DNA of 64,000 nucleotides from Acidobacteriota bacterium (GTDB lineage Bacteria > Acidobacteriota > Holophagae > Holophagales > Holophagaceae). The notes below the pieces were generated by a model. That model was not told the origin of the DNA. It did no database searches and was given only the letters and a program-made list of their open reading frames with translations. The number at the start of each line of letters is the position of its first letter. Position 1 is the first letter of the stretch. The stretch spans positions 124,001 through 188,000 of the forward strand of contig JACPYP010000012.1 of the NCBI GenBank assembly GCA_016195985.1, in the 5' to 3' direction. This document shows positions 1 to 64,000 of this stretch, one piece after another. A program made the translations under genes and the position numbers.

Positions 1-392
1 TGGGCGTTGGCGGCGCCGATGGTCGCGGGCCCGGGGCGCCCGTCCACGGCGATGGGCGGAGTGGCCTGGGCGTTGATGGCTCGCTGGAGAAGCTTCACGG
101 CCACTTCAAGGCCGCAGTTCACGCCGATGTCGAACAGCTTGATGGCGATGGAGGCATCAGAAAGGCCGTCCCAGCGCCAGTAGTCCGTCCGGTAGATGGT
201 GCTGGCCTGGTCCTGGGTCAGACCCTTCACATCGCCGGGGAAGCCGAGTTCGGGGTGGGCGCCGTTCCACTTGTCGAGGTTGCGCTGGATGATGCCGAAG
301 TTGGTGGCGCCGCCCGGGTCGGCGGGATGGTTCACGTAGCCGCCTTCATTGCCGAGGGTGAAGGCGAGGGCATTTTCGAGGGTGCTGTTCAA
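1..392 (-). CDS. GH108-family N-acetylmuramidase (phage-type lysozyme), C-terminus outside window
   Basis: Predicted to cleave the glycan strand of peptidoglycan. The N-terminus carries the GH108 hallmark NEGGYVNHPADPGGATNFG, with the catalytic Glu at residue 16. It is followed by a helical segment (TIYRTDYWRWDGL) and a C-terminal peptidoglycan-binding-like start (AVDGRPGPATIGA). About 130 residues are visible. The start is TTG at 392, six bases after AGGAG, and overlaps the stop of the upstream small gene by 4 nt, so the two are translationally coupled. GH108 enzymes lack signal peptides and usually come from phage or act in toxin secretion. I infer a prophage remnant or lysis/secretion aid. 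Confidence 0.85.
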   Translation of the reverse strand, partial: MNSTLENALAFTLGNEGGYVNHPADPGGATNFGIIQRNLDKWNGAHPELGFPGDVKGLTQDQASTIYRTDYWRWDGLSDASIAIKLFDIGVNCGLEVAVKLLQRAINAQATPPIAVDGRPGPATIGAANA

Positions 393-682
393 TGGGGGCT
401 CCTGGGAGTAGGGGGGCGCCAAGCCGGATGGGAACCCGAAACCTTGTCAACGCTCTGGTACAAGGTCCGGCCATCCGCGAGGTCGATGCGGGCGATGCGG
501 TGCTCGGCCACCAGGAGCGCCAGGGCCTCCTGCACGGCTTCGAGGGTGACGGAGTAGGCAGGCGCGGGAAGCCACCAATTGGCGATGCCCTCCAGACTGT
601 CGGCGGCCTCGGGATGATCCTGGAGGTAGAGCAGGATGCCTTGGCACAGGATGCTCGGGTCGGAGATGGGCGCAGGAGACAT
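389..682 (-). CDS. small hypothetical protein, winged-helix-like, coupled to the muramidase
   Basis: A 97-residue acidic/helical protein without signal peptide or membrane segment. The pattern (an ILLYLQDHPEAADSLEGI helix, a WW pair, then a VQEALALLVAEHRI helix followed by a short basic strand) looks like a small winged-helix fold, as in uncharacterised proteins that test for a condition and bind DNA or protein. Its TGA overlaps the TTG start of the muramidase gene, so the two form one transcript. ATG start at 682 has only a weak Shine-Dalgarno. The function is not known; the fold assignment is inference. Confidence 0.7.
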   Translation of the reverse strand: MSPAPISDPSILCQGILLYLQDHPEAADSLEGIANWWLPAPAYSVTLEAVQEALALLVAEHRIARIDLADGRTLYQSVDKVSGSHPAWRPPTPRSPH

Positions 683-1085
683 TCAGCACCAGGGGTCGCT
701 GCATTGAATGGCAGCAAGTGGTGGGCCAAATGTTTAAGTGTTTGTATAAATTTATTTAATAATTGCTTCGAGGCGAGCCGGGTGGGGAGGGAGGCTCGAT
801 CGCATCCCGGAATTATATGTAAATATTTTATTTTTTAATATTTACACGAATTGACCCGGAGTGGGTTCTTGTGGACCCAGGCCTTTCGATGGGGCCTTGA
901 ATCCGCGGGCGACCCTTCGCCATGGTTGATGATGCCCATTCATTTTATGCAAAATTTGACTGTGACTACCTTGATCAAAATGGTTAAAAAAACGCATTAA
1001 ATTAACATTGCGCATTTATATCTTGGCTCTATATTGCCTCAATCAACCTTCCTGGCTATGACGCCGGACTGAAAAGGGGCCCCCC
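683..1085. other. 403-bp gene-free AT-rich control region
   Basis: Divergent intergenic region between the minus-strand muramidase pair and the plus-strand sigma-54 activator. It is strikingly AT-rich compared with its GC-rich flanks and holds no convincing reading frame. It contains the perfect inverted repeat listed at 818-846 and A/T tracts near 940-1020. No clear sigma-70 box pair was found. Confidence 0.7.
818..846. promoter_or_regulatory. perfect AT-only inverted repeat, candidate operator
   Basis: Arms TGTAAATATT (818-827) and AATATTTACA (837-846) are exact reverse complements, separated by 9 T/A bases. A 10-bp perfect palindrome in an otherwise very GC-rich genome, lying between divergent genes, suggests a protein-binding site. 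It could also fold as a weak hairpin terminator for neither gene in particular. The assignment as an operator is inference. Confidence 0.45.
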
Positions 1086-2075
1086 TTGATCGGGCAATCG
1101 CCAGCCTTCCAAGCCACCGTGCGCCTCTTGGCCCGCATGGCTGCCTGTGACGCGCCGGTCCTGATCGAGGGTGAAACAGGCACGGGCAAGGAACTGGCCG
1201 CCCGCGCCATCCACTACCAAAGCGTGCGCCGGGACGGGCCTTTCATCCCGGTGAACTGCGGCGCCATTCCGGATGCCCTCATCGAAAGCGAATTGTTCGG
1301 CCATCGCAAAGGGGCCTTCACGGATGCCAAAGACCATCAGCCCGGGTTGGTGGTCCTGGCGGAGGACGGAACACTCTTCCTGGATGAAGTGGACGCCCTT
1401 TCGCCGAAGGGGCAGGTGACGCTGCTCCGTTTCCTGCAGGATCAGGAATTCCGGCCCCTGGGCGCCCGGCGGGTGGAGCATGGGAATGTCCGCATCCTGG
1501 CCGCCAGCAATTCCAGCCTGCCCCTGCTGGCGGAGAAGGGCGCTTTCCGTTCCGACCTGCTCTACCGTCTGCGGATCCTCTGCCTGGAACTGGCGCCGCT
1601 GCGGCATCGCCACGGGGATGTGGAACTCCTGGCGGGGTGGTTCCTGGAGGCCTGCGACAAGCGTTTCGGCCTCGGCCTGAAGAGCATCCACCCTGATTCC
1701 CTTCGGTGGATGAACGAGTACCACTGGCCGGGCAACATCCGTGAACTCGAGAACCTCCTCTACCGGGAGTACCTGCTGTCCGAAGGCCCGGTGATGCGCA
1801 TCGAGGCGCCCAGGGCCCTGGACGCGGCGCCATCCGGCGGGCGGGGCGCGTCCTCCGGGGAGCTCCAGTTCCACCGCGCCAAAGCCCAGGCGGTGGCGGC
1901 CTTCGAGCGCGACTACCTGGTGGGACTGCTGGGCCGGGCCGGGGGCAATGTGAGCCTGGCGGCCAAGCTGGCGGGCAAGGAACGGCGCAGCCTGGGCAAG
2001 CTGCTCAAGAAGTACGGGCTGGGCCATGCCTCCCGCGAGAAAGCCATCTTCCAGGAAGACCCCCTTTCCGCCTGA
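1086..2075 (+). CDS. sigma-54-dependent transcriptional activator without sensor domain
   Basis: An AAA+ enhancer-binding protein that remodels RNA polymerase with sigma-54. In order: Walker A GETGTGKE (residues 29-36), the sigma-54 contact loop at 76-81, Walker B GTLFLDEVD (about 95-103), an arginine-containing sensor region (SDLLYRLRIL), WPGNIREL, and a C-terminal Fis-type HTH (about 290-315). The contact loop reads GAFTDA instead of the near-invariant GAFTGA. There is no receiver, GAF or PAS domain: the protein begins at the AAA+ core. TTG start at 1086 follows AAGGGG; an in-frame TGA at 1059 rules out a longer form. It lies 165 bp ahead of the papain-like peptidase, its possible target. 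Clear family call; altered loop makes activity uncertain. Confidence 0.88.
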   Translation: MIGQSPAFQATVRLLARMAACDAPVLIEGETGTGKELAARAIHYQSVRRDGPFIPVNCGAIPDALIESELFGHRKGAFTDAKDHQPGLVVLAEDGTLFLDEVDALSPKGQVTLLRFLQDQEFRPLGARRVEHGNVRILAASNSSLPLLAEKGAFRSDLLYRLRILCLELAPLRHRHGDVELLAGWFLEACDKRFGLGLKSIHPDSLRWMNEYHWPGNIRELENLLYREYLLSEGPVMRIEAPRALDAAPSGGRGASSGELQFHRAKAQAVAAFERDYLVGLLGRAGGNVSLAAKLAGKERRSLGKLLKKYGLGHASREKAIFQEDPLSA

Positions 2076-2240
2076 ACCGTGGGTGGGTTTCGACCCAGGT
2101 CGGGCTGCGCGGGGAACCGTACTGACCCGGCAGGCGCGCCGCTCCATCGGGCGTTGGTCTCGCGGGGCCGGGCGTTCTGTCCGATTGGTCCGCAGGTTGC
2201 ACAGGGGAAACGCATTCAATCCACATCTGGAGGTTCGACC

Positions 2241-2948
2241 ATGGCGAATTCAGCCCATCCTCAGCGCATCGGACTCATCCCCGAACACGATTCAACACAT
2301 GGAGGGCGCCTGGGGAGGCACCTCCATTTCGACGACCGCAGCTGGAATTTCCCCGTGCGGCTTCTCAAGGGGGCCGCCATCCAGACCCGGACCTGGGAGC
2401 GTTCGACGAAACCCTTCAACCAGGGCGAGCTGGGTTCCTGCACGGGCAACGGCGCGGTCGGGGTGGCCTGCTCCAGACCCTACCGGCAGACGGGCATCCG
2501 CTACACGGAGACCCTGGCGAAAAAGGTGTACAGCCGCGCGACCCATGACGACACCATCGTGGGCGCCTGGCCGCCGAAGGATACAGGCTCCACCGTGCTG
2601 GGGGCCATGAAGGCCCTGCGGGAGCTGGGCATGGCCAAGGGCTACCACTGGTGCTTCAGCCTCGATGACGTGCTCAAAACCCTCTCGACCTTGGGCCCCG
2701 TGGAGGTGGGCGTGAATTGGTACGAAGGCTTCGACAAGCCGGATGCCAAGGGGCTGGTGAAAGTGGGGGGCTCCATCCGGGGAGGGCATGCCTTCGAGCT
2801 GCTGGGCGTGGACGCGGAAAAGAAACTGGTCTGGGGCATCAATTCCTGGGGCCCGGATTGGGGCCTCGGCGGTCATTTCGCCTTTTCCTGGAAGGACCTG
2901 GACCGCCTCCTGCACGAGCAGGGCGAAGCCTCCACCCTATCGTTCTAG
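2241..2948 (+). CDS. papain-like (C1A-type) cysteine peptidase, cytosolic
   Basis: A 235-residue protein with a complete papain-type catalytic set: oxyanion Gln61 and nucleophile Cys67 in NQGELGSCTGNGA, His183 in RGGHAFELLG, and Asn201 in INSWGPDWG. Unlike eukaryotic cathepsins there is no propeptide and no signal peptide, so it probably acts in the cytosol or leaves the cell by another route. ATG at 2241 is preceded by GGAGG at good spacing; an in-frame extension upstream to 2079 lacks family resemblance. Nine bases separate it from the next gene, a large membrane protein, so the pair is likely co-transcribed. Compact C1 peptidases of this type occur in phages and bacteria with unknown substrates. 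Confidence 0.85.
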   Translation: MANSAHPQRIGLIPEHDSTHGGRLGRHLHFDDRSWNFPVRLLKGAAIQTRTWERSTKPFNQGELGSCTGNGAVGVACSRPYRQTGIRYTETLAKKVYSRATHDDTIVGAWPPKDTGSTVLGAMKALRELGMAKGYHWCFSLDDVLKTLSTLGPVEVGVNWYEGFDKPDAKGLVKVGGSIRGGHAFELLGVDAEKKLVWGINSWGPDWGLGGHFAFSWKDLDRLLHEQGEASTLSF

Positions 2949-2957
2949 GATTCTCCG

Positions 2958-5900
2958 TTGGCCAAGGTCTTCTCCCCCCTCGCCCTCGGCGTCGGCTTCA
3001 CGGCCCTGCTCGCGCTGGTCCCGGGCCTGGGCCTTGGTTCCACCAGCCCCAAGCCCGTGACGGCTTCCGCCAAAGCCGCTGAGCCCCGGAAACCCTCCGG
3101 AGAGGGTGGGGTGGGAGCCCTGGTGGAGCAATGCCTGCGGGACCGGGCCAGGGCCTCCGCCGCGTCCGTGGAGGCCACCATCCTGACCCTTCCGGACCCT
3201 CAGCGGACGAATATGGGGCTGTGGTTCGACCTGCGCCTGAACGCGGCGCAAAGGGCATTCCGGACCTTCGATTTCCTGCCGCGGAGCTTCTATCTGCCCT
3301 GGGGAACGGCGGCGAAGGAGGAGCGGGAATCCGGCGCTTCTTCGGCCTTTCCCGATCCGGGGCTCGGCTTCATCTGGTTCGCCCGGGAGGGGACTGCGCC
3401 GGCCTACCACGCGCTGTTCATCGTGGGCGAAAGCCAGGCCTTGGGCGTGAACCGCGAGGCCCTCCGCCAGGCCTTGCAATGGGCGGCCAAGGTGGTCCCG
3501 GCGGGCGCGGACCGCCGGGTTTCGATCCTGGGCCCCCAGTTTTCCGGGAGCCTGACCTCCCTCGGCGCGGGCCTGGAATCCCACTTCAAGGAGCCATCCG
3601 CGCTGGCCGTGCGCATCCAGGGCACCACCACCCTCGATGCCAGCGGCACCAAGGTGTTGCGGGAGGCCATCGGCCCCGTGGAGCCCCGCCGTTTGGAAAT
3701 CTCCACCTGGACCTGCAACCTTTCGGGCACCGCCAAGGAGAGCCTGCTGAGCTGGTACATGGAGGAAGCGGGCTGGCCCCGGGACGCCTCCAAGGTCGCG
3801 CTGTTCACGGAGGCGAACACGGCCTACCGGCGGCAGGCCAAGCTGGGCGAGGCCATGACCCAGATCCTCTTCCCCATGGGATTGTCCCGGTTGCGCAGCG
3901 AGCGGCAGGCCATGGAGCGCAGCCTGGGGAAGGAGGGGACCACGGAGCTGGTGCTTCCCTCCAGCCTGCTGGGCCCGGCCCAGGAGGAGGCGCAGCGGGT
4001 GCTGGACACCGCGCCCCAGTACTCCCCCGACACCATCCGGAACACGGAGCTCACGCTCGCCGGAACCGTCCTCAGCCTGGCCCGCCGGGGGTACACCCAT
4101 GTGGGCATTTCCGCCAGCGACCCCCAGGATCTGATGTTCCTGGCCGAGCGGATCCGCGCCTACCACCCCTCCTGCACGCTCTTCACCACCAGCGGGAACC
4201 ACAGCCTCTTCGCCCATCCCAACGTCAGCCAGGCCATGGATGGCATGGTGATGTTCGGCGGCTATCCGGTGACGGATGCCGTGCGGGCCCTCTCCCTGCA
4301 GAAAGGGGAGCTGGAATCCCCGGTGCGCTTCACCTCCGAGGGCGAGTACGCCACCTACTACGCGACCCTGCTGCTTCTGGATCCCGCCCGCGCCAAGGAT
4401 CCCGAGCGGATCTTCTGGGGGCGCCAAGGCTATGTCTCCATCGTGAAGGGCGGCGGCGTGTGGCCCCTGCGGCACGGCGGCCTGGAGGCGGGTGGGGAAC
4501 GGCCGGCGTGGAACCGCGATGTGGAGGGGCGCTACCGGGAAGTGGCCACCCAGAGCCGGGATCTTGTCCAGTACGTGCACTCCCGGCTGCGGCAGCTGGC
4601 GCTGCTGCTGGCGGGCCTGGGGGCGGCGGCGGCCCTGACCTTCCTGGGCCCGCTGATGGGGGTGGCCCGCGTGCCCAGCACCGAGCCGGGTCTCGGCCCC
4701 TACCGGAACCTCCTGGCGGGGGCCGTCCTCGCCCTGGGCATCCTCAGCTTCCTGGCCATGGGTTATGTCCTGCCCCTGGCGGTGCTGAGGGGATCGCCCT
4801 GGCGGGACCCCTTCCTGTGGATGAGCCTGGCGGTCTGGGCGGCTTTCGCGGTGCTGACGTTCGGGGCGCTCTCGGGGCGGCTGGGCAGCGCGCGGGCGCT
4901 CCTGCTGTCCGTTCTGGCCCTGGTTCCGGCCTGCCTCATGGCCTGGTGGGGACCGCGGCATTTCCTCGACTACATGCCGGATTACCTGCGCTTCTCCTCG
5001 CCAGGACGGGGGGTCTCGATGCTGCCGACCATGGTCATTCTGGCGATGGGCCTCGCCCTGTTGCTACGGACCTGGTTCGCGGTGCGCTGCCAGGGGCACG
5101 AAGCCTTCTGGCCCGCGCCCCTGGGCCTCGACGATCCGAAGATTCTCGGCCTCCGCCACCTTCGGGGGCTCCATTTCCAACCCTGGACCTTCGGCCTCGT
5201 GGCGGTTCTGGCAGGCTTCCAGTGGTTCCTCCCCGGCGGCATCATCCGGCCGTTGATGGAGGGGCAGGGGGCTGCCCTGGCGGTGGTGGCCGTGGCCAGC
5301 GGGCTGCTCCTGGCCAGCCTGTTCCTGTTCTGGCAGTTCCACCAGGGCTGGCAGGATCTGCGCCGTGTGCTGGAAGCGCTCGATTTCTGCTCCTACCGCG
5401 CGGCCTTCGCCGAGGTGGGGCGGCTGGTGGAATGGAACGCCATGCGGGCCCTGGGCCGGGGGCTGTGGATGCACCGGTCCAGCCTCCGGGGGCGGGAGAT
5501 CCTGAGGGCCCAGCGAGACTGGGTGGCCGAGGTGGAACCGGATTTCGCGGCCCACCTCGATGCGCTGGATGCCATCGAAGCGGGCACCTCCAAGGCGCGA
5601 AGAGGCCTGGGCGAGTACCAGAAGTGGCGGGTGCGCCTGGCTGTGGCCCGCGAAATGACCGCCTGCGGAGACGCCCTGGCCCTGGCCTGCGCGAAGCATC
5701 CCGCCGGAGCCACGGCCACGGCCCATCCCGAGGTGGACCTCTTCAAGGCGCTGCGGGCCGTCCACTTCATCCGCCAGGCCTTCCTGGTGCTGCGCCACCT
5801 GCTCATCGGATCGGTGGGCACGCTGGTCCTGCTGGTGCTGGGAATCGCGGCCTTCGACTTCCAGCCCAAGAACGATGTGTTGATCCTGCTTTGCGGCTTC

Positions 5901-6134
5901 CTGCTGGCCATGGCCGCGTGGGCGGGCATGGCCATCCTGAACATGGAGCGGGATCCCCTGCTCAGCCTCATGGAAGGCACCCAGGCCGGGGAAGTGAAGC
6001 TGAGCCTCGGGCTGGTGGAGAACGGCTTCCGCTTCGTGCTCGCCCCCTTGCTGCTCCTGCTGGCGGCCCTCAACCCTTCCTTCGGCGGCCTTCTGGTGCA
6101 GGTGTTCAACCCGCTGATGCATCTCCTGAAGTGA
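2958..6134 (+). CDS. large polytopic membrane protein with periplasmic ligand-binding-like region
   Basis: 1058 residues, function unknown. A signal-anchor (residues 8-28) is followed by about 500 periplasmic residues whose strand/helix pattern (VSILGPQFSGSLTSL; HVGISASDPQDLMFLAERI; LFTTSGNHSLFAHP) recalls type-1 periplasmic-binding folds. After residue 540 there are about seven membrane segments (near 544-566, 584-608, 617-637, 643-664, 688-707, 742-762, 773-796), a soluble stretch to about 945, and three more segments to the C-terminus. Start TTG at 2958, seven bases after AGGA, 9 nt behind the peptidase gene. I have a memory of similar large proteins in planctomycetes and acidobacteria but no function. 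A sensor or transporter role is inference. Confidence 0.82.
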   Translation: MAKVFSPLALGVGFTALLALVPGLGLGSTSPKPVTASAKAAEPRKPSGEGGVGALVEQCLRDRARASAASVEATILTLPDPQRTNMGLWFDLRLNAAQRAFRTFDFLPRSFYLPWGTAAKEERESGASSAFPDPGLGFIWFAREGTAPAYHALFIVGESQALGVNREALRQALQWAAKVVPAGADRRVSILGPQFSGSLTSLGAGLESHFKEPSALAVRIQGTTTLDASGTKVLREAIGPVEPRRLEISTWTCNLSGTAKESLLSWYMEEAGWPRDASKVALFTEANTAYRRQAKLGEAMTQILFPMGLSRLRSERQAMERSLGKEGTTELVLPSSLLGPAQEEAQRVLDTAPQYSPDTIRNTELTLAGTVLSLARRGYTHVGISASDPQDLMFLAERIRAYHPSCTLFTTSGNHSLFAHPNVSQAMDGMVMFGGYPVTDAVRALSLQKGELESPVRFTSEGEYATYYATLLLLDPARAKDPERIFWGRQGYVSIVKGGGVWPLRHGGLEAGGERPAWNRDVEGRYREVATQSRDLVQYVHSRLRQLALLLAGLGAAAALTFLGPLMGVARVPSTEPGLGPYRNLLAGAVLALGILSFLAMGYVLPLAVLRGSPWRDPFLWMSLAVWAAFAVLTFGALSGRLGSARALLLSVLALVPACLMAWWGPRHFLDYMPDYLRFSSPGRGVSMLPTMVILAMGLALLLRTWFAVRCQGHEAFWPAPLGLDDPKILGLRHLRGLHFQPWTFGLVAVLAGFQWFLPGGIIRPLMEGQGAALAVVAVASGLLLASLFLFWQFHQGWQDLRRVLEALDFCSYRAAFAEVGRLVEWNAMRALGRGLWMHRSSLRGREILRAQRDWVAEVEPDFAAHLDALDAIEAGTSKARRGLGEYQKWRVRLAVAREMTACGDALALACAKHPAGATATAHPEVDLFKALRAVHFIRQAFLVLRHLLIGSVGTLVLLVLGIAAFDFQPKNDVLILLCGFLLAMAAWAGMAILNMERDPLLSLMEGTQAGEVKLSLGLVENGFRFVLAPLLLLLAALNPSFGGLLVQVFNPLMHLLK

Positions 6135-6195
6135 TCCACTGGACTGAGCCAGGCCGTGCTTCAATCAGCAGTCTGCCCTTTTGGAGGGAGCCCCC

Positions 6196-6591
6196 GTGAT
6201 CCCATCGCTCATCCTGGCCGCCGCCTTTGCCCTGAGTGCCGCACCGGTCCCGGAAGCCTCTCCGGAGGCCGTGGTTCAGAGACAGGTGGAGGCCTACAAC
6301 GCCCACAACCTGGATGCCTTCGTCGTCTGCTACGACGCGGCTATTGAATTCCGCACCATGGACGGGAAGGTGGGGCCAGAAAAAGGCCTGGCCGCGCTCC
6401 GCAAAGGGTATGACGAGCTGTTCAAACGCTTCCCCACCCTGAAGGTGACGATCCTCAAGCGCATCACCCAGGGCGCCTTCGTCATCGATCAGGAGCAGGC
6501 TGAAGGCATGGGGCCCAATCCGGTGACGGTCACGGCCATCTACGAAGTGGCGAAGGGCAAGATCGTCCACGTGTGGTTCATTGATGGCTGA
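6196..6591 (+). CDS. secreted SnoaL/NTF2-like protein
   Basis: 131 residues: a signal peptide (MIPSLILAAAFALSAAP) then an NTF2-like cone fold typical of SnoaL or ketosteroid-isomerase relatives (VVQRQVEAYNAHNLDAF; FVIDQEQ; AIYEVAKGKIVHVWF). Such domains bind small hydrophobic ligands or act as isomerases, hydrolases or carriers; the reaction cannot be told here. GTG at 6196 is favoured over an upstream TTG at 6181 because GGAGGGAG sits 5-6 bases before it. The same domain, with the same signature motifs, forms the C-terminus of the amidohydrolase at 21701-23458. It converges with the radical SAM gene with only 6 bp between stops. Confidence 0.85.
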   Translation: MIPSLILAAAFALSAAPVPEASPEAVVQRQVEAYNAHNLDAFVVCYDAAIEFRTMDGKVGPEKGLAALRKGYDELFKRFPTLKVTILKRITQGAFVIDQEQAEGMGPNPVTVTAIYEVAKGKIVHVWFIDG

Positions 6592-6597
6592 ATCCGG

Positions 6598-7470
6598 CTA
6601 GAGCCCCCGGGACCACTCCGGACGGAGGGCCACGCGCCCTGCCAGGGCTTCGTCGATGGCGGCCAGGATCGATTCCCGGTCCCGCGGCAGGCGGCCGCCG
6701 ATGGGCAGGTAGTTGGAGGCGTGGTTGGAGCGGAAGATGGCACCGCTTGGCCGGGCTTCCTCCACGAACCAGCGTTGTTCCTGGAGCAGCTCATGCACAT
6801 CGGGCAGCTCGAAGCGGCCCTGGTCCTCCAGCCGGGAGATGGGGGTGCCCGGAACCACGGTGAGGGTGAGCGTCGACAGGAATTTGGGGTCCATGGCCGT
6901 GGCCAGGCGCCCCGAGGCGCGGGCGTGCTCTTCACTGCGTTCGCGGCCGCCCGCGCCCAGCAGGAAGATGAGGGACTGGTCCATGCCGGCTTCCCGGGCC
7001 CTGCGGGCGGCTTCGGTGTGCTCGGCAGCGGTGGCGCCCTTGGCGATGCGCCGCAGGGTCACGTCGTCGCCGGATTCAGGGCCGATGTAGAGCAGCGACA
7101 GGCCAAGCTCCCGCAGGTGGCGGAGCTCCGCGGGCGTTTTCTCCAGCAGGTTGCGGGCCGTGGCGTAGGTGCTTACGCGCCTCAGGCGGGGAAAGGCCTG
7201 CGCCAGCGCCAGGAGGATGGGCTCCCAGTGCCCCATCTCCATGCCCAGTGGATCGCCGTCGGCCACGAAGACGTGGCGGACCAGGTCCGCGTAGCGGCCG
7301 CCGGCCTCGGCGACATCCGCCAGCACGGCATCGAGCGGGCGCACCCGGTACTGCTTGTCGCGGTACATGGCGCAGTAGGTGCAGGCGTTCCATGAACACC
7401 CGAGGGTGGCCTGGAGAATGAAGGAATCAGCCTCGCTGGGCGGGCGAAAGAGAGGTTCGTCGTAGCGCAC
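6598..7470 (-). CDS. radical SAM protein
   Basis: A 290-residue radical S-adenosylmethionine enzyme. The cluster-binding motif is CSWNACTYC near residues 30-38, spaced CX4CX2C, followed by AMYRDKQYRVR. The barrel carries VFVADGDPL, RVSTYATARNLL and LLYIGPESGDD, which resemble the SAM-binding strands of Elp3/YgiQ-like proteins, and IFLLGAGGRERSEEHA. No B12 domain, SPASM extension or TRAM domain is seen. Substrate unknown. ATG at 7470; it is divergent from the aminotransferase gene with 95 bp between the starts. Confidence 0.88.
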   Translation of the reverse strand: MRYDEPLFRPPSEADSFILQATLGCSWNACTYCAMYRDKQYRVRPLDAVLADVAEAGGRYADLVRHVFVADGDPLGMEMGHWEPILLALAQAFPRLRRVSTYATARNLLEKTPAELRHLRELGLSLLYIGPESGDDVTLRRIAKGATAAEHTEAARRAREAGMDQSLIFLLGAGGRERSEEHARASGRLATAMDPKFLSTLTLTVVPGTPISRLEDQGRFELPDVHELLQEQRWFVEEARPSGAIFRSNHASNYLPIGGRLPRDRESILAAIDEALAGRVALRPEWSRGL

Positions 7471-7565
7471 AGGCCATTCTCCCGCAAACGGAGCCCCAGC
7501 GGGGATTCTTGGCGCGGCGGGAGCGCGTGCGCCACAATCGCAAGGTCCCGATCCCCCGGAGCCCC

Positions 7566-8741
7566 ATGCATCCCATCCATCGCACCGCCCTCCGCACTCA
7601 CGGTTTCACCGAATCCGTCATCCGGGGGATGACGCGGCTGGCCAACGAGCACGGCGCCATCAACCTCGCCCAGGGCTTTCCCAATTTTCCGGCCCCGGGA
7701 ATCATCAAGCAGGCCGCGGTGGCAGCCATCCGCGCCGATGTGAACCAGTACGCCATCACCTGGGGATCGAAGCGCCTGCGCGAAGCCCTGTCCCGGAAGA
7801 TGCAAGCCTTCTATGGCCTTGCGGTGGATCCCGAAACGGAGATCACCATCGCTTGCGGCGCCACGGAAGCCATGGCCTCGGTGCTGATGGCCTTGGTGGA
7901 TCCCGGCGGGGAAGTGGTCGTCTTCGAGCCCTGGTACGAGAACTACGGTCCCGATGCCGTGCTCTGCGGCGCGAAGCCCGTGAACGTGCCGCTGCCTGTG
8001 GGCCAGCCGCTGGATCTCGACCGGTTGGCCAAGGCCTTCGGGCCGAAGACCCGGGCCATCATCCTGAACACGCCCAACAATCCCACGGGCAAAGTCTTCA
8101 CGGCGGACGAGCTGGCGGGCATCGCGGCCCTTTGCCAGCGCCACGGCGCCTACGCCATCACCGACGAGATCTACGAACACATCGTCTACGTGGGGGTTCA
8201 CATCCCCATGGCCACGCTGCCCGGCATGGCCGAGCGCACCATCACCATTTCCGGCGCTTCGAAAACCTACGCCGTCACGGGCTGGCGCATCGGCACCATC
8301 ATCGCTCCCCGGGAGTTGACCGCCGCCATCCGCAAGGTCCACGACTTTCTCACCGTGGGCGCGCCCGCGCCGCTGCAGGAGGCGGTGGCCGTGGCCATGG
8401 AGGAACTGCCCCGCGGCTACTACACGCAGATGGCTGATGCCTACCGCCAGCGCCGCGACCTGCTTTGCGGCGCCCTTGCGCAGGCGGGGTTCAAGCTACA
8501 GCCGCCCCAGGGTGCCTACTACGTGCTGGCGGACTACTCGGCGCTGGGGCAGGAGGATGATGTGGCTTTCGCCACGCGCCTGGTGAAGGAGGCGGGAGTG
8601 GCCACGGTGCCCCTGTCGAGTTTCATCTCCGATCCGGCCTCGTCGCGCATGGTGCGCTTCGCCTTCTGCAAGACCGAGGACCTTCTGGCGGAAGCGGGGC
8701 AGAAGCTCCTCCGCTTCGCCGGGCAGAGGGCCCGGACGTGA
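7566..8741 (+). CDS. class I/II PLP-dependent aminotransferase (methionine/kynurenine/aspartate-type)
   Basis: 391 residues of fold-type I aminotransferase. Key features: GAINLAQGFPNFPAP near the N-terminus (the substrate-gate motif shared with YbdL and kynurenine aminotransferases), NTPNNPTGKVF, TDEIYEHIVY, and the PLP Schiff-base lysine in SGASKTYAVTGWRIG. It likely transfers amino groups from methionine, aromatic amino acids or glutamine to a keto acid; the exact donor is not visible. ATG at 7566 matches family N-termini; a longer frame reaching 7509 adds non-homologous sequence. The next gene starts inside its stop codon (GTGA overlap). Confidence 0.9.
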   Translation: MHPIHRTALRTHGFTESVIRGMTRLANEHGAINLAQGFPNFPAPGIIKQAAVAAIRADVNQYAITWGSKRLREALSRKMQAFYGLAVDPETEITIACGATEAMASVLMALVDPGGEVVVFEPWYENYGPDAVLCGAKPVNVPLPVGQPLDLDRLAKAFGPKTRAIILNTPNNPTGKVFTADELAGIAALCQRHGAYAITDEIYEHIVYVGVHIPMATLPGMAERTITISGASKTYAVTGWRIGTIIAPRELTAAIRKVHDFLTVGAPAPLQEAVAVAMEELPRGYYTQMADAYRQRRDLLCGALAQAGFKLQPPQGAYYVLADYSALGQEDDVAFATRLVKEAGVATVPLSSFISDPASSRMVRFAFCKTEDLLAEAGQKLLRFAGQRART

Positions 8742-11149
8742 AGGCCCTTCGGGCCCTGCCCCTCGTCTGCATCATGGCGGGCGCCTGGGCCGGGGAGCCG
8801 GAGAGCTTTGCGCCCTGGACCGAGGCGGCCGATCGCTTCCTGGCCCAGCCCTGGCGCACGTCCCATTATTCGGGCGCGGGGGCCAAGGCCAAGCTGACCC
8901 AGGCGATGCCCGGCCCCGAAGCCTGTTTCGAAACCCTCCTGGACGCCCTGCCGCCAGCCGCCCGCTGGTCCGAGCTTCCCGCCCTCACCCGGGCCCGCCT
9001 GCAGCCGGGCCTGCCGCGCACCAGCGCCGAGGTCCTCGCCTGGACGGATCGGCGCCTCCTGCACCTCTGGGCCCTGCGGCTTAATCAGCCCGGCTCCGAA
9101 GGGGAGATTCGCGCCACGCTGGACGACCTGAGGACGGTGCGCTGGCTCGTGGCGCGGGGGGGCATCACTACCAGCCCCGACGCGCGGCTGGACTACTCCT
9201 TCGCCGATCGCCTGGGCGCCCTCGACCGGATTCTGCGGCCCGATCTCCAGCCCGGGGGCGCCAGGCTTTCCGAGGCCGACGTTTTCCGGAACGCCCTCAT
9301 CGAGGCCCGGGAAACGCCCCAGCAGCGGGTGATCCGGGCCATCGGCCCAACGGCCTATGAGCGCCTGCGCGCCGTCGCCTCGGCCCGCCGGGAGGCTCCC
9401 GGGGTGGGCCGGGAGACCGATCCCGCCGCGGAGGCCTGGCTGGAATACGGTCCCCTTCCCGCCGTGGCCGAGGAGGCCTTCGGGGAGGCCCTTGGGGCTG
9501 ACGTGGCCCTGCCCCTGGAGGTGCCGGACCTGGTGCAGGCGCTGGGTTCTGAAGGGGCTCGAACCCTGGTCCAGGAAGCCTTGGCTGCCTCGGCGCCGCT
9601 GAACTGGTCCAGGGCCGGCGCCACGGCCCCCGCCGTGGCGCGGTGGCTGGCCGAGGGGCGCCTGGAGGCTCCCCCGGACTGGAGCACGGATTTCCTTCAG
9701 CAGCTGCTCGCCAGCTGGGAGGCCCCCACGGGCCCGCGGGCCGAAGCGGGCCTGGCCCTCATCGCGGCCCTGGAGGCGCGATCGGCCAAGGAACGGGCGC
9801 CCGGGGACGAGGAATCCGCCCTCGGCCTCGGCCCGGAGCGGGCCCTCTGCCTGCTGGCCTGCGGCCGGGGAGCCGAGGCGGCCCAGGTCTTCGAAAAGGC
9901 CAAAGCCTTTCCCGATTCGATTCCCGCCGCCGTGGAAGCTGAGCATCCCCGGGCCGTGGCCGAATGCCTCATGCGCCTGTTGCCCCATGAGCCGGTCCAG
10001 GGCGGGCATCAGGGCGGGCATCAGGGCGGAGCCTGGGCCCGGATGCAGGCCCAGGCCCACCGCGCCGGCCTGGACGCCGAGGCCCTGAAGGTGCTGGTGG
10101 ACCATCGGGAAAGCATCCAGGCGGAAGCGGAATCGCTCATCCTCAAGGCCCAACTCGACGCGGGCCAGACGGAGGCTGCTGCCGCGACCCTGCAGGACAT
10201 CGCCCGGCGGCCCTACGATTCGGAAGGCTACACCCCCACGGCGCGCCGCACCGAAGCCCTGCTGCAACTGCTCCGCCTGGGCGACGAGGCGCGCCGACCG
10301 GCCTGGAGCCAGTTGGCCCTGGATCGCCTGGGGGCTTTGATGCGCCACTGGACGACGGTCAAGGCTGGCTGCAGCGATGGCGGCGAACCCTGGGCGAAGC
10401 TGCCGGGCCTGCTGGCCGCCCGGGGGCGTCTCGACCTGGCCCTGAGCGCCGCGAAACTCAACGTGCGGTGGAGCCTGGCCAACGCCGGGATCGGCGAGGT
10501 GTTCCTCATGCCCGAGCAGGAGCGCCTGGCCTACGTGCTCAGGGGACCGGCCTCGGCCATGGCGGGCCTTCTCCAGGTGTGGGCCCTGCAGAAGAAACCT
10601 AAGGCCATCCTCGACGATTTGAACGGGAACCCGCATTGGCCGGCCCGGACCCTCGAGGCGGTGGCCGACTACGCCGATCCCAGCTTTCCTGAAACCCTCC
10701 GCAAGTCCATCGGCGCCACCGTGGCTGAAGCCCTGGAGGCCTTGGGACGCAAGAAGGAGGCCCAGCGCCTGCGGGACTTCAAGCCCGGGGGATTCCAGAC
10801 CGCCCTGGCGACCTACCTGGCCAGTGGCCGCGGCGCCGCCCTGTCCGCCGCGGACCGGGACCTTCTTCGGATGCTGGTGGTCAATGAGGTCGAGGATGAC
10901 GCGAGCCTCGACCTGGTGCGGATGGCGGGGGCCATGGAACGGGCCGACCTTCCCCCGGAGGCCTGGCGGGCGGTGGAACCGCGCTTCCTCCTGAAGGCCG
11001 CCGCCCGGCGCATCGACGGCTGGATGAAGGACGGCCCGCCGGTTCCCATGCCCCCGGTCCAGCGCCTGCGGACGGAATTCGTCGCCACGGCCACCGCGCT
11101 CGGCCCCGTGCGCGACGCGCTGCTCCTGAACGTGCCGGACGGTTATTGA
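8738..11149 (+). CDS. secreted alpha-helical (TPR/solenoid-like) protein of unknown function
   Basis: 803 residues. An N-terminal signal peptide (MKALRALPLVCIMAGAWAGEP) precedes an Ala/Leu/Arg-rich protein made of short helices, consistent with a TPR-like solenoid (for instance KVLVDHRESIQAEAES, EALEALGRKKEAQRL near the end). A small coding duplication gives HQGGHQGG near residue 425. No catalytic motif is visible. GTG start overlaps the aminotransferase stop by 4 nt, so the pair is coupled. Role unknown; probably an exported scaffold. Confidence 0.75.
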   Translation: MKALRALPLVCIMAGAWAGEPESFAPWTEAADRFLAQPWRTSHYSGAGAKAKLTQAMPGPEACFETLLDALPPAARWSELPALTRARLQPGLPRTSAEVLAWTDRRLLHLWALRLNQPGSEGEIRATLDDLRTVRWLVARGGITTSPDARLDYSFADRLGALDRILRPDLQPGGARLSEADVFRNALIEARETPQQRVIRAIGPTAYERLRAVASARREAPGVGRETDPAAEAWLEYGPLPAVAEEAFGEALGADVALPLEVPDLVQALGSEGARTLVQEALAASAPLNWSRAGATAPAVARWLAEGRLEAPPDWSTDFLQQLLASWEAPTGPRAEAGLALIAALEARSAKERAPGDEESALGLGPERALCLLACGRGAEAAQVFEKAKAFPDSIPAAVEAEHPRAVAECLMRLLPHEPVQGGHQGGHQGGAWARMQAQAHRAGLDAEALKVLVDHRESIQAEAESLILKAQLDAGQTEAAAATLQDIARRPYDSEGYTPTARRTEALLQLLRLGDEARRPAWSQLALDRLGALMRHWTTVKAGCSDGGEPWAKLPGLLAARGRLDLALSAAKLNVRWSLANAGIGEVFLMPEQERLAYVLRGPASAMAGLLQVWALQKKPKAILDDLNGNPHWPARTLEAVADYADPSFPETLRKSIGATVAEALEALGRKKEAQRLRDFKPGGFQTALATYLASGRGAALSAADRDLLRMLVVNEVEDDASLDLVRMAGAMERADLPPEAWRAVEPRFLLKAAARRIDGWMKDGPPVPMPPVQRLRTEFVATATALGPVRDALLLNVPDGY

Positions 11150-11338
11150 TACCAAGTGGCGTTCAATCCAATCGAAAAAGGGCTTTCACCACCAAGACAC
11201 CAAGGCACCAAGTTCCTTTTTGTCTCGTGTATCGCCGCAGGCGATACACGAGAAGAACTGCATGAACAGTGGCTATGGTTTTCCTTGGTGTCTTGGCATC
11301 TTGGTGGTGTTCCTTACCGTTTGAATTCGAACCTGTAG
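11150..11338. repeat. structured intergenic repeat, copy 1
   Basis: Begins TACCAAGTGGCGTTCAATCC and ends with a GAATTC-centred near-palindrome. An outer inverted repeat pairs CACCACCAAGACACCAAGG (11187-11205) with CCTTGGTGTCTTGG...TTGGTGGTG (11283-11309). Inside it lies a perfect 14-bp hairpin with loop GCA (11223-11253). Copy 2 starts at 11600 and a deleted copy at 23554. The short open frames across it are not coding, since the copies differ by indels and the signal is nucleotide symmetry. No transposase is nearby, so it is a non-autonomous or RNA-structured repeat. Confidence 0.85.
11223..11253. repeat. perfect 14-bp stem-loop inside repeat copy 1
   Basis: TCTCGTGTATCGCC pairs exactly with GGCGATACACGAGA around a three-base GCA loop. 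The identical 31-mer recurs at 11673-11703 in copy 2 and is absent from copy 3. Absence of sequence drift in the stem suggests recent copying or selection for the fold. Confidence 0.8.
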
Positions 11339-11365
11339 CCAAAAAACACGCGATCACTCTTTTCA

Positions 11366-11597
11366 AATCCGTGTAAATCCGTGCCATCCGTGGCCAACCC
11401 ATTTTTGGATAGCCGTGGGAACCATGAACATTGATCCCTAGGCGCCAGGTGGCTCTTGTCTTTATCTCCTCCATCCTGGCAAAAGAAAAGGGTTTAGCCG
11501 GGATGAACGGGATGGAGCCGGTGCTTTCCTTTCATCTGTGCGGACCCCTGCTCACAGGACTCATGGAAACCACGGATTAAACGGATGGACACGGATT
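11366..11597. repeat. inverted pair of CCGTG-rich motifs in the spacer between repeat copies
   Basis: The segment at 11366-11393 (AATCCGTGTAAATCCGTG then CCATCCGTGG) is nearly the reverse complement of 11570-11597 (CCACGGATTAAACGGATGG then ACACGGATT). The arms flank about 175 bp without genes. Together with the two hairpin repeats on either side this makes a 640-bp non-coding repeat block between the helical protein gene and the serine acetyltransferase gene. Similar ATCCGTG-type strings are familiar from intergenic regions of several environmental phyla, from memory. Confidence 0.65.
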
Positions 11598-11599
11598 CA

Positions 11600-11790
11600 T
11601 ACCAAGTTGAGTTCAATCCAATCGAAAAAGGGCTCTCACCACCAACACACCAAGGCACCAAGTTTCTTTTTGTCTCGTGTATCGCCGCAGGCGATACACG
11701 AGAAGAACTGCATGAACAGTGGCTCTTGTTTTCTTGGTGTCTTGGTGTCTTGGTGGTGATCTTTCATCTTTTGAATTCAAATCCGTATCA
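11600..11790. repeat. structured intergenic repeat, copy 2
   Basis: Direct-orientation second copy of the 11150 repeat: TACCAAGTTGAGTTCAATCC at the start, the CACCAC/CACCAAGG arm, the identical 14-bp hairpin (11673-11703), the GTGTCTTGGTGGTG arm, and a terminal TTTGAATTCAAA palindrome. It ends about 10 bp from the stop codon of the serine acetyltransferase gene, so it may serve as part of that gene's 3' end structure. Confidence 0.85.
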
Positions 11791-11799
11791 GGACGGACC

Positions 11800-12777
11800 C
11801 TAGATCATCCAATCGTCCGGCAGTTCCTGCTTGAACTCCTGGGGCTTGCGGTCCTTGTACTGCAGCTCGGGATTCTTGACGCTGACCCGGGTCTGCGGCG
11901 GCACGGATTGGGTGACGAACACGTTGCTGCTGATGATCGCCTCTTCCCCGATCACGGTTTCGCCGCCGAGGATGGAGGCGCCGGAATAGACGGTGACGCG
12001 GTCCTTCAGGGTGGGATGCCGCTTCACGCCGCGCAGGGACTGGCCGCCCCGGGTGGAGAGCGCTCCGAGGGTGACGCCCTGGTAGACCTTCACGTACTGG
12101 CCGATGGTGGTGGTCTCGCCGATGACCACGCCCGTGCCGTGGTCGATGAAGAAATAATCTCCGATCGTGGCGCCCGGGTGGATGTCCACGCCAGTGAGGG
12201 CATGGGCGTACTCGCTCATGATGCGGGGAATGAGGGGCACCTTCAGGCCGTGAAGTTCATGGGCGATGCGGTGCACGGTGATGGCGAAGACCCCGGGGTA
12301 GGAGAAGATCACTTCGTCCGTGTCGCCGGCGGCGGGATCGCCTTCGAAGGCCGCCTGCACGTCCGTGGCCAGGGTCGCCCGAAGCCTGGGGATGGCCGCG
12401 AGAAAGGCCTGCACGATGCCTTCGGCCGTGGCGTCCACGTTCAGGCAGGGGCTCCCGTGGCGCGTGGCCTGGTGCCGCAGCACGTTGAGGATCTGTTCGA
12501 GGAGGAGCCCCCGGATCTCGCCCAGCAATTCGCCCACGTAGTATTCGAGGGTCTGCGTGGTCAGATTCTGCTTGCCGAAGTACCCGGGGAAGAGCAGCTC
12601 GCGGAGCTTTTTCACCAGATCGATTACCGCGTCTCGGCTGGGCAGGGAGCCCGCGTCGATGTGACGGGTCAGGGGCTCCGCCAGGTCACTGGCCACGATG
12701 GCCGCCACCAGGGCCGAGAAAGGAGAGGAAGCCTCGCCGTTCAGAGAAAAGGCGGGCTTGGGTTCGGGCTGGGGCAT
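11800..12777 (-). CDS. cysE: serine O-acetyltransferase
   Basis: Makes O-acetylserine from serine and acetyl-CoA, the first step of cysteine synthesis. 325 residues: an N-terminal helical domain with about 60 extra residues (LFPGYFGKQNLTTQTLEYYVG), then RIMSEYAHALTGVDIHPGATIG entering the left-handed beta-helix, the catalytic DHGTGVVIGETTTIG, and LGALSTRGG for acetyl-CoA. The length and layout match the long EpsC/SAT class rather than short E. coli CysE. ATG at 12777 is preceded by AGGAG at six bases. A promoter with a palindrome lies about 90 bp upstream (12865-12910), suggesting regulation by sulfur status. Confidence 0.9.
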   Translation of the reverse strand: MPQPEPKPAFSLNGEASSPFSALVAAIVASDLAEPLTRHIDAGSLPSRDAVIDLVKKLRELLFPGYFGKQNLTTQTLEYYVGELLGEIRGLLLEQILNVLRHQATRHGSPCLNVDATAEGIVQAFLAAIPRLRATLATDVQAAFEGDPAAGDTDEVIFSYPGVFAITVHRIAHELHGLKVPLIPRIMSEYAHALTGVDIHPGATIGDYFFIDHGTGVVIGETTTIGQYVKVYQGVTLGALSTRGGQSLRGVKRHPTLKDRVTVYSGASILGGETVIGEEAIISSNVFVTQSVPPQTRVSVKNPELQYKDRKPQEFKQELPDDWMI

Positions 12778-12864
12778 AGGCGACTCCTGCGGGTTGGAAC
12801 TGGAACCTGCCGTGGGGCCTGGGGCCCCAGAAGCATCAACAGCCGCACAGACAGCGCATGGTCC

Positions 12865-12910
12865 TCCCGAGAATCGGGACAATCTAGCATGGGGAATCCA
12901 GCCGGATCAA
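12865..12910 (-). promoter_or_regulatory. cysE promoter with operator-like palindrome at the start site
   Basis: On the minus strand, TTGATC (12910-12905) is followed after 18 bp by TAGATT (12886-12881), each a 4/6 match to sigma-70 consensus. One base further, TCCCGA-N3-TCGGGA (12879-12865) is a perfect palindrome placed where transcription would start. A protein bound there would block initiation. This is inference from position and symmetry; the binding factor is unknown. Confidence 0.45.
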
Positions 12911-12932
12911 TCGGCCGCCCTTGGAGGCCGGG

Positions 12933-14627
12933 TCAGACGTCGGCGGCGTACAGGCTGAAGCTCACCTCGTTGCCGATGTCGTTGAAGGCCAGATCCCGCC
13001 CCAGGGCCTTCAGCAGGATGAGGCCCCGGCCATGGGGTTTCTCCGGCGCACTTTCCGTCTCCGCCAGGGCCCGCTGCCAATCGAAGCCCCGGCCGGGATC
13101 GGAGACCTGCACGAACAGATGGGAGAAGGCGCCATCGGGGGTGCGATTGACCAGGATCTCCACTCCCACGAACTGGGCGTGTGCCATCGAAAGCTGCGCG
13201 ACCCGGGCGGCCTCGTAGACCTCGAATTCGGATTCCTTGAGGGCCGAATCCAGGTCGAGCACGCCGTGATCCACTGCATTCACGATGGCCTCGGAGAGCA
13301 GCAGGGCCAACACCTGGGAGACAGCCTCAGGCACGCCCTGGCGCCCCAGGAAGCTCACCAGGTTGGAGCCCAGATCCCCGTAGTTCAGGGCGCGCGGATC
13401 GAAGGTGAACCTCAAGGTGATGCCGGTTTCCGTCTCGCGGGCGAGAGGCGCCGGGCCCAGGGAGCGCAGCGGCCTGGCTCGCTCCGGGCGGAAGGGCCAC
13501 AGGCACCAGCTCACATCGTCGGCCAGCTCCCGGTCGCGGATGCGCTCATCCATGAGGTTCTGCAAAAGGCTCGTGAAGCGGGTTTCGCCGCCCTTCTGGA
13601 ACAGGTCCAGGAGCTCGTCCTCTTCGACGATTTCGGAAAGCCCATCACTGCACGCGAAGAAGCAGTCCCCGTCCTCCAGCCGCAGGCGGTGCACTTCCAC
13701 GGGGCCCAGTTCATGCTGGATGCCAAGCGGAATGCAGGTGGAAGGGAAGCGCACCAGGCTCCCGTCCCGGCGGAAGACGTAGGCATCGGGCATGCCCGCG
13801 CTGGCCACGGACAGGTCGCCGGTGTGCATGTCCATGCGGAAGAGCAGCACGCAGGAGAATCGGCCCCCGGGCAGCAGCTCCCGCAGCTTGCGGTTGATCT
13901 CGGACAGCAGCCTCGGAAGGGGGAAGTCCCGCGCGGAAAGCGCGTTGAACACATCCATGGTGGGGATTTCGGAGATGCCCGCCATCAGGCCGTGGCCCAT
14001 GGGGTCGCAGATCATGCCGAAGTGGATGCCGGGGGCGCCCACATGGTAGGCGCAGACATCGCCGTTGATGCGCCGGGTGGACATGGTCTCCATGGCGAAA
14101 CCCTTGGGAAGCGCCGCCTTGCTTTGTTCCACCTGCCGCCCAAGCACGTGCTTCAGCACGGAGATTTCGTAATGCTCTTCCACTTCGCGCGCCAGAAGGC
14201 CCGCGTGGGCGGAGGCCATCTGCGCGATGGCCCGGATGCGCGTGCGCAGTTCCGGGCCATTGAAGGGCTTGGTGAGGAACTCCATGGCCCCGGCATCCAG
14301 ACATTCCTTCAGCACCTCCAGCTCGCCCAGCGCGGTGAACACCACGATGGGCACGAAGAGGGGCAGGTCGGCGAAGCGCTGTTTGATGGAGGTCCGGATC
14401 TGCCGGGTGAGTTCGGCCCCGTTCATGCCGGGCATCTTGTAGTCCGTGAGCACCAGATCCGGGGCATCCTCAAGGAACCGCGTCAGCCCCTCCTCGCCGT
14501 CCTCGGCCAGCAGCACCTCGAATCCGTCCGCTTCCAGCACTCCCTTGGTGAAACCCCGGGTGACGGAATCGTCGTCCACCACGAGGATCTTCAGCGCGGC
14601 TTGATCGTTGGGGCGCAGCATGGGCAT
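12933..14627 (-). CDS. response regulator-PP2C phosphatase-HATPase protein (RsbU/RsbW-like hybrid)
   Basis: 564 residues in three domains. A receiver (residues 12-130) has phospho-acceptor Asp62 and Lys120 in FLTKPF. A SpoIIE-type PP2C phosphatase follows, with metal ligands in INGD (190), DPMGHG (208), CSDGL and ADDVSW. The C-terminus is an anti-sigma-type histidine-kinase-like ATPase with the N box LSEAIVNAVDHG, then DPGRGF and HGRGLILL. Such proteins control partner switching: the phosphatase frees an anti-sigma antagonist, the kinase domain re-phosphorylates it. No STAS antagonist gene is nearby. Start chosen at ATG 14627 behind GGAAGAGA; the longer frame to 14687 lacks homology-like sequence. 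Confidence 0.88.
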   Translation of the reverse strand: MPMLRPNDQAALKILVVDDDSVTRGFTKGVLEADGFEVLLAEDGEEGLTRFLEDAPDLVLTDYKMPGMNGAELTRQIRTSIKQRFADLPLFVPIVVFTALGELEVLKECLDAGAMEFLTKPFNGPELRTRIRAIAQMASAHAGLLAREVEEHYEISVLKHVLGRQVEQSKAALPKGFAMETMSTRRINGDVCAYHVGAPGIHFGMICDPMGHGLMAGISEIPTMDVFNALSARDFPLPRLLSEINRKLRELLPGGRFSCVLLFRMDMHTGDLSVASAGMPDAYVFRRDGSLVRFPSTCIPLGIQHELGPVEVHRLRLEDGDCFFACSDGLSEIVEEDELLDLFQKGGETRFTSLLQNLMDERIRDRELADDVSWCLWPFRPERARPLRSLGPAPLARETETGITLRFTFDPRALNYGDLGSNLVSFLGRQGVPEAVSQVLALLLSEAIVNAVDHGVLDLDSALKESEFEVYEAARVAQLSMAHAQFVGVEILVNRTPDGAFSHLFVQVSDPGRGFDWQRALAETESAPEKPHGRGLILLKALGRDLAFNDIGNEVSFSLYAADV

Positions 14628-14699
14628 GGAGTCTCTTCCCGGGGAAGTGCGGGCTTCCCTCGGTTCGGGCCGTTCCGGCCCCGGCATGAATCCTGGCCG

Positions 14700-15287
14700 C
14701 TAGTTTTGGCCGGATTCGCCCTGGGCCGAGCGGTCCCTGATGGCCCGGGTCACGAGGTAGACGCCCAGCAGTACCAGACCCGCGGGCCACCAGTGCTCCA
14801 GCCAGGCGAGGGAGATGTTGAAGCGCAGGTTCAGCAGGGCGAGCATGCCCACGAAGATGAGGACGAGCCCCACCGCCAGGCGGCCGCCGAAGGAGACGGC
14901 GCCGAAGCCGTCGGGCAGCTCGGGCGTCTCCATGCGGCTGATGGCCTCGTTGAGCAGCAGCGCGCGGCGGTAGGCGTCCACCAGGTTGTAGAGCCAGAAG
15001 AAGGCCATGAAGATGCCCACGGCCGGTTCCAGCAGGCCCAGGTGGTTCGAGGACATCAGGCTGATGAAGACCGCGATGACGCCGGCATGGATGAAGCCCA
15101 ACCGCGTGTAGCCCAGGAACACCTGGCCCAGGCCCGGCATGAGGGAAAGCACGGCGGCGAGCATGGGGGATTTGTAGCGGGGATCACGGAAATAGTCGGA
15201 CCTCGCCCCGGAAGGGAGGGGGTAGGGGGCCGGTGCCGGAACCTGGGCAGGGTTGGCGTGGGGATCGGATTCGGGTTGGGGGGTCAC
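14700..15287 (-). CDS. small polytopic membrane protein (TM2/LiaI-like)
   Basis: 195 residues: a Pro-rich N-terminal tail (about 45 residues), then MLAAVLSLMPGLGQVFLGYTRLG, which resembles the TM2-type hairpin (Gly/Pro turn between two helices). Further segments are VIAVFISLMSSNHLG, VGIFMAFFWLYNLVDAYRR, LAVGLVLIFVGMLALL and WPAGLVLLGVYLVTRAI, the last pair resembling LiaI/LiaF-type domains. GTG at 15287 has GGAG six bases upstream and is preferred to TTG at 15299, which has none. It lies between a partner-switch regulator and an ECF sigma operon; a role in envelope stress is a guess from context. Confidence 0.75.
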   Translation of the reverse strand: MTPQPESDPHANPAQVPAPAPYPLPSGARSDYFRDPRYKSPMLAAVLSLMPGLGQVFLGYTRLGFIHAGVIAVFISLMSSNHLGLLEPAVGIFMAFFWLYNLVDAYRRALLLNEAISRMETPELPDGFGAVSFGGRLAVGLVLIFVGMLALLNLRFNISLAWLEHWWPAGLVLLGVYLVTRAIRDRSAQGESGQN

Positions 15288-15348
15288 GGGCTGCTCCAAG
15301 GGGTTGAGAGGAAGGGTGGGGACCTAAGAAGAAGAACGCAGGCGGGGC

Positions 15349-16035
15349 TCAAGGGTTCGCCGGGGAGGCCTCATTTCCTTTGGCTGGGGGAGGAGGGGCG
15401 CTCCGGAAGGCCCGGAGCCGGGCGCGCGCCCAGGCCGAGCTCCGCTGCCAGAGGGTCGGACGGGGTTCAGCGGACGTCGCGGCCTTGGGCCGCAGGCTTT
15501 GCTGAAGCGCCAGGGTGCTGCGGCGTTCAGCCTGGACCACTTGGGACTTCACCCGCTGGGCGGAGGCGCCCAGTGGGTGCACGAAGGCGGGAACCCGCAG
15601 GGAAACCGGGGGCGTGGGAATGGGCAGGTAGCTCCCCACCAGGCCCGCGGCGGCGCCGAGGTAGGCGGCCTCCAGGGCGATGCGGGGGCGGTGCATGAGT
15701 TTCCACCACAGCGGACGCCGGTCGGTCGCGTTCTGGGGGGCGGGGCGGCGTGTCGTGGCCCGCATCACCCGCTGGGTGAACCAGGGTCCGGGGTTCGTCT
15801 GGGCCAGGGCGGGAAGCAGGTTCCGGGTTTCGATCAGGGCTCCCACCAGCGACTGGCAGGATGGGCAGGAAGCCAGGTGGAGGCGGACCAGCCCGCCTTG
15901 GGCGGAATCCAGCTCGCCGTCCACGAAGGCGCAGGCAAGGTTGTGGAGCCGTTGGCAGGCCGGGCCCGAGGTGCGGGCCAGGATGGCCCGGGTGAGGTCC
16001 AGGCCGGCTTCCGGGGGGAGCAGGGGCTCGTTCAC
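15349..16035 (-). CDS. anti-sigma factor with zinc-finger (zf-HC2) domain and one membrane helix
   Basis: 228 residues. The N-terminus has a ZAS/zf-HC2 layout: CQRLHNLACAFVDGEL followed by HLASCPSC, the HXXXCXXC zinc site that clamps ECF sigma factors. A membrane helix (EAAYLGAAAGLVGSYLP, about residues 123-143) places the remaining 85 residues outside. GTG at 16035 follows GGAGG and starts one base beyond the sigma gene's stop, so the two are translationally linked. It should hold the sigma factor inactive until an envelope signal triggers release. Confidence 0.85.
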   Translation of the reverse strand: MNEPLLPPEAGLDLTRAILARTSGPACQRLHNLACAFVDGELDSAQGGLVRLHLASCPSCQSLVGALIETRNLLPALAQTNPGPWFTQRVMRATTRRPAPQNATDRRPLWWKLMHRPRIALEAAYLGAAAGLVGSYLPIPTPPVSLRVPAFVHPLGASAQRVKSQVVQAERRSTLALQQSLRPKAATSAEPRPTLWQRSSAWARARLRAFRSAPPPPAKGNEASPANP

Positions 16036-16036
16036 G

Positions 16037-16591
16037 TCAGCCTCCCATGCCCGCGGCACAGAGCTTCTGCGCCAGTTCCAGCCGGGCCCGGTTGGAGCGG
16101 GACTTCACCGTGCCCAGAGGCACTTCCAGGATGGCGGCGATCTCCTCCAGGCCCAGGCCCTGGATCTCCTTGAGCAGGATGATCTCGCGGTTCAAGTCCG
16201 TCAGTTCCTGGAGGGCGCGGTGCACCATGGTTTTCCGCACAGCCGCGAGATGGGCCTCCTCGGGGTTCTGGTCCGTGGCGCGCAGATCGAACAGCTCCTC
16301 CGCGGGCAGGTCCCAAAGCGGAGGCCGGGCCTTGCGCCGGCGCAAGTGGTCGATGCAGGCATTGCGGGTGATGCGGATGATCCAGGGCAGGCAGCCGGGC
16401 TCGTCGGGCACCAGGGCCAGGTTCTGGTAGATCCGCACGAAGACATCCTGGGCGAGGTCCCGCGCGTCCTCCGCCTGGGCCGTGTAGTGATAGGCCAACC
16501 CGAAGACCCGGCCCTGGAAGAATCGGACGAAGAACTCCCAGGCCAGCTCGTCGCCGCGGCGGACCAGGGGCAGCGCTTGGGAGAGTTCCAT
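16037..16591 (-). CDS. ECF (extracytoplasmic function) RNA polymerase sigma factor
   Basis: 184 residues with sigma region 2 (DLAQDVFVRIYQNLALVPDE; LPWIIRITRNACIDHLRRRK) and region 4 (LNREIILLKEIQGLGLEEIAAIL then VPLGTVKSRSNRAR) of the RpoE type. ATG at 16591 follows AAAGGA; the much longer open frame upstream reaches into the antisense of the UvrA gene and is not coding. It is co-transcribed with its anti-sigma factor directly downstream. Target promoters cannot be told from the window. Confidence 0.9.
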   Translation of the reverse strand: MELSQALPLVRRGDELAWEFFVRFFQGRVFGLAYHYTAQAEDARDLAQDVFVRIYQNLALVPDEPGCLPWIIRITRNACIDHLRRRKARPPLWDLPAEELFDLRATDQNPEEAHLAAVRKTMVHRALQELTDLNREIILLKEIQGLGLEEIAAILEVPLGTVKSRSNRARLELAQKLCAAGMGG

Positions 16592-16685
16592 CGATCCTTT
16601 CAGGGTCGGGGCCGTAGCCCTCATGAGCAAGAACGCAGGGGCAGGCGAAAAGGTTCGGCGGAAAATCCGCCGGTAGAATCCAGGG

Positions 16686-19600
16686 ATGGGAAAGGTGCCC
16701 CCCTTGGTTGCAGCGAGAAGTGAAGACATCGTCATCCGCGGGGCCGCCGAGCACAACCTCAAGGGCTTCGATCTGCGCATCCCGCGGCGCAGCCTCACGG
16801 TCATCACCGGGGTGTCGGGTTCCGGCAAATCCTCCCTGGCCTTCGACACCCTGTTCCGGGAAGGGCAGCGGCGCTTCCTGGAAACCCTGCCCGCCTTCGC
16901 CCGGCAGTTCGCGGGGGGGATCGCCCGTCCGGCCCTTCGCGGCATCGAGGGCCTGGGACCCGCCGTGGCCCTGGGCCAGCGCGTGAGCCTTTCCAACCCG
17001 CGTTCCACCGTGGGCACTCTGACCGAGGGCTGGGACCTGCTCCGCCTGCTCTTCGCCCGGTTGGGCGTGGCGCCGGAGGGCAGCCGTCCCACCCGCGGCC
17101 TGTTTTCCTTCAACGGCGAAGACGGGGCCTGCCCCCGCTGCCAAGGGCTGGGCCTGGAGGACCGGCTGGACCCGGACCTGCTGGTGGCCGATGCGGAAAA
17201 AACCCTGCGGGAGGGCGCCCTGCGCGTGAGCACGCCCAACGGCTACTTGATGTACTCCCAGGTGACCCTCGAGGTGCTGGACGAGGTGCTGCGCGCCCAT
17301 GGCGGCTCCGTGGACACACCCTGGAATGAACTCAGCGAGGAGGCGCGCCAGGTGGTGCTGCAGGGATCCGACCGCCTCAAGGTGCCCTACGGCAAGCATC
17401 CCCTGGAATCCCGGCTGAAGTGGACGGGCATCACGGCCCGGCCCCGGCAGGAGGGGCACTACCGCGGGCTGCTGCCGGTCATGGAGGAGATCCTCCGGGG
17501 CAAGCGCAACGATTCGATCCTGCGCTTCGTCCGCAGCGCTCCCTGCCCGGGCTGCGGAGGAACCCGCCTGCGGCCCGAAGCCCTGGCCGTGACCTGGAAG
17601 GGGCGGCGCATCGTCGATTTTGCGGCGATGACCGCGCGGGAGCTTCAGCATCAATTGACCGCCCTGGAAGCGGCCCCCAGCGAGGCCGCCGTCCTGGAGC
17701 CCATCCGGAAGGACCTGCTGGAGCGCTGCGGGCTCATGGTGGATCTGGGCCTGGGCTACCTGGCCCTGGACCGGTCCGCCCCCTCCCTTTCCCGGGGCGA
17801 AGCCCAGCGCCTGCGCCTGGTGGGGCTGGCCCTGGGGGATCTGCGCGGCCTTCTGCTGGTGCTGGACGAGCCCTCGGCGGGCCTGCACCCCAGCGAAGTG
17901 GGCCGCCTGATCCAGGTGCTGCACCGCCTCCGGGACCAGGGGCAGACCGTGGTGGTGGTGGAGCACGAGGCGCAGATCGCCCGGGCCGCGGATTGGCTGG
18001 TGGACCTGGGACCCGGCCCTGGAAAGGCCGGTGGGGAGCTGCTTTGGAGTGGCCCGCCGGCCCAGCTGCTGGCGGCGGATCCCGGGGATGTCGCCAGGCC
18101 CACGCAAACCTGGCTCAGGGGCGACGCCTCCCCCCTTCCTCGAAGGCCCTCCGCGGCACGGGAGATCCTGCCGCTGGCCGGGCTGAACCGCCACAACCTG
18201 CAGAACCTGTCCGTGGATCTGTCCCTCGGCGCCCTCCAGGTCATCTGCGGCCCCTCCGGCGCAGGAAAGACTTCCCTGCTGGATGCCGTGGTGGCGAGGC
18301 TCCAGGAAAAGGGCCCCTTCCAGCGCATCGTCCGCGTGGATTCCGAACCCATTGGACGCACGCCCCGGTCCAACGCGGCCACCTACACCGGCGCCTCCGA
18401 CCTGCTCCGCGATCTGTTCGCCGCCACGCCTGAGGCGAAGCAGCGGGGGTTCGGCAAAGGCCACTTCTCTTTCAACACCGCCGGAGGCCGGTGCGAAGTC
18501 TGCGAAGGGGCGGGCGTCCAGGAAGTGGGAATGCGGCACCTGGGCACGGTGGAACTGCTTTGCGATGCCTGCGGGGGGCGGCGCTTCCATCCGGAGATTC
18601 TGGCCGTGCAGGTCCGTGGCCGCAGCATGGCCGACCTGATGGAGGGCAGCGTCGCCGAGGCTGCGGAGCTGTTCGCCGATCACCCGAAACTCCGGCGCAT
18701 CCTGGGCGCATTGCTGGACGTGGGGCTGGGCTACCTGCCCCTGGGCCAGCCCGCCACCACGCTCTCCGGCGGCGAGGCTCAGCGCGTGAAGCTGGCCACG
18801 GAGCTGGCCAAGGCCGGCCGCGGCGCGGCGCTCATCGCCCTGGATGAACCCACCACGGGGCTGCACGCGGCGGACATCCACGTTCTGCTGGAGGCCTGGG
18901 ACCGGCTTCTGGAAGCGGGCCACACCCTGCTGGTGGCGGACAACCACGGAGCCGTGCTGCGGCACGCGGACCGCGTGCTGGAGCTGGGCCCCGGGAGCGG
19001 TCCCGAAGGCGGAAGGCTCGTGTTCGAGGGCGATCCGGAACAGCTGGCCGCCTGCGCCACATCCCCGACGGGCGCCGCCCTGCGGGCCCAGCCCTCCTTC
19101 CCCCCTCCGGCGCCCACGCCGGCGTTCTCGCTGGGGCCGGTTCCTCCCATGGAGCTGCGGGGCGTGCGCACCCACAACCTGAAGGGCATCGACGTGGCGA
19201 TCCCGGCCCGGGGGCTGACGGTGGTGACGGGGCCCTCGGGCAGCGGCAAGTCCTCGCTGGTTTTCGACACGCTGCTGGCCGAGGCCCAGAGCCGCTTCGC
19301 AGATCTGGTTTCGCCCTGGGCCAGGCGCCTGCTGCCGCGCCGGGGCGGCGCAGAGTTCGACAGCGCCTGGGGCCTCCAGGCCGCCATCGCGGTGCCCCAG
19401 GAGCGCGGGCGCCGGAACCCGCGCTCCACCGTGGGCACCGTCACCGAATTGGACGACCTGCTGCGCCTGCTCTTCGCCCGGGCGGGCGAGCGTCCCTGCC
19501 CCTCTTGCGGGGCCCTGGCGGCGGGCGAGCGCTGCGCCTGCGGCGCGCGGCTGCCCGCCCTCTGGGCTTCGGATTTTTCGCCCCACTCCGAGCGAGGCGC

Positions 19601-21647
19601 CTGCCCGCGCTGCAAGGGGCTGGGCCTCCTGCAGCGCTGCGATCCCGAGCGGCTGATCGCGGATCCTGGCCTGCCCCTGGACGGCGGGGCCCTGGCGGGC
19701 ACGCGCTTCGGCGCCTACCTGGGCGAACCGGATGGCCAGTTCATGGCCACCCTCCGGCAGGCGGCGCGGCAGGCGGGACTGGAGGTGGACGGCCCTTGGC
19801 GCGACCTGGGCCCCGAAGCCCAGCGGCTGGCTCTGTTCGGAAGCGGAGACCAGTTGCATGAGGTGAACTGGCGCTACCGGCGGGGCAGGACCGAGGGCGT
19901 TCATGCCCTGAAGGCGGCCTGGGCGGGCTTTCTTTCCCTGGTGAACCGGGAGTACGAGCGGACCCACGCCGACGCCAAGGGCGCCGAACTGGAGCCCCTG
20001 CTGGAGGACGCTCCCTGCGAGGCCTGCGGCGGAGAGCGGCTGAAGGCGGAATCCCGGGCGGTGACCTTCGGTCCCTACCGCTACGGGCAATGGTCCGGGC
20101 TGCCCCTCGCCAGGATGCTGGCCTGGTTCGCTGCGGCGAAGGACCAGGGGCTTTCTCCGAGATCCCTGGCGCTCACGGAGGCCCTGCGCGACGACCTGCT
20201 GCTGCGGTTGCGGGCCCTGGACGAGGCGGGGCTGGGATACCTGTCCCTGCGCCGCGAAATGGCCAGCCTCTCGGGCGGCGAGGCGCAGCGGGTGAGGCTC
20301 GCCGCCTCCCTTGGCGGCGGTCTGGTGGGCGTGACCTATGTCCTGGATGAACCCACCCGGGGGTTGCACGCCCGGGACGTGCAAAGGCTGGGCGGCGTGC
20401 TGCGCCGGCTGGCGGACGCAGGCAATGCCGTGGTGCTGGTGGAGCACGAGCCCAGCCTCATCGCCGCGGCGGACCACGTGCTTGAACTGGGACCTGGCGC
20501 GGGGCCCGAGGGCGGGCGGCTCCTGGGGGCGGGTTCCCCGGAAGAACTGATGGGCCGGTCGCGGTCCCGCGCGGGCGGCCAGCTGCGGCGAGGCCTTGCC
20601 GCGCCGCGGGCCCGGGTGGACGCCCAGGTGGACGCCCAGGTGGACATAGCCGCCGTGCCCCGGGTGCGGCTGCGGGGAGCGCGCCTTCACAACCTCCAGG
20701 GCATCGACGTCGCCTTTCCCGTGGGTGCGCTGGTGGCCGTCACGGGCGTCTCCGGCAGCGGGAAATCCAGCCTGGTCCAGGGCGTGCTGAGGCCTTCCCT
20801 CCAGCGCCATCTGGAAGGGCGCGGTCCTGTGGGTTGCGATGGATTGGACACGCCCGTGGCCTTCGAGGCCCTGCTGTCCGCCGGACAGGAGGCCCAAGGG
20901 GTGTCGGCCCAGAGCACGGTGCTGAGCCTTGTGAGCCTGGGCGAAGGCCTTCGCAAACGCTTCGCGGCCACGCCTCGCGCCAAGGCGCTCAAGCTGTCGG
21001 CGAAGCATTTCTCCACCGCGGCGCCGGGCGGCCGCTGCGAGGCCTGCGAGGGGCGGGGCGTCCTCACCATCGCCATGGACCTGCTGCCGGATGTCACCGT
21101 GGGCTGCGAGACCTGCGGAGGCCGGCGCTTTCAGCCCCAGGTGCTGGAGTGCCGGCTGGAGGGCCGGTCCATGGCCGACATGCTGGAGGCCACAGCTGTC
21201 GAAGCGGCGGCCTTCTTTCCGACTCAGACCGCCTGGTCCAGGCCGCTGGAGGCCCTCGCCGGCGTGGGCCTGGGCTACCTGAGGCTGGGCCAGGCGGGCG
21301 CCACCTTGTCCGAGGGTGAACGCCAGCGCCTGCGCCTGGCTCTGCTGCTTGCGCAAACCGCAGGCGGGCGCCGGGCGATCCTGCTGGACGAACCCACCCG
21401 CGGCCTTGGGTTCGAGGATGTGGAGCGCCTGGTGGAGACCCTCCGCCGCCTCGCCGGCCTGGGCCACCTCGTGGTCGCCGTGGAGCATGACCTGGCCTTC
21501 ATCGGCGCCAGCGACTGGATCATTGATCTGGGCCCCGAGGGGGGCGAGGCCGGGGGCCGGCTCGTGGTCCAGGGACCGCCAGAGGCACTTGCCACCCGCC
21601 CGGAATCCCGCACAGGGCAGGCCCTGGCGCTCCTCTGGAATTCCTAG
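16686..21647 (+). CDS. double-length UvrA-like ATPase (two fused UvrA units, four ABC domains) without UvrB-binding domain
   Basis: 1653 residues. Four Walker A motifs at about residues 42, 521, 848 and 1353 (GVSGSGKSS, GPSGAGKTS, GPSGSGKSS, GVSGSGKSS) pair with four ABC signatures at about 367 (LSRGE), 693 (LSGGE), 1195 (LSGGE) and 1541 (LSEGE), each followed by a D-loop-type DEP(T/S)xGLH or GLG. UvrA zinc modules are present (CPRCQGLG, CEVCEGAG, CPRCKGLG, CEACEGRG). In both units the NPRSTVGT-LLRLLFAR segment runs almost directly into the zinc module. The roughly 110-residue UvrB-binding domain of canonical UvrA is therefore missing, as in UvrA2 paralogues. Units 3 and 4 are joined by a VDAQVDAQVD linker. 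ATG at 16686 has a weak ribosome site. It probably binds damaged or drug-modified DNA but should not recruit UvrB. Confidence 0.9.
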   Translation: MGKVPPLVAARSEDIVIRGAAEHNLKGFDLRIPRRSLTVITGVSGSGKSSLAFDTLFREGQRRFLETLPAFARQFAGGIARPALRGIEGLGPAVALGQRVSLSNPRSTVGTLTEGWDLLRLLFARLGVAPEGSRPTRGLFSFNGEDGACPRCQGLGLEDRLDPDLLVADAEKTLREGALRVSTPNGYLMYSQVTLEVLDEVLRAHGGSVDTPWNELSEEARQVVLQGSDRLKVPYGKHPLESRLKWTGITARPRQEGHYRGLLPVMEEILRGKRNDSILRFVRSAPCPGCGGTRLRPEALAVTWKGRRIVDFAAMTARELQHQLTALEAAPSEAAVLEPIRKDLLERCGLMVDLGLGYLALDRSAPSLSRGEAQRLRLVGLALGDLRGLLLVLDEPSAGLHPSEVGRLIQVLHRLRDQGQTVVVVEHEAQIARAADWLVDLGPGPGKAGGELLWSGPPAQLLAADPGDVARPTQTWLRGDASPLPRRPSAAREILPLAGLNRHNLQNLSVDLSLGALQVICGPSGAGKTSLLDAVVARLQEKGPFQRIVRVDSEPIGRTPRSNAATYTGASDLLRDLFAATPEAKQRGFGKGHFSFNTAGGRCEVCEGAGVQEVGMRHLGTVELLCDACGGRRFHPEILAVQVRGRSMADLMEGSVAEAAELFADHPKLRRILGALLDVGLGYLPLGQPATTLSGGEAQRVKLATELAKAGRGAALIALDEPTTGLHAADIHVLLEAWDRLLEAGHTLLVADNHGAVLRHADRVLELGPGSGPEGGRLVFEGDPEQLAACATSPTGAALRAQPSFPPPAPTPAFSLGPVPPMELRGVRTHNLKGIDVAIPARGLTVVTGPSGSGKSSLVFDTLLAEAQSRFADLVSPWARRLLPRRGGAEFDSAWGLQAAIAVPQERGRRNPRSTVGTVTELDDLLRLLFARAGERPCPSCGALAAGERCACGARLPALWASDFSPHSERGACPRCKGLGLLQRCDPERLIADPGLPLDGGALAGTRFGAYLGEPDGQFMATLRQAARQAGLEVDGPWRDLGPEAQRLALFGSGDQLHEVNWRYRRGRTEGVHALKAAWAGFLSLVNREYERTHADAKGAELEPLLEDAPCEACGGERLKAESRAVTFGPYRYGQWSGLPLARMLAWFAAAKDQGLSPRSLALTEALRDDLLLRLRALDEAGLGYLSLRREMASLSGGEAQRVRLAASLGGGLVGVTYVLDEPTRGLHARDVQRLGGVLRRLADAGNAVVLVEHEPSLIAAADHVLELGPGAGPEGGRLLGAGSPEELMGRSRSRAGGQLRRGLAAPRARVDAQVDAQVDIAAVPRVRLRGARLHNLQGIDVAFPVGALVAVTGVSGSGKSSLVQGVLRPSLQRHLEGRGPVGCDGLDTPVAFEALLSAGQEAQGVSAQSTVLSLVSLGEGLRKRFAATPRAKALKLSAKHFSTAAPGGRCEACEGRGVLTIAMDLLPDVTVGCETCGGRRFQPQVLECRLEGRSMADMLEATAVEAAAFFPTQTAWSRPLEALAGVGLGYLRLGQAGATLSEGERQRLRLALLLAQTAGGRRAILLDEPTRGLGFEDVERLVETLRRLAGLGHLVVAVEHDLAFIGASDWIIDLGPEGGEAGGRLVVQGPPEALATRPESRTGQALALLWNS

Positions 21648-21700
21648 CCCCATCCGGAGCCCTGCGCCCTATCATGGGCCCTTCCTCCCCGGAGCCACCC

Positions 21701-23458
21701 ATGTTCATGCCCCTGAAGCGCAAGACTGGAACCACCGCGTTGGCCTTGGCTTTGGGGATTCCCGGGATGGCCCAGGCCACGCCGAGGGCCTATGTGGGAG
21801 CCACCCTGGTGAACCCCGGCGCCGCGCCCATCGCCAATGCGGTGGTGGTGCTGAAGGACGGCCGCGTTCTGGCCGCGGGACCCGCCGCCAAGGTGAAGGT
21901 TCCCGCCGATGCAGAGCGGGTGGACGTTTCCGGGAAGTGGATCATGCCCGGCCTGGTGGATTCGCACATCCACTTCTTCCAGTCGGGAGGGCTCTACACG
22001 CGCCCTGACGGCCGCGACCTGCGGGCCTACCGCAGCTACGAGGAAGAACAGGCCCTGATCCGCAAGAACCTGCCGGACACCTTCGCGCGCTACCTCCGCT
22101 GCGGCATCACCGGCGCCATCGACATGGGCGGCCCCAATTGGAATTACGAGGTGCGGGCCCTGGCCAACCAGACAGACCTGGCGCCCCACGTCTGGGTGGC
22201 GGGTCCGCTGCTCACCCCGGGGCCCTTGCAGGGCCGCGATGGTGGTCCGCACTTCCTCACCACGGGCCAGGATCCGCCGGTGATCGCGGGCACCACGGAG
22301 GAGGCCGCCCGGGCCGAGGTGCGGCGCCAGGCGGCCCTCCACGGAGATGTCTTCAAGATGTGGGTGTCGGAGGGGCCCACCACTGCGGTGCAGAAGGCCG
22401 CCTACGACGAGGCGAGGAAGCTGGGCATGCGCGTGGCGGTGCACTCCACGTCCTTGGCGGGAGCCACCGAAGCCGTGGCTTCCGGCGCCAACATCCTGGT
22501 GCATAGCGTCCTCGACAAGCCCATTCCCGGTGCGCTGATGGCCGAGATGAAGCGGCGCGGCGTCATCCTCATCCCCACCCTGGTGGTGTTCCGGGGCGGG
22601 CCCCTGCTCCACGCCCGCCGGTACGCCTTCGATCCCTGGGAGTACGAGCTGGCCAACCCCCATGTGATGGGCACCCTCTTCGACCTGCTGCACCTGCCTC
22701 TGAAGCTCGACGAGGCCGCCACCAAGGCCATCCAGGAAGGCCGGGCCTGGGAGGCCCCGGCCGTGGCCCTGGACAACCTGCGCCGTCTGGTGGCGGCGGG
22801 CGTCACCGTGGCCACGGGCACGGATGCGGGTAATCCCGGCACCTTCCACGGCGCTTCCTACTTCACCGAACTGAAGCTTATGGCCCAGGCGGGCCTCTCG
22901 CCTCAGGAACTGCTGGCCTGCTCCACCCTGAACGGCGCCAAGGTGCTGGGGAAGGAAAAGGAGTTCGGCTCCGTGGTGGCGGGCAAGCGGGCCGACCTGC
23001 TGGTGCTGGACGCGGATCCCCTGCAGGACATGCTGAACGCCCGCCGCATCCACCTGGTGGTGAAGGCTGGGCAGGCCCATCTCCCCGCCGCCATCCTGAA
23101 GCCTTCCGCCGAAGACGTGGTCCAGCGGCAGCTGAACGCCTACAACGCCAGGGATGCCGTGGCCTTCGCGGCCACCTACGCGCCGGACGTGGCCATCCGC
23201 AACCTGCCGGAAACCGCGGACCTGATGAAGGGCCGCGAAGCCCTGCAGGCCAGGTACGCCGACATGTTCCAGAAGCGCCCCGATCAGGCCGTGCACATCC
23301 TCCACCGGGTGAAGGATGGCCCCTTCGTCATCGACCAGGAACAGTTCGTCCACCGCTGGGATGGCAGCAAGACCGCCTTCGCGGGCACCGCCATCTACGA
23401 GGTGAAGGACGGCCTCATCCAGACCGTCTGGTTCCTCAAGGCGCCGGCCACGAAGTAG
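21701..23458 (+). CDS. secreted amidohydrolase fused to a C-terminal SnoaL-like domain
   Basis: 585 residues. A signal peptide (to about residue 26) precedes an amidohydrolase of the imidazolonepropionase/prolidase-like group. The metal site is built from HIH (89-91), an FKMW lysine that may be carboxylated, VHSTSL, VHSVLDKP and GTDAGNP. About residue 470 onward it becomes an NTF2/SnoaL domain (VVQRQLNAYNARDAVAF; FVIDQEQ; AIYEVKDGLIQTVWF) closely matching the stand-alone protein at 6196-6591. ATG at 21701 has GGAG seven bases ahead. It likely hydrolyses a cyclic amide or dipeptide in the periplasm; the extra domain may bind the substrate or product. Confidence 0.88.
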   Translation: MFMPLKRKTGTTALALALGIPGMAQATPRAYVGATLVNPGAAPIANAVVVLKDGRVLAAGPAAKVKVPADAERVDVSGKWIMPGLVDSHIHFFQSGGLYTRPDGRDLRAYRSYEEEQALIRKNLPDTFARYLRCGITGAIDMGGPNWNYEVRALANQTDLAPHVWVAGPLLTPGPLQGRDGGPHFLTTGQDPPVIAGTTEEAARAEVRRQAALHGDVFKMWVSEGPTTAVQKAAYDEARKLGMRVAVHSTSLAGATEAVASGANILVHSVLDKPIPGALMAEMKRRGVILIPTLVVFRGGPLLHARRYAFDPWEYELANPHVMGTLFDLLHLPLKLDEAATKAIQEGRAWEAPAVALDNLRRLVAAGVTVATGTDAGNPGTFHGASYFTELKLMAQAGLSPQELLACSTLNGAKVLGKEKEFGSVVAGKRADLLVLDADPLQDMLNARRIHLVVKAGQAHLPAAILKPSAEDVVQRQLNAYNARDAVAFAATYAPDVAIRNLPETADLMKGREALQARYADMFQKRPDQAVHILHRVKDGPFVIDQEQFVHRWDGSKTAFAGTAIYEVKDGLIQTVWFLKAPATK

Positions 23459-23553
23459 GCGACATCCGGAACCGTCAAAAGAAAACCGCAATCGTCCTGC
23501 GAGCGCACGAATGGCGAAGCAAGGCCATTGCCACGAGGCCATAGCTCAATTCA

Positions 23554-23680
23554 TACCAAGTTGCGTTCAATCCAATCGAAAAAGGACTTTCACCACCAAG
23601 TAAGGCATCAAGAACTGCATGAACAGTGGCTCTGGCTTTCTTGGTGGTGTTCCTTCTCTTTTTGAATTCAAATCCGCGCC
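23554..23680. repeat. structured intergenic repeat, copy 3 (internally deleted)
   Basis: Shares the TACCAAGTTGCGTTCAATCC start, the CACCACCAAG arm, the AGAACTGCATGAACAGTGGC core, the CTTGGTGGTGTTCC arm and the TTTGAATTCAAA end with copies 1 and 2. It lacks about 55 bp including the whole 14-bp hairpin. It lies between the convergent amidohydrolase and symporter genes, 10 bp from the symporter stop. Confidence 0.85.
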
Positions 23681-23689
23681 ATTCGCGGT

Positions 23690-25411
23690 TCAGGCCTTTT
23701 CCGCCATCGCCGGATCGGCGGCAGCGGGCTGGACCAGGCTGAAGCACCAGGCCAGGGCGACGACGGCCGCGCAGCCGATGAGGTTGTACCAGAGGAAGGA
23801 GATGCGGGTGAACGCGAAGCAGAGCAGCACCCCGGCCTCGGCCACCACCGCTGCGTAGAAGGCGGCGCCGCCGCGGACACGCTTCACGTAGAAGGCCGTG
23901 ATGAAGATGCCCAGGATGGTGCCGTAGAAGAGGGAGCCCAGGATGTTCACGGCTTCGATGAGCGAACCCAGGCGCGCGGCGTATTCCGCGAAGCCCATGG
24001 CGAAGCAGCCCCATGCGAAGGTGGCGATGCGGCCCACCCAGACTTCCTGCCGGTCCTGATTGGATCCTTGGCTGCCGCCGATGAGGCGCCGCCACAGATC
24101 CACCACCGTGGTGGCCCCCAGGGCGCTGATCTCTCCGGACATGGAGGACATGGAGCCCGAGAAGACCGCCGCGATCACCAGGCCCACCAGGCCCACGGGG
24201 AGGCTGGCGAGCACGTAGGCCAGGAAGATGTAGTTGGTGTCGCTGGGATTGGTGCCGGGGTTGGCCTTCTCGATGAGTTTCACCGCCTGGCGGCGGATGG
24301 CTTCGCTGCCGGCGTGGGCCTGCTGGAACTGCAGCTTGGCCGCCTCGATCCGGGCGGCATCGCCACTGTGCCGGGCCGTGACGAAGGCCTCGGCCCTCTG
24401 GCTTTGCAGATCCCGCGCCTTCACGAAATCCGCTTCCAGGGCCCGGTAGGCGGCGGCATCGGGTCCGGCCATCACCTGCTTCACGGGGCCTGGATTGAAG
24501 AAGACCGGCGGCGTGTGGAACTGGTAGAAGACGAAGACCAGGGCTCCCAGCAGCAGGATGAGGAACTGCATCGGCACCTTGATCATGCCGTTCAGCAGCA
24601 GGCCCAGGCGGCTTTGGGTGAGGTCGCTCCCGGCCAGGTACCGCTGCACCTGGGACTGGTCCGTGCCGAAGTAGGACAGCATGAGGAAGAAGCCGCCGAT
24701 GAGTCCCGACCACAGGTTGTAGCGGTTGTTGGGATCGAAGTGGGTGTCGATGGCGTTCAGGCGTCCCAGGCCGCCCGCCACGTGCAGCGCGTCGCTGAAG
24801 CTCACGTGGGCGGGCAGGCGGTGGGCGGTCATGATGCCCGCCAGCAGCATGCCGCAGGCGATGATGACCATCTGGGAGCTGTGGGCCCAGGCCACGGCCT
24901 TGGTGCCGCCGGTGACGGTGTAGATCATCACGAGGGTGCCCACCAGCAGGATGTTGGCGTGGATGCTCCAGCCCAGCAGCACCGACAGCACCAGGGCGGG
25001 GGCGAAGATGGTGATGCCCACGGCCAGGCCGCGCTGGATGAGGAAGAGGATGGCCGCCAGCAGGCGCGTCTTCAGGTCGAAGCGGGCCTCCAGGATCTCG
25101 TAGGCCGTGGACACTTTCAGGCGGTGGTAGAGGGGCAGGACGGTGACAGACAGCACCACCGCGGCCAGGGGCAGGCCGAAGTAGAACTGCACGAAGCGCA
25201 TGCCGTCCACATAGGCCTGGCCCGGCGTGGAGAGGAAGGTGATGGCGCTGGTCTGGGTGGCGATGATGGAGAGGCCGATGAGCCACCAGCGATGGTCGCG
25301 GCCCCCGCCGATGTAGCTGTCGCCGGTCTTGGCGCCGCGGCCCTTGTAGAGGCCCCAGAGGACGACGAAGAGGAGGGCTCCGGCCAGGACGAACCAGTCG
25401 ATGCGGCTCAC
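23690..25411 (-). CDS. sodium/solute symporter (SSS family)
   Basis: 573 residues, about 13-14 membrane helices with the LeuT-fold order of the family: SYIGGGRDHRWWLIGLSIIATQTSAITFLSTPG is the Na+-binding first repeat region, and GSMSSMSGEISALGATTVVDL the helix-8 Na2-site region. Between two central helices is an unusual hydrophilic, Ala/Gln/Arg-rich insert of about 90 residues (near 330-415) likely to form a coiled coil. Substrate unknown; the neighbouring PIG-L deacetylase suggests an amino-sugar or similar product. GTG at 25411 overlaps the stop of the 45-residue gene upstream by 4 nt. Confidence 0.88.
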   Translation of the reverse strand: MSRIDWFVLAGALLFVVLWGLYKGRGAKTGDSYIGGGRDHRWWLIGLSIIATQTSAITFLSTPGQAYVDGMRFVQFYFGLPLAAVVLSVTVLPLYHRLKVSTAYEILEARFDLKTRLLAAILFLIQRGLAVGITIFAPALVLSVLLGWSIHANILLVGTLVMIYTVTGGTKAVAWAHSSQMVIIACGMLLAGIMTAHRLPAHVSFSDALHVAGGLGRLNAIDTHFDPNNRYNLWSGLIGGFFLMLSYFGTDQSQVQRYLAGSDLTQSRLGLLLNGMIKVPMQFLILLLGALVFVFYQFHTPPVFFNPGPVKQVMAGPDAAAYRALEADFVKARDLQSQRAEAFVTARHSGDAARIEAAKLQFQQAHAGSEAIRRQAVKLIEKANPGTNPSDTNYIFLAYVLASLPVGLVGLVIAAVFSGSMSSMSGEISALGATTVVDLWRRLIGGSQGSNQDRQEVWVGRIATFAWGCFAMGFAEYAARLGSLIEAVNILGSLFYGTILGIFITAFYVKRVRGGAAFYAAVVAEAGVLLCFAFTRISFLWYNLIGCAAVVALAWCFSLVQPAAADPAMAEKA

Positions 25412-25545
25412 GCGAAGATCCAGGAAAAGAGACGGAAGAGGAGGATGCAGAGCAGCAGCTCGCCCAGCACGGCCGCGTAGACCCGGTTCCAGGAGCCCAG
25501 GAGGGGAGGGGCTTCCTCGATGCCTTCCGTTCCCGGTTCAATCAT
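25408..25545 (-). CDS. 45-residue single-pass membrane protein between deacetylase and symporter
   Basis: A very short protein: an acidic N-terminus then one hydrophobic helix, VYAAVLGELLLCILLFRLFSWIF. Its ATG (25545) overlaps the 3' end of the deacetylase gene by 8 nt and its TGA overlaps the symporter GTG by 4 nt. This nested spacing is strong evidence that it is translated. I infer a small subunit or chaperone of the symporter, by analogy with tiny partners of other transporters. Confidence 0.7.
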   Translation of the reverse strand: MIEPGTEGIEEAPPLLGSWNRVYAAVLGELLLCILLFRLFSWIFA

Positions 25546-28078
25546 GGGCGTGGCCCAGGGCCAGGAGGTTGGCGAAGAGGCGCGTGGCGCCGGGCACGCC
25601 GTCCGGCAGCTGGCGGAAGAAGGCCAGGCCCGTGTAGACGTAGGTGCCCTTGCCGTGCTGGGCCACGATGAGGGCACCGTTGTCCGCCGCCTCGCCGGGA
25701 TCGGCCATGCCGAGCAGGGGCGTGTAGCGGGCGTCCCAGCCCTCGGCGTGGTAGAGGCTGCGCTCCTGGATCCAGCCCTCGAAATCCCGGGCCGTGAGCT
25801 CGTTGGGCCAGTGGAAGACGGAGTGGCCGGGCTGCAGGAAGCGGACCGGCACGGTTTCGTCGGTGATGCGCTTGCGGCCCACCTTGAAGGGATAGGGCCC
25901 GATGGCGTCGGTGACCATGGCGGCGTTGATGTCCGGGAATCCCGTGTTCACGGTATAGAGCACCACCTCGGTGCCCCCGGCGGCCACGTAGGCGTGGAGG
26001 CGGTCCTTCAGGGAAAGCAGGGCGGGGCGGGTGTTGTAGGCCCGGATGCCCAGCACGATGGCGTCGAAGCGGGCCAGATCCTCCCGCGCCAGGGCCTCGT
26101 CCGACAACAGCTCCACCTCGTAGCCGATGCGGCGGAGGGCCTGGGGAATCTCGTCGCCCGCGCCCATGACGTAGCCGATGCGGTGGCCATTGTGCTTGAG
26201 ATCGAAGCGCTCAAGGCGGACCTTGACCTCGGGGAGGAGGGTCTGCAGGGGAATGTGGGGGTGATCCAGCTTCAGCAGGCTGCGGGCGGGAGCGAAGCCG
26301 GAGCCCGCATCCACCTCGGGCCGCAGCTCCGCCGAGGCCGTGCCGGCGGGTGGCGTCACCCGGAAGGCCAGCTCCCGTTCCTCGCCCATCTGGCGCAGCT
26401 GGAAGGGCTGCTCGGCGGGCTCCACCTGCCAGCCCTTGGGGGCAGGAAGGCGCACGCGGCCCGTGGCGCCCGCGGCCCCGGCCACGATCTTGAGGCGCAA
26501 TGGTTTGGCGCCTGCGCCTTCGAACACGAGCACCGGATCCCCCAGAGCCACCAGGGCGGGCGGCACCACGGCCAGGGGCTGGTAGCGCTCTCCCAGCACC
26601 GGATCCCGGAAGCGGTACTGCACCGGCACGCAAACATCGAAGGCGTCGGCGGGCGCCGAGGGGCTGGCCAGGCGGACGCGAAGGCGCAGGGGCGCGGGGG
26701 ACTCGGGCAGGCCTGCCCAGGCCGCGGCGCCGGGCCCTCCCAGCCAATGAGGCTGAGTCAGGCGGGTGTCCTTGGGCAAGGTGAGGGTGAAGGCCGCTTT
26801 CCGGGGCGTGTTGTCCGCCAGGGCCTGGCCGTCCGCGCGGTCTTCCAGGGTCTGGACGCCCTGTGGGCCCACGGCCTCCAGGCGGAGCGATTGCAGGCTG
26901 AGCGGTTCGCCGCTCCGCGGCAGCACGGCGGCGTTGACCGTGAGGGGGCCGCCCGGGGACACCTGCTGGCGGTCGGCGATGGCCTCCACCCAAAGTCCCA
27001 GCGCCATCCGGAGGGCTTCTTCCACTTCTGCGGTCTTGGCCTGGATCAGCGGCTCGCGCTGCAGGTCCGCTGGGAGGGCGCGCAGTTCCCGCAGGGCGCG
27101 GAGCAGCCAGGGGCGAAGGGAACCGGGCCGGTCCACGGGGTTGGCGGCCCGGGTCTCCTTCAGGGCTTCGGCCACTTTCTCCGTCCCTTTGAACCGCGAC
27201 CACGCGAGGTCGACGCCGTCGAAGAGATCCTCCCGGGCGGGCTTTCCGGCCAGCAGCTCGAAGCTTTCCTCGCGCTCCCCGCGCTGGGCCAGCACGCCGA
27301 AACCCTGGCTCCGGTGCTGGCTGCGGCTTTCCGCCGCGAGCTCGCCGTAGGACCGGCCCAGCAGCGGATCGTAGGAGCCCACCTGGAAGCGGAGGCTGCC
27401 CGGGGCGGGCTTGGGCGCATCATCGCTGAAGCGGAAGTGGTTCCACAGCAGCCGGGTGGCCTGCCAGGGACGCAGGCCGGCCTGGATCTGCTCCGGGTAG
27501 CGGGCCGGATCCGCCGCGGCCTTGAAGGCCTCGATGGCCAGCATGGCGGAGGCCGTGTGGTGCCCGTGGCCCGCCCGTTCATCCGGCGGGAAGCGGGTGA
27601 TGATCACGTCGGGACGGAAGGCGCGGATGGTCCGCACCACGTCGCCGAGCACCCGGTCGTGGTTCCAGATGCGGAGGGACTCCGCGGCGGTCTTGGAAAA
27701 GCCGAAATCCACGGCGGAGGTGAAGAACTGCTCGGCGCCATCGATGCGCCGGGCGGCCAGCAGCTCCTGGGTGCGGATGGCGGCGAGGCCGTCGCCCAGC
27801 TCGGGGCCGATGAGGTTCTGACCGCCCCCGCCGCGGGTGATGGCGAGGTAGGCCGTGCGCAGGTTGCGGCCTTTGGAAAGGGCGGCCAACAGCCCGGTGT
27901 TTTCGTCGTCGGGGTGGGCGGCGACGTAGAGCACGCTGCCCACCACCTGAAGGCGGTCCAGCTGCTTGCGCAGCTCAGCCGCATCCTTTACGGGAACCTG
28001 GGCCTGCAGACCCGGCAGAACCAAGCCCGGCAGAACAAGGGCGGCCAGAACGAATGAGGCGGTGCGGAGATTCGGCAT
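25538..28078 (-). CDS. secreted PIG-L family deacetylase with C-terminal GATase-like domain
   Basis: 846 residues. A signal peptide (SFVLAALVLPGLVLPGLQAQ) precedes an LmbE/PIG-L zinc deacetylase with AHPDDE near residue 55 and a GHGHHTAS metal site near 170. It should remove an N-acetyl group from a sugar or similar molecule. The middle (about 370-640) is beta-rich, Ig-like. The C-terminal 200 residues (LARFDAIVLGIRAYNTR; AYVAAGGTEVVLYTVN; GKGTYVYTGLAFFRQLPDG) resemble the ThuA/class I glutamine-amidotransferase-like fold without an evident nucleophile. First gene of an overlapping operon with the small membrane protein and the symporter, suggesting cleavage outside and uptake of the product. 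Confidence 0.88.
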   Translation of the reverse strand: MPNLRTASFVLAALVLPGLVLPGLQAQVPVKDAAELRKQLDRLQVVGSVLYVAAHPDDENTGLLAALSKGRNLRTAYLAITRGGGGQNLIGPELGDGLAAIRTQELLAARRIDGAEQFFTSAVDFGFSKTAAESLRIWNHDRVLGDVVRTIRAFRPDVIITRFPPDERAGHGHHTASAMLAIEAFKAAADPARYPEQIQAGLRPWQATRLLWNHFRFSDDAPKPAPGSLRFQVGSYDPLLGRSYGELAAESRSQHRSQGFGVLAQRGEREESFELLAGKPAREDLFDGVDLAWSRFKGTEKVAEALKETRAANPVDRPGSLRPWLLRALRELRALPADLQREPLIQAKTAEVEEALRMALGLWVEAIADRQQVSPGGPLTVNAAVLPRSGEPLSLQSLRLEAVGPQGVQTLEDRADGQALADNTPRKAAFTLTLPKDTRLTQPHWLGGPGAAAWAGLPESPAPLRLRVRLASPSAPADAFDVCVPVQYRFRDPVLGERYQPLAVVPPALVALGDPVLVFEGAGAKPLRLKIVAGAAGATGRVRLPAPKGWQVEPAEQPFQLRQMGEERELAFRVTPPAGTASAELRPEVDAGSGFAPARSLLKLDHPHIPLQTLLPEVKVRLERFDLKHNGHRIGYVMGAGDEIPQALRRIGYEVELLSDEALAREDLARFDAIVLGIRAYNTRPALLSLKDRLHAYVAAGGTEVVLYTVNTGFPDINAAMVTDAIGPYPFKVGRKRITDETVPVRFLQPGHSVFHWPNELTARDFEGWIQERSLYHAEGWDARYTPLLGMADPGEAADNGALIVAQHGKGTYVYTGLAFFRQLPDGVPGATRLFANLLALGHAHD

Positions 28079-28084
28079 GGAAAC

Positions 28085-28153
28085 CTAGCGGCGGCTGGAG
28101 AGGGCCGGAATGAGGGCCGAAGTGAGGGCCAGGGTGAGTCGTGCGAACGGCAT
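28085..28153 (-). CDS. possible 22-residue leader peptide upstream of the deacetylase operon
   Basis: ATG at 28153 with GGAG five bases before it opens a frame of 22 codons (MPFARLTLALTSALIPALSS...) ending in TAG six bases before the deacetylase ATG. The peptide is hydrophobic like a truncated signal sequence. It may couple translation into the operon or be a chance frame; only the ribosome site and spacing support it. Confidence 0.3.
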   Translation of the reverse strand: MPFARLTLALTSALIPALSSRR

Positions 28154-28256
28154 GGGGGCTCCGGGAGGGGAGGGCCAGCATAACGCTTCGCAAAGGAACT
28201 CCACCCTGGAAGTGGGGCGAGCGAACCTTTCGCGGGGGTGGAGCCGGGAAGGAGGC

Positions 28257-29927
28257 TCAGGGTTTGGTTTGGGCGGGCGCCTGGGCCGGTGTCGATGCCG
28301 GTGTCGACGCCGGTGTCGCGGCCGGTGTCGCCGCCGGGGCTGGAGGCGGCGGGACGGGCGGCAGGGTCTCTTTCGTGAAGAAGGGAAGCCGCTCTTCCCG
28401 GGTGGCCAGGTGCCAGGCCACGGAGGCCAGCACGGCGGCGGTGCGCTTGGGATCCTCGGGGGGAACGCGCTCCAGGGTGTCGAGGGTGGTGTGCCAGGTG
28501 TATTCGAAGTATTCGAGGCCGTCCTGAGCCACGTTGATGGTGGGCAGTCCCGCGGCGCTGAAGGAGGCGGAGTCGGAGGAGGGTCCCGAGCGCAGCCGGC
28601 TGGGGCGGAAGGCGCTGGAGCTGGCGCCCTTCACGGCCAGATCGCTGAAGGGCGCCACGAGCTCGCGGAGCACCTGGGCGCCCGCCGGGGGCCCGAACAC
28701 GGACAGGCCGCGGATCTGGCCTGCCCCCGCGTCGGTGTTGAAGCAGGCCACCAGCTCGCCGAAGGCCGGCTTGGGGGCCTCGGCGCTGCCGTAGTGGGCG
28801 TCCACGTAGGCGGCGGATCCCAGGAGGCCGTGCTCCTCGCCGTCCCAGAGCGCGATGCGGATGGTGCGCCGGGGCTTGCCGAGCTTTTGCAGGATGCGGC
28901 CCACCTCCATCATGATGGCGGCGTTCACGCCGTTGTCCGTGGCGCCGGTGGCGGTGTGCCAGGAATCCAGATGCGCGCCGAGCATCACCACCTCACTGGC
29001 TTTGCTCGAGCCGGGAACTTCGGCGATCACGTTGTAGCCGTGGGTGTTCTCGGGATAGAGACGGTTGGCGATCTCCAGGGCCAGCTGCACCTCCTTGCCG
29101 TCCTTCAGCACGCGGCAGATGCGGCCGTAATCCTCATGGCGCATGGCCAGGGTGGGCACCACCTTGGCGAGGTCGTAGCTGCGGTTGCTGAAGGCCCGGA
29201 TCTGGCCGTTGCGCAGGGCGCTGTCGTTGATGCGGGCCAGGGCCTTGTGGGCCACCAGGAAGGCATCCACCTGTTCGTTGATGGCACGGGGTTCCAGCGC
29301 TCCGGGGCGCCGGGCAGAGGGCGCGGGCATGCGGGGCGGATTGGGATTGGAAGGGTCGAAGCGCTTGGCCAGGCTTTCGTCGGAAAGGCGGGGCGCCGAG
29401 GGGTTGGGATTGAGCGCGGGCACCTCTTTGAGGATTCCGGCCAGCACGATTTTCCCGGCCACCTTGTCCGCCGCCGCATGGAGCACGGCATTGAGCTCCT
29501 CCTGGGTGGGCTCGTCGGGGACCGGCAGATGGAAGGCGGCGCCCCGGGCCGTGCCCTGGGTGGAAGGCGTCCAGGCCAGCACCTCCACGGCCAAGTGGCC
29601 TTTCCAAGGCGCCTCCACGTGGGCGGCGCAGCGCTCGTTGGCCCAGCCCGGGTGGCCCCAGTTCCAGGTTTCCAGGCGGGCGTTGCTGAGCCCCCAGGCT
29701 TTCATGCGGTCCCGGGACCATTCCGCCGCGGCCTTGTAGGTGGGCGAGCCCGTGAGCCGGGGGCTGAAGACATCCGTGAGCTGGTGCAGGGTGGCCATGA
29801 CCTCCGAATGCTGGAGGGCCTCCTCGCGGATGCGGGCGTTCGCGGCCGCGTCGATGGGCTCCTGGGCCGAGGCGGAGACCACGGTCAAAGCTGCCAGGGT
29901 GAGGAAAGATCGTTTGGAGGTGAGCAT
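28257..29927 (-). CDS. secreted M28 family zinc aminopeptidase/carboxypeptidase
   Basis: 556 residues. A signal peptide (MLTSKRSFLTLAALTVVSASAQ) and a PA-type insert precede the M28 catalytic core with all two-zinc ligands visible: GAHLDSW, GATDNG, DGEEHG, NTDAGAG and TWHTTLDT. It removes residues from peptide ends in the periplasm or outside. The C-terminus is a low-complexity Pro/Ala/Thr tail encoded by 12-bp tandem repeats. ATG at 29927 is chosen because it begins a clean signal peptide; TTG at 29942 would add five residues. Confidence 0.9.
   Translation of the reverse strand: MLTSKRSFLTLAALTVVSASAQEPIDAAANARIREEALQHSEVMATLHQLTDVFSPRLTGSPTYKAAAEWSRDRMKAWGLSNARLETWNWGHPGWANERCAAHVEAPWKGHLAVEVLAWTPSTQGTARGAAFHLPVPDEPTQEELNAVLHAAADKVAGKIVLAGILKEVPALNPNPSAPRLSDESLAKRFDPSNPNPPRMPAPSARRPGALEPRAINEQVDAFLVAHKALARINDSALRNGQIRAFSNRSYDLAKVVPTLAMRHEDYGRICRVLKDGKEVQLALEIANRLYPENTHGYNVIAEVPGSSKASEVVMLGAHLDSWHTATGATDNGVNAAIMMEVGRILQKLGKPRRTIRIALWDGEEHGLLGSAAYVDAHYGSAEAPKPAFGELVACFNTDAGAGQIRGLSVFGPPAGAQVLRELVAPFSDLAVKGASSSAFRPSRLRSGPSSDSASFSAAGLPTINVAQDGLEYFEYTWHTTLDTLERVPPEDPKRTAAVLASVAWHLATREERLPFFTKETLPPVPPPPAPAATPAATPASTPASTPAQAPAQTKP
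28285..28332. repeat. 12-bp tandem repeat in the M28 peptidase tail
   Basis: Four in-frame units of GCCGGTGTCGAC-type sequence (last bases vary) encode the TPAST/TPAAT repeats of the peptidase C-terminus. Because units are multiples of three, length change would only shorten or extend the linker. Confidence 0.75.
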
Positions 29928-30012
29928 CACAACATGATGCAACGTGTCTGGCCGATGTCCATGATTCTTTGGGCCCGCATTCCATGCTTCGACCCAAGGA
30001 AATGGCTATTTA

Positions 30013-30049
30013 TACCCGGATGTTATTGCCGTTTTATTTAGCCCGGGTA
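30013..30049. promoter_or_regulatory. inverted TACCCGG half-sites in a divergent promoter region
   Basis: TACCCGG (30013-30019) and CCGGGTA (30043-30049) are exact inverted copies with centres 30 bp apart, about three helical turns, in an AT-rich gap between the divergent M28 and DUF2239 genes. They could hold a dimeric or paired repressor. Position and symmetry are the only evidence. Confidence 0.35.
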
Positions 30050-30081
30050 AAAATAGATCCATCCCATGGAGGTCTTCACTC

Positions 30082-30672
30082 ATGGACATCCCATCCCGTT
30101 CCTGCACGGCCTTCGGCGACTCCCGCCGCCTGGCCTCCGGCCCTCTGCGCGAGGTGATCCTGGCCGCCAAGGCCTTCCTGGCCGGGGGGGTGGGCGGATC
30201 GCTGCTGGTCTTCGACGATGAAACGGGTTCGGTGCTGGACCTGGATCTTCGGGACGGGGCGGAGGAGGGGCTCGGCCAGCTGCCCATTCTGGAGACGGTC
30301 CCGCCCTCCGGGGAGCCCAGGGGTCGGGGGCGACCCCGGCTGGGAGTGGTGGCCCGGGAGGTGACCCTGCTCCCCCGCCACTGGGAATGGTTGAACGCGC
30401 AGCCCGGCGGCGCTTCCGTCAGCCTGCGGAAACTCGTGGAGGCGGCCCGCAAGGCAGCGGTTCCGGGCGAGCGGCGGCGCCTGGCTCAGGAGCGGACCTA
30501 TCGGTTCATGTCGGCGCTGGCCGGCGACGAGCCCGGCTACGAGGAGGCCCTTCGCGCCCTCTACGCCGGGGACCGGGCCGCCTTCGAGGCCAGGAGCGCT
30601 CCCTGGCTTCCGGACGTGCGGGAACACGCATGGAAGCTCGCCCAGGGCGCCTTCGACGCGGCATCAGACTAA
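30082..30672 (+). CDS. DUF2239 family protein
   Basis: 196 residues, cytosolic, no catalytic motif known. The N-terminal half has the family pattern CTAFGDSRRLASGPLREVILAAK with LLVFDDETGSVLDLDLRDG, then RPRLGVVAREVTLLPRHWEWL, and a helical C-terminal half (YRFMSALAGDEPGYEEALRALYAGDRAAF). GGAGGT precedes the ATG. It runs 12 bp ahead of a GIY-YIG gene, a pairing I recall from other genomes. Function unknown. Confidence 0.85.
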   Translation: MDIPSRSCTAFGDSRRLASGPLREVILAAKAFLAGGVGGSLLVFDDETGSVLDLDLRDGAEEGLGQLPILETVPPSGEPRGRGRPRLGVVAREVTLLPRHWEWLNAQPGGASVSLRKLVEAARKAAVPGERRRLAQERTYRFMSALAGDEPGYEEALRALYAGDRAAFEARSAPWLPDVREHAWKLAQGAFDAASD

Positions 30673-30684
30673 GGATATGGACTC

Positions 30685-31020
30685 ATGAGCGGAACCTTCG
30701 ATCGCAAGGCGGCCCTGCGGGCCTACAAGGAGCGGAAGCCGCGGCCGGGCATCTGCGGCGTGCGGCACCTGGGGACGGGCCGCGTCTGGGCCGACTCCAG
30801 CCCGGACTTGGACACGGCCAAGAACGGCCTCTGGCTCCGGCTCGAACAGGGGCGCCACCTGGACAGGGCCCTGCAGGAGGCCTGGAACCAGTCCGGCGAA
30901 AGCGCCTTCGAATACGTCATCCTCGAGGTTCTCGAAGAGGAGTTGAGCCCCGTGTTCCTGCGGGATGCGCTCAAGGCCATGAAAGCGAAGTGGACCGCGC
31001 TTCTGGCGGCGGGCAGCTGA
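30685..31020 (+). CDS. GIY-YIG nuclease-like protein
   Basis: 111 residues made of a single GIY-YIG-type domain: RPGICGVRHLGTGRVWADSSPDLDTA gives the first strand, in which the Tyr of GIY is replaced by Cys, and the following active-site region. Later, FEYVILEVLEEELSP provides the family's acidic strand. Small stand-alone members may cut DNA structures, but the altered motif leaves activity open. AAGGA precedes the ATG and it is co-transcribed with the DUF2239 gene. Confidence 0.8.
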   Translation: MSGTFDRKAALRAYKERKPRPGICGVRHLGTGRVWADSSPDLDTAKNGLWLRLEQGRHLDRALQEAWNQSGESAFEYVILEVLEEELSPVFLRDALKAMKAKWTALLAAGS

Positions 31021-31118
31021 TCTTGCTCCAGACAAAATGGCCGCGATCAATTCTTGTCCACGGCCCATGCGCTTTTCATGATTCCGGGCAGACTGGACTT
31101 TCTTCCCCCGGAGTCCCC

Positions 31119-33992
31119 ATGAAGCCCGCCCTCCTGGCCCTCGTTCCCATCTTGATCCCCACCTTGGTCTCGGGTGCTCAAACACCGGCCGCGCCCAAGC
31201 CGGCCGCCAAGCCGAAGGCCCCGGCGGCCAAGGCCTTCCCCTTCGCCATCCACCAGAAGACCCTGGCCAACGGCCTGAAGGTGGCGGTCATCCCCACGGG
31301 CATGCCGGGCCTGGTGGCCATCCAGATTCCCGTGAGCACGGGATCGCGCAACGAGGTGGAGCCGGGGAAGTCGGGCTTCGCCCACTTCTTCGAGCACATG
31401 ATGTTCCGGGGCACCAAGACTGTGTCGCCCGAAGCCTGGAACGAAACCCTCAAGCGCACCGGCGCGGCCCAGAACGCCTACACCAGCGACGATCTCACCA
31501 GCTACCACACCACCTGCGGCAAGGAGGACCTGGAGACCTGGCTGAAGCTGGAGGCGGACCGGTTCCAGAACCTGGAGTACGAGGAAAGCGCCTTCAAGGA
31601 TGAGAGCCGCGCGGTGCTCGGCGAATACAACAAGAACTCGGCCAATCCCATCTCCAAGCTCTTCGAGGTCATGCGCGAGGCCGCCTTCACCACCCACACC
31701 TACAAGCACACCACCATGGGCTTCCTCAAGGACATCGAGGACATGCCCAACCAGTTCAAATACTCGCGCGAGTTCTTCAACCGTTGGTACAAGCCGGAGA
31801 ATGTCACCGTGATCATCGCGGGCGATGTCAGCCCCGAGCAGACCTTCCCGCTGGTGGAGAAATACTTTGGCGCCTGGAAGCGAGGCACGGTGAAGCCCCC
31901 TGCAGTGCCGCAGGAGCCCGAGGCCAAGGGGCCGGTGGCGGCCCACGTGCCCTGGGCCACGCCGACCATCCCCTGGATGACAGTCTCCTTCCACACACCC
32001 GCCAAGTTCAGCACCGTCAAGAACGACAGCGCGGCCCTGGAGCTGGTGGGCAAGCTGCTCTTCGGCCAGCAATCCGAGGTGTACCAGCGGCTGGTGGTGC
32101 AGGAGCAGAAGGTGGACCAGCTCTTCGCGGGCGGCGGCGGCAGCAAGGATCCCGAGCTGTTCACCATCGGCGCCCGGGTGAAGAAGCTGGAAGACCTGGC
32201 GTACGTGCGGGAGGTCATCCTCGACGCCTGCGCCAAGGCCCTGGCCGTGCCCTTCTCGCCCGCCAAGCTGGAAGAGGCCAAGACCGAAGAGCGGCTGGGC
32301 TTCGCCCGCGCCCTGGAATCCACGGAACGGGTGGCGGGCGCCGTGGCGCGCATGGCCTGCTTCGAGCGGGATCCCGAAGCCATCGTCAAGGTGATGGCCC
32401 TGGGCGAGACGGTCCAGACCAGCGACCTGGGCCGCATGGCCAAGGCCACCTTCCAGGACCGGAACCGCGTCATCACCACCCTCAGCCACGAGGCGCTGCC
32501 TGAGAGCCTCAAGGCCGGCTTCCCGGGCGTGGAGGCCCGGGCCGCCAAGCTGGCCCAGCTGCCGAAGCTGGCGCTCCTGGAAGAGCCTTCGGCCTCGCCC
32601 CTGGTGAACCTCCGCGTGGTCTTCCGCACCGGTTCGGTGGACGATCCCGCCGGAAAGGAAGGCCTCGCCTCCCTGGCCGCGGCCATGATCGAAGATGCGG
32701 GAACCCGCGCCAAGGGCTTCGCCGAGATCACCAAGGCCTACGCGGCCACGGGCAGCGGACTGGGCAGCCTGGTGGACAAGGAGCGCACCTCCTTCAGCCT
32801 CACCGTGGCCAAGCTGAAGGCCACCGAGGCCCTGGACCTGGCCCTGGAGCAGCTCACCGAACCCGGCTTCCGGGAAGAGGATTTCTCCCGCCTCAAGTCG
32901 CAGCAGGTGAACGCCCTCAAGGTGGGCCTGAAGGCCAACAACGACGAGGAGCTGGGCAAGCTCGCCCTGGAGGGCCGTCTGTACGCCGAGCCCTTCGCCC
33001 ACCCGGTGCTCGGCACGGAGGCGGGTCTCGCCGCCATCACCCTGGCGGACGTGAAGGCCTTCGTGAAGGCGCACTACACCCGCGCGAACCTGCGGATCGG
33101 CCTGGCCGGCGGCTACGGCCCCGAGCACAAGGGGCAGGTGCTTCGCTCCCTGGCGGTCCTGCCGGCGGAGGGCGCCGCCGTTCCCGCGCTGAAAGTGGCC
33201 GCCGCAGGCACCGCCAGCCATGTGCAGATCGTGGCCAAGGACACCCGGGCCACGGCCATCTCCTTCGGCTTCCCCATCGCCGTGGACCGCACCCATCCCG
33301 ATTTCGCGGCGCTGTGGGTGGTGGCTAGCCACCTGGGCCAGCACCGCAACAGCACAGCCCTGCTCTACCAGCGCCTCCGCGAAGTGCGGGGCCTGAACTA
33401 TGGCGACTACGCCTACATCGAGCCCTTCCCTGGCGGCATGTTCCGCTTCCAGCCTGATCCCGGCCTCACCCGCAGCCTCAACCACTTCCAGATCTGGATC
33501 CGCCCCGTGGCGCCCCAGAACGGAGCCTTCGCGTTGAAGGGCGCCCTCTACGAGCTGGACAAGGTGGTGAAGCAGGGGCTGAGCGAAAAGGATTTCGAAG
33601 CCAGCCGCACCTTCCTGGCCAAGCATGTGGCTCACCTCGCCGACACCGGCTCCAAGCGCCTGGGCCACGATCTCGACATGGCGGCACTGGGCTTCGACAA
33701 GGGCTACGCCGAAACCTTCAAGGCCCGCCTGCTGGCCCTCAAGGCGGTGGACGTGAACGCCGCCATCAAGCGCCACCTGCGCACCACCGGGCTGGAAGTG
33801 GTCATGGTCGCCAAGGACGCCGGGAGCTTGAAGAAGGATCTGCTGGCGGAGGCCTGCCCCATCCCCGCCTATCAGTCCCCCAAGCCGGAACTGAAGGACG
33901 AGGATGCCGCCATCTCGCGGCTGAAGCTCGACCTCAAGCCCGAGGACGTCACCGTCATCGCCCTGGATGATCTCTTCAAGACCGCCCAGTAG
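31119..33992 (+). CDS. secreted M16 family zinc metallopeptidase (pitrilysin-like)
   Basis: 957 residues comprising a signal peptide (MKPALLALVPILIPTLVSGA), a Lys/Pro/Ala linker, an active N-terminal M16 half with HFFEH near residue 91 and the third zinc ligand in AVLGEYNK, and a second, inactive-type half beginning about residue 490 (LVNLRVVFRTGSVDDP). The two halves form the usual clam that degrades peptides. Only the ATG at 31119, eight bases after CGGAG, gives a signal peptide; the open frame upstream overlaps other genes. A perfect terminator follows 16 bp after the stop. Confidence 0.9.
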   Translation: MKPALLALVPILIPTLVSGAQTPAAPKPAAKPKAPAAKAFPFAIHQKTLANGLKVAVIPTGMPGLVAIQIPVSTGSRNEVEPGKSGFAHFFEHMMFRGTKTVSPEAWNETLKRTGAAQNAYTSDDLTSYHTTCGKEDLETWLKLEADRFQNLEYEESAFKDESRAVLGEYNKNSANPISKLFEVMREAAFTTHTYKHTTMGFLKDIEDMPNQFKYSREFFNRWYKPENVTVIIAGDVSPEQTFPLVEKYFGAWKRGTVKPPAVPQEPEAKGPVAAHVPWATPTIPWMTVSFHTPAKFSTVKNDSAALELVGKLLFGQQSEVYQRLVVQEQKVDQLFAGGGGSKDPELFTIGARVKKLEDLAYVREVILDACAKALAVPFSPAKLEEAKTEERLGFARALESTERVAGAVARMACFERDPEAIVKVMALGETVQTSDLGRMAKATFQDRNRVITTLSHEALPESLKAGFPGVEARAAKLAQLPKLALLEEPSASPLVNLRVVFRTGSVDDPAGKEGLASLAAAMIEDAGTRAKGFAEITKAYAATGSGLGSLVDKERTSFSLTVAKLKATEALDLALEQLTEPGFREEDFSRLKSQQVNALKVGLKANNDEELGKLALEGRLYAEPFAHPVLGTEAGLAAITLADVKAFVKAHYTRANLRIGLAGGYGPEHKGQVLRSLAVLPAEGAAVPALKVAAAGTASHVQIVAKDTRATAISFGFPIAVDRTHPDFAALWVVASHLGQHRNSTALLYQRLREVRGLNYGDYAYIEPFPGGMFRFQPDPGLTRSLNHFQIWIRPVAPQNGAFALKGALYELDKVVKQGLSEKDFEASRTFLAKHVAHLADTGSKRLGHDLDMAALGFDKGYAETFKARLLALKAVDVNAAIKRHLRTTGLEVVMVAKDAGSLKKDLLAEACPIPAYQSPKPELKDEDAAISRLKLDLKPEDVTVIALDDLFKTAQ

Positions 33993-34007
33993 GGCGCAAC
34001 TTCACGC

Positions 34008-34039
34008 AAAAAGGCGGGTGGCATGCCACCCGCCTTTTT
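34008..34039. terminator. bidirectional intrinsic terminator
   Basis: A fully symmetric 32-bp palindrome: AAAAAGGCGGGTGGCA (34008-34023) and its exact complement to 34039, ending in a T run on both strands. It serves the M16 gene on the plus strand and also faces the minus-strand island genes ending at 34125. Confidence 0.92.
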
Positions 34040-34124
34040 GTTTCGTTATCGGCACTTTTTCATTGGATTTAGCCGGTCTGGGGTGAGTCCTAGGCTTTGA
34101 ACTCGGCCATCGAATCGAGATGTC

Positions 34125-34724
34125 CTATACGTCGGCCCAATCAGGCAATTCGTATTCCGTCTCCGGAACCCCGAGGTATTCGCGCTCGATGAAGTTGAGG
34201 TTCATCGCGTAAGTTGGGACTTCCTTCGCCAAGCGCGTGACAGCGAAACAATCTGCAGCGGATAGAAAACGCCTCACTAGATGCGCGTGATCTACAAGGT
34301 CGCGTTCGATCATCGCCCGGATGTCCGACATGTCGTTCTCGTTGAATCGCTTGAGCTTGGCAACAACTACGTCCTGAACGTCCAGGGCGAATACCTCGAA
34401 CGACTTGAGGCGTTGGTTGAGGGCTTCGACAGGAATCCAATTGGGAGGGTGAGCCAAAAACGGTGTATGCCTGCTCACAATGTCGAGAAAGATTCCATGC
34501 TGGCGTGACAGGGCCGACCCCTGGCCCGCAAGCCCGTGGAGAGCCTTCGCGATATCACCGGAAACGGGATCCACACCCAGCACGTCCCCGTCCTTGGTGC
34601 CCCGCAAATAGTCCGTCTGGAGCATGAGGGCAGTGGATCCGAGGACCCGGAAAGTGATCTTTTCCTCTCCGGTCGGCCATTGCTCATCGATCGCAATAAG
34701 GAAGCTCTCAATGGGTGTCAGCAT
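34125..34724 (-). CDS. nucleotidyltransferase-fold protein, likely toxin of a toxin-antitoxin pair
   Basis: 199 residues. The N-terminal part has a minimal nucleotidyltransferase pattern: VLGSTALMLQ then TKDGDVLGVD, matching hG[GS]...DxD as in AbiEii/MenT-like and DUF6036-type proteins. A helical C-terminal part follows (VVVAKLKRFNENDMSDIRAMI, a motif common in these families). Its ATG (34724) overlaps the 3' end of the XRE gene by 17 bp, antitoxin first. Base composition is visibly less GC-rich than the surroundings, suggesting recent acquisition. Toxicity is inference; an enzyme modifying tRNA or protein is possible. Confidence 0.72.
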   Translation of the reverse strand: MLTPIESFLIAIDEQWPTGEEKITFRVLGSTALMLQTDYLRGTKDGDVLGVDPVSGDIAKALHGLAGQGSALSRQHGIFLDIVSRHTPFLAHPPNWIPVEALNQRLKSFEVFALDVQDVVVAKLKRFNENDMSDIRAMIERDLVDHAHLVRRFLSAADCFAVTRLAKEVPTYAMNLNFIEREYLGVPETEYELPDWADV

Positions 34725-35553
34725 GGCGACTCTCACTGAGGGTATGGGCAAAATCCTGGGGTTGGAGGGTGGTGAGTATGCCCCAGTGGCGGGAGATGCT
34801 GCTGGACTTTTGACGGACCTCTTTCACGGATTGGTTGCTGGCGAAGGATTGGTCGAGGCTGTCCTCCTCCAAGGCTCCATTAAGTCCGATCTTGGGGGGC
34901 GGAGTTTTTAGGTTTGCGGTAATCCTGTGGCGTTGGAGGACGTTTTCCGCCTTGGTGATGGCGAGGAGGAGCTTCCGGTCATTGGTGGCTTCCTTCTCGA
35001 GCCGGAATGCCTCCAAGACGTTGTCCAGAAGCCAGAGGAACCGCAAGTCGAGGTTGAGATCGCGGATTCGGGCGTAAAGCCGTGTGAAATTGATCTTGTC
35101 GATGTTCTGGAAAAGGACAGGCGCAAGGGCGGTAAGGCTCCTCGCGGGACCACCCTCGACCAGAACCTCCCGAATGACTGTCTCCACCTGTGCCAGACGT
35201 TCGCTGGGGAGAATGCTGGGGTCCTCAACGAGATTGTAGGCGCCGTGAGCAGCTAATGCCTTCTGAATCGTGCCACCCTCATCGGCAAGAGTCGGTTCAA
35301 AGACCGTCGCAGGGACGTTGAAATACTTGAGCAGAACAATAAACTGTTCGGCTGATAGGGATGCCTTGCCGGATTCGATTTCCGATAGGTTGCTCTGGGA
35401 GACGGCTAGGACATTGGCAAGTTCTCTTTGCGTCAATCCTCGCTTCTTGCGGAGAGCCCGGACCGTATCGCCGATCTGACTCTTGGTCGGAGCATGGGCC
35501 TCAAAGAATGTTTCCTTGGCCCAATGATGACGGAAAGTAGCGACAGGCTTCAT
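34708..35553 (-). CDS. XRE-family transcriptional regulator, likely antitoxin/autorepressor
   Basis: 281 residues with a Cro/C1-type HTH at about residues 25-80 (IGDTVRALRKKRGLTQREL, AVSQSNLSEIESGKASL), then a long helical domain of unknown type (about 100-230). The start is placed at ATG 35553. A TTG frame start at 35616 coincides with a TTGACA promoter box and is unlikely. A perfect palindrome lies just upstream of that box. Gene order (regulator, then nucleotidyltransferase with overlap) suits a toxin-antitoxin module in which the regulator represses its own operon. Confidence 0.8.
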   Translation of the reverse strand: MKPVATFRHHWAKETFFEAHAPTKSQIGDTVRALRKKRGLTQRELANVLAVSQSNLSEIESGKASLSAEQFIVLLKYFNVPATVFEPTLADEGGTIQKALAAHGAYNLVEDPSILPSERLAQVETVIREVLVEGGPARSLTALAPVLFQNIDKINFTRLYARIRDLNLDLRFLWLLDNVLEAFRLEKEATNDRKLLLAITKAENVLQRHRITANLKTPPPKIGLNGALEEDSLDQSFASNQSVKEVRQKSSSISRHWGILTTLQPQDFAHTLSESRHADTH

Positions 35554-35610
35554 ATGGCGTATCCGATGCGAATATCGCAGTTGCCATAAATTGATCCCAT
35601 CGGCATGTTC

Positions 35611-35657
35611 TGTCAAGACCGGAATCCCCTTTATGACGTAACAACGTCATAAAGGGG
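35611..35657 (-). promoter_or_regulatory. XRE operon promoter with 14-bp-arm palindromic operator
   Basis: CCCCTTTATGACGT (35626-35639) and ACGTCATAAAGGGG (35644-35657) are perfect inverted arms around a four-base AACA spacer. Nine bases further toward the gene is TTGACA (35616-35611 on the minus strand), a full sigma-70 -35 match; a clear -10 is not visible. The layout suits autoregulation by the XRE protein, which is inference. Confidence 0.65.
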
Positions 35658-35710
35658 CAAGAAAGCAACATCTCAATTCCGGCACAAGCGATGAGAGACG
35701 CCGAAGAGGC

Positions 35711-38700
35711 TTAGGCCGGAGGGGCTTCTCCGCGGCGCCGGTCGGTGCCCAGCAGCAGGTAGAAGGCCGGCACCACGAAGAGGGTGAACAGGGTGCCGAT
35801 GGAAAGGCCGGTGAAGATCACCAGGCCCATGGCCTTGCGGCCGGCGGCGCCCGCCCCGCCGGCGATCACCAGGGGGAAGACGCCCAGCACCATGGCGGCG
35901 GTGGTCATGAGGATGGGGCGCAGGCGGATGGCGGCGGCTTCGGTGATGGCGTCCAGCTTGGATTTCCCCTCGGCCTGCAGTTCGTTGGCGAACTGCACGA
36001 TGAGGATGCCGTGCTTGCTGATGAGGCCCATGAGTGTCACCAGGCCCACCTGGGTGTAGATGTTGAGCGTGGCCAGGCCCAGGTTGATGAAGATCATGGC
36101 GCCGAAGAGGGCCATGGGCACGGAGACCAGGATGATGATGGGGTCGCGCATGCTGTTGAACTGCGCGGCCAGGGCCAGGAACACGATGAGGATGGCGAAG
36201 CCCAGGGTCACGAAGAACCCGCCGGATTCCTGCATGAACTGGCGGGACACGCCGGAGTAGTCGGCCTCGTAGCCCGTGGGGGCCGCCTCCCGGAGGGCGT
36301 TCCGCATGAAGGCGAGCACCTCCTCCTGGCTGAAGGAGGGGCCGAACACGCCGGAGATGGTGGCGGAGTTCAGCTGCTGGAAGCGCTTGATGGACTGGGG
36401 CACCACTTCGTGCTTCAGGGAGGCCACGGTGGAAGCCGGCAGCACCGAGCCGTCCGGGGCCTTGATGTGGTAGTCCAGCACCTGGTCCGGGTTCAGGCGG
36501 GACGTCTGTAGCACCTGGGGAATCACCCGGTAGGAGCGGCCGGCGATGGAGAAGTAGTTCACGTAGCCGCCGCCCAGCGCGCCGCCCAGCGCGTCGCCCA
36601 CGTCCTGCTGGGTGAGGCCCAGGGAGGCGATCATGTCGCGGTCCAGCACGAGGGTGGACTGGGGCTTGTCGATCTTCAGATCCGAGTCCACGAAGAAGAA
36701 CATGCCGCTGGCCTGCGCCTTGTCCACCATGGCCTTGGCCACCTCGTTGAGGCGGGCGAAAGGCTCGGTGGTCTTGATGACGAATTCCACGGGAAGCCCT
36801 GTGGCTCCGGGCAGGGAGGGGGGCTGGAAGACCGCCACGCGGGCCCCGGCGATGCCGCCCCAGGTGGTCTGCAGCTCCTCGGCGATCTGGTCGGCGCTGC
36901 GCTTGCGCTGGTCCCAGGGCACGGTGATCACACCGCCGAAGGCGGAGCCGGCATTGGTGAACTGGAACATCTGGCCGAATTCAGGCAGTTTCTTCCCGCC
37001 CTCGAAGGCCTGGTCCGCGTAAGCCTGCATCTGCTGGACGGTGGCCGTGGGCGGGCCCTGGATCTGGCACATGATGAAGCCTTGATCCTCCTGAGGGGCC
37101 AGTTCGGATTTGGAGGAACGGAACAGGTAGACCGTGCCGCCCAGCAGCAGCAGGCCCATCGCCACGATGACCAGGTGGGTGCGGAGGGCGCTGCGGAGGA
37201 TCCGCAGGTAGTGCCCGTGGAACCACTCGAACTGGCCATCGATGAATCGCACGAAGGCCCCGCTGTCCTGCTCCTTCTTGAAGAACTTCCCGCACATCAT
37301 GGGCGAAAGCGTGAGGGCCACCACGCCGGACACGGCGACGGCCCCGGCCAGGGTGAAGGCGAACTCGGTGAAGAGGCTGCCCGTGAGCCCGCCCTGGAAG
37401 CCGATGGGCACGTAGACTGCCACCAGCACCACGGTCATGGCGAGGATGGGGCCGCCCAGCTCGCGGGCCGCCTGGATGGCGGCTTCCACGGGTGTCTTGC
37501 CCTCCCGCATGTGGCGGTCGGCGTTCTCCACCACGATGATGGCGTCGTCTACCACCAGGCCGATGGCCAGCACCAGGGCCAGCAGGGTGAGCAGGTTGAT
37601 GGAGTAGCCCAGGGCCAGCATCACGAAGAAGGTGCCCACCAGGGAGAGGGGCATGGCGATCACGGGCACCGCCACGGCCCGGAAGGTGCCGAGGAAGAGG
37701 AAGATCACCACGGTGACGATGACCAGCGCCTCCAGCAAGGTCGTCACCACCTCGGAGATGGAGGTGTTGATGAAGTTGGTGGCGTCATAGACGATGTCGC
37801 CCGTGAGGCCCGTGGGCAGCTGCTTCTGGATCTCGGGGAAGCCCTGGCGCACGCGCTTGGCCACCTCGAGGATATTGGCTTCCGGGGCCACCTTGATGCC
37901 GATGAAGACGGACTTCCGTCCGTTGAAGGAGACCTGGAACGAGTAATCGTCGGCCCCCAGCACCACGTTGGCCACGTCCTCCAGCCGCACGATGGCCCCG
38001 CCGCTCTGGCGGATGGCCAGGCGCCGGAATTCCTCGACGGTGTGCAGGCCTGTGGAGGCGGTGAGGTCCACCGTCACCATCTGGCCTTTGGTGGAGCCCA
38101 AGGCGGAAAGGAAGTTGTTGTTCTGAAGGGCCTGAGTCACGTCGGTGGCGGTGATGCCGTGGGCCGCCATGCGGCGGGGATCCAGCCAGGCGCGCAGCGC
38201 GAACTGGCGGGCGCCGAGGATCTCCGCGGTCTGCACGCCGGGCACCGAATCCAGCCGGGGCTTCACCACCCGCTCCAGGTAGTCGGTGATGTTGTTGGTG
38301 GGCAGCACGTCGCTGTAGAAGCCCATGTACATCGCGTCGGTGTTGTCACCCATCTGCACGGTGATGACCGGCTGCTGTGCCTGGGGCGGCAGCTGGTTCT
38401 TCACGGCGTTCACGCGGGTGGTGATCTCCGTCAGGGCCTTGTTGGAGCTGTAGTTGAGGCGCAGCGTCGCCGTGATGGTGGAGAGGCTGTTCTGGCTGGA
38501 GGACGAGAGGTAGTCGATGCCCTGGGCCTGGGCGATGGAGGATTCCAGGGGCTGCGTGATGAAACCGCCCACCGTGTCCGCGTCCGCGCCGTAGTAGGCG
38601 GTGGTGATGGTCACCACGGCGTGTTCGGTTTTCGGGTACTGGTTCACCGGCAGGTTGAAGATGGAGCGCAGGCCCAGCACGAGGATGAACAGGCTCACCA

Positions 38701-38746
38701 CCGTCGCTACGACGGGCTTGCGAATGAAGACATCCGTGAACGTCAT
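35711..38746 (-). CDS. RND multidrug efflux pump inner-membrane subunit (HAE1 family)
   Basis: 1011 residues with typical AcrB/MexB architecture: a first membrane helix (PVVATVVSLFILVLG), two large periplasmic loops, the proton-relay aspartates in LVVDDAIIVVEN of helix 4, and FILMCGKFFKK-type connecting loops. It exports drugs or other small hydrophobic molecules by proton antiport together with the adaptor encoded upstream. No TolC-like outer-membrane factor is in the window. ATG at 38746 sits behind AGGAAGG, seven bases from the adaptor stop. Confidence 0.92.
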   Translation of the reverse strand: MTFTDVFIRKPVVATVVSLFILVLGLRSIFNLPVNQYPKTEHAVVTITTAYYGADADTVGGFITQPLESSIAQAQGIDYLSSSSQNSLSTITATLRLNYSSNKALTEITTRVNAVKNQLPPQAQQPVITVQMGDNTDAMYMGFYSDVLPTNNITDYLERVVKPRLDSVPGVQTAEILGARQFALRAWLDPRRMAAHGITATDVTQALQNNNFLSALGSTKGQMVTVDLTASTGLHTVEEFRRLAIRQSGGAIVRLEDVANVVLGADDYSFQVSFNGRKSVFIGIKVAPEANILEVAKRVRQGFPEIQKQLPTGLTGDIVYDATNFINTSISEVVTTLLEALVIVTVVIFLFLGTFRAVAVPVIAMPLSLVGTFFVMLALGYSINLLTLLALVLAIGLVVDDAIIVVENADRHMREGKTPVEAAIQAARELGGPILAMTVVLVAVYVPIGFQGGLTGSLFTEFAFTLAGAVAVSGVVALTLSPMMCGKFFKKEQDSGAFVRFIDGQFEWFHGHYLRILRSALRTHLVIVAMGLLLLGGTVYLFRSSKSELAPQEDQGFIMCQIQGPPTATVQQMQAYADQAFEGGKKLPEFGQMFQFTNAGSAFGGVITVPWDQRKRSADQIAEELQTTWGGIAGARVAVFQPPSLPGATGLPVEFVIKTTEPFARLNEVAKAMVDKAQASGMFFFVDSDLKIDKPQSTLVLDRDMIASLGLTQQDVGDALGGALGGGYVNYFSIAGRSYRVIPQVLQTSRLNPDQVLDYHIKAPDGSVLPASTVASLKHEVVPQSIKRFQQLNSATISGVFGPSFSQEEVLAFMRNALREAAPTGYEADYSGVSRQFMQESGGFFVTLGFAILIVFLALAAQFNSMRDPIIILVSVPMALFGAMIFINLGLATLNIYTQVGLVTLMGLISKHGILIVQFANELQAEGKSKLDAITEAAAIRLRPILMTTAAMVLGVFPLVIAGGAGAAGRKAMGLVIFTGLSIGTLFTLFVVPAFYLLLGTDRRRGEAPPA

Positions 38747-38753
38747 GCCTTCC

Positions 38754-39920
38754 TCACTGTTCCTGGGGCGTGGGGCGCGGGTCGTTGGCGGGCTGCACCC
38801 GGTTGTCCACTTTCAGGGGCGTGCCGTTGCGAAGCTTCAGGGCCCCGCTGGTCACCACCTGGTCGCCGGCATTCAGGCCCTTGAGGATGGCCACCTGGTC
38901 GCCGCGGGTGCCGCCGGTGGTCACGAACACCTGCTGGGCCTTGAGGCCCGAGGCGCCCTCGGACTTGGCCACGTACACCACGGCGCCGTAGGGGTTGTAT
39001 GTGACCGCGGCCTGGGGCAGGGTGAGGGCCTTGGTGGCGCCGCCCACGCTCAGGCTGGCGTTGCCGAACATGCCTGGAAGCAGCGTCCGGCCTGGATTGG
39101 CAAAGACGGCTTCCACCTGCACGTTCCGGGTGTTCAGGTCCACCTTGGGATTCACGGTGGACACCTTGCCGGCGAAGGTTTTGCCCGGGAACGCGTCCAG
39201 GGCCAGGTCCACCCGCTGGCCGGGCCGCACGGTGCCTGCCTCGCGCTGGGGGAGGAAGAAATCCAGGTAGACCTGGTCGAGCTTCTGCAGGGTGACCACG
39301 CCCACGCCGGCGTTGAGATAGGCGCCGGGGCTGGTGTTCACGATGCCCACGCGGCCCGCGAAGGGCGCCACCAGATGCTTCTTGGCGACCAGGGCCAGCT
39401 GGGATTGAGCGGCGGCTTCCTTGGCCTTGAAGTCGGCTTCGGCGGCCTCGAAATCCGCGGGGCTGATGGTCTTGGCTTCGAACTGCTCCCTGGCCCGGCG
39501 CAGGGTGGCCTTGGCCAGCGCCGCGGCGGCCTGGAACTGGCGCAGCTGGGCCGTCTCCGTTTCGTCGTTGAGGCTCACCAGCGCTTGGCCCTCGCGGACC
39601 TCCGCTCCTGGCGTCACCTCGATGCGGGTGACCACGCCCGGCACTTCGAAGGCCAGATCGGCGCCCTGCCGCGCCCGGAGGGTGCCCACGGCCTGGAGGC
39701 TGGGCTCCCAAGTTTCCTCTTTGGCCGGTGCCAGGGCGACGGTCTGGGGCGGCTCGCCTCCGCCGGCCATGGCCCTGCCGATCATGATTCCCTTGAAGAC
39801 GTTGAACCCGACCAGCAGCCCAAGGAACAGCCCCACGGCCAGGAGCATGATGATCATGCGCCGGCGGGTGCTGGGCGGCGTGGCGCTGGTTTCATCCATG
39901 GGTTGCTCCCTGTCAATCAT
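38754..39920 (-). CDS. RND efflux periplasmic adaptor (membrane fusion protein)
   Basis: 388 residues. An N-terminal membrane anchor (MIIMLLAVGLFLGLLVGFNVF) precedes a lipoyl/hairpin domain (LAFEVPGVVTRIEVTPGAEVREGQALVSL), a coiled-coil hairpin rich in Ala/Lys/Glu, and beta-barrel plus membrane-proximal domains. It joins the pump to an outer-membrane channel. Two starts both have good ribosome sites: ATG 39920 (AGGAG, six bases) and ATG 39899 (GGGAG, six bases); the longer is listed. Confidence 0.88.
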   Translation of the reverse strand: MIDREQPMDETSATPPSTRRRMIIMLLAVGLFLGLLVGFNVFKGIMIGRAMAGGGEPPQTVALAPAKEETWEPSLQAVGTLRARQGADLAFEVPGVVTRIEVTPGAEVREGQALVSLNDETETAQLRQFQAAAALAKATLRRAREQFEAKTISPADFEAAEADFKAKEAAAQSQLALVAKKHLVAPFAGRVGIVNTSPGAYLNAGVGVVTLQKLDQVYLDFFLPQREAGTVRPGQRVDLALDAFPGKTFAGKVSTVNPKVDLNTRNVQVEAVFANPGRTLLPGMFGNASLSVGGATKALTLPQAAVTYNPYGAVVYVAKSEGASGLKAQQVFVTTGGTRGDQVAILKGLNAGDQVVTSGALKLRNGTPLKVDNRVQPANDPRPTPQEQ

Positions 39921-40033
39921 CCGGATCTCCTGCCTGAACCCCGATCGCGGCGGTTCGAACAAGGTAGTAGATTCTGTCCGCTGGAGGAATGGATTCATCA
40001 CGGGGCCTGTCCCCGGCTGGTACTCTGGAAGGC

Positions 40034-41878
40034 ATGGCTCTCGAACTTCTTGCGCCCGCCAAGAACGCGGATCAGGGTGTCCTCGCGCTGCGCTGCGGGG
40101 CGGATGCGGTGTACATGGGCGGGCCGCAGTTCGGCGCCCGGCAGGCGGCGGGAAACGAGCTGAAGGATTTCGAGCGGCTCACTCAGGAGGCGCGCCTCTG
40201 GGGAGCCAAGGTCTTTGCGACCCTCAACACCATCCTCTTCGACGGCGAGCTGGAGGCCGCGCGACGCCAGGCCTGGGCGCTGCACGAGGCCGGCGTGGAC
40301 GCCCTCATCCTCCAGGACATGGCTTTCCTGGAGATGGACCTGCCGCCCATTCCCATCCACGCGAGCACGCAGGCCGTGTGCGACAGTCCGCAGAAGGTGG
40401 CCTTCCTGGCCAGCGCGGGCTTCAGCCGGGCCATCCTCGCGCGGGAGGTGAGCCTGGATGACATCCGCGCCATCCGCGCCGCCTCGGACATCGAGCTGGA
40501 GGCCTTCGTGTTCGGGGCCCTCTGCGTGGGCGAGAGCGGGCGGTGCTACCTGAGCGGCGCCATCTGCGACCGCAGCGGCAACCGCGGGGAATGCGCCCAG
40601 CCCTGCCGCGCGCCATGGAACCTGGTGGATGCGGCCAACCATGTGCTGGTGCGGGAGAAGCACCTGCTGAACATCCGGGATCTGGACCTTTCGGATCACC
40701 TGGAGGCCATGGCGGATGCGGGCATCCAGAGTTTCAAGATCGAAGGGCGGCTCAAGGACGCGGACTACGTGAAGAACGTCGTCAGCCAGGTGCGCCGGAA
40801 GCTGGATGCCCTCCTGCATCGGCGCCCGGAGCTGGGGCGGGCCTCTCTGGGCGCCGTCACTCACGCTTTCACGCCCGATCCCACGAAGACCTTCCAGCGT
40901 GGCCTGTCCACCTACCGCATCGACGGGGAACGTCAGCGCATGGGCAACCTGGAATCCGGAAAGCACCTGGGCGAATGCATCGGCGAGGTGCTTTCCGTCC
41001 AGGGGGACCGGCTGGTGCTGGACGCCACGGAGGGCCTGCATCCGGGGGACGGCCTGGCCTTCGTGGATGGCGCCGAGGTGGCGGGCACGGTGATCAACGC
41101 CGTGGAGCCCCGCCAGCTGTTCGTGCAGGATCCCTCCCGCATCAAGGCCGGCACCCGGCTTCACCGGAACCTGGATCTCCAGTGGTTGAAGGCCCTGCGC
41201 AGCGCCAAGGTGGAGCGCCGCATTCCGGTGGACGCGGCGCTGACGTTTCCGGAAGGGGCCGTGCGCCTGCGCCTGGAAGACGCCAGTGGCTTCGCGGGAG
41301 AGGCCCTGGCCCGCGGGGATTTCGGCCCGGCGCGGGATGCGGAGGCCTCGTCCAAAGCCATCCTCGAATCCCTGGGGCGCCTGGGGAACACCCCCTTCGA
41401 ACTGGCGGACCTGCGGGTGGCCGAAGCCCGCTTCGTGCCCGTCAGCGTGCTCAACGCCCTTCGCCGCGACGCGGCGGCGGCCCTGGAATCCCTGCGCCGG
41501 GCCCCGCGGGCGCGGGAGCCGCGCCGGGCGCCCGCCCCGAAGCTGAACCCCCTGCCGGCGCGGGGCCTGGACTACTCGTGGAACATCGCCAACCGCGCCG
41601 CCCGGGCTTTCTACGAGCGCGCCGGGGGTGAGGTGCTGGAACCCGCCGCGGAACTGCAGGACAGCCTCGACGGCCGCGTGGTGATGACCACGCGCCACTG
41701 TGTGAAATACGAACTGGGCTGGTGCCATGTGCACGACAACCCCGAGCCCTGGGCGCGCATCCCGGAACCTCAAGGGTCCGTTTTCCTGGAGAACGGGTCC
41801 ACCCGCCTGGAATGCCGCTTCGACTGCGCGCGCTGCAGGATGGAGTTGGTGCTTCACGAAGCGAGGGAGCAGGGGTGA
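40034..41878 (+). CDS. U32 family protein (RlhA-like 23S rRNA hydroxylation factor)
   Basis: 614 residues. The N-terminal domain begins MALELLAPAKNADQGVLALRCGADAVYMGG, the standard U32 opening, and carries the cysteine set CVGESGRCYLSGAICDRSG then GECAQPCR expected to bind an iron-sulfur cluster. A beta-domain and a C-terminal cysteine pair region (CVKYELGWC; CRFDCARCRM) follow. Despite the peptidase name, relatives RlhA and TrhP modify RNA bases; which activity applies here is unclear. Start chosen at 40034 by family N-terminus; ATG 39989 is also possible. The next gene overlaps its stop by 4 nt. Confidence 0.85.
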   Translation: MALELLAPAKNADQGVLALRCGADAVYMGGPQFGARQAAGNELKDFERLTQEARLWGAKVFATLNTILFDGELEAARRQAWALHEAGVDALILQDMAFLEMDLPPIPIHASTQAVCDSPQKVAFLASAGFSRAILAREVSLDDIRAIRAASDIELEAFVFGALCVGESGRCYLSGAICDRSGNRGECAQPCRAPWNLVDAANHVLVREKHLLNIRDLDLSDHLEAMADAGIQSFKIEGRLKDADYVKNVVSQVRRKLDALLHRRPELGRASLGAVTHAFTPDPTKTFQRGLSTYRIDGERQRMGNLESGKHLGECIGEVLSVQGDRLVLDATEGLHPGDGLAFVDGAEVAGTVINAVEPRQLFVQDPSRIKAGTRLHRNLDLQWLKALRSAKVERRIPVDAALTFPEGAVRLRLEDASGFAGEALARGDFGPARDAEASSKAILESLGRLGNTPFELADLRVAEARFVPVSVLNALRRDAAAALESLRRAPRAREPRRAPAPKLNPLPARGLDYSWNIANRAARAFYERAGGEVLEPAAELQDSLDGRVVMTTRHCVKYELGWCHVHDNPEPWARIPEPQGSVFLENGSTRLECRFDCARCRMELVLHEAREQG

Positions 41879-43239
41879 GGACGGCCGAGGGTGCCGGTGC
41901 CTCGCTGCGGGGGCCCTGGGATGTGGTGGTGGTGGGCGCGGGGCCCGCGGGGCTGCTGGCTGCGGGAAGGGCGGCCATGCTGGGCTCCCGGGTGCTGCTG
42001 CTGGAGAAGATGGGGCAACCGGCCCGCAAGCTGCGCATCACGGGAAAGGGGCGGGCGAACGTCACCAACATGAAGCCCCTGGAAGCCCACCTCCAGGAGA
42101 TCCACCCGGAGCCGAGGTTCCTGCGCCAGGCCTTCGGCGCCTTCTTCCACCACGACCTGGTGGCCCTGCTGGAGGCCCAGGGCGTGGCCACCAAGGTCGA
42201 GCGCGACGACCGCGTGTTCCCCGCCAGCGACCAGGCCTGGGACGTGGCGGATGCCCTGGTCGCCTGGGCGCGGAGCCAGGGGGTCGAGCTGGTCCAGCAG
42301 GCCCGCGTCGAAGGCCTGGTGATCGCGGGCGGCGCCTTCTCCGGCCTGCGGCTGGCGCGACGGGCCGCGGGGCCTCCCCAAACCATCGAAGCGCGCTGCG
42401 GCATCCTCGCCACCGGAGGGCAGTCCTACCCGGGCACCGGCTCCACCGGCGACGGCTTCCGTTTCGCCGAGGCCACGGGACACCGGGTCGAAACCCCGCG
42501 GCCCTCCCTGGTGAGGATCGAGACGAGTCCGGCCCTCGCGAGCGCCCAGGGGCTGGTGCTCAAGAACGTGCGGCTGACCCTGTGGATCGACGGAAAGAAG
42601 CAGGGCAGCGAGTTCGGGGAGGCCGAATGCACGGCCAAGGGCCTCGCCGGGGCCACCGTACTCCGTCTGAGCCGAAGGATCGTCGACGCCAGGCTCGCGG
42701 GCCGAAAGGTGGAGGTGGCCCTCGATCTGAAGCCGGCCCTGGACCCGGCCAAGCTGGAAGCCCGCCTGAACCGGGACCTGGACGCCCACCGGGACGGGCG
42801 CTGCCAGAACCTGCTGAGATCCTTCCTGCCGCCCCAGCTCGTCCCAGGGTTCTGCCAGCAGCTGGGGCTCGGACCAGCGGATCCCATCGCGCGGATCCAG
42901 GGGCCCAAGCGGAAGAAACTCTTGAGCCTGCTGAAGGACCTGCGCTTCGAGGTCTGCGGCCATGGGGGCTGGGAGGAGGCCATCATCACCGCCGGCGGCG
43001 TGTCGGTGCGGGACCTGGATCCCCGGACCATGGCTTCGAGGAAGGTCGAGAACCTCTATTTCGCCGGCGAAGTGATCGACCTGGACGCCAACACTGGCGG
43101 CTTCAACCTCCAGATCGCCTTCTCCACGGGCTGGCTGGCGGGAGAATCGGCCTCTGGGAAAGCCCTCGAACAGGCCTCAAGCGCGCTTACGGAGCCTGGC
43201 CACTTCGCGCTTGGTCCAATCCAGGATGAACCGGAATAG
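41875..43239 (+). CDS. HI0933/BaiN-like FAD-dependent flavoprotein
   Basis: 454 residues. It has an N-terminal FAD-binding dinucleotide fold (VVVVGAGPAGLLAAGRAAML), the family fingerprint KLRITGKGRANVTN, ILATGGQSYPGTGSTGDG, and the closing NLYFAGEVIDLDANTGGFN with IAFSTGWLAG. Members reduce double bonds or have unknown substrates. GTG at 41875 overlaps the U32 stop (GTGA) with GGAG just ahead, so the two are co-translated. The last 63 bp run antisense through the end of the chorismate mutase gene. Confidence 0.9.
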   Translation: MRTAEGAGASLRGPWDVVVVGAGPAGLLAAGRAAMLGSRVLLLEKMGQPARKLRITGKGRANVTNMKPLEAHLQEIHPEPRFLRQAFGAFFHHDLVALLEAQGVATKVERDDRVFPASDQAWDVADALVAWARSQGVELVQQARVEGLVIAGGAFSGLRLARRAAGPPQTIEARCGILATGGQSYPGTGSTGDGFRFAEATGHRVETPRPSLVRIETSPALASAQGLVLKNVRLTLWIDGKKQGSEFGEAECTAKGLAGATVLRLSRRIVDARLAGRKVEVALDLKPALDPAKLEARLNRDLDAHRDGRCQNLLRSFLPPQLVPGFCQQLGLGPADPIARIQGPKRKKLLSLLKDLRFEVCGHGGWEEAIITAGGVSVRDLDPRTMASRKVENLYFAGEVIDLDANTGGFNLQIAFSTGWLAGESASGKALEQASSALTEPGHFALGPIQDEPE

Positions 43240-43461
43240 CTCGGCCAGGCCTTCTTCGGACAGCGGCCCCGGGTTGGCTTGATTCAGCCGGGCGATGAGA
43301 CGGTCCTCCTGGGCGGCGTCATGGAAGCTGAGCCCCCGGGCGGCCTTGTGGGTTCTGAGGCGTTCAACCAGCCGGATCCGGCTGTTCAGGGCCTCCAGAA
43401 TCTGCCGGTCGAGGCTGGCGATCTGTTCGCGGCAGGACTGGATGATGGGATCTTCGCTCAA
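43177..43461 (-). CDS. chorismate mutase, AroQ class
   Basis: 94 residues of all-helical AroQ fold: CREQIASLDRQILEALNSRIRLVERLRTHK is the long first helix with the active-site arginines, and FHDAAQEDRLIARL and LFRFILDWTKREVARL the later helices. It converts chorismate to prephenate for Phe/Tyr synthesis. The TTG start at 43461 follows GGAGGT by seven bases and overlaps the stop of the penicillin-binding-protein gene by 4 nt. A longer frame to 43584 is antisense-like and rejected. Confidence 0.85.
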   Translation of the reverse strand: MSEDPIIQSCREQIASLDRQILEALNSRIRLVERLRTHKAARGLSFHDAAQEDRLIARLNQANPGPLSEEGLAELFRFILDWTKREVARLRKRA

Positions 43462-45458
43462 ACCCCGCCACCTCCTTCCGGGGGCCGCTCGTCCTCCATG
43501 GGCTCGGCCGGTTCGCCGTGGCTGGTGCAGGGCTGCATCGGCTCGGTGCCACAGGCGAAAAACTCGTCCTGTTTTTGCGGGCATTCTTCGCGTGCCAGCT
43601 GTCCCGTAGTGGGATCGATGCTGCGGACCACGACGGTCTCCGGCATGGGGAAATCCACGTTGGGCCGCGAGGCCAGGGCCTTGGCCATGAATCGCTCCCA
43701 GATCGGGGCGGCGACGGCCCCTCCCGTGAAGCCCTTTCCGCCGGGCCGAGGCTGGTCGTACCCGATCCAGACCCCCGTCACCAGGTTCGGGGTGTAGCCG
43801 ACGAACCAGGCGTCCACGCCGTTGTCCGTGGTGCCCGTCTTCCCGGCGGAGGGGCGGGTCTGGCTGAAGGCGCGAAGGGACTTGGCGGTGCCGTAGGTCA
43901 GCACGTCCTTCAGCATCTGGGTGGTGATGAAGGAGGCCGCTGGAGACATGGCCTGGGATGTGGCCGGCGGGTTCTCGATCCAGGTCTGCCGCCTGCGGTC
44001 ATAGATCCGGAGGATGGTCCTGGCCTCGGCCTTGGCGCCTGCGTTGGCCAGAGGCGTGTAGGCCTGCACCAGATCCTTCAGGGTGACCTCGCCGGTCCCC
44101 AGGGCCAGGGAGAGGCCGCTCTGGGCGGACAGCGAGAGCCCCGCCTTTCCCGCGAACTCCACGAAGGACGGCACGCCCACCGCTTCCAGCACCTTCACGG
44201 TGATGATGTTGCCGGAATGGGCCAGGGCCTGGCGGAGGGACAGCTCTCCGAACTGTTCCCGGCCGTAGTTCTGGGGTTTCCAGGTCTGGCCGGGGCCCGC
44301 GTCGTAGGCCACGGCCTCGTCGCTCCAGAGGCTGGCCGCCGTGAGGCCCTTCTCCAGGGCGGCGGCATAGATGAGAGGCTTGATGGCGGAGCCGGGCTGC
44401 CGCTTGGAGACGAAGGCGCGGTTGAGGGCGGTGGAGGTTCCTTCCGCGTCTCCTACTGCGGCGAGGACGTCGCCCGTGGTTGGATCCAGGCAGACCAGGG
44501 CGCCCTGCAGCCCGGGGGAGAGGTGCTTGACGCTCTCCCGCAGGGTTTGTTCCGCCAGGCGCTGCAGGTCCAGGTCCATGGCGGCGACGACCTCCAGGCC
44601 GCCCTGTTCCACGGCAGTGGCCCCCAGGCGCCCGATCAGCTGCGCCCGGATCTGCGCCAGATACTGTGGAGCCTGCCCCAGCGGCCGGGTGGCGGCCCCG
44701 TGGGCCTGGAGGGCCAACCGCCGCTGCGGGGTGATGGCATGGACTTCCTCCATGCGTTTGAGGACCACATCCCGCCGGCTCGCCACGTCGGCGGGCTTCC
44801 CGAAGGGGTTGTAGCGGCTCGGATTCTTGGGCACCCCCGCCAGAAGCAGGCATTCGCCGTCGCTCAGCTCTTCGGGGCTTTTGTCGAAGTAGAGGCGCGC
44901 GGCCTGGACAATGCCCTGGGCGCCGTTCCCGTAGTAGATCTCATTGAAATACATCTCCAGGATCTGCTGCTTGGTGTAGGTCCTCTCGAACTCCAGGGCC
45001 AGCTTGGCCTCCTCGATCTTCCGGTCGAGGGTCCGCGCCGAGCTCAGGAATTTGTTCTTGATGAGCTGCTGGGTGATGGTGGAGCCCCCCTCGGCCATCC
45101 GCCCCTTGAGCACGTCCTTCATGGCCGCGCGCGCGATGCTCCGGTAGTCGAGCCCGCTGTGCTCGTAGAACCGGGAATCCTCCACGGCCAGCAGCGCCTG
45201 CTGCAGAAAGCCGGGAATCCGGTCGAGGGTGGCCCAGTAGCGGTTCTGGGGCGGGATGCGCCCCACGTAGCGGCCCTGGCTGTCGAGCACCGTGACGGAT
45301 GTGACCCCGGCGGGCAGGGGCGGGCAGGTGGCGATGGGGGTCTGGCCCTGCTGGCCCCAGGCGGCCAGGCCCTGAATCAGGCTCAGCGCCAGGAGGGCCG
45401 GGCGATGCCACGGGTGCCACCGGTTTCGGATGGGCCGCTTCGCGCAGGGCAATGTCAA
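43458..45458 (-). CDS. class A penicillin-binding protein (bifunctional peptidoglycan synthase)
   Basis: 666 residues. The glycosyltransferase-51 domain shows ALLAVEDSRFYEHSGLDY, EGGSTITQQLIKNKF and QILEMYFNEIYYGNGAQG. The transpeptidase domain has the serine motif SAIK, SGN in HSGNIITVK and KTGTTDNGVDAWFVGYTP. It polymerises and cross-links peptidoglycan outside the inner membrane. N-terminal hydrophobic segment RPALLALSLIQGLAAWG is the anchor. TTG at 45458 is chosen for AAGGAG upstream; the frame extends to 45581 without a better start. A cysteine-bearing tail ends in a Pro/Gly-rich stretch. Coupled to chorismate mutase downstream. Confidence 0.88.
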   Translation of the reverse strand: MTLPCAKRPIRNRWHPWHRPALLALSLIQGLAAWGQQGQTPIATCPPLPAGVTSVTVLDSQGRYVGRIPPQNRYWATLDRIPGFLQQALLAVEDSRFYEHSGLDYRSIARAAMKDVLKGRMAEGGSTITQQLIKNKFLSSARTLDRKIEEAKLALEFERTYTKQQILEMYFNEIYYGNGAQGIVQAARLYFDKSPEELSDGECLLLAGVPKNPSRYNPFGKPADVASRRDVVLKRMEEVHAITPQRRLALQAHGAATRPLGQAPQYLAQIRAQLIGRLGATAVEQGGLEVVAAMDLDLQRLAEQTLRESVKHLSPGLQGALVCLDPTTGDVLAAVGDAEGTSTALNRAFVSKRQPGSAIKPLIYAAALEKGLTAASLWSDEAVAYDAGPGQTWKPQNYGREQFGELSLRQALAHSGNIITVKVLEAVGVPSFVEFAGKAGLSLSAQSGLSLALGTGEVTLKDLVQAYTPLANAGAKAEARTILRIYDRRRQTWIENPPATSQAMSPAASFITTQMLKDVLTYGTAKSLRAFSQTRPSAGKTGTTDNGVDAWFVGYTPNLVTGVWIGYDQPRPGGKGFTGGAVAAPIWERFMAKALASRPNVDFPMPETVVVRSIDPTTGQLAREECPQKQDEFFACGTEPMQPCTSHGEPAEPMEDERPPEGGGGV

Positions 45459-45555
45459 AACCGCTCCTTCTTCCGGACCCTGCGATTCACCAGGGCAGCT
45501 GACCCATTCTGAAGCCGAATCGGCTCGTGTCCATGCCGCGGGCGGCCATGGGGTC

Positions 45556-45590
45556 TTGACGGATTCGAAATTCGCAACCATTATGGTTTC
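45556..45590 (+). promoter_or_regulatory. Rrf2 gene promoter with palindromic operator over the -10 box
   Basis: TTGACG (45556-45561) and CATTAT (45579-45584) are 17 bp apart and 5/6 and 4/6 matches to sigma-70 boxes. GCAACCATTATGGTTTC (45574-45590), with AACCAT/ATGGTT arms, covers the -10. The same motif recurs at 46049 before the neighbouring reductase gene, so it is probably the Rrf2 protein's own site. Confidence 0.6.
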
Positions 45591-45604
45591 GGGAATCGAA
45601 TCCG

Positions 45605-46027
45605 ATGAGCAACACCCGCTTCACCGTCGCCATACATGTCCTGACGCTCCTGGCCTACTGCGGGCCGGAAGCGCTGACCTCCGAATTCATCGCCGGGAGC
45701 GTCAACACCAATCCCGTCGTGATCCGCCGCATCCTGTCCACCCTCCGGGAAGCCAAGCTGGTCGCCTCCCAGGCCGGGCCTGGCGGCGGATGGCAACTCC
45801 TGCGCGACCCGCGCAAGATCACCCTCCGGGATATCCTGGCCGCCGTGAGCGGCGATCCCACCTTCCTGCTCCACAGCGCGCCGCCGAACATCGAATGCCC
45901 GGTGGGGAGGGACATCCAGGCGATTCTCGCGCGCCGCTTCCAGTCGGCCCAGGAAGCCATGGAGCGCGATCTGGAGCGCACCACCATCGCCCAGCTCATT
46001 TCCGAGGTCGGGGGCGGCTCTGCGTAG
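45605..46027 (+). CDS. Rrf2 family transcriptional regulator (YwnA-like)
   Basis: 140 residues. It shows the Rrf2 winged helix: RFTVAIHVLTLLAY, SEFIAGSVNTNPVVIRRILSTLREAKLV, and the wing GPGGGWQLLRDPRKITLRDIL. The three-cysteine cluster-binding pattern of IscR/NsrR is not present (one Cys at about 19 and one in IECPVG), so it is more like YwnA, which does not bind a cluster. It likely represses itself and the adjacent quinone reductase through the shared AACCAT-type palindrome. Confidence 0.88.
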   Translation: MSNTRFTVAIHVLTLLAYCGPEALTSEFIAGSVNTNPVVIRRILSTLREAKLVASQAGPGGGWQLLRDPRKITLRDILAAVSGDPTFLLHSAPPNIECPVGRDIQAILARRFQSAQEAMERDLERTTIAQLISEVGGGSA

Positions 46028-46048
46028 CCCCTTTTTTTAACCAAATCC

Positions 46049-46065
46049 GCAACCATATTGGTTGC
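46049..46065 (+). promoter_or_regulatory. second AACCAT-type palindrome, before the quinone reductase
   Basis: GCAACCATATTGGTTGC (46049-46065) has seven-base inverted arms and matches the operator at 45574-45590 closely. It lies 21 bp ahead of the reductase start and after the Rrf2 stop, so the reductase may have its own regulated promoter. Confidence 0.55.
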
Positions 46066-46086
46066 GTTTTATCCAAGGAGCCCATT

Positions 46087-46941
46087 ATGATCGTCGTCAC
46101 CGGAGCCACCGGCCAGCTCGGCCGCCTCGTGATCCACAACCTGCTGAAGGTCGTGCCTCCTCAGAACATCATCGCGGCGGTCCGCACTCCCGCGCATGCG
46201 GCGGACCTTGCGGCGCTCGGCGTCCAGATCCGGGAGGCCGACTACGACCGCCCCGGGACCTTGGCGGAAGCCTTCAAGGGCGCCGAGAAGGTGCTTCTGA
46301 TCTCCTCCAGCGAAGTGGGGAAACGCGCTCCCCAGCACAAGGCCGCGATCGATGCCGCCAAGAAGGCCGGGGTGAAGCTCCTGGCCTACACCAGCCTGCT
46401 CCATGCGGACCGCTCGCCGCTGGCGCTTGCGAAGGAGCATCAAGAAACTGAAGCCTACCTGAAGGCTTCAGGTCTCCCGCTCGTCCTTCTGCGCAATGGC
46501 TGGTACACGGAGAACTACACGCACAGCATCGCGCCCGCGCTGGAATTCGGCGTCTTCCTCGGAAGCGCCGGCGAGGGGCGCATCGCTTCCGCGGCCCGTG
46601 CCGACTTCGCGGAGGCCGCCGCGGCGGTGCTCACGAAGCCCCACCAGGCCGGGAAGGTGTATGAGCTGTCAGGCGATGATTCGTACACGCTGGCTGAATT
46701 CGCCGCGGAGATCAGCCGGCAGTCCGGCAAGACGGTGGCCTATCAGGACCTTCCCGAGGCCGGTTACCAAGCGGCGCTCGTCAAGGCGGGCCTCCCCGAG
46801 GGGTTCGCGGCGCTCCTGGCCGATTCCGACACCGGGGCCTCCAAGGGCGGTCTCTTCGACGAATCCCGCACGCTGAGCGGTCTCATCGGCCGTCCCACCA
46901 CGCCCTTCGCCAAACTCGTGGCCAAGGCCCTCGAAGGTTGA
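46087..46941 (+). CDS. NAD(P)H:quinone oxidoreductase 2-like (NmrA/SDR fold)
   Basis: 284 residues, the length of E. coli QorB/YtfG. Rossmann start MIVVTGATGQLGRLVIHNLLK, then VLLISSSEVGKRAPQHKAAIDAAKKAGVKLLAYTS and ASGLPLVLLRNGWYTENY match the NmrA-type atypical SDR group that reduces quinones with NADPH. AAGGAG precedes the ATG. In many bacteria this gene stands beside an HxlR regulator; here it is beside Rrf2, with which it shares an operator motif. Confidence 0.88.
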   Translation: MIVVTGATGQLGRLVIHNLLKVVPPQNIIAAVRTPAHAADLAALGVQIREADYDRPGTLAEAFKGAEKVLLISSSEVGKRAPQHKAAIDAAKKAGVKLLAYTSLLHADRSPLALAKEHQETEAYLKASGLPLVLLRNGWYTENYTHSIAPALEFGVFLGSAGEGRIASAARADFAEAAAAVLTKPHQAGKVYELSGDDSYTLAEFAAEISRQSGKTVAYQDLPEAGYQAALVKAGLPEGFAALLADSDTGASKGGLFDESRTLSGLIGRPTTPFAKLVAKALEG

Positions 46942-46969
46942 TCCTCCATCTGCGGAAGGCCTGCGGACC

Positions 46970-48175
46970 TCATTCGCCCAGTGGCGACATGAGGCCGGCA
47001 GGACGCGCGGCCCGCGTGCCGAGAACGACCAGGGGGACCGCGATCGCGTGGACGGCGATGACGGAAAGCCAGATGGCTCCCGGCCATTCCTTTTGGACGG
47101 CCAGGTAGATGGCTGAGAAGGCCAGGGGGCTGATGATGGAGGCCAGGCTCACGGTGGAGGTCAGCACGCCCTGGAGCTGACCCTGCCGGGCCGGATCCAC
47201 CTGCCGGGTGGCCAGGGCTTGAAAGGCGGGGGTGCCCACGCCGCCGAGGGCGAAGACCGGCATGATGGCGAACACGATCCAGCCCTGCCTGGCGAAGGCC
47301 ATGGCCGCGAGCGCGAGGCAGCCGCAGGCGAGTCCGGCGAGGACGGCCCAGCGCTCACCGAGCCGCCGGGTCGCTGGGCCCGGCAGCAGCGCCTGCACCA
47401 GCGTTTGGCAGACGCCGAAGGCGCCCAGGGAAAGGCCGATCCAGAGGCCGTTCCACCGGAACGTGTCGAAGCCCCACAACGCCCAGCAGGTGCCATAGGC
47501 CTCTCCGGTGGCGCTGAGAATGAAAAACACGAGGATGACCGGCAGGAGGCCCTTCATCGAAAAGGCCCAGCGCAGCTGCGAAAGCGGATTGAGCGCGGCC
47601 AGACTGATCTTCCGGCGGGCCGGAGTGCGGGATTCCGGGAGGACGAACCAGGCCAGGAGGAAATTGCAGGCGTTCAGCGCCGCGGCGGCCATGAAGGGGA
47701 GGCGGAGCCAGCAGTCGCCGAGCCATCCGCCGAGAACCGGCCCGACGATGAAGCCGATGCCGAACATGGCGTTGAACAGGCCGAAGCGGCGGGCCCGCTC
47801 GTCCTCATGCGAAATGTCGGTGATGTAGGCCATCGCCACGGAAGCATTGGCGCTGGTCAGGCCCGCGATGGCGCGGCCGAGCAGCAGCAGCCAGGTTTGC
47901 GGCGCAAAGGCCATGAGGACATAATTGGCCGCTGCCCCCGCCAGGGAGAGAAGCAGCACGGGGCGCCGGCCGAAGGTGTCGCTCAAGGCGCCGAGCACAG
48001 GCGCGAAGAGGAACTGCATGGCCGCGTAGAGCGCGGTCATGATTCCGATGTAGGGCGCGATGTTCCGGGTGTGCGCCACCTCCGCGAGAAGCCGCGGAAG
48101 GATGGGGAAGATGAGGCCTATGCCTACGGCGTCCAGGACGATCGCGGCAAAAATAACGACAAGGGGCTTGTTCAC
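46970..48175 (-). CDS. TetA/multidrug MFS transporter
   Basis: 401 residues with 12 membrane segments. The N-terminus is typical of Tet-type DHA1 pumps: VVIFAAIVLDAVGIGLIFPILPRLL, then GALSDTFGRRPVLLLSLAGA (MFS motif A) and LGRAIAGLTSANASVAMAYITD, GPVLGGWLGD (motif C). It exports a drug by proton antiport; tetracycline itself is not proven. GTG start at 48175 with weak ribosome site. Its regulator is not obvious; a TetR gene lies beyond the next gene. Confidence 0.88.
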   Translation of the reverse strand: MNKPLVVIFAAIVLDAVGIGLIFPILPRLLAEVAHTRNIAPYIGIMTALYAAMQFLFAPVLGALSDTFGRRPVLLLSLAGAAANYVLMAFAPQTWLLLLGRAIAGLTSANASVAMAYITDISHEDERARRFGLFNAMFGIGFIVGPVLGGWLGDCWLRLPFMAAAALNACNFLLAWFVLPESRTPARRKISLAALNPLSQLRWAFSMKGLLPVILVFFILSATGEAYGTCWALWGFDTFRWNGLWIGLSLGAFGVCQTLVQALLPGPATRRLGERWAVLAGLACGCLALAAMAFARQGWIVFAIMPVFALGGVGTPAFQALATRQVDPARQGQLQGVLTSTVSLASIISPLAFSAIYLAVQKEWPGAIWLSVIAVHAIAVPLVVLGTRAARPAGLMSPLGE

Positions 48176-48220
48176 GGCGGGAATCCAGGGGAAACGGCCC
48201 GCGTGCCGCGGACCTTCGGT

Positions 48221-49126
48221 TCAGGCGACGGCGATCACGAGCTTGCCCGTGACATGCCCGGCGGCGCTCCGCGCGTGCGCCTCGGCGGTGCGTTCAAAGG
48301 GGAAGACCTGTTCCAGGTGCAACCGGAACCCGCCTTCGGAATAAAGCTGTGCCGCCTCGGCCAGCACCCGCTCCGGGTGTTTCGGAGGCCCGGAGGAGAA
48401 CCGCGCGCCGAATTGCGGAGCCGTGAAATCAGCCACGGAGAGCACGCGCGAGGGGCTGCCGACGATGCCGATCAGTTCCGGAATGATCCCCGAGCCCGCC
48501 AGATCGAGGGCAGCGTCCACGCCCCCTGGCGCGAGCGGCCTCACCCGTTCCGCCAGGCCGGGGCCATAGGCCACCGGGACGGCGCCGAGATCCCGCAGGT
48601 AGCCGTGCTTCCCCGGGCTCGCGGTGCCGATGACGGAAATCCCGCGGTGGCGGGCGATTTGGAGGACGGCCGAGCCAATCCCGCCCGCGGCGCCGCTCAC
48701 CAGCAGCGTCTCGCTGCGGGTCACGCCGATCTCATCGAGGCTGCGCAGGGCCGTTTCGACGATGACCGGAAGGCCGGCCGCCGCCTCGAAGGGCAGATCA
48801 TCCGGCTTGAGGGCCCAGTGCGTGAGGACGGCAAACTGCGCCACCGTGCCCGTGCCGAACCCGAAGACGGCGTCTCCGATCGATACGTTGGAGACGCCGA
48901 GACCCACCTCGTCCACGAGGCCCGACGCTTCGACACCGACCCCGGAGGGGAAGCTCAGCGCCTCAAAATCCCGGTACTGTCCGGCCCGGCGTTTCCAGTC
49001 CGAGGGATTGACTCCGGCGGCCCGGACGGCGATCCGGATCTGGCCCGGACCGGCCTGAGGCTCTTGGATGTCGGCCTCGAACAGGACTTCAGGGCCGCCG
49101 TATTCGTTGAATTGAAATGCCTTCAT
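48221..49126 (-). CDS. NADP-dependent quinone-oxidoreductase-like MDR protein (zinc-free)
   Basis: 301 residues of medium-chain dehydrogenase/reductase: MKAFQFNEYGGPEVL, VRAAGVNPSDWKRRAG, SGVGVEASGLVDEVG, and the nucleotide-binding VSGAAGGIGSAVLQIA. Catalytic and structural zinc cysteines are absent, as in quinone or enoyl reductases. ATG at 49126 gives the family start; the AT-rich 16 codons before it are promoter DNA. It is divergent from the TetR gene, 59 bp away, and likely its target. Confidence 0.87.
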   Translation of the reverse strand: MKAFQFNEYGGPEVLFEADIQEPQAGPGQIRIAVRAAGVNPSDWKRRAGQYRDFEALSFPSGVGVEASGLVDEVGLGVSNVSIGDAVFGFGTGTVAQFAVLTHWALKPDDLPFEAAAGLPVIVETALRSLDEIGVTRSETLLVSGAAGGIGSAVLQIARHRGISVIGTASPGKHGYLRDLGAVPVAYGPGLAERVRPLAPGGVDAALDLAGSGIIPELIGIVGSPSRVLSVADFTAPQFGARFSSGPPKHPERVLAEAAQLYSEGGFRLHLEQVFPFERTAEAHARSAAGHVTGKLVIAVA

Positions 49127-49159
49127 GATTGTTCCAATATATGTATCGAATATCAATAT

Positions 49160-49170
49160 ATACTCAGTAT
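49160..49170. promoter_or_regulatory. small palindrome in the TetR divergent promoter
   Basis: ATACTCAGTAT, five-base arms around one base, within an AT-rich 59-bp gap between two divergent starts. A plausible operator for the TetR protein; short and unproven. Confidence 0.35.
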
Positions 49171-49185
49171 GCATTAAGTTATGCT

Positions 49186-49836
49186 ATGAAAGACCACATG
49201 TCAATTCCCTCCGACCGTCGAACCCGCAAGCGCCTCATCACGCGACAAGGCATCTCCAACTCAGCCACGCGCCTCTTCTATGAGCGGGGCTTTGACCGGG
49301 TGACAGTGGACGAGATCGCGGCCGCCGCCGACGTCGGGCGGATGACGGTGTTCAACCACTTCCCCCGCAAGGAGGACATGTTCTTCGACCGGGAGGAGGA
49401 GGGGCGCGAGCTCCTGCGCGAGGCCCTGCGGCAGCGCGATCCCGGCATCACTCCGGTTGAAACGCTGCGCATGCTCGCCCACCGGCTCGCCATGGAGGAG
49501 AGCCCCTTTGTCCGGTTTACCTCCGCGAGCCAAGGTTTCGTAGAGACGATCGAGGGCAGCGAAACGCTCAGGGCCCGCGCCAGGGCGATACGCGGCGAAC
49601 TCGCGGAAATCCTGGCGGCCGCGCTGGCCGAAGGCGCCGGGCGGAAGCCTGCGGACCCCGACGCCCACCTGGCGGCCGGCCTGCTCTTGGCGATGTGGAG
49701 CGTGGCCCTCATCCAGGGGCATCAGGCCTTTCGACAGAGCCGGAATTCAGAAGACGCGAAAACCGTTTTTCTCAGCCTTGTGGATAAGGGCACCATCGGC
49801 ATCCATGCCGCGATGGCGGGAACGCCTTACGCCTGA
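49186..49836 (+). CDS. TetR/AcrR family transcriptional regulator
   Basis: 216 residues with an N-terminal TetR HTH: KRLITRQGISNSATRLFYERGFDRVTVDEIA then AAADVGRMTVFNHFPRKEDMF. The C-terminal ligand domain is helical and not diagnostic. Start taken as ATG 49186 (ATG 49198 equally possible; ribosome sites are weak). It probably represses the divergent oxidoreductase and itself. Confidence 0.88.
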   Translation: MKDHMSIPSDRRTRKRLITRQGISNSATRLFYERGFDRVTVDEIAAAADVGRMTVFNHFPRKEDMFFDREEEGRELLREALRQRDPGITPVETLRMLAHRLAMEESPFVRFTSASQGFVETIEGSETLRARARAIRGELAEILAAALAEGAGRKPADPDAHLAAGLLLAMWSVALIQGHQAFRQSRNSEDAKTVFLSLVDKGTIGIHAAMAGTPYA

Positions 49837-49860
49837 TGGGCGGCATCGCATCCAGGGCGG

Positions 49861-50136
49861 TCACTTGATTTCGATTTTCAGCTGATCGAGCCGATAAGGC
49901 GGCTTCCCCAGCGCAGGGCTCAGCTTGTCTTAGGAGCCCTCTTCGTAGAGGTAGGTTTCGCCCGTCGTCCGGTCGTAAAAGAAAATCATCTCCACCATGG
50001 AAAAGGGAACCTCGTCGTCGGTCTGCGTGGCGAACATCACCAGAGCATCGCCTCCCTTTCCGATCGAGTCTTCAACCACGGCCAATCGCCGATGACATTC
50101 TCAAAGAGGGTGCCGACGTTTTCCGCCTCCAGGGGG
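49861..50136 (-). pseudogene. decayed gene with frameshift and internal stop
   Basis: On the minus strand two frames join into one protein-like sequence: NPLEAENVGTLFENVIGDW, then after a frame change near 50070-50090, VEDSIGKGGDALVMFATQTD, continuing with VEMIFFYDRTTGETYLYEEGS. A TAA (49932-49930) follows and the frame then resumes as DKLSPALGKPPYRLDQLKIE to the final TGA at 49863. No start codon is present at the 5' end. The family is unknown. Codon-like composition across the lesions marks a once-functional gene that has decayed. Confidence 0.7.
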
Positions 50137-50499
50137 TTAGAGGCCCTGGCTCCGGCGGAGAATCTTGTCGATGGGTTTGCCCTTTGCCAGTTCATCAATG
50201 AGCTTGTCGAGGTATCTGATGTTCTGGGTCATCGGATCCTGAATATCCTCCACGCGAACGCCGCAAACCACGCCCGTGATCTGGGACCGGTCCGGGTGAA
50301 TGGCCGGAGCCTGATCAAAAAAGGTCTGGAAATCAATCTTTACAGCGGTGTGGCGGTCGAGTTGGGCCCGGCTGTAGCCCGTCAGCCAGCAGATGATGGT
50401 GTCGACCTCTTCCTTGGTGCGGTTTTTCCGCTCGGCCTTTTGAACGTAAAGAGGATAGACGCTCGTGAAAAGCAGTTTCGAGATGTCGCGGGAGGACAT
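50137..50499 (-). CDS. DUF2200 family protein
   Basis: 120 residues, cytosolic, conserved and uncharacterised. Family pattern: ISKLLFTSVYPLYVQKAERK, VDTIICWLTGYSRAQLD, VKIDFQTFFDQAP, ITGVVCGVRVEDIQDP, IRYLDKLIDELAKGKPIDKIL. ATG at 50499 has GGAG six bases ahead. Such short proteins are frequent in mobile or cassette contexts. Stop overlaps CTCTAAC, a sequence that resembles one half of an integron core site, perhaps by chance. Confidence 0.87.
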   Translation of the reverse strand: MSSRDISKLLFTSVYPLYVQKAERKNRTKEEVDTIICWLTGYSRAQLDRHTAVKIDFQTFFDQAPAIHPDRSQITGVVCGVRVEDIQDPMTQNIRYLDKLIDELAKGKPIDKILRRSQGL

Positions 50500-50575
50500 G
50501 GAGGCTCCTCTTGTCTGCGGGTTGGTGGGACCTCTTCGCCCGGGCTCATGGCCGGATGCGGCTGGAATGGCCTGG

Positions 50576-50986
50576 CTAGGACGCGGCCACAACAAAAAAG
50601 CCGATGGCGATGAGAAGGCACAGCGGGGAAAACAGCCAGGTATCCCACCTGGCGAACGAAGAGCCGCGGACGCGCTTGAAAAAGCCGACGAAGCGGAACT
50701 CTCCGATGGCGCGGAGGGCAAAGACGGCGCCGATGGCGACCGTCAGCCAGTGCGCCGGAGAACCCGGGAATGAAGAAAACAGGAAGAAGCCACGGATGAC
50801 AGCGACACACGCCGCCGCGCTCAAAGCGAGGGCCACGGCCACCGTGCTGAGGCGCGACGGGGTGAAGAGGGGCTTGCCGTTCGATTCGGGAATGGCGGTC
50901 CCCTTGCCCCATCGGCCACCGGCCGCCCAGTAGAGGTGGAGGCCCGCAAGGAACAACAGCGTGGATGCCAGAAGCGTGGGAACCAT
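50576..50986 (-). CDS. DUF3995 membrane protein
   Basis: 136 residues with four membrane helices (VPTLLASTLLFLAGLHLYWAAGG; VAVALALSAAACVAVIRG; WLTVAIGAVFALRAIG; LFSPLCLLIAIGFFVVAA). The HLYWAAGGRWG turn is the family mark. Function unknown. ATG at 50986 is used; a longer frame to 51052 adds a non-family extension. Confidence 0.85.
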   Translation of the reverse strand: MVPTLLASTLLFLAGLHLYWAAGGRWGKGTAIPESNGKPLFTPSRLSTVAVALALSAAACVAVIRGFFLFSSFPGSPAHWLTVAIGAVFALRAIGEFRFVGFFKRVRGSSFARWDTWLFSPLCLLIAIGFFVVAAS

Positions 50987-51095
50987 GATGGCGTGTGGCC
51001 TTTGTGATGCCTGACGAAATGATGCTAACCGGTTTCGCTTGAGCCAAGGCATTGCGTGAAACGGGGAATCGGAGCGAAGGCCGGACCGCCCTTCT

Positions 51096-51950
51096 TCAGG
51101 TGACTCCGATCAGGAACTCCTCTGAATGATCCGGGGGCCGGAGGCCATCTGTCCGGCCCGAGAAGTAGCGCTGGGCGAGCGAAGCGGCCGAAACATGCTG
51201 GACGTCTTTGAAGCCGGCCTCCCGGGCCAGCGACAGCATTTCCGAGGGCGTGAAGAAACTGATGAAGGGCGTTCCGCTCGCCTTCGCGCCGGCGGCGGCC
51301 CGCTCCACCGCCGGACGCACTTCGGCGTCCAGCAGCTCCATGGGAAGCATGAATGACATGGCGAACGTGGAGCCGGGAGCGAAGGCCGCGACCTGCCGGA
51401 GGGTCGCCGTGATCGCGTCCCTGGTCAGGTACATGCTGACGCCCGTGGAGGCCACGACGGAGGGCCGCTCCGGGTCGAAGCCCGCCGCCCTGAGCTGTTC
51501 CATCCAAGAGTCGCCGGCCTCGAAGTCGACGGGCACGAGCCGCAGGAAGGGGGGGATGCCGAGGCCAAGGTCCACCAGGCGCTGGCGCTTCCAGGCCTGG
51601 TGCCCCGGCTGATCGATTTCGAACACGAGCAGCCCTGAAGCGATGTCCGGCCGGCGCTGTGCGAAGGTGTCCAGCCCCGCCCCAAGGAGGACGTACTGCC
51701 CGACGCCGCGAGCCGCCTGTTCCGCGACCAGATCCTCAACGAGCCGGGCGCGGGCGATGATTGAAGCGCGGAAGGGCCGCGTGAAGGGGCTCATGTCCGG
51801 GCGGTTTCGCCAATCGCCGTCCGGGGCCGCCAGCTTCAGCCCGATTTCATCCTTGAACACGTGGGGCGGCTGATCGGCTTCGAGGTGCAACGCCCGCCAC
51901 AAAGCGACCCGCACCGCCGTGCTGTCCGGTTCTGGTACCTTGCTCACCAT
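51096..51950 (-). CDS. class I SAM-dependent methyltransferase (PPM1/LCM family)
   Basis: 284 residues. MSPFTRPFRASIIARARLVEDLV, YVLLGAGLDTFAQRRPD (SAM motif I) and LLVFEIDQPGHQAWKRQR are characteristic of the leucine-carboxyl-methyltransferase-like O-methyltransferases found beside polyketide clusters and in mycobacteria. VASTGVSMYLTRDAI follows. It methylates a carboxyl or hydroxyl group; substrate unknown. No biosynthetic cluster is nearby. Confidence 0.87.
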   Translation of the reverse strand: MVSKVPEPDSTAVRVALWRALHLEADQPPHVFKDEIGLKLAAPDGDWRNRPDMSPFTRPFRASIIARARLVEDLVAEQAARGVGQYVLLGAGLDTFAQRRPDIASGLLVFEIDQPGHQAWKRQRLVDLGLGIPPFLRLVPVDFEAGDSWMEQLRAAGFDPERPSVVASTGVSMYLTRDAITATLRQVAAFAPGSTFAMSFMLPMELLDAEVRPAVERAAAGAKASGTPFISFFTPSEMLSLAREAGFKDVQHVSAASLAQRYFSGRTDGLRPPDHSEEFLIGVT

Positions 51951-52004
51951 GATGTTCGCTCCGGGATCTGGAAGGGGATGATCGCACTGATTCCCCTGCT
52001 GGAA

Positions 52005-52589
52005 TCATTTCCGGACCTCTCCCGGACCCAGGCCAAGGCGTTTGTTCTCCCTGAGGAGGCCGATGGCTTCAGCGAGCCGCTTGTCGCGGGTGTCTTCGCG
52101 CTTGGCGGAGGAAATCCAGCCCACATACCGGCGCTGATGCGATGGAGGCAGCTGCTGGAAGTGGCTCAGTGCCATGGGATCTGTCTGGACGGCGGTGATG
52201 AACCAGGCGGGGGGGAACGGTCCGGACGGCTCGTTCGAGTCCGTTTGAGCGAATCGGGCCTGATCGAGTGAGGCAAGCCCTGAAGGTGAAAGAAGGCCGG
52301 CGGCTTTCAGTTCTTTTGCGAGTGCAAGGTTGACCGAAGACCATTTCGAAGCCTTGGTGCGCGGGGAGAAGCGCTGTGCGTATTTTTCGTCGTCCATCCG
52401 CTGGCGCACGCCGTCGATCCACCCAAAGCAGATGGCTTCGCACAGGGCATCCCTGTATGTGAATGAGACCTGGCCCAAGCGCGCCTTCGTGAAAACCAGC
52501 CAGATTTCCTTCTCTTTGGCGTGATGACGCTCGAGCCAGGTGCGCCAGGCTTTGCGGTTTTTGGGTTCAAGGGTGGTTGTCAGCAGCAT
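52005..52589 (-). CDS. YdeI/OmpD-associated family protein
   Basis: 194 residues. LEPKNRKAWRTWLERHHAKEKEIWLVFTKA, YRDALCEAICFGWIDGVRQRM, YAQRFSPRTKASKWSSVNLALAKEL and HQRRYVGWISSAKREDTRDKRLAEAIGLL are the full family signature. Relatives are linked to stress or bacteriocin resistance, mechanism unknown. Its first 23 bp overlap the 3' end of the lipoprotein gene. Confidence 0.88.
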   Translation of the reverse strand: MLLTTTLEPKNRKAWRTWLERHHAKEKEIWLVFTKARLGQVSFTYRDALCEAICFGWIDGVRQRMDDEKYAQRFSPRTKASKWSSVNLALAKELKAAGLLSPSGLASLDQARFAQTDSNEPSGPFPPAWFITAVQTDPMALSHFQQLPPSHQRRYVGWISSAKREDTRDKRLAEAIGLLRENKRLGLGPGEVRK

Positions 52590-52911
52590 GATCTGGCCGA
52601 ACAGAGAGAGGATGTTTGAAGTATGAGCCGGCCGTGGCCCACTGTTCCGGAAATTCTGAAGCAGCCCGCTCCTGAAACTCGGAAAGGGGAATGCTCTTCC
52701 ATGAATGCCGGCACTGGTCCGCTGAAACAGCCTTCAGCCACATGGTCGGGCCCTTACCGTAAATACCGCCATGAAGGCTGCGGCAGGTCGAGCAGGCGTA
52801 GTAAGCCTGGACGATGGGAGGGAATGGACCGGCGTGGGGATGTCGACCGGGGCTGGCGCAGCCCAGGATCGAGAGGAAAAGAATGATGCCTTTCAAAGGG
52901 GTTCTGGCCAT
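52567..52911 (-). CDS. small putative lipoprotein
   Basis: 114 residues. The N-terminus MARTPLKGIILFLSILGCAS carries a lipobox (LSILGC), so Cys18 should be lipidated and the protein anchored to a membrane. The body holds CSTCRSLHGGIYGKGP, a Cys-X-X-Cys pair that may bind metal or a thiol partner. AGGT is seven bases before ATG 52911. No family recognised. Confidence 0.65.
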   Translation of the reverse strand: MARTPLKGIILFLSILGCASPGRHPHAGPFPPIVQAYYACSTCRSLHGGIYGKGPTMWLKAVSADQCRHSWKSIPLSEFQERAASEFPEQWATAGSYFKHPLSVRPDHAADNHP

Positions 52912-53012
52912 GGGTGACCTAAAAACGGAGCGGCCGCGCCGGGATGCTTCGCGGAATCGAGAGGGAGCCGAAGGGCCGTCGGGATCCCGGTCAAACGCAG
53001 GGTGGCAGGTAC

Positions 53013-53303
53013 TCATCGGAAAAGGCTGCCCAAGAGGGTGTAGGCAAGGAACCCGCCGACGGCGAGAGCGACCCAGAACCAGGGAGCGAAAAGGACCGGG
53101 GTGGATTTGTGCTGGAAGGTGGTGAAGCGGCTCGCGGGTTGGCCCAGCGAAGGACCTCCCAGAATCCCCATCCAGGAAGGCGTTCCGATGGAGGGCGGAA
53201 TGCCCGTCGAATCGTCCTTCACGGTGACGAGGTGTTCCTCTTGAACCTTGTTGCGAAGAGGAGTCCGGGCTTCGGGCTTGGCTGGATCACCGCCGGTTGT
53301 CAT
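53013..53303 (-). CDS. small tail-anchored hypothetical protein
   Basis: 96 residues. A hydrophilic, Pro/Thr/Gly-rich body of about 70 residues ends in one membrane helix (LFAPWFWVALAVGGFLAYTLLG). No recognisable domain and a weak ribosome site. Gene-like position between neighbours on the same strand is the main support. Confidence 0.55.
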   Translation of the reverse strand: MTTGGDPAKPEARTPLRNKVQEEHLVTVKDDSTGIPPSIGTPSWMGILGGPSLGQPASRFTTFQHKSTPVLFAPWFWVALAVGGFLAYTLLGSLFR

Positions 53304-53370
53304 GGCTGAGGCCTAGGGAATGGGATTCAGGGGAACGGCTGTTTGCGCCAGGATTCGGTGCAGGGGGCGG

Positions 53371-53889
53371 TCAGGCCCGCTCTGAACGGAGAAGGTCTTC
53401 ATAGATCGCGAGGTCTCCTGAAGAGAAGCAGCAGAACACGATTTCCCGGAATCCATCGTGAGCCTTGAGAAAGGATGAAACGGTGCTCACCGCGATTCTA
53501 GCTGCCTGATCCACCGGATAGCCATAGATGCCCGTGCTGATGCTCGGGAAGGCGATGCTTTGGATGCCGTGTCTGGATGCGACTTCGAGGGAGCGCGTGT
53601 AGCAGGACGAGAGCCCTTCGGGCTCGCCGTTCGAGCCACCGCGCCAAACGGGGCCTACTGTGTGAATGATGAACCGGGCGGGCAGTCGATAGCCCTTCGT
53701 GAGCTTTGCCTCGCCGACTTTGCAACCGCCGAGCAGGCGGCATTCGTGAACCAGCTCCGGGCCTGCGGCCCTGTGGATCGCGCCATCGACCCCGCCACCC
53801 CCCAGAAGGGACGAGTTGGCCGCATTGACAATTGCATCGACCGCCAGTGTGGTGATGTCGGCTTGCTTGGCGCAGATGGACGCAGGCAT
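53371..53889 (-). CDS. macrodomain protein, O-acetyl-ADP-ribose deacetylase-like
   Basis: 172 residues of a single macrodomain. [32 protein letters not shown] contains the ADP-ribose-binding Asn and Gly-rich loop of YmdB, and [17 protein letters not shown] the second phosphate loop. It should hydrolyse O-acetyl-ADP-ribose or remove ADP-ribose from proteins. The next gene ends six bases from its start. Confidence 0.92.
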
Positions 53890-53895
53890 GTGAGG

Positions 53896-54408
53896 TCAGG
53901 CCGGATGATCCGATGTTTCACGGATTTCTTTTTCGAGGGCCGCGAACAGAAAACGCAAATAGCTGCTGTCTCCCTGCAGGACACCCAGTTCCGCAAAGGA
54001 TTTGGCGACCATGGCTCGCTGGTAGGTTCTTTCCACCAGCTCGTGAAGCTGCTCAAGGTGATTGCAGTATTCCATGTATTTTTCGCGGTTGTTCCACTGC
54101 GGCCAGGTTTTCTTGTGGAGCCGGCTGTCAAAGAAGACCGAAAGCGGGAGACTGCCGGATTCCACCTCATCGAAAGCGCTGGTGGATAATTTGCACAGCA
54201 TCTGAACGCGTATGTCTTCCTCGTATTTCCACCCGTCGTTTACCTCTGACAGAACTTCGGTCAAGAGCATGTTGTTCAGGCGGACTTCCCTCCGGATTCT
54301 GTCGCGGACGGCCAAGGTGAGGTTCTTCGCCTCCGCCGAGCGGCGGAAGGCATCGATGCCCTCTTTGATGAAGATCTCGGCCGGCTTCGTGAACAGATCG
54401 AGCAGCAT
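53896..54408 (-). CDS. hypothetical helical protein upstream of the macrodomain gene
   Basis: 170 residues, mostly helical and charged (AVRDRIRREVRLNNMLLTEVL; YCNHLEQLHELVERTYQRAM), no membrane segment. AGGTGA precedes the ATG. It ends six bases before the macrodomain start, so the two share a transcript. I do not recognise the family; a partner role with the macrodomain protein is possible. Confidence 0.7.
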   Translation of the reverse strand: MLLDLFTKPAEIFIKEGIDAFRRSAEAKNLTLAVRDRIRREVRLNNMLLTEVLSEVNDGWKYEEDIRVQMLCKLSTSAFDEVESGSLPLSVFFDSRLHKKTWPQWNNREKYMEYCNHLEQLHELVERTYQRAMVAKSFAELGVLQGDSSYLRFLFAALEKEIRETSDHPA

Positions 54409-54651
54409 GAAGTCACCTGTGGAGCGGATCGGCGCGGGGAGGTTCGGCGGACCCGGGCTTTGAACGCTGGGCCCGGAGCCCGGGCCACTCCGACGATGAC
54501 AGAGGCCGGGCTGTTTCTGGACAGGCCTCCGCGAACGGTGTCGAATGGCGGTGCGAACGGTTACAGCGGACCCATCGGAGAAGAGAGCCTGGGGGCCCGG
54601 CGTGCTGCCATCCGGCCCTCGAGTCCAACCGATGGATGGGGGTGGGCCTGG

Positions 54652-55029
54652 CTATTCGCGGGTCAGCGCTTTGCCCCAGATCTTGATGATCGCAGTGACG
54701 TTTCCGGGACGGGTAGCCGTGATCCGGATGGCGCTGGGAATGAAGCTGTTGCCTTCGTATTCCGGATCAGCTGAGTAGTGGATGGCCTGCTGCTTCTCGA
54801 CCATGGAGCGGACCGTGTCGAGATCCACATCACGCTTCATGTCGAAGGCCGATTGGGGAACGTACACCACATTCAGCGGCACGTCCTGGCCGCCGAGTTC
54901 GAGGGGCATGAGCAGCAGCTTTTGCAGTTTTCCGCGTTGATACAGTGCTTCGGCTTTGGCCAGCGTGTCCACCTTGGAGAAGTCTGGACCGGCAGGCTTC
55001 TTGTCTGTCTTCTTCAACCAACCAAACAT
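54652..55029 (-). CDS. hypothetical cytosolic protein
   Basis: 125 residues with a strong ribosome site (AAGGAGG before ATG 55029). It starts MFGWLKKTDKK, followed by VDTLAKAEALYQRGKLQKLLLMPLELGG and VPLNVVYVPQSAFDMKRDVDLDTVRSM. No motif is diagnostic. The region downstream on this strand (54409-54651) has no gene, only a GC-rich inverted pair CCCGGGCT/AGCCCGGG at 54452-54484. Confidence 0.72.
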   Translation of the reverse strand: MFGWLKKTDKKPAGPDFSKVDTLAKAEALYQRGKLQKLLLMPLELGGQDVPLNVVYVPQSAFDMKRDVDLDTVRSMVEKQQAIHYSADPEYEGNSFIPSAIRITATRPGNVTAIIKIWGKALTRE

Positions 55030-55309
55030 GGGAGTCCTCCTTGAGTTGGGCCCGTATTGGGACTGTGAGCCTGATGAAACCGTCGCTCGCCTGCACGCGA
55101 GACGCGGTAATTGACTGGTTCCTAAGCGCCGTTATCGGGCGAACCAGGCATGGCCGGGAGCGGACATGACGTTTGAGATTGAACTGGATTGGGGATAGAC
55201 GGATTATACCGGATCTTGGCGGCGCCCTGGATAGGGCGTGCCGGAGACGTCGAAGCTGAATCCTGTCTTTGAGCGGGGAGAGGCGGACTGGCCCGTGGCC
55301 ATGGCCCGG

Positions 55310-55645
55310 CTACTGGGCCTGGTCCGCCGGCTCGGCGATCAGGGCGCCCCATCGGGTGATGGCCTCCACCACGTGCTGAAATCCGCGGCCCTTGCAGGTC
55401 AGTTCGTACTCCACCTTCACGGGGGTCGTGGGGAGGACGCGGCGCACCAGGAGTCCCTGGCACTCCAATTCCTTCAAACGCGCCGACAGCACTTTCTCCC
55501 CGATGCCGGCCACGCGGGTGGCGATTTCGTTGAATCTCAGGGGCCCTTCCTGAAGGGTCCACAAAATGTGGCCCGTCCAAGGCTTGGCCAGCAGATCGAC
55601 AGTCGTCCGAAAGAGCTGGCAGCTGAGGGATTCGGAGGTGTCCAT
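55310..55645 (-). CDS. HxlR family transcriptional regulator
   Basis: 111 residues of the HxlR winged helix: LLAKPWTGHILWTLQEGPLRFNEI, GIGEKVLSARLKELECQGLLVRRV, VEYELTCKGRGFQHVVEAITRWG. The conserved N-terminal Cys (residue 9) is present and could sense electrophiles. The gene it controls is not evident; flanks on both sides are about 280-380 bp gene-free. Confidence 0.9.
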   Translation of the reverse strand: MDTSESLSCQLFRTTVDLLAKPWTGHILWTLQEGPLRFNEIATRVAGIGEKVLSARLKELECQGLLVRRVLPTTPVKVEYELTCKGRGFQHVVEAITRWGALIAEPADQAQ

Positions 55646-56028
55646 GAAGGGTCCTTGACCACAGGGGGCATCACAAAGCTATCTCGAAGAAAGTTGCTTG
55701 ACAAGGGGAAGTCATCGGAACACCATTGCTTTCGCTGGGAAATGGGCTTTCCCGGGGATAGCAAAGGGGGGTTTCGTGACTTTCGCCCATTTTTCCAGAT
55801 CTTTAGGGCAGGACTGGGCCTCCCGGCACGGCCGCATGAGCCGCGGACCAATCCCTCCCTTCCTCGGCGGCGGATGGTTCCGCCCCTTCGCATTTGAGCC
55901 GGTCCAAGCGGACTGAACCCGCCGGGGCGGTCCCGTCCCGGCCCAACCCTGACCTTCCACCCACAGCCGCCCAGATCCTGATCTGGCAGGGGCGGGACTG
56001 CCCGCCCGCGGCGCTCCAGGAGCATCCC
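55646..56028. other. 383-bp gene-free region between HxlR and DUF3187 genes
   Basis: Divergent promoter space. TTGTCA with TAGCTT at 17 bp on the minus strand (55690-55720) may be the HxlR promoter, a weak match. The rest is GC-rich with no convincing frame; nothing else is seen. Confidence 0.5.
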
Positions 56029-57099
56029 ATGCGCGCTCTGCTTGCGCTGGCCCTGGGCCTGTCTTTGCAGGCACAGGAGGGGCCCTATCCCGAAATGGGC
56101 CCCCTGCCGACTCGAAACATGTTCACCCTCCTTCAGGCCCCGATGACGTACCAGCCTGTTTCGCCACGGCCCGTCGGCGAGGGGGCGTGGAACGTCACTT
56201 TTTCCCATGTGCGGGCCAACGTGTTCGAATTCTCGGGCCTGATCAAGGACCACCCGCCCGCCTGGTTCCAGGGCCGCCGGAAGATGGATCGAGCCTCCCT
56301 GGAAGCCCTGGCCGCCGAGTATCCCGATGCTCCCTTCCTTTTCTACTTCGACGAGGAGATCGCCAGAACCACCCTGCAGGTCCGGCGGGGGCTCACTGAT
56401 CGCACGGACGTTTGGATGGAGTGGCCCATGGAGCGCCATGGCGGGGGATACCTCGATTCGGCCATCGAATCCTTCCACCGGACATTCGGGTTCGAGCAGT
56501 GGGGGCGCACCGAAACCGCCCGCGACCAGGCGGTGGTGGCCACCATCCGCCACGGCCGCCTGGACTTTGTGCGGGAAGGCCCCCAGCCGACGCGGATGCA
56601 GGATCCTCTCCTGGGCGTCGTCCACCAGATCTACCAGGGCAGGGGCTCCGGCATGAGCGTCACCCTGACCGTAAAGCCCCCCCTCGTGACCACCTACGGA
56701 TCCTACAAGGCCGGTTGGGACGTGGAGGGCGGGCTTTCCGGATGGTGGGACATCAGTCCGACGCAATCGCTCTACGCAGGGACGGCCTACACCCACCGCG
56801 GCCGGGGCAACGCCGCCTATAACGGGTTGGCCTACACATCTGATCTCGGGGCCCATCTCACCTGGCAGGGGCGGCGCGACAAGGCCGTCCAGCCCTTCGT
56901 CCAGCTCTATTTCCTCAGCGGGTTCAGCACGCCCCAACCCTTCGCCAAGCTCCACGAAGGCAGCCTGCAGCATGACATCGGATGTCATGTCCGCGTGAAC
57001 CGCCGGTCGACCCTGACCTTCCGCTACATCAACAACATCACCCACCACGAGAACACCGACGATGCCTCCTTCGGCATCAGCCTTTCCTGGCGGATCTGA
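56029..57099 (+). CDS. DUF3187 outer-membrane beta-barrel-like protein
   Basis: 356 residues. A signal peptide (MRALLALALGLSLQAQEG) is followed by alternating aromatic strands typical of an outer-membrane barrel (WNVTFSHVRANVFEF; VWMEWPMERHGGGYLDSAIESFH; FVQLYFLSGFSTPQPFAKL) and a C-terminal aromatic strand ending SFGISLSWRI. This fits DUF3187. Role unknown. ATG at 56029 has AGGAG seven bases before it. Confidence 0.85.
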   Translation: MRALLALALGLSLQAQEGPYPEMGPLPTRNMFTLLQAPMTYQPVSPRPVGEGAWNVTFSHVRANVFEFSGLIKDHPPAWFQGRRKMDRASLEALAAEYPDAPFLFYFDEEIARTTLQVRRGLTDRTDVWMEWPMERHGGGYLDSAIESFHRTFGFEQWGRTETARDQAVVATIRHGRLDFVREGPQPTRMQDPLLGVVHQIYQGRGSGMSVTLTVKPPLVTTYGSYKAGWDVEGGLSGWWDISPTQSLYAGTAYTHRGRGNAAYNGLAYTSDLGAHLTWQGRRDKAVQPFVQLYFLSGFSTPQPFAKLHEGSLQHDIGCHVRVNRRSTLTFRYINNITHHENTDDASFGISLSWRI

Positions 57100-57277
57100 C
57101 CGGGAGCCGCTGAGCTTCCATCGGGGCTTCCCGCATCCAAAAACCCAAAGCTGGATCGGGGATTATCTGGAGCCTGAAGCGACTGGGTAAAACAGCCTGG
57201 TGGCATCGCTGGAACTAGCTGATTTTAGGCTTGTAGTGAATCCATCGCTCTGCTTGAATCGAAGTTTTGGAGGCAGC

Positions 57278-57865
57278 GTGCTGTTCGAACGACAAGCCCT
57301 ATTCGTCAAGGAGCGTGTGGGGTTCCTGAAACTCACCGATGTCTATGATCTGTTGGACCCCCAGAACGGGGCCACGCTGGGCCAGGTGCGCGACGAGCCC
57401 GGCGGCGCGTTCAAGTACCTCCGCCTCATCATCAAAAAAGCCTTGCTGCCCACGACCTTCAATGTGTACGAAGGCTCCAATCCCCAGCCCAGCCTGAGCC
57501 TCGTCAAGCGCGCCCAGTTTTTCCGCGCCCGGCTGGAAGTCGTCAGCCAGGGGCGGCCCCTACTGCATCTGCGCGGCAAGCTCTTCAGCCTCCGCGGCTA
57601 CTACGATGTGCTGGACCCCGCCTCGGGCCGCGAAATCGCCCAGGTGCGGGGCGATTGGAAGGGGTGGAATTTCCAGCTGCTGACCCCGAACGGCCAGGAA
57701 GTGGGAACCATCACCAAGAAGTGGGCAGGCATGGGCAAGGAACTGTTCACCTCCGCCGACAATTACATCGTCGCGCTCGGCCCCGCCGCAGGCAGCCTCC
57801 CCAAGGCCCTGGAAAGCCTGCTGGCCGTCAGCATCGCCATCGATTCAATCCACAAGGAAAAGTAG
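57278..57865 (+). CDS. LURP-one/phospholipid-scramblase-like (tubby-fold) protein
   Basis: 195 residues. The repeat of beta-hairpins (FERQALFVKERVGFLKLTDVYDLLDP; LHLRGKLFSLRGYYDVLDPASGREIAQVRG; TPNGQEVGTITKKWAGMGKELFTSADNYIV) is the LOR/DUF567 tubby-like barrel with its closing helix (LESLLAVSIAIDSIHKEK). Such proteins may bind lipid or phosphoinositide-like ligands. GTG at 57278 with GGAGG ahead is preferred over an upstream ATG at 57200 lacking a ribosome site. Confidence 0.82.
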   Translation: MLFERQALFVKERVGFLKLTDVYDLLDPQNGATLGQVRDEPGGAFKYLRLIIKKALLPTTFNVYEGSNPQPSLSLVKRAQFFRARLEVVSQGRPLLHLRGKLFSLRGYYDVLDPASGREIAQVRGDWKGWNFQLLTPNGQEVGTITKKWAGMGKELFTSADNYIVALGPAAGSLPKALESLLAVSIAIDSIHKEK

Positions 57866-57875
57866 CCGGTCCAGC

Positions 57876-57917
57876 CTCCGCCCAGCTTCAAGGCCTTCGC
57901 GTCTTGGCTGGGCGGAG
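57876..57917. terminator. GC hairpin between convergent genes
   Basis: CTCCGCCCAGC (57876-57886) pairs exactly with GCTGGGCGGAG (57907-57917) around a 20-base loop, 11 bp after the stop of the LOR gene and before the convergent VOC gene. There is no T run, so it may stop transcription only in part. Confidence 0.5.
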
Positions 57918-58024
57918 CCGTTCCCTCCCCTCTGAACCTGGACAGGCCCAAGGAGCCCGGGAAGCAAGATCTTGAAAAAGCGGGAGCCAGGTGGGACCTG
58001 TCCGCGCGTGAATTGCCGGAATCG

Positions 58025-58426
58025 CTAGGGTGCCGGCTGGGAAACCATGTGGAGCAATCCCCACCCATGCCCGTCCGGGTCGACGAAACTGTGCGTGTAC
58101 ATGAACCCGAAGTCCTCGGGCTTATCGTAGGTGGCACCTCCGGCCGCAAGGGCCTTCGCAACCAACTCATCCACGCGTTCCCGGCTGTCGCAGCTGAGAG
58201 AGATCAGCACTTCGACGGCCTGGCTGGTATCGCAAATGGCTTTGGGCGTGAACTCGCGGAACTTGGCATGGGTGCCCAACATGACAGAAATCGCATCGTT
58301 GATCACGATGCACGCGGCCGTATCGTCGCTGAATTGCGGGTCGTGGGTGAAGCCGAGCGCCTCGAAGAACGTGATCGACCGGTGGAGATCAGCGACCGGG
58401 AGCGTCAAGAAAACCTGATTGATCAT
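58025..58426 (-). CDS. VOC (glyoxalase/bleomycin-resistance) family protein
   Basis: 133 residues: MINQVFLTLPVADLHRSITFFEALGFT, TAACIVINDAISVMLGTHAKF, and HSFVDPDGHGWGLLHM with the usual metal-ligand positions of the vicinal-oxygen-chelate fold. Close in layout to lactoylglutathione-lyase-like proteins of the YP_ type; substrate unknown. AAAGGAG precedes ATG 58426. Confidence 0.88.
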   Translation of the reverse strand: MINQVFLTLPVADLHRSITFFEALGFTHDPQFSDDTAACIVINDAISVMLGTHAKFREFTPKAICDTSQAVEVLISLSCDSRERVDELVAKALAAGGATYDKPEDFGFMYTHSFVDPDGHGWGLLHMVSQPAP

Positions 58427-58529
58427 GCCGATCTCCTTTACTTGGATGCGCATGAGGATGGTTTTGCGGGCGGATGAAGGAAATCTGGCGCACGGGCCTG
58501 CTCCTAGAGGATGAGCGGAGCCCCTGTGG

Positions 58530-58946
58530 TCATGATGTAACCCTGGTGTAGGTGAGTACGTGATGGGCCAACAGACCTGAAGTGGAACCGATGGATTCTA
58601 CCGTTCCGTACGCTGTTCGTTTGCCAATCTTCAGGATACGAGCTGTGCACAGGAAGTCTTCCTGGCGACCACTGCGAAGGAAGGCGGTTTTCATGTCCGA
58701 CGTGACCCACTGTTCCTCTGTTCCACGATGGGTCATGATCGCGAGCCACATGGCCACATCGGCGGCCCCCATGACTGTCATCCCACTTACGATGCCTCCT
58801 GGGCGCTCAAGGTTGCTGGAAAATGGGACACGAAGGTTGCACTCACCCAATGCGCACGACTCGACCCTGAATCCGTAAGGCCGAAGGAATGCTGTTCGCT
58901 CTATGACTGCAGCGAGTTCAGCGGCGGAGGTTCGGATGTTTGTCAC
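58530..58946 (-). CDS. PaaI-type hotdog thioesterase
   Basis: 138 residues. The hotdog core reads RPYGFRVESCALGECNLRVPFSSNLERPGGIVSGMTVMGAADVAMW, with the central helix after the GG(I)VSG motif, then AFLRSGRQEDFLCTARILKIGKRTAYGTVES. It should hydrolyse an acyl-CoA. The start is uncertain: GTG 58946 has no ribosome site, and the open frame extends to 59243. It may be translated from a leaderless or distant start. Confidence 0.75.
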   Translation of the reverse strand: MTNIRTSAAELAAVIERTAFLRPYGFRVESCALGECNLRVPFSSNLERPGGIVSGMTVMGAADVAMWLAIMTHRGTEEQWVTSDMKTAFLRSGRQEDFLCTARILKIGKRTAYGTVESIGSTSGLLAHHVLTYTRVTS

Positions 58947-59076
58947 CGTGAGCAGCCAAAAGAAACCAAACAGCCCCGTCTGCACCGAGGTAATGAACGA
59001 AGTCGAGAAAGCAGGGAAATGAGAACGGAAAGCAAGGCCGGCGGGGTCCGAATTGAGGGGAAGGTCAGGCGTTAGT

Positions 59077-59499
59077 TTAGCAAACGCTTCGAAGGGTGTT
59101 GAGGTGGTTTTGGCATTCCTGAACCCCTTCATTGACTCTGGACTTCGTATAGAGGCCGTGTGCCTCTTGCCACGATTCGATGGCTCGGCTGGTCTCACCC
59201 AAACCCTCATGGACCAGGGCATGGACTCGCAGGGCATTTGCAAGGTTAAGCGGGTGGTCTTCGTTCAGAAGCCGGCAGAGCGCTACCGCCTCCACAATGA
59301 CTTCGTCGGCTTCCATGAAATTGCCCAGTTCTTGCTGAAGGTCACCAAGGTGCCTCAGTGCGAAGGCCAGCAGGTCGTTCTTCGATGCATCACGAGCCAG
59401 TGATGCGGCCAGGCTGTAATCTTTGAGCGCATCAGAAAGCCTTCCTGAACGGCGAGCTTCACGTGCACGGGCGACGGCCTTCTCGAATTCCGCGGTCAT
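59077..59499 (-). CDS. small TPR protein
   Basis: 140 residues of tetratricopeptide-like helices: AREARRSGRLSDALKDYSLAASLARD, ALRHLGDLQQELGNFMEADEVIVEAVAL, ALRVHALVHEGLGETSRAIESWQEAHGLY. It likely binds another protein. GGAGG precedes ATG 59499. Its ends abut GTTAGGC (upstream on this strand, 59522-59516) and CTAACGCC (after the stop), so it sits like a cassette between core-site-like heptamers. Confidence 0.82.
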   Translation of the reverse strand: MTAEFEKAVARAREARRSGRLSDALKDYSLAASLARDASKNDLLAFALRHLGDLQQELGNFMEADEVIVEAVALCRLLNEDHPLNLANALRVHALVHEGLGETSRAIESWQEAHGLYTKSRVNEGVQECQNHLNTLRSVC

Positions 59500-59513
59500 G
59501 TTGGCCTCCACAG

Positions 59514-59622
59514 ATGCCTAACAATAAGGCTACCTGAACGCTTGTGGCATCAATCTGACCGCATGGCGATGAGGGCTAATGGGCTTGATTCCGACCACGA
59601 ATGCCAAGAGGGGGTTGGGCAT
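59514..59622. repeat. attC-like imperfect inverted repeat
   Basis: ATGCCTAAC (59514-59522) and GTTGGGCAT (59614-59622) are inverted with one mismatch and resemble integron R'' and R' core sites (RYYYAAC/GTTRRRY). The inner arms are also partly complementary (GCTTGTGGCATCAATC near 59540 against GATTCCGACCACGAATGC near 59588). The total of 109 bp lies in the range of attC sites. No integrase gene is in the window, so this is a tentative relic. Confidence 0.35.
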
Positions 59623-59705
59623 TGTGACGGTTCGAGGTTGATTTTTCACCGCGAAGTCACCAGATGGGCCTCAGCTGATGCAGGCATTCTGACGAAAACG
59701 GAGTC

Positions 59706-61589
59706 ATGGAGATGACGATGCTTGATTCCGTCCGTGGCCAGGAGCCGGGCATGGCTTTGCCTGCGGAGACACCCCAACCTGCGTCCTGTGAAGAGGACAA
59801 TCCGCTGCTGGGAGAGCTTCGCGCCATCCTCGAACGTCGGGCCTTATCGCCGCGCTTCCAGCCTATCTTCGACCTACGGATTGGAGAGTTGTACGGTTTC
59901 GAGGGCCTCATCCGCGGGCCCAGCAATTCAGTGCTGCACGCCCCTCTGAACCTGCTCGGGGTGGCGCGCTGTGGTGGCCTGCTGGCCGAGCTGGAGCGCT
60001 CCTGCATTGAATCCATCTTGGGCGCTTGGTCGGGTCTGGCCAGCCACCATCGAATTTTCGTCAACCTCAGCCCCAGTGCCTTGCTGGATGCCCGAAGCCG
60101 GGCCTCCCTGGGATCGGACCTGCTCAATCAGCTCGGGCTTCTGCCTCGCAACGTCGTCATCGAACTTACGGAGAGCCAGCCCACTTTCAATTACGCCCCG
60201 CTGCTGGAAGCCGCGGAGTACCTGAGATCCTTTGGTTTCACCCTCGCCTTGGACGATCTGGGCGAAGGCTTCTCCAGCCTCCGCCTCTGGTCCGAGCTCC
60301 AGCCGGAATTCGTGAAGGTGGATAAGCACTTCGTCCAGGGCGTGGGCAGCGATCCCGTGAAACTCCACTTCCTCCGGTCCATCCAGGAGCTGGCCAACCG
60401 TACCGGCGCCCGGGTGGTGGCCGAAGGTATCGAGACCGATGCCGACCTGGCCGTGATCCAGGAGCTGGGCATCGATTTCGGCCAAGGCTTCCTGCTTGGC
60501 AAGCCCGCCCTTCTACCCAACCAGCGCATCTCCCACGAACTCATCCACCGGCTGCGTCCCATGACCCAGATCGCCGCACGCGTGACACCCTCCACCCAAC
60601 GCACCACGGCAGAACGGCTGCTGGTCCCCATTCAGGCGGTGACGCCCGGCACCTGCAACCTAGAGGTTCAGGCCCGCTTCCTGCGCCAACCCGACCTCCA
60701 ATCCTTGCCGGTGGTGGATGAGGGCATCCCCTTGGGCCTCATGAACCGCCACAGTTTCACCGACCTCATGTCGCGTCCCTTCAGCCCTGAACTGTACGGC
60801 AAGCGCTCCTGCGCCCAGTTCATGGAGACGGGCTGCCTGATCGTGGATCGCAATATCTCCATCCACGATCTCAGCGAGCGCGTGGTGTCATCGGATCCGC
60901 GCCACATCCTGTTGGGGTTCATCATCACGCAGAACGGGCGCTACGTCGGCATGGGCTCCGGCCACGACCTCATGCGGGAAATCACGCAGATGCAGATCGC
61001 CTCCGCTCGCTATGCCAACCCCCTCACCCAGCTTCCGGGGAACGTGCCCATCCACGAACATCTGGAATCGAGGCTGGAAACGCGGATTCCCTTCGTGGTC
61101 TGTTACTGCGACCTCGACCACTTCAAGCCCTACAACGATGTTTACGGCTACCGGCGAGGCGATGAATTGATCCAATGGACCGGCGTCCTGCTTCAAGAGT
61201 GCTTTGCAGAAGCCGCTGATTTCATCGGTCATGTCGGCGGCGACGACTTCATCCTGGCCCTGCCTCAGGAGGATTGGGAGGCCCGGGTGCAGGTTTTCCT
61301 GGAGCGATTCGAGGTTGGTCGCCATGCCTTCTTCGCGCCTCAGGATGATGCTCGCGATGGCTATTTCTCGGAAGATCGCCAGGGCCGGACCGTGTTCCAT
61401 CCCCTGGCCTCAGTCTCAGTGGGTGTCGTAGAGGTTCAACCCGGTGCGTTTCAGAATCACCATGAGGTCGCATCGGCAGCCAGTTCCGCCAAGAAATTGG
61501 CCAAGCAGCAATCTGGTTGCAGTTGCTTCCTGGACCGGCGCCGGCCTCGGTCCAAGGTGGAGCAACCACAGCAAATCACCCAGGGCTAG
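59706..61589 (+). CDS. EAL-CBS-GGDEF cyclic-di-GMP signalling protein
   Basis: 627 residues, cytosolic. An EAL phosphodiesterase domain (51-270) has EGL at 66-68 in place of EAL, DD at 183-184, KVDK near 204, EGIET at 240 and QGF at 260. A pair of CBS repeats (about 300-425) may bind nucleotides. The C-terminal GGDEF domain has GGDDF at 511-515. The EAL motifs look competent; the cyclase is uncertain. The domain order EAL-CBS-GGDEF is a known class. ATG 59706 is listed; ATG 59718 has better spacing from GGAG. Confidence 0.9.
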   Translation: MEMTMLDSVRGQEPGMALPAETPQPASCEEDNPLLGELRAILERRALSPRFQPIFDLRIGELYGFEGLIRGPSNSVLHAPLNLLGVARCGGLLAELERSCIESILGAWSGLASHHRIFVNLSPSALLDARSRASLGSDLLNQLGLLPRNVVIELTESQPTFNYAPLLEAAEYLRSFGFTLALDDLGEGFSSLRLWSELQPEFVKVDKHFVQGVGSDPVKLHFLRSIQELANRTGARVVAEGIETDADLAVIQELGIDFGQGFLLGKPALLPNQRISHELIHRLRPMTQIAARVTPSTQRTTAERLLVPIQAVTPGTCNLEVQARFLRQPDLQSLPVVDEGIPLGLMNRHSFTDLMSRPFSPELYGKRSCAQFMETGCLIVDRNISIHDLSERVVSSDPRHILLGFIITQNGRYVGMGSGHDLMREITQMQIASARYANPLTQLPGNVPIHEHLESRLETRIPFVVCYCDLDHFKPYNDVYGYRRGDELIQWTGVLLQECFAEAADFIGHVGGDDFILALPQEDWEARVQVFLERFEVGRHAFFAPQDDARDGYFSEDRQGRTVFHPLASVSVGVVEVQPGAFQNHHEVASAASSAKKLAKQQSGCSCFLDRRRPRSKVEQPQQITQG

Positions 61590-62042
61590 AAGGGCTTGAG
61601 CGGGACTGCCGAGCAAGCTCTTGGCGAATCGGAGATTCCAGGCGAACAATGCGCCCGCTCGTACGGTCGAGGGTGTAACGAAGAGGCCATTTCCGATATT
61701 TACGCCATCGGCCGAGGTCAATGCACCCAGCCGAAAAGGGAGGGCCGAAACCGCCCAGTCTGCGCCCAGGCCCGGGAGCCGATCACTGCGAAGAAAGCGA
61801 TGCTACTGATCACGATGAAGGCTGCCTTTAGGAGAGGAACGGCTCCGGCTCAAGGTGAATCGTTCTCAATGGCCGCTGCTCACCTTCATGGCTGGGGACC
61901 GTGAGAATTGACCTCAGCCGGACCGCCCGGCGATGTTCCTTGGTTGACGATCATGCGCCGGTGAGAGAGGATCCACGCTTCGATCTGATTCTCGCGCGGC
62001 CACCCCCTGTCGCGAGCCATCGAGGCGAGGCGGGACGATTCC
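61590..62042. other. 453-bp region without a supported gene
   Basis: No frame here has both protein-like composition and a ribosome site. A minus-strand frame from 61721 (MTSADGVNIGNGLFVTPST...) looks partly protein-like but runs antisense into the EAL gene. A second minus frame near 61890-62043 (RGWPRENQIEAWILSHRR) is similar. Both may be remnants; neither is called. Confidence 0.5.
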
Positions 62043-62762
62043 ATGGTGACAATGTCTGCTGCTCCCAATCCCTCAAATCCGCTGATTCTTGTCGTGGAGG
62101 ATGAGACGACCCTCGCGGCGCTGGTGCTGGCCAATCTGGCCTCAGAGGGGTTTTCGGTCATCGTGGCGTCTGATGGCGAAAGGGCGCTCGAATGCCATCG
62201 GGACCACCCCGCGGATCTGATCATCCTCGACTTGATGCTTCCGGGCATCGGTGGCTTCGAAGTTCTGAGGGCCTTGAGGCGGAAACAAGATAAGGTGCCT
62301 GTGCTGATCCTGACGTCCAGGGGCGGCAGCGAAGATCGTATCCAGGGGCTTCACTACGGGGCGGATGACTATCTGTCGAAACCCTTCGCCATGCTTGAGC
62401 TGGTGGCCCGGATCCGTGCGATCCTGCGCCGCGCGAACCCCGCAGAGGCGGTCAAGAGGACCCTGCAGAGCGGCCCCTTCAAGATCAACCTGATCCAGTT
62501 CACCGTTCATCGCGGGCGCACGGATTTGAGCTTGAGCATGAAGGAATTCCGCCTGCTGGAGGTTCTTACCGCGCATCCCGGGCGTGTCCATTCCCGCCGG
62601 GACCTTGTGAATCTAGCCTGGGAGCACGATGCACGCCCCACACTTAGGACCGTGGACAAGCACATCCAGACGCTTCGGAAGAAGCTGGGAGACAATGATG
62701 ACCACCCGATCATCCAAACCCTTGAGCGGGAAGGTTACAGGTGGGCATTGCCTGTTCACTAA
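62043..62762 (+). CDS. OmpR/PhoB-family response regulator
   Basis: 239 residues: receiver with acidic pair E19/D20, phospho-acceptor D63 in LIILDLMLPG, T91 and K113 (LSKPF), then a winged-helix effector (about 140-235; MKEFRLLEVLTAHPGRVHSRRDLV, TVDKHIQTLRKKLGD). It should bind promoter DNA when phosphorylated. No histidine kinase lies beside it in the window, so its partner is elsewhere. ATG 62043 or 62052. Confidence 0.92.
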   Translation: MVTMSAAPNPSNPLILVVEDETTLAALVLANLASEGFSVIVASDGERALECHRDHPADLIILDLMLPGIGGFEVLRALRRKQDKVPVLILTSRGGSEDRIQGLHYGADDYLSKPFAMLELVARIRAILRRANPAEAVKRTLQSGPFKINLIQFTVHRGRTDLSLSMKEFRLLEVLTAHPGRVHSRRDLVNLAWEHDARPTLRTVDKHIQTLRKKLGDNDDHPIIQTLEREGYRWALPVH

Positions 62763-62957
62763 GGGCTTGTTTCAAGGTTAAATCTGGCCATTACACTATA
62801 AGGCTAATAAATAAATGCAATTGAAGCATTGATATGGTTTTTTAAAAAAATACAATAAATTCGCTTGACTTCATGGGACGTTGTTGTTCAAAGGGGCTCA
62901 ACATTCGGTCATCCCACCGGGAATCACATTCACCTCATTCCCCCAAGGAGGACCCCC

Positions 62958-64000
62958 ATGTTGTCGACCATCAGGAACCTGGGCACGGGAAGATTATGTG
63001 CCCTCATCGTGGCTTCGTCCGGATGGCTCTACGCGCAGAGCAATCCCACGGGAAGCCTCTCAGGCACGGTTAAGGGCCCTGGTGGGGCGCCGGTGGCGGG
63101 GGCCCTGCTGCAGTACGACAGCGGCCGCGGCATTCACGAGACCCGCACGAATGAGAATGGACAGTTCCTGTTGCCGCAGCTGATTCCCGGCGCGGCGAAA
63201 TTGAAGGTGCATGCTCCCGGAATGATGGATGTCGTGCTCCAGCCGGTGGTCGTGGTGAACCAGGCCACGCAACTGAACATCGTCCTTACCCTGGTTGCGG
63301 GCGCCACGGTGGAGGTCATCTCTGTCTCCACGCCTCAGGCCGGCACAGAGCAGACCACGGCCTTGGTGGGCGCGAGCTTCGATTTGGAAGCGCTCAAGGC
63401 CCTTCCGATCATTGGAGATCCTCTCAGCGCCGTAGCGAAGATGATGCCGGGCACTCCATCCGGCGGTTTCAATTTCCACGCGTCGCAGGACAGCCAGAAC
63501 AGTTTCCAGTACGACGGCGTGGAGGCGAGGTCCGCATCGCAGGGCGGACAGACCCTCCAGGTTAATCGTGACCTCATCGAGCAGATCCAGGTCCTCACGG
63601 GCGGCGTATCCACTCGGTACGGACGGTTCGTAGGCGGAATGGTCACAACCGTCAGCAAAACCGGCGGCAACGAGTTTTCCGGATCCATGCGCCACGACCT
63701 CACCAGTGCCTCATGGAATGCGTTGCCCCGGCTATCTGCTTTCACCACCAAGAGCGTGCCGGTGCCGCGGCATGTCGCTGATCAGCAGTCCTGGACCCTC
63801 ATGGGGCCCATCCTGAAAGACACCCTTTTCTTCACGGCGGGGTATACGATCGCGACCCCGGGGACCACCACCGTGGTGAACAGTTCCCTGCGCAGCGGGC
63901 TCTTCGCGCCATTCAGCTACGTAGCAGAGGGGCATAGGTCCACCAAGGACTTCAAGCTCGATTGGCAAATCAACACCGACAATCGCCTCACTGCGGCTTG
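62958..64000 (+). CDS. TonB-dependent receptor, Oar-like, N-terminal part
   Basis: 347 residues visible, continuing past the window. A signal peptide (residues 1-27) precedes a carboxypeptidase-regulatory-like beta domain (TGSLSGTVKGPGGAPVAGALL; TNENGQFLLPQLIPG), then a plug domain (LEALKALPIIGDPLSAVAKMMPG, QVLTGGVSTRYGRFVGGMV, VSKTGGNEFSGS) and the first barrel strands. These receptors import large ligands across the outer membrane; acidobacteria carry many. AAGGAGG stands seven bases ahead of ATG 62958. The upstream 195 bp is AT-rich, the promoter not resolved. Confidence 0.92.
   Translation, partial: MLSTIRNLGTGRLCALIVASSGWLYAQSNPTGSLSGTVKGPGGAPVAGALLQYDSGRGIHETRTNENGQFLLPQLIPGAAKLKVHAPGMMDVVLQPVVVVNQATQLNIVLTLVAGATVEVISVSTPQAGTEQTTALVGASFDLEALKALPIIGDPLSAVAKMMPGTPSGGFNFHASQDSQNSFQYDGVEARSASQGGQTLQVNRDLIEQIQVLTGGVSTRYGRFVGGMVTTVSKTGGNEFSGSMRHDLTSASWNALPRLSAFTTKSVPVPRHVADQQSWTLMGPILKDTLFFTAGYTIATPGTTTVVNSSLRSGLFAPFSYVAEGHRSTKDFKLDWQINTDNRLTAA

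Follow-up and report, generated by a model that had tools for sequence, protein, structure and literature searches.

Two adjoining genes near the start of the 64,000-nucleotide stretch analysed here (the window), which comes from a genome of the soil bacterium Geothrix, raise the question of whether a papain-like peptidase and a giant membrane protein form a sensor-protease pair of their own or belong to a larger system. The upstream gene, P1 (positions 2241-2948, plus strand, 235 aa), begins with an ATG preceded by GGAGG and encodes a signal-less, papain-like (C1-type) cysteine peptidase. The first-pass annotation had described a complete papain-type enzyme (Cys67/His183/Asn201) free of propeptide and signal peptide, and this description holds: the three catalytic residues are invariant in 18 homologues, as is Gln61, six residues ahead of the cysteine, and the sequence shows no sign of a propeptide domain, a TM segment or a signal peptide. 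P1 scores 20.3 bits against the Pfam family Peptidase_C1 (PF00112), just below the cut-off of 20.7, and matches cathepsin B-like chains in the PDB with an E-value of 1e-7. It belongs to the phage family phrog_16701, with residues 23-231 aligned to positions 4-227 of the 234-position profile (E 1.6e-44). Its phage relatives sit in the lysis cassettes of phages Morgana and Mufasa8, which in Morgana have the order lysin A - x - protease - holin - x - lysin B. P1 resembles these proteases (e.g. gp30 of the Gordonia phage Morgana) in aligning over nearly its full length and in having lysis genes as neighbours, while it differs from them in being chromosomal and, in Geothrix, in also occurring alone. 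The dN/dS ratio of 0.09 in relation to the orthologue of a relative (G020) shows purifying selection.

The second gene, P2 (2958-6134, plus strand), starts with TTG after a gap of 9 bp and encodes 1058 residues, as had been annotated; in relatives the start is conserved as TTG or ATG, usually followed by Ser-Lys. The protein consists of an N-terminal anchor (residues 1-28), a type I periplasmic-binding-protein domain (approximately 70-512), seven TM segments (544-795), a predicted cytosolic loop (796-939) and three further TM segments (940-1035). The anchor and the 10 hydrophobic segments bear out the earlier estimate of about ten helices. A ligand-binding-like region had also been noticed, and its predicted fold can now be named: the AF2 model of residues 70-512, built from a 26-sequence alignment in place of one from close relatives alone (with a pLDDT of 57 and weak matches), has a pLDDT of 72.5 and a two-lobe alpha/beta fold, and aligns with LivK over 306 residues at 3.4 A (Z 22.2) and with AmiC at Z 19.6, with a Foldseek match at E 4.5e-4. 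Unlike LivK and AmiC, the domain is fused in one 1058-aa chain to about ten TM helices and the predicted cytosolic loop. The soluble loop formerly placed at residues 800-945 does exist, but it is separate from the ligand-binding-like region and its predicted location is cytosolic, judged from TM parity and from 22 K/R against 18 D/E. A GPxFSGS-type loop is conserved within the family, which is an unnamed one of Acidobacteriota (approximately 1050-1450 aa, found in about 7% of the sampled Acidobacteriota genomes) and is covered by no Pfam family. P2 is also under purifying selection (dN/dS 0.17 in relation to G020). Assignments of P2 to SLATT/DUF4231 or to transporters were rejected, their matches being weak and far below cut-offs, and no match was found that would make P2 plasmid-borne. 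Read-through from P1 into P2 at the in-frame TAG was also dismissed, since the frame is not conserved and the gaps, 9-74 bp long, are mostly out of frame.

Both genes are part of a module with two divergent arms. One arm carries P1 and P2 behind the gene of a PspF-like sigma-54 activator (1086-2075, plus strand), which matches PF00158 (6e-60), PF25601 and PF02954. Like PspF-type activators, it combines an AAA+ sigma-54 domain with a DNA-binding Fis-type HTH and lacks an N-terminal sensory domain. Unlike theirs, its GAFTGA motif reads GAFTDA in each of the 11 copies; no partner of the PspA type was identified, and its predicted targets are lysis and hydrolase genes. RpoN is encoded in the window's genome, and the activator is under purifying selection as P1 and P2 are. 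The other arm begins with a gene for a small protein of 97 aa (389-682, minus strand; motif SDPSxLCQGIL), whose position is conserved in module loci. Neither Pfam nor PHROG gave a match for this protein; by eye it has a winged-helix-like appearance. It is followed by a GH108 muramidase/endolysin gene (1-392, minus strand, 3' part only; the gene extends beyond the window, contig C20:123856-124392), which matches PHROG 315 "endolysin" with E 6e-45 and whose orthologue L044 contains PF05838 and PF09374, the GH108 and PG_binding_3 combination of a peptidoglycan hydrolase. A holin-like gene then follows outside the window (about C20:123330-123905). Its product, a putative holin, has profile matches only to functionally uncharacterised phage families, and just one of the matches listed is annotated as "holin"; in Rhodoferax phage P26218 the GH108 and holin-like genes are adjacent, as in the module. 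The first-pass annotation passed over the activator, the lysis genes and their shared regulon.

The two arms carry the same kinds of predicted control elements. A sigma-54 -24/-12 element, TGGCCCACCACTTGCT (713-728, minus strand), precedes the small gene by 45-70 bp in 10/10 module loci, and a candidate activator site, the inverted repeat GGGT-N8-ACCC (863-878), is present in nine of ten, at -196 to -230. In the P1-P2 arm the candidate activator site GGGTGGGTTTCGACCC (2081-2096) occurs in all 11 module P1 loci and in none of the nine loci where P1 is alone; it is the top-ranked site in the 1.25 Mb (overlaps included) of own-genome DNA scanned. The -24/-12 element of this arm, TGGTCCGCAGGTTGCA (2186-2201, plus strand), is found at -52 to -58 in eight of ten module P1 loci and again in 0/9 solo loci. 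P1 and P2, which form one operon, have a single predicted sigma-54 promoter and enhancer in common. Across the divergent genomes among the Geothrix module loci compared, the order of the arms is retained, as are the promoters and enhancers. When a site matrix built from the P1 promoters was used to scan Geothrix genomes, four more sites were found in three other genomes, preceding a PF04185 phosphoesterase (then a metallopeptidase-like protein), two related metallopeptidase-like/DUF3892 proteins and a subtilase; several of these hydrolases have no obvious signal peptide. The scanned part of the window's own genome, approximately 29%, yielded no additional regulon member.

Since P1 and P2 lie in a larger module with lysis genes, which is apparently driven by its own regulator, they probably serve enzyme release or opening of the cell and not a private protease-sensor pair. 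The reading we favour, with a probability of about 0.57, is that P1-P2 forms the right-hand arm of a module for lysis and exoenzyme release whose two arms are under sigma-54 control. On this view P1 would be either a protease associated with lysis or itself among the enzymes set free, and P2 a membrane sensor or gate. The PspF-like activator probably binds the GGGT-N8-ACCC enhancers of both arms and would turn on the small protein, GH108 endolysin and holin-like protein on one side and P1 and P2 on the other; hydrolase genes at other places in some Geothrix genomes likewise stand behind this signature. The module would most likely open the envelope and release or activate signal-less hydrolases, while P2 may read a periplasmic ligand with its binding-protein domain and use its TM and cytosolic parts to gate or time the process. 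Envelope hydrolases near some P2 homologues in other genomes agree with this reading: a muramidase-papain-hydrolase fusion (L142), patatin with DUF3376 and an amidase (L101), and patatin (L095). Against it count the profile matches of the holin-like protein, the P1 genes that stand alone, the modules of G. limicola and G009 that lack P2 and P1 respectively, the want of a recognisable neighbouring hydrolase for most P2 homologues beyond Geothrix, and the scanned share of the window's genome with no additional regulon member.

The initial proposal, that P2 is a dedicated sensor or channel regulating cytosolic P1 directly, for example via the 796-939 loop and independently of lysis, has to be weighed against this. 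It draws on real features of the locus, namely the single predicted promoter, a binding-protein domain outside and a large predicted loop inside, and on the adjacency of P1 in 9 of the 11 P2-bearing Geothrix genomes. A distant Acidobacteriota homologue of P2 (L142) also has, 5 bp downstream, a muramidase-papain-hydrolase fusion with a P1-type papain domain. However, conservation of the gene pair, which the first-pass annotation had wished to see checked with separation in most genomes as the outcome against it, is one-sided: P2 usually has P1 next to it and passes this check, but P1 is often alone and fails it, and more than half of the P1-bearing Geothrix genomes lack an adjacent P2. Solo P1 genes have clpB as a neighbour or are flanked by pntA and a SnoaL-like gene, and the nine such loci have neither the GGGT-N8-ACCC site, nor the -24/-12 element, nor lysis genes; because solo P1 of this kind is common, P1 has a role outside the module. 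In one genome (G009) P2 directly follows the activator and P1 is absent from the module, while the module locus of G. limicola keeps activator and P1 and is missing P2. Distant P2 homologues have other neighbours, and no partner gene recurs by sequence across the phylum. The regulatory sites of both genes are in addition common to the lysis genes. The pair is not a closed unit; the initial proposal finds partial support only, and direct regulation of P1 by P2 appears unlikely.

Other readings accept the lysis genes and assign them a different purpose. In abortive infection P2 or the activator would sense phage or envelope damage, and holin, endolysin and protease would kill the cell. Lysis genes under a predicted activator devoid of a sensor domain, the sensor-like ectodomain of P2 and the patchy distribution within the genus are in accordance with such a role, but a PADLOC search matched neither P1 nor P2, the surroundings of the module showed no defence genes, and the co-regulated phosphoesterase and subtilase resemble exoenzymes and not defence genes, which makes defence rather improbable. 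We consider it similarly doubtful that the module releases contractile injection particles (eCIS) or their effectors. A gp19-type tube gene is present in 7/10 P2-bearing Geothrix against 3/27 of the others (p 0.001) and, phylum-wide, in 11/26 against 39/370 (p 8e-5), both tests ignoring relatedness; eCIS genes share a contig with all or part of the module in two genomes (G027 and G031) and lie beside P2 homologues in two more (G262 and G345). Several of the Geothrix tube matches are, however, orphan gp19-like genes with the rest of the eCIS absent, and neither G020 nor the window's genome has a tube or sheath match (PF06841 and PF17482 in the latter), for which reason this reading is retained as a rival only. 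Finally, the phage relatives of GH108, the holin-like protein and P1 could suggest a degenerate prophage lysis remnant among unrelated neighbours, a cluster with no joint function. Purifying selection on P1, P2 and the activator, together with the conserved arms and control elements in divergent genomes and the lack of recognised phage structural genes adjoining the module, makes this very improbable.

The proposed release module has its closest parallel in Type 10 (holin/endolysin-based) secretion, exemplified by the Yersinia entomophaga lysis cassette under RoeA (PMC10101115; PMC10847048). In both, phage-type lysis genes on the chromosome lie next to a dedicated regulator that has no sensor domain, and are co-regulated with exoproteins. 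The Geothrix module differs in being under a predicted sigma-54 activator with conserved enhancers and in a predicted regulon that includes a papain-type protease and a PBP-membrane protein. No description of the module came up in an open literature library under sigma-54 with holin/endolysin or Geothrix with holin.

A more far-reaching and so far tentative possibility, to which we give clearly less weight, is that P2 is the founder of an undescribed family of membrane receptors, which join a type I binding-protein ectodomain to a polytopic membrane domain and, in Acidobacteriota, control or conduct how signal-less envelope hydrolases are released. This would be a new lysis/secretion system, in which hydrolases and lysis proteins are made through the sigma-54 activator while P2 times their action upon a periplasmic ligand. 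If true, sigma-54 would couple phage-type lysis genes to hydrolases in an environmental phylum where few secretion routes have been studied, and a receptor-like membrane protein would be within the same regulon as the lysis genes. The conserved enhancer makes this regulon directly predictable in cultured Geothrix, and the module provides the unnamed P2 family with its first context.

Both genes of the pair are present, that of the signal-less papain-like peptidase (P1) at 2241-2948 and that of the giant membrane protein (P2) at 2958-6134, and the dN/dS values (0.09 for P1, 0.17 for P2) indicate purifying selection on both. The window (C20:124001-188000) comes from a 4.26 Mb assembly whose named relatives are Holophagaceae (Geothrix and others), a family within the Acidobacteriota; genes in relatives were called from open reading frames and from G+C by codon position. 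P1 has 235 aa, and Gln61, Cys67, His183 and Asn201 are invariant among 18 relatives. In the Pfam search its score is slightly under the C1 cut-off, while cathepsin B-like structures match it at 1e-7 and the phage peptidase family phrog_16701 at 1.6e-44; the phage relatives of P1 are located in lysis cassettes.

No significant match to P2 (1058 aa) was found in Pfam, NCBIfam, PHROG or PADLOC. By hydropathy, it begins with an N-terminal anchor and continues with an extracytoplasmic part of 515 aa, seven transmembrane segments, a K/R-rich loop of 144 aa and three further transmembrane segments. A structure model built from ten close relatives was poor, and with 26 sequences, including 15 distant members 19-23% identical, mean pLDDT reached 72.5 and pTM 0.66. 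In the predicted model residues 70-512 resemble type I periplasmic binding proteins; LivK aligns with Z 22.2 (306 residues, 3.4 A) and AmiC with Z 19.6. The sensor-like part proposed in the first-pass annotation therefore exists, although it is distinct from the loop singled out there (residues 800-945), which is predicted to be cytosolic.

Upstream of P1 lies a gene for a sigma-54 activator (1086-2075) with an AAA+ domain and a Fis-type HTH and without a sensor domain; in all 11 copies compared GAFTDA replaces the usual GAFTGA motif. In the opposite direction follow genes for a small protein of 97 aa, a GH108 endolysin and a holin-like protein, and GH108 and holin-like genes are also adjacent in Rhodoferax phage P26218. 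A second copy of the small protein, recognized by SDPSxLCQGIL, is found at L066:3903-4163 (G031:C60), on a contig with a contractile injection particle (eCIS) cluster.

The pattern search of the window placed a -24/-12 element in each arm, at 713-728 (minus strand) and 2186-2201 (plus strand), and RpoN is encoded in the genome. Such matches are not rare in the window (8 observed, 10.6 expected), and the weight of the elements comes from position and conservation: they precede the small gene by 45-70 bp in 10/10 loci and P1 by 52-58 bp in 8/10 module loci, and are absent from all nine solo P1 genes and from upstream of the activator gene. Farther upstream, the inverted repeat GGGT-N8-ACCC is present in 11/11 module P1 loci, 9/10 small-gene loci and 0/9 solo P1 loci. 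The window has five copies where 1.5 are expected, and two of these fall exactly in the intergenic regions of the two arms; the other three (30321, 34016, 36205), none near a -24/-12 element, are probably due to chance. In G020 (L057, ~7100-8540) about 1 kb of additional DNA, apparently a mobile-element remnant, lies between small gene and activator at the expected left-arm enhancer position. With a matrix of P1 sites, the window's site, itself in the training set, ranked top by far in 1.25 Mb of its own genome (26.0 vs 15.1).

The enhancer-promoter pattern recovered most module promoters in 12 genomes, and a reversed pattern used as control matched far less often. Matrix scoring set apart four additional sites (21.5-33.9). 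One, in G036, precedes the gene of a PF04185 phosphoesterase, and the protein encoded after it has 269 aa and the motif HELCEAITD; those in G031 and G243 each precede a 394-aa protein that has a SHEVVEALSDP motif and DUF3892; a second in G031 precedes a subtilase. Both motifs were read by eye as metallopeptidase-like. The subtilase has a hydrophobic N-terminal stretch, and no obvious signal peptide was seen by eye in the other proteins.

Within the genus, in a set made up of the window's genome and 36 congeners, P1 is present in 21 and P2 in 10; the phylum search, with P2 homologues in 26 of its 396 genomes, added an eleventh P2 genome, G243, which also carries P1. The first-pass annotation gave P2 as a sensor or channel cueing P1 as one reading. 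P1 adjoins P2 in 9 of the 11 P2-bearing Geothrix genomes. In G009 P2 straight follows the activator without P1, in G031 the two are on separate contigs, and G. limicola (L044) keeps the module without P2 at that locus. Solo P1 genes either have clpB as their neighbor or lie between pntA and a SnoaL-like gene; one beside clpB, L068:9522-10223 (G004:C28), only 53% identical, was matched by the genome search in three pieces and may have decayed or been misassembled.

Outside Geothrix, the gene 5 bp after the P2 homologue of G396 (L142:6544-9135, C51) encodes an 863-aa fusion in which an N-acetylmuramidase (PF11860) is joined to a papain domain, to which phrog_16701 matches, and to a GxSxG hydrolase-like part. 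The gene next after the P2 homologue encodes a patatin/DUF3376 protein in G277, with an amidase farther along, and a patatin in G113; most remaining homologues lack such a hydrolase neighbor. TIR-like and DUF4231/SLATT-like reading frames, assigned by eye, were seen ~6-8 kb from a P2 homologue (L106:16614-18996, G254). A link with eCIS could be read from sheath and tube genes near two P2 homologues and from tube genes being commoner in P2 genomes, with co-occurrence P-values that ignore phylogeny. The association is weakened by orphan tube genes and shared ancestry, and the profile search found no tube or sheath match in the window's genome, which counts against the link. Geothrix genomes contain T4 gp19-like tube genes that are orphans, with neither sheath nor baseplate genes (L162, L163, L166, L060:6171-6704); one of these, in G024, is ~0.6 kb downstream of P2.

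The gene content, the shared regulatory sites and the predicted fold of P2 can be read from the sequence itself, and the locus is best explained as a module for lysis or exoenzyme release under sigma-54 control. Lysis, release, the substrate of P1 and the ligand and output of P2 are what we infer, and within this frame direct signalling from P2 to P1 is possible. The logic of such a module would be comparable to that of type 10 secretion, which is holin/endolysin-based (PMC10101115, PMC10847048), but it would be controlled in a different way and has two additional components.

Follow-up and report, generated by a model that had tools for sequence, protein, structure and literature searches.

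The window, a 64,000-nucleotide stretch of the 4.26-Mb genome of an Acidobacteriota bacterium of the family Holophagaceae, contains a 650-bp gap between two convergent genes which is filled by two imperfect palindromes of about 190 bp, and the question raised by this locus is what these palindromes are and how they came to be there. The left-hand gene (8738–11149, + strand) encodes a protein of 803 aa without a Pfam family, and its stop codon abuts the first palindrome, E1 (11148–11336). The convergent gene on the right (11800–12882, − strand) is hexapeptide / serine O-acetyltransferase-like, the cysE model scoring below its cut-off and our home-made caller placing the start at 12777. The second palindrome, E2 (11598–11787), is a direct copy of E1 at a distance of 450 bp, with 94% identity over 139 nt in an ungapped alignment and 90% over 188 nt when gaps are allowed; the two direct copies of about 190 bp described in an earlier sequence-only reading of this DNA are real, and the coordinates given here are their better extents. 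In each copy, arms of 8-bp CACCAAGN units face arms of CTTGGTG units (+ strand; 11187–11212 and 11284–11309 in E1, 11636–11662 and 11733–11759 in E2), with a complementarity of 88% in E1 and 93% in E2, and a 31-nt hairpin, HP, lies between them. As that reading had stated, an identical 14-bp stem with a three-base loop is present within the CACCAAG/CTTGGTG inverted repeat of both copies: the 31-mer TCTCGTGTATCGCC-GCA-GGCGATACACGAGA has the same letters at 11223–11253 and 11673–11703, its consensus orientation (TCTCG..CGAGAC) being on the − strand. The proposed repeat end TTTGAATTCAAA is exact in E2 (11770–11781), while E1 has TTTGAATTCGAA instead (11320–11331).

The spacer M between the two copies contains a separate inverted repeat, the first arm of which, with ATCCGTG units, lies at 11366–11393 and the second at 11570–11597, abutting E2. 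This repeat (ATCCGTG/CACGGAT units) abuts E ends at several loci and has dispersed matches of its own. ORFs crossing the repeats at positions 11163–11474 and 11719–13218 of the window might enter annotations as spurious hypothetical proteins.

Folding z-scores were −8.6 for E2 on the + strand and −9.3 for E1 on the − strand, none of 200 shuffles being equally stable, and a search of the genome yielded 91 matches of the 641-bp stretch; together, these results exclude a chance origin of E1 and E2. The arm pattern, with up to three mismatches on both strands, had 62 matches in the same genome, as against none for the reversed-pattern control. The repeats could have proved to be unique or always confined to coding genes; in fact, of 56 repeat intervals in this genome, none shared more than 60 bp with a gene predicted by the home-made caller. 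In 51 stretches taken around own-genome matches, 31 arm pairs were located by script, with loops of 27–28 nt in six E copies and of 69–71 nt in 15; the other ten comprised E variants (loops of 61, 78, and 78 nt) and more distant compact palindromes (22–31 nt, one of 85 nt). Since the 42-nt step in loop length corresponds to the hairpin together with some 12 nt more, HP represents a nested module about 42 bp long. Compact E copies are present in a relative of the same genus (G020) too. Several other loci of the genome likewise have two direct E copies in a single gap, and the E1/E2 pair may equally derive from such an E–spacer–E composite.

The E copies are placed mainly downstream of genes, as expected of repetitive extragenic palindromes (REPs). 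Of the 31 E loci classified in this genome on the basis of gene calls by a home-made codon-usage caller rather than a standard annotation, 22 are in convergent, eight in co-directional, and one in divergent gaps, with one more locus (L040) unclassified. The window has 24 further gaps of 100 bp or more; of these, taken as a control, four are convergent and seven divergent (Fisher p of 1e-4 for convergence). Fourteen of 15 further arm-pattern loci are co-directional and one is convergent, so that divergent placement over all loci amounts to 1/46 (p = 0.002, the test being run on 45). This bias may reflect only selection against promoter gaps.

An exact-pattern search of named genomes, which gave 58 stretches, showed that the bare palindrome, without HP, occurs in several phyla, its carriers being Azospirillum, Rhodocyclaceae, Desulfuromonadales, Syntrophobacteraceae, Phycisphaerales, and Holophagaceae; records with the same type of palindrome belong largely to Holophagaceae/Geothrix within the Acidobacteriota. 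Near-identical CACCAAG palindromes (L084–L141) were observed in Alpha-, Beta-, and Deltaproteobacteria-type lineages, Planctomycetota, and Acidobacteriota, never in divergent gaps where these were classifiable. In Azospirillum the palindrome sits at gene 3′ ends: of 16 copies, nine are in convergent and six in co-directional gaps, with none divergent and one unclassified, whereas the background gaps number 7 (convergent), 26 (co-directional), and 20 (divergent). For Holophagaceae, 35 palindromes were distributed over 10 convergent and 22 co-directional gaps and no divergent one, with one overlapping a gene and two unclassified, while the background comprised 5 convergent, 34 co-directional, and 18 divergent gaps. 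The seven remaining stretches include three co-directional and four unclassified cases. The arms are nearly letter-identical across these groups, which is partly forced by the search pattern, and either horizontal transfer or constraint may account for the likeness. Neither HP nor the exact palindrome was found in viral contigs. No match to them was detected in plasmids, phages, or E. coli at an E value of 1e-5, which is weak evidence given the low sensitivity for 26-nt arms; raising the E value to 10 added a single 25-nt plasmid match.

Paired arrays of tandem units are also known from Geobacter, where multicopy nucleotide sequences of classes 1–3 have been predicted to be sites of a global regulator and consist, in the part of the description available, of 7–9-nt units in tandem, paired on opposite strands at variable distance (PMC2700814). 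As far as that part goes, E shares the arrangement of paired tandem-unit arrays on opposite strands and differs in the letters of its units, its mostly convergent or co-directional 3′ gaps, and its nested hairpin. By analogy with the proposal for G. metallireducens, the paired CACCAAG arrays could be sites of a global DNA-binding regulator, given the same layout of tandem octanucleotides paired on opposite strands in the accessible text (PMC2700814), but E avoids divergent, promoter-bearing gaps, and its unit letters vary across loci while the arms stay complementary, which makes this reading very improbable.

The complementarity kept between arms despite the different letters of the units, together with the convergent or 3′ placement in two distant lineages and the very stable fold of both strands, speaks for a second alternative, that E is a functional two-sided RNA structure of 3′ ends (a transcription barrier, an RNase III substrate, or an mRNA 3′ stabiliser) which has been kept by selection and has not spread. 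However, a scan for intrinsic terminators (a GC-rich stem followed by a T run), limited to loops of 3–8 nt and so leaving the long E stem outside its reach, found no sites between 10900 and 12100, the shuffled mean being 1.4, and Rfam covariance models gave no credible match, the best in the window scoring 8.6 bits versus a cut-off of 55. Moreover, the copy numbers of E differ widely between species of one genus, as is the case for mobile DNA. We regard this explanation as possible, though rather unlikely, and a 3′-end role of E as a candidate function, with no terminator-like site found.

HP is 30–31 nt long with a stem of 13–14 bp, and thus falls among the stem-loop palindromes of 20–50 nt by which REPs are recognised. 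Its consensus, TCTCGGTATC-SSSNNNSSS-GATAC-R-CGAGA, contains one bulged purine, and position 25 is G or A in all 90 distinct 30-mers; the scan favoured the consensus, and the conservation of the outer positions results partly from this selection of copies. In 106 of 117 copies, chosen by their outer arms only, the inner stem pairs at all three positions, the variants found being GCC/GGC, GGC/GCC, CGC/GCG, CCC/GGG, ACC/GGT, and AGC/GCT. Pairing was observed for 33 of 44 distinct inner 9-mers, compared with 12.4 on average and 21 at most when the partners were shuffled 2000 times. These compensatory changes show that the HP stem is structurally constrained.

The stems had been described as fully preserved, which does not hold for the family: most copies have a one-base bulge, the window pair and one other copy being exceptions, and among 15 near-matching sites of this genome three are perfect, including both window copies, with T opposite the otherwise bulged A. 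Other copies, in L013, L027, and one in L010, are perfect through the missing extra base. The perfect stems of the window are a derived state, the bulged purine being typical elsewhere, and they resemble the product of quasipalindrome correction, in which one arm of the stem would be copied from the other during replication and the bulge thereby lost.

With up to one mismatch, HP was detected in 24 of 297 sampled genomes of the phylum, all of them Holophagaceae: all 21 genomes of the genus, three of six other genomes of the family, and none of 270 elsewhere. A second, unrelated family of palindromes of about 200 bp in the genus also carries HP (L142, L145, L148, L149, L165, L292, and others), where HP lies beside another inner hairpin in a multi-branched fold.

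The RAYT/REP model is a frequent explanation for bacterial palindromic repeats. According to the portions of the literature available, REPs and BIMEs are short dispersed palindromes, mostly downstream of genes and often clustered, some of which have a conserved bulge in the stem (PMC3733652, PMC8266576). E and HP likewise are short dispersed 3′ palindromes, and the conserved bulge is found here as well; in size, bulge, and intergenic placement HP resembles REPs, for which the accessible text reports that the bulge is needed for cleavage (PMC8266576). HP, and perhaps E, might then be a REP mobilised by a Y1/HuH transposase that acts on single-stranded DNA in folded form, and a Y1_Tnp gene (PF01797) is indeed present in three of 36 other genomes of the genus (G014, G020, and G026). 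However, no HP/E motif was found in the 3.4-kb stretches around these three genes (L080–L082), and no Y1_Tnp gene was found in the genome holding the window or in most of the genus, although HP is present in them. The GTAG tag was absent from the foot of all 155 HP copies; a CGTC or TGTC tag on the reverse strand occurs in 30 and 46 of the 155, respectively, overlapping the stem, and most gene-end copies have neither. HP also differs from REPs and BIMEs in being nested in a longer palindrome and, elsewhere, in being accompanied by long duplications of gene ends. A RAYT was rejected as the driver on account of the missing Y1_Tnp gene, and movement of HP by a Y1/HuH enzyme appears improbable. 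A reverse transcriptase was set aside too, RVT_1 being present in only 9 of 23 genomes of the genus and absent from the HP-rich genomes G001 and G017. What remains is an abundant, structure-conserved hairpin family in a genome where no RAYT/REP enzyme was found.

The ends of E bear on another kind of mobility: E could be a classical MITE, its terminal inverted repeats (CTGATAC/GTATCAG ends) serving a DDE transposase that acts in trans. By eye, several copies have inverted ends, and E is dispersed and AT-richer than the genome, but no consistent short target duplication was apparent by eye, and no partner transposase was noticed; we consider a MITE origin distinctly improbable. The sequence-only reading had proposed either recent mobility, of a MITE or REP-like element, or an RNA role. 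Dispersed REP-like palindromes and a constrained stem are borne out, whereas recent mobility of the window copies is unsupported, because the stems are not fully preserved across the family, no consistent target duplication was apparent by eye, and Y1_Tnp was not found.

On balance, and with modest confidence, we favour the explanation that the window copies are REP-like, non-autonomous palindromes residing in gene 3′ gaps, mostly convergent ones, and consisting of an older, widespread CACCAAG-unit palindrome which has taken up a younger bulged HP module of about 42 bp specific to Holophagaceae. The dispersal, nesting, location, stem covariation, and family restriction are observed. Under this explanation, E would persist as a harmless or useful two-sided hairpin at the 3′ ends of convergent transcripts, and HP would spread as a folded single strand recognised by a putative protein. 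A literature search by repeat letters and words, with most subscription journals outside its coverage, gave no recognisable description of an HP/E family. The nested HP, which has spread through one family and elsewhere marks duplicated gene ends, may point to a mobile or regulatory hairpin of a type not yet recognised, and the surprising part lies outside the window, in the outer palindrome common to distant phyla and in gene-end duplications of near-constant length around HP.

Among the 155 distinct HP copies in the examined loci, 80 are flanked on either side by a similar segment, 74 are not, and one is at an edge. The unflanked copies are located in palindromes (E-like ones and others, such as the L142 family) or in single contexts, and a CRAACTGATATC-like tail frequently comes after them. 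For 65 of the 80 flanked copies, no more than 5 nt separate HP from the end of the repeated segment, T; arrays and artefacts of E pairs are among the other 15. Gene-end loci were grouped by gene manually, since arrays carry HP in the flank used for clustering, and their layout is V-T-HP-X-T′-gene. The added length is 102–108 bp in 46 of the 65 copies; the remaining values are 69, 136–139, 154–158, 170, 206–228, and 320 bp, several of which are array multiples. The length of T ranges from 19 nt to over 100 nt while X plus T has a nearly constant length, and X was therefore not taken as part of a mobile element. Among 23 genomes of the genus, the flanks of the DUF502 locus are joined with one T in 12, the insert is present in six, and five are unclassified; at the folP locus the flanks are joined in 21 of 23 and the insert is present in two, and at the polA locus at least 10 genomes of the genus have the insert.

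At the S20 and biotin-carrier loci, T accounts for 69–75 of about 75 nt or 115–124 of about 125 nt; this near-complete duplication supports HP combined with a target duplication of considerable length. The match of the non-coding part X has been lost at most gene-start loci. The DUF502 locus of the genome holding the window (G000), where T is identical at 29 of 29 positions, yet X has no visible likeness to the native upstream sequence, counts against a simple target-duplication model.

The intact gene body lies on the T′ side in all 62 copies with a called gene (of the 65), with 35 copies of start type and 27 of end type, named after the part of the gene affected. Testing covered 28 of the former (9 genes; the rest are mostly first array units), and 27 share one frame, in which HP encodes the peptide S-V/A-S-P/A-x-x-I/M-R-E-T/A; 25 of the 27 end-type copies (8 genes) are in one common frame. 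Copies within a gene are orthologous, the independent numbers being nine and eight genes, and a sequence-specific target could also produce the frame bias. In many copies the leader ORF stops shortly past the rebuilt start, at +4 (DUF502, uppS), +8 (polA), or +11 (folP), while others stop upstream of it (ThiF at −8/−9, one uppS copy at −19, array copies). In some start-type copies, no start codon stands at the aligned position of the left copy. The targets include polA, folP, uppS, rpsT, biotin and lipoyl carriers, relatives of ThiF/MoeB and NFACT/RqcH, a manC-like gene, cydB, adenosine deaminase, and DUF502.

MITEs and Rickettsia palindromic elements are non-autonomous palindromes, some of which lie within coding frames. 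At its gene-end loci, HP differs from them in that a restored gene end lies next to the hairpin, which is not read through inside the protein. One could tentatively propose, although we lean against it, that HP is a new mobile or installable hairpin of Holophagaceae: a target duplication of about 75 bp (also about 39, 125, or 140 bp) near a gene end would leave one intact gene and, at gene starts, would create a leader ORF from the native N-terminus and the hairpin peptide, its stop often overlapping the rebuilt start codon, that is, a coupled uORF with a structured hairpin before housekeeping genes such as polA, folP, and uppS; the window copies would then be HP captured in older 3′-end palindromes. 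The orientation of the HP duplications is fixed and their reading frame nearly so. If the duplication is an insertion footprint, it points to an integration chemistry for which we found no known counterpart; should the leader ORFs prove regulatory, they would form a family-wide control layer over essential genes.

HP also forms tandem arrays at gene ends. Six tandem copies with a period of 68–71 bp were observed at the 3′ end of an adenosine deaminase gene (L154, 2778–3121), and the DUF502 locus of genome G008 (L209) has three HP units compared with one in others. Since the number of units at the DUF502 locus differs between species, HP arrays expand or contract.
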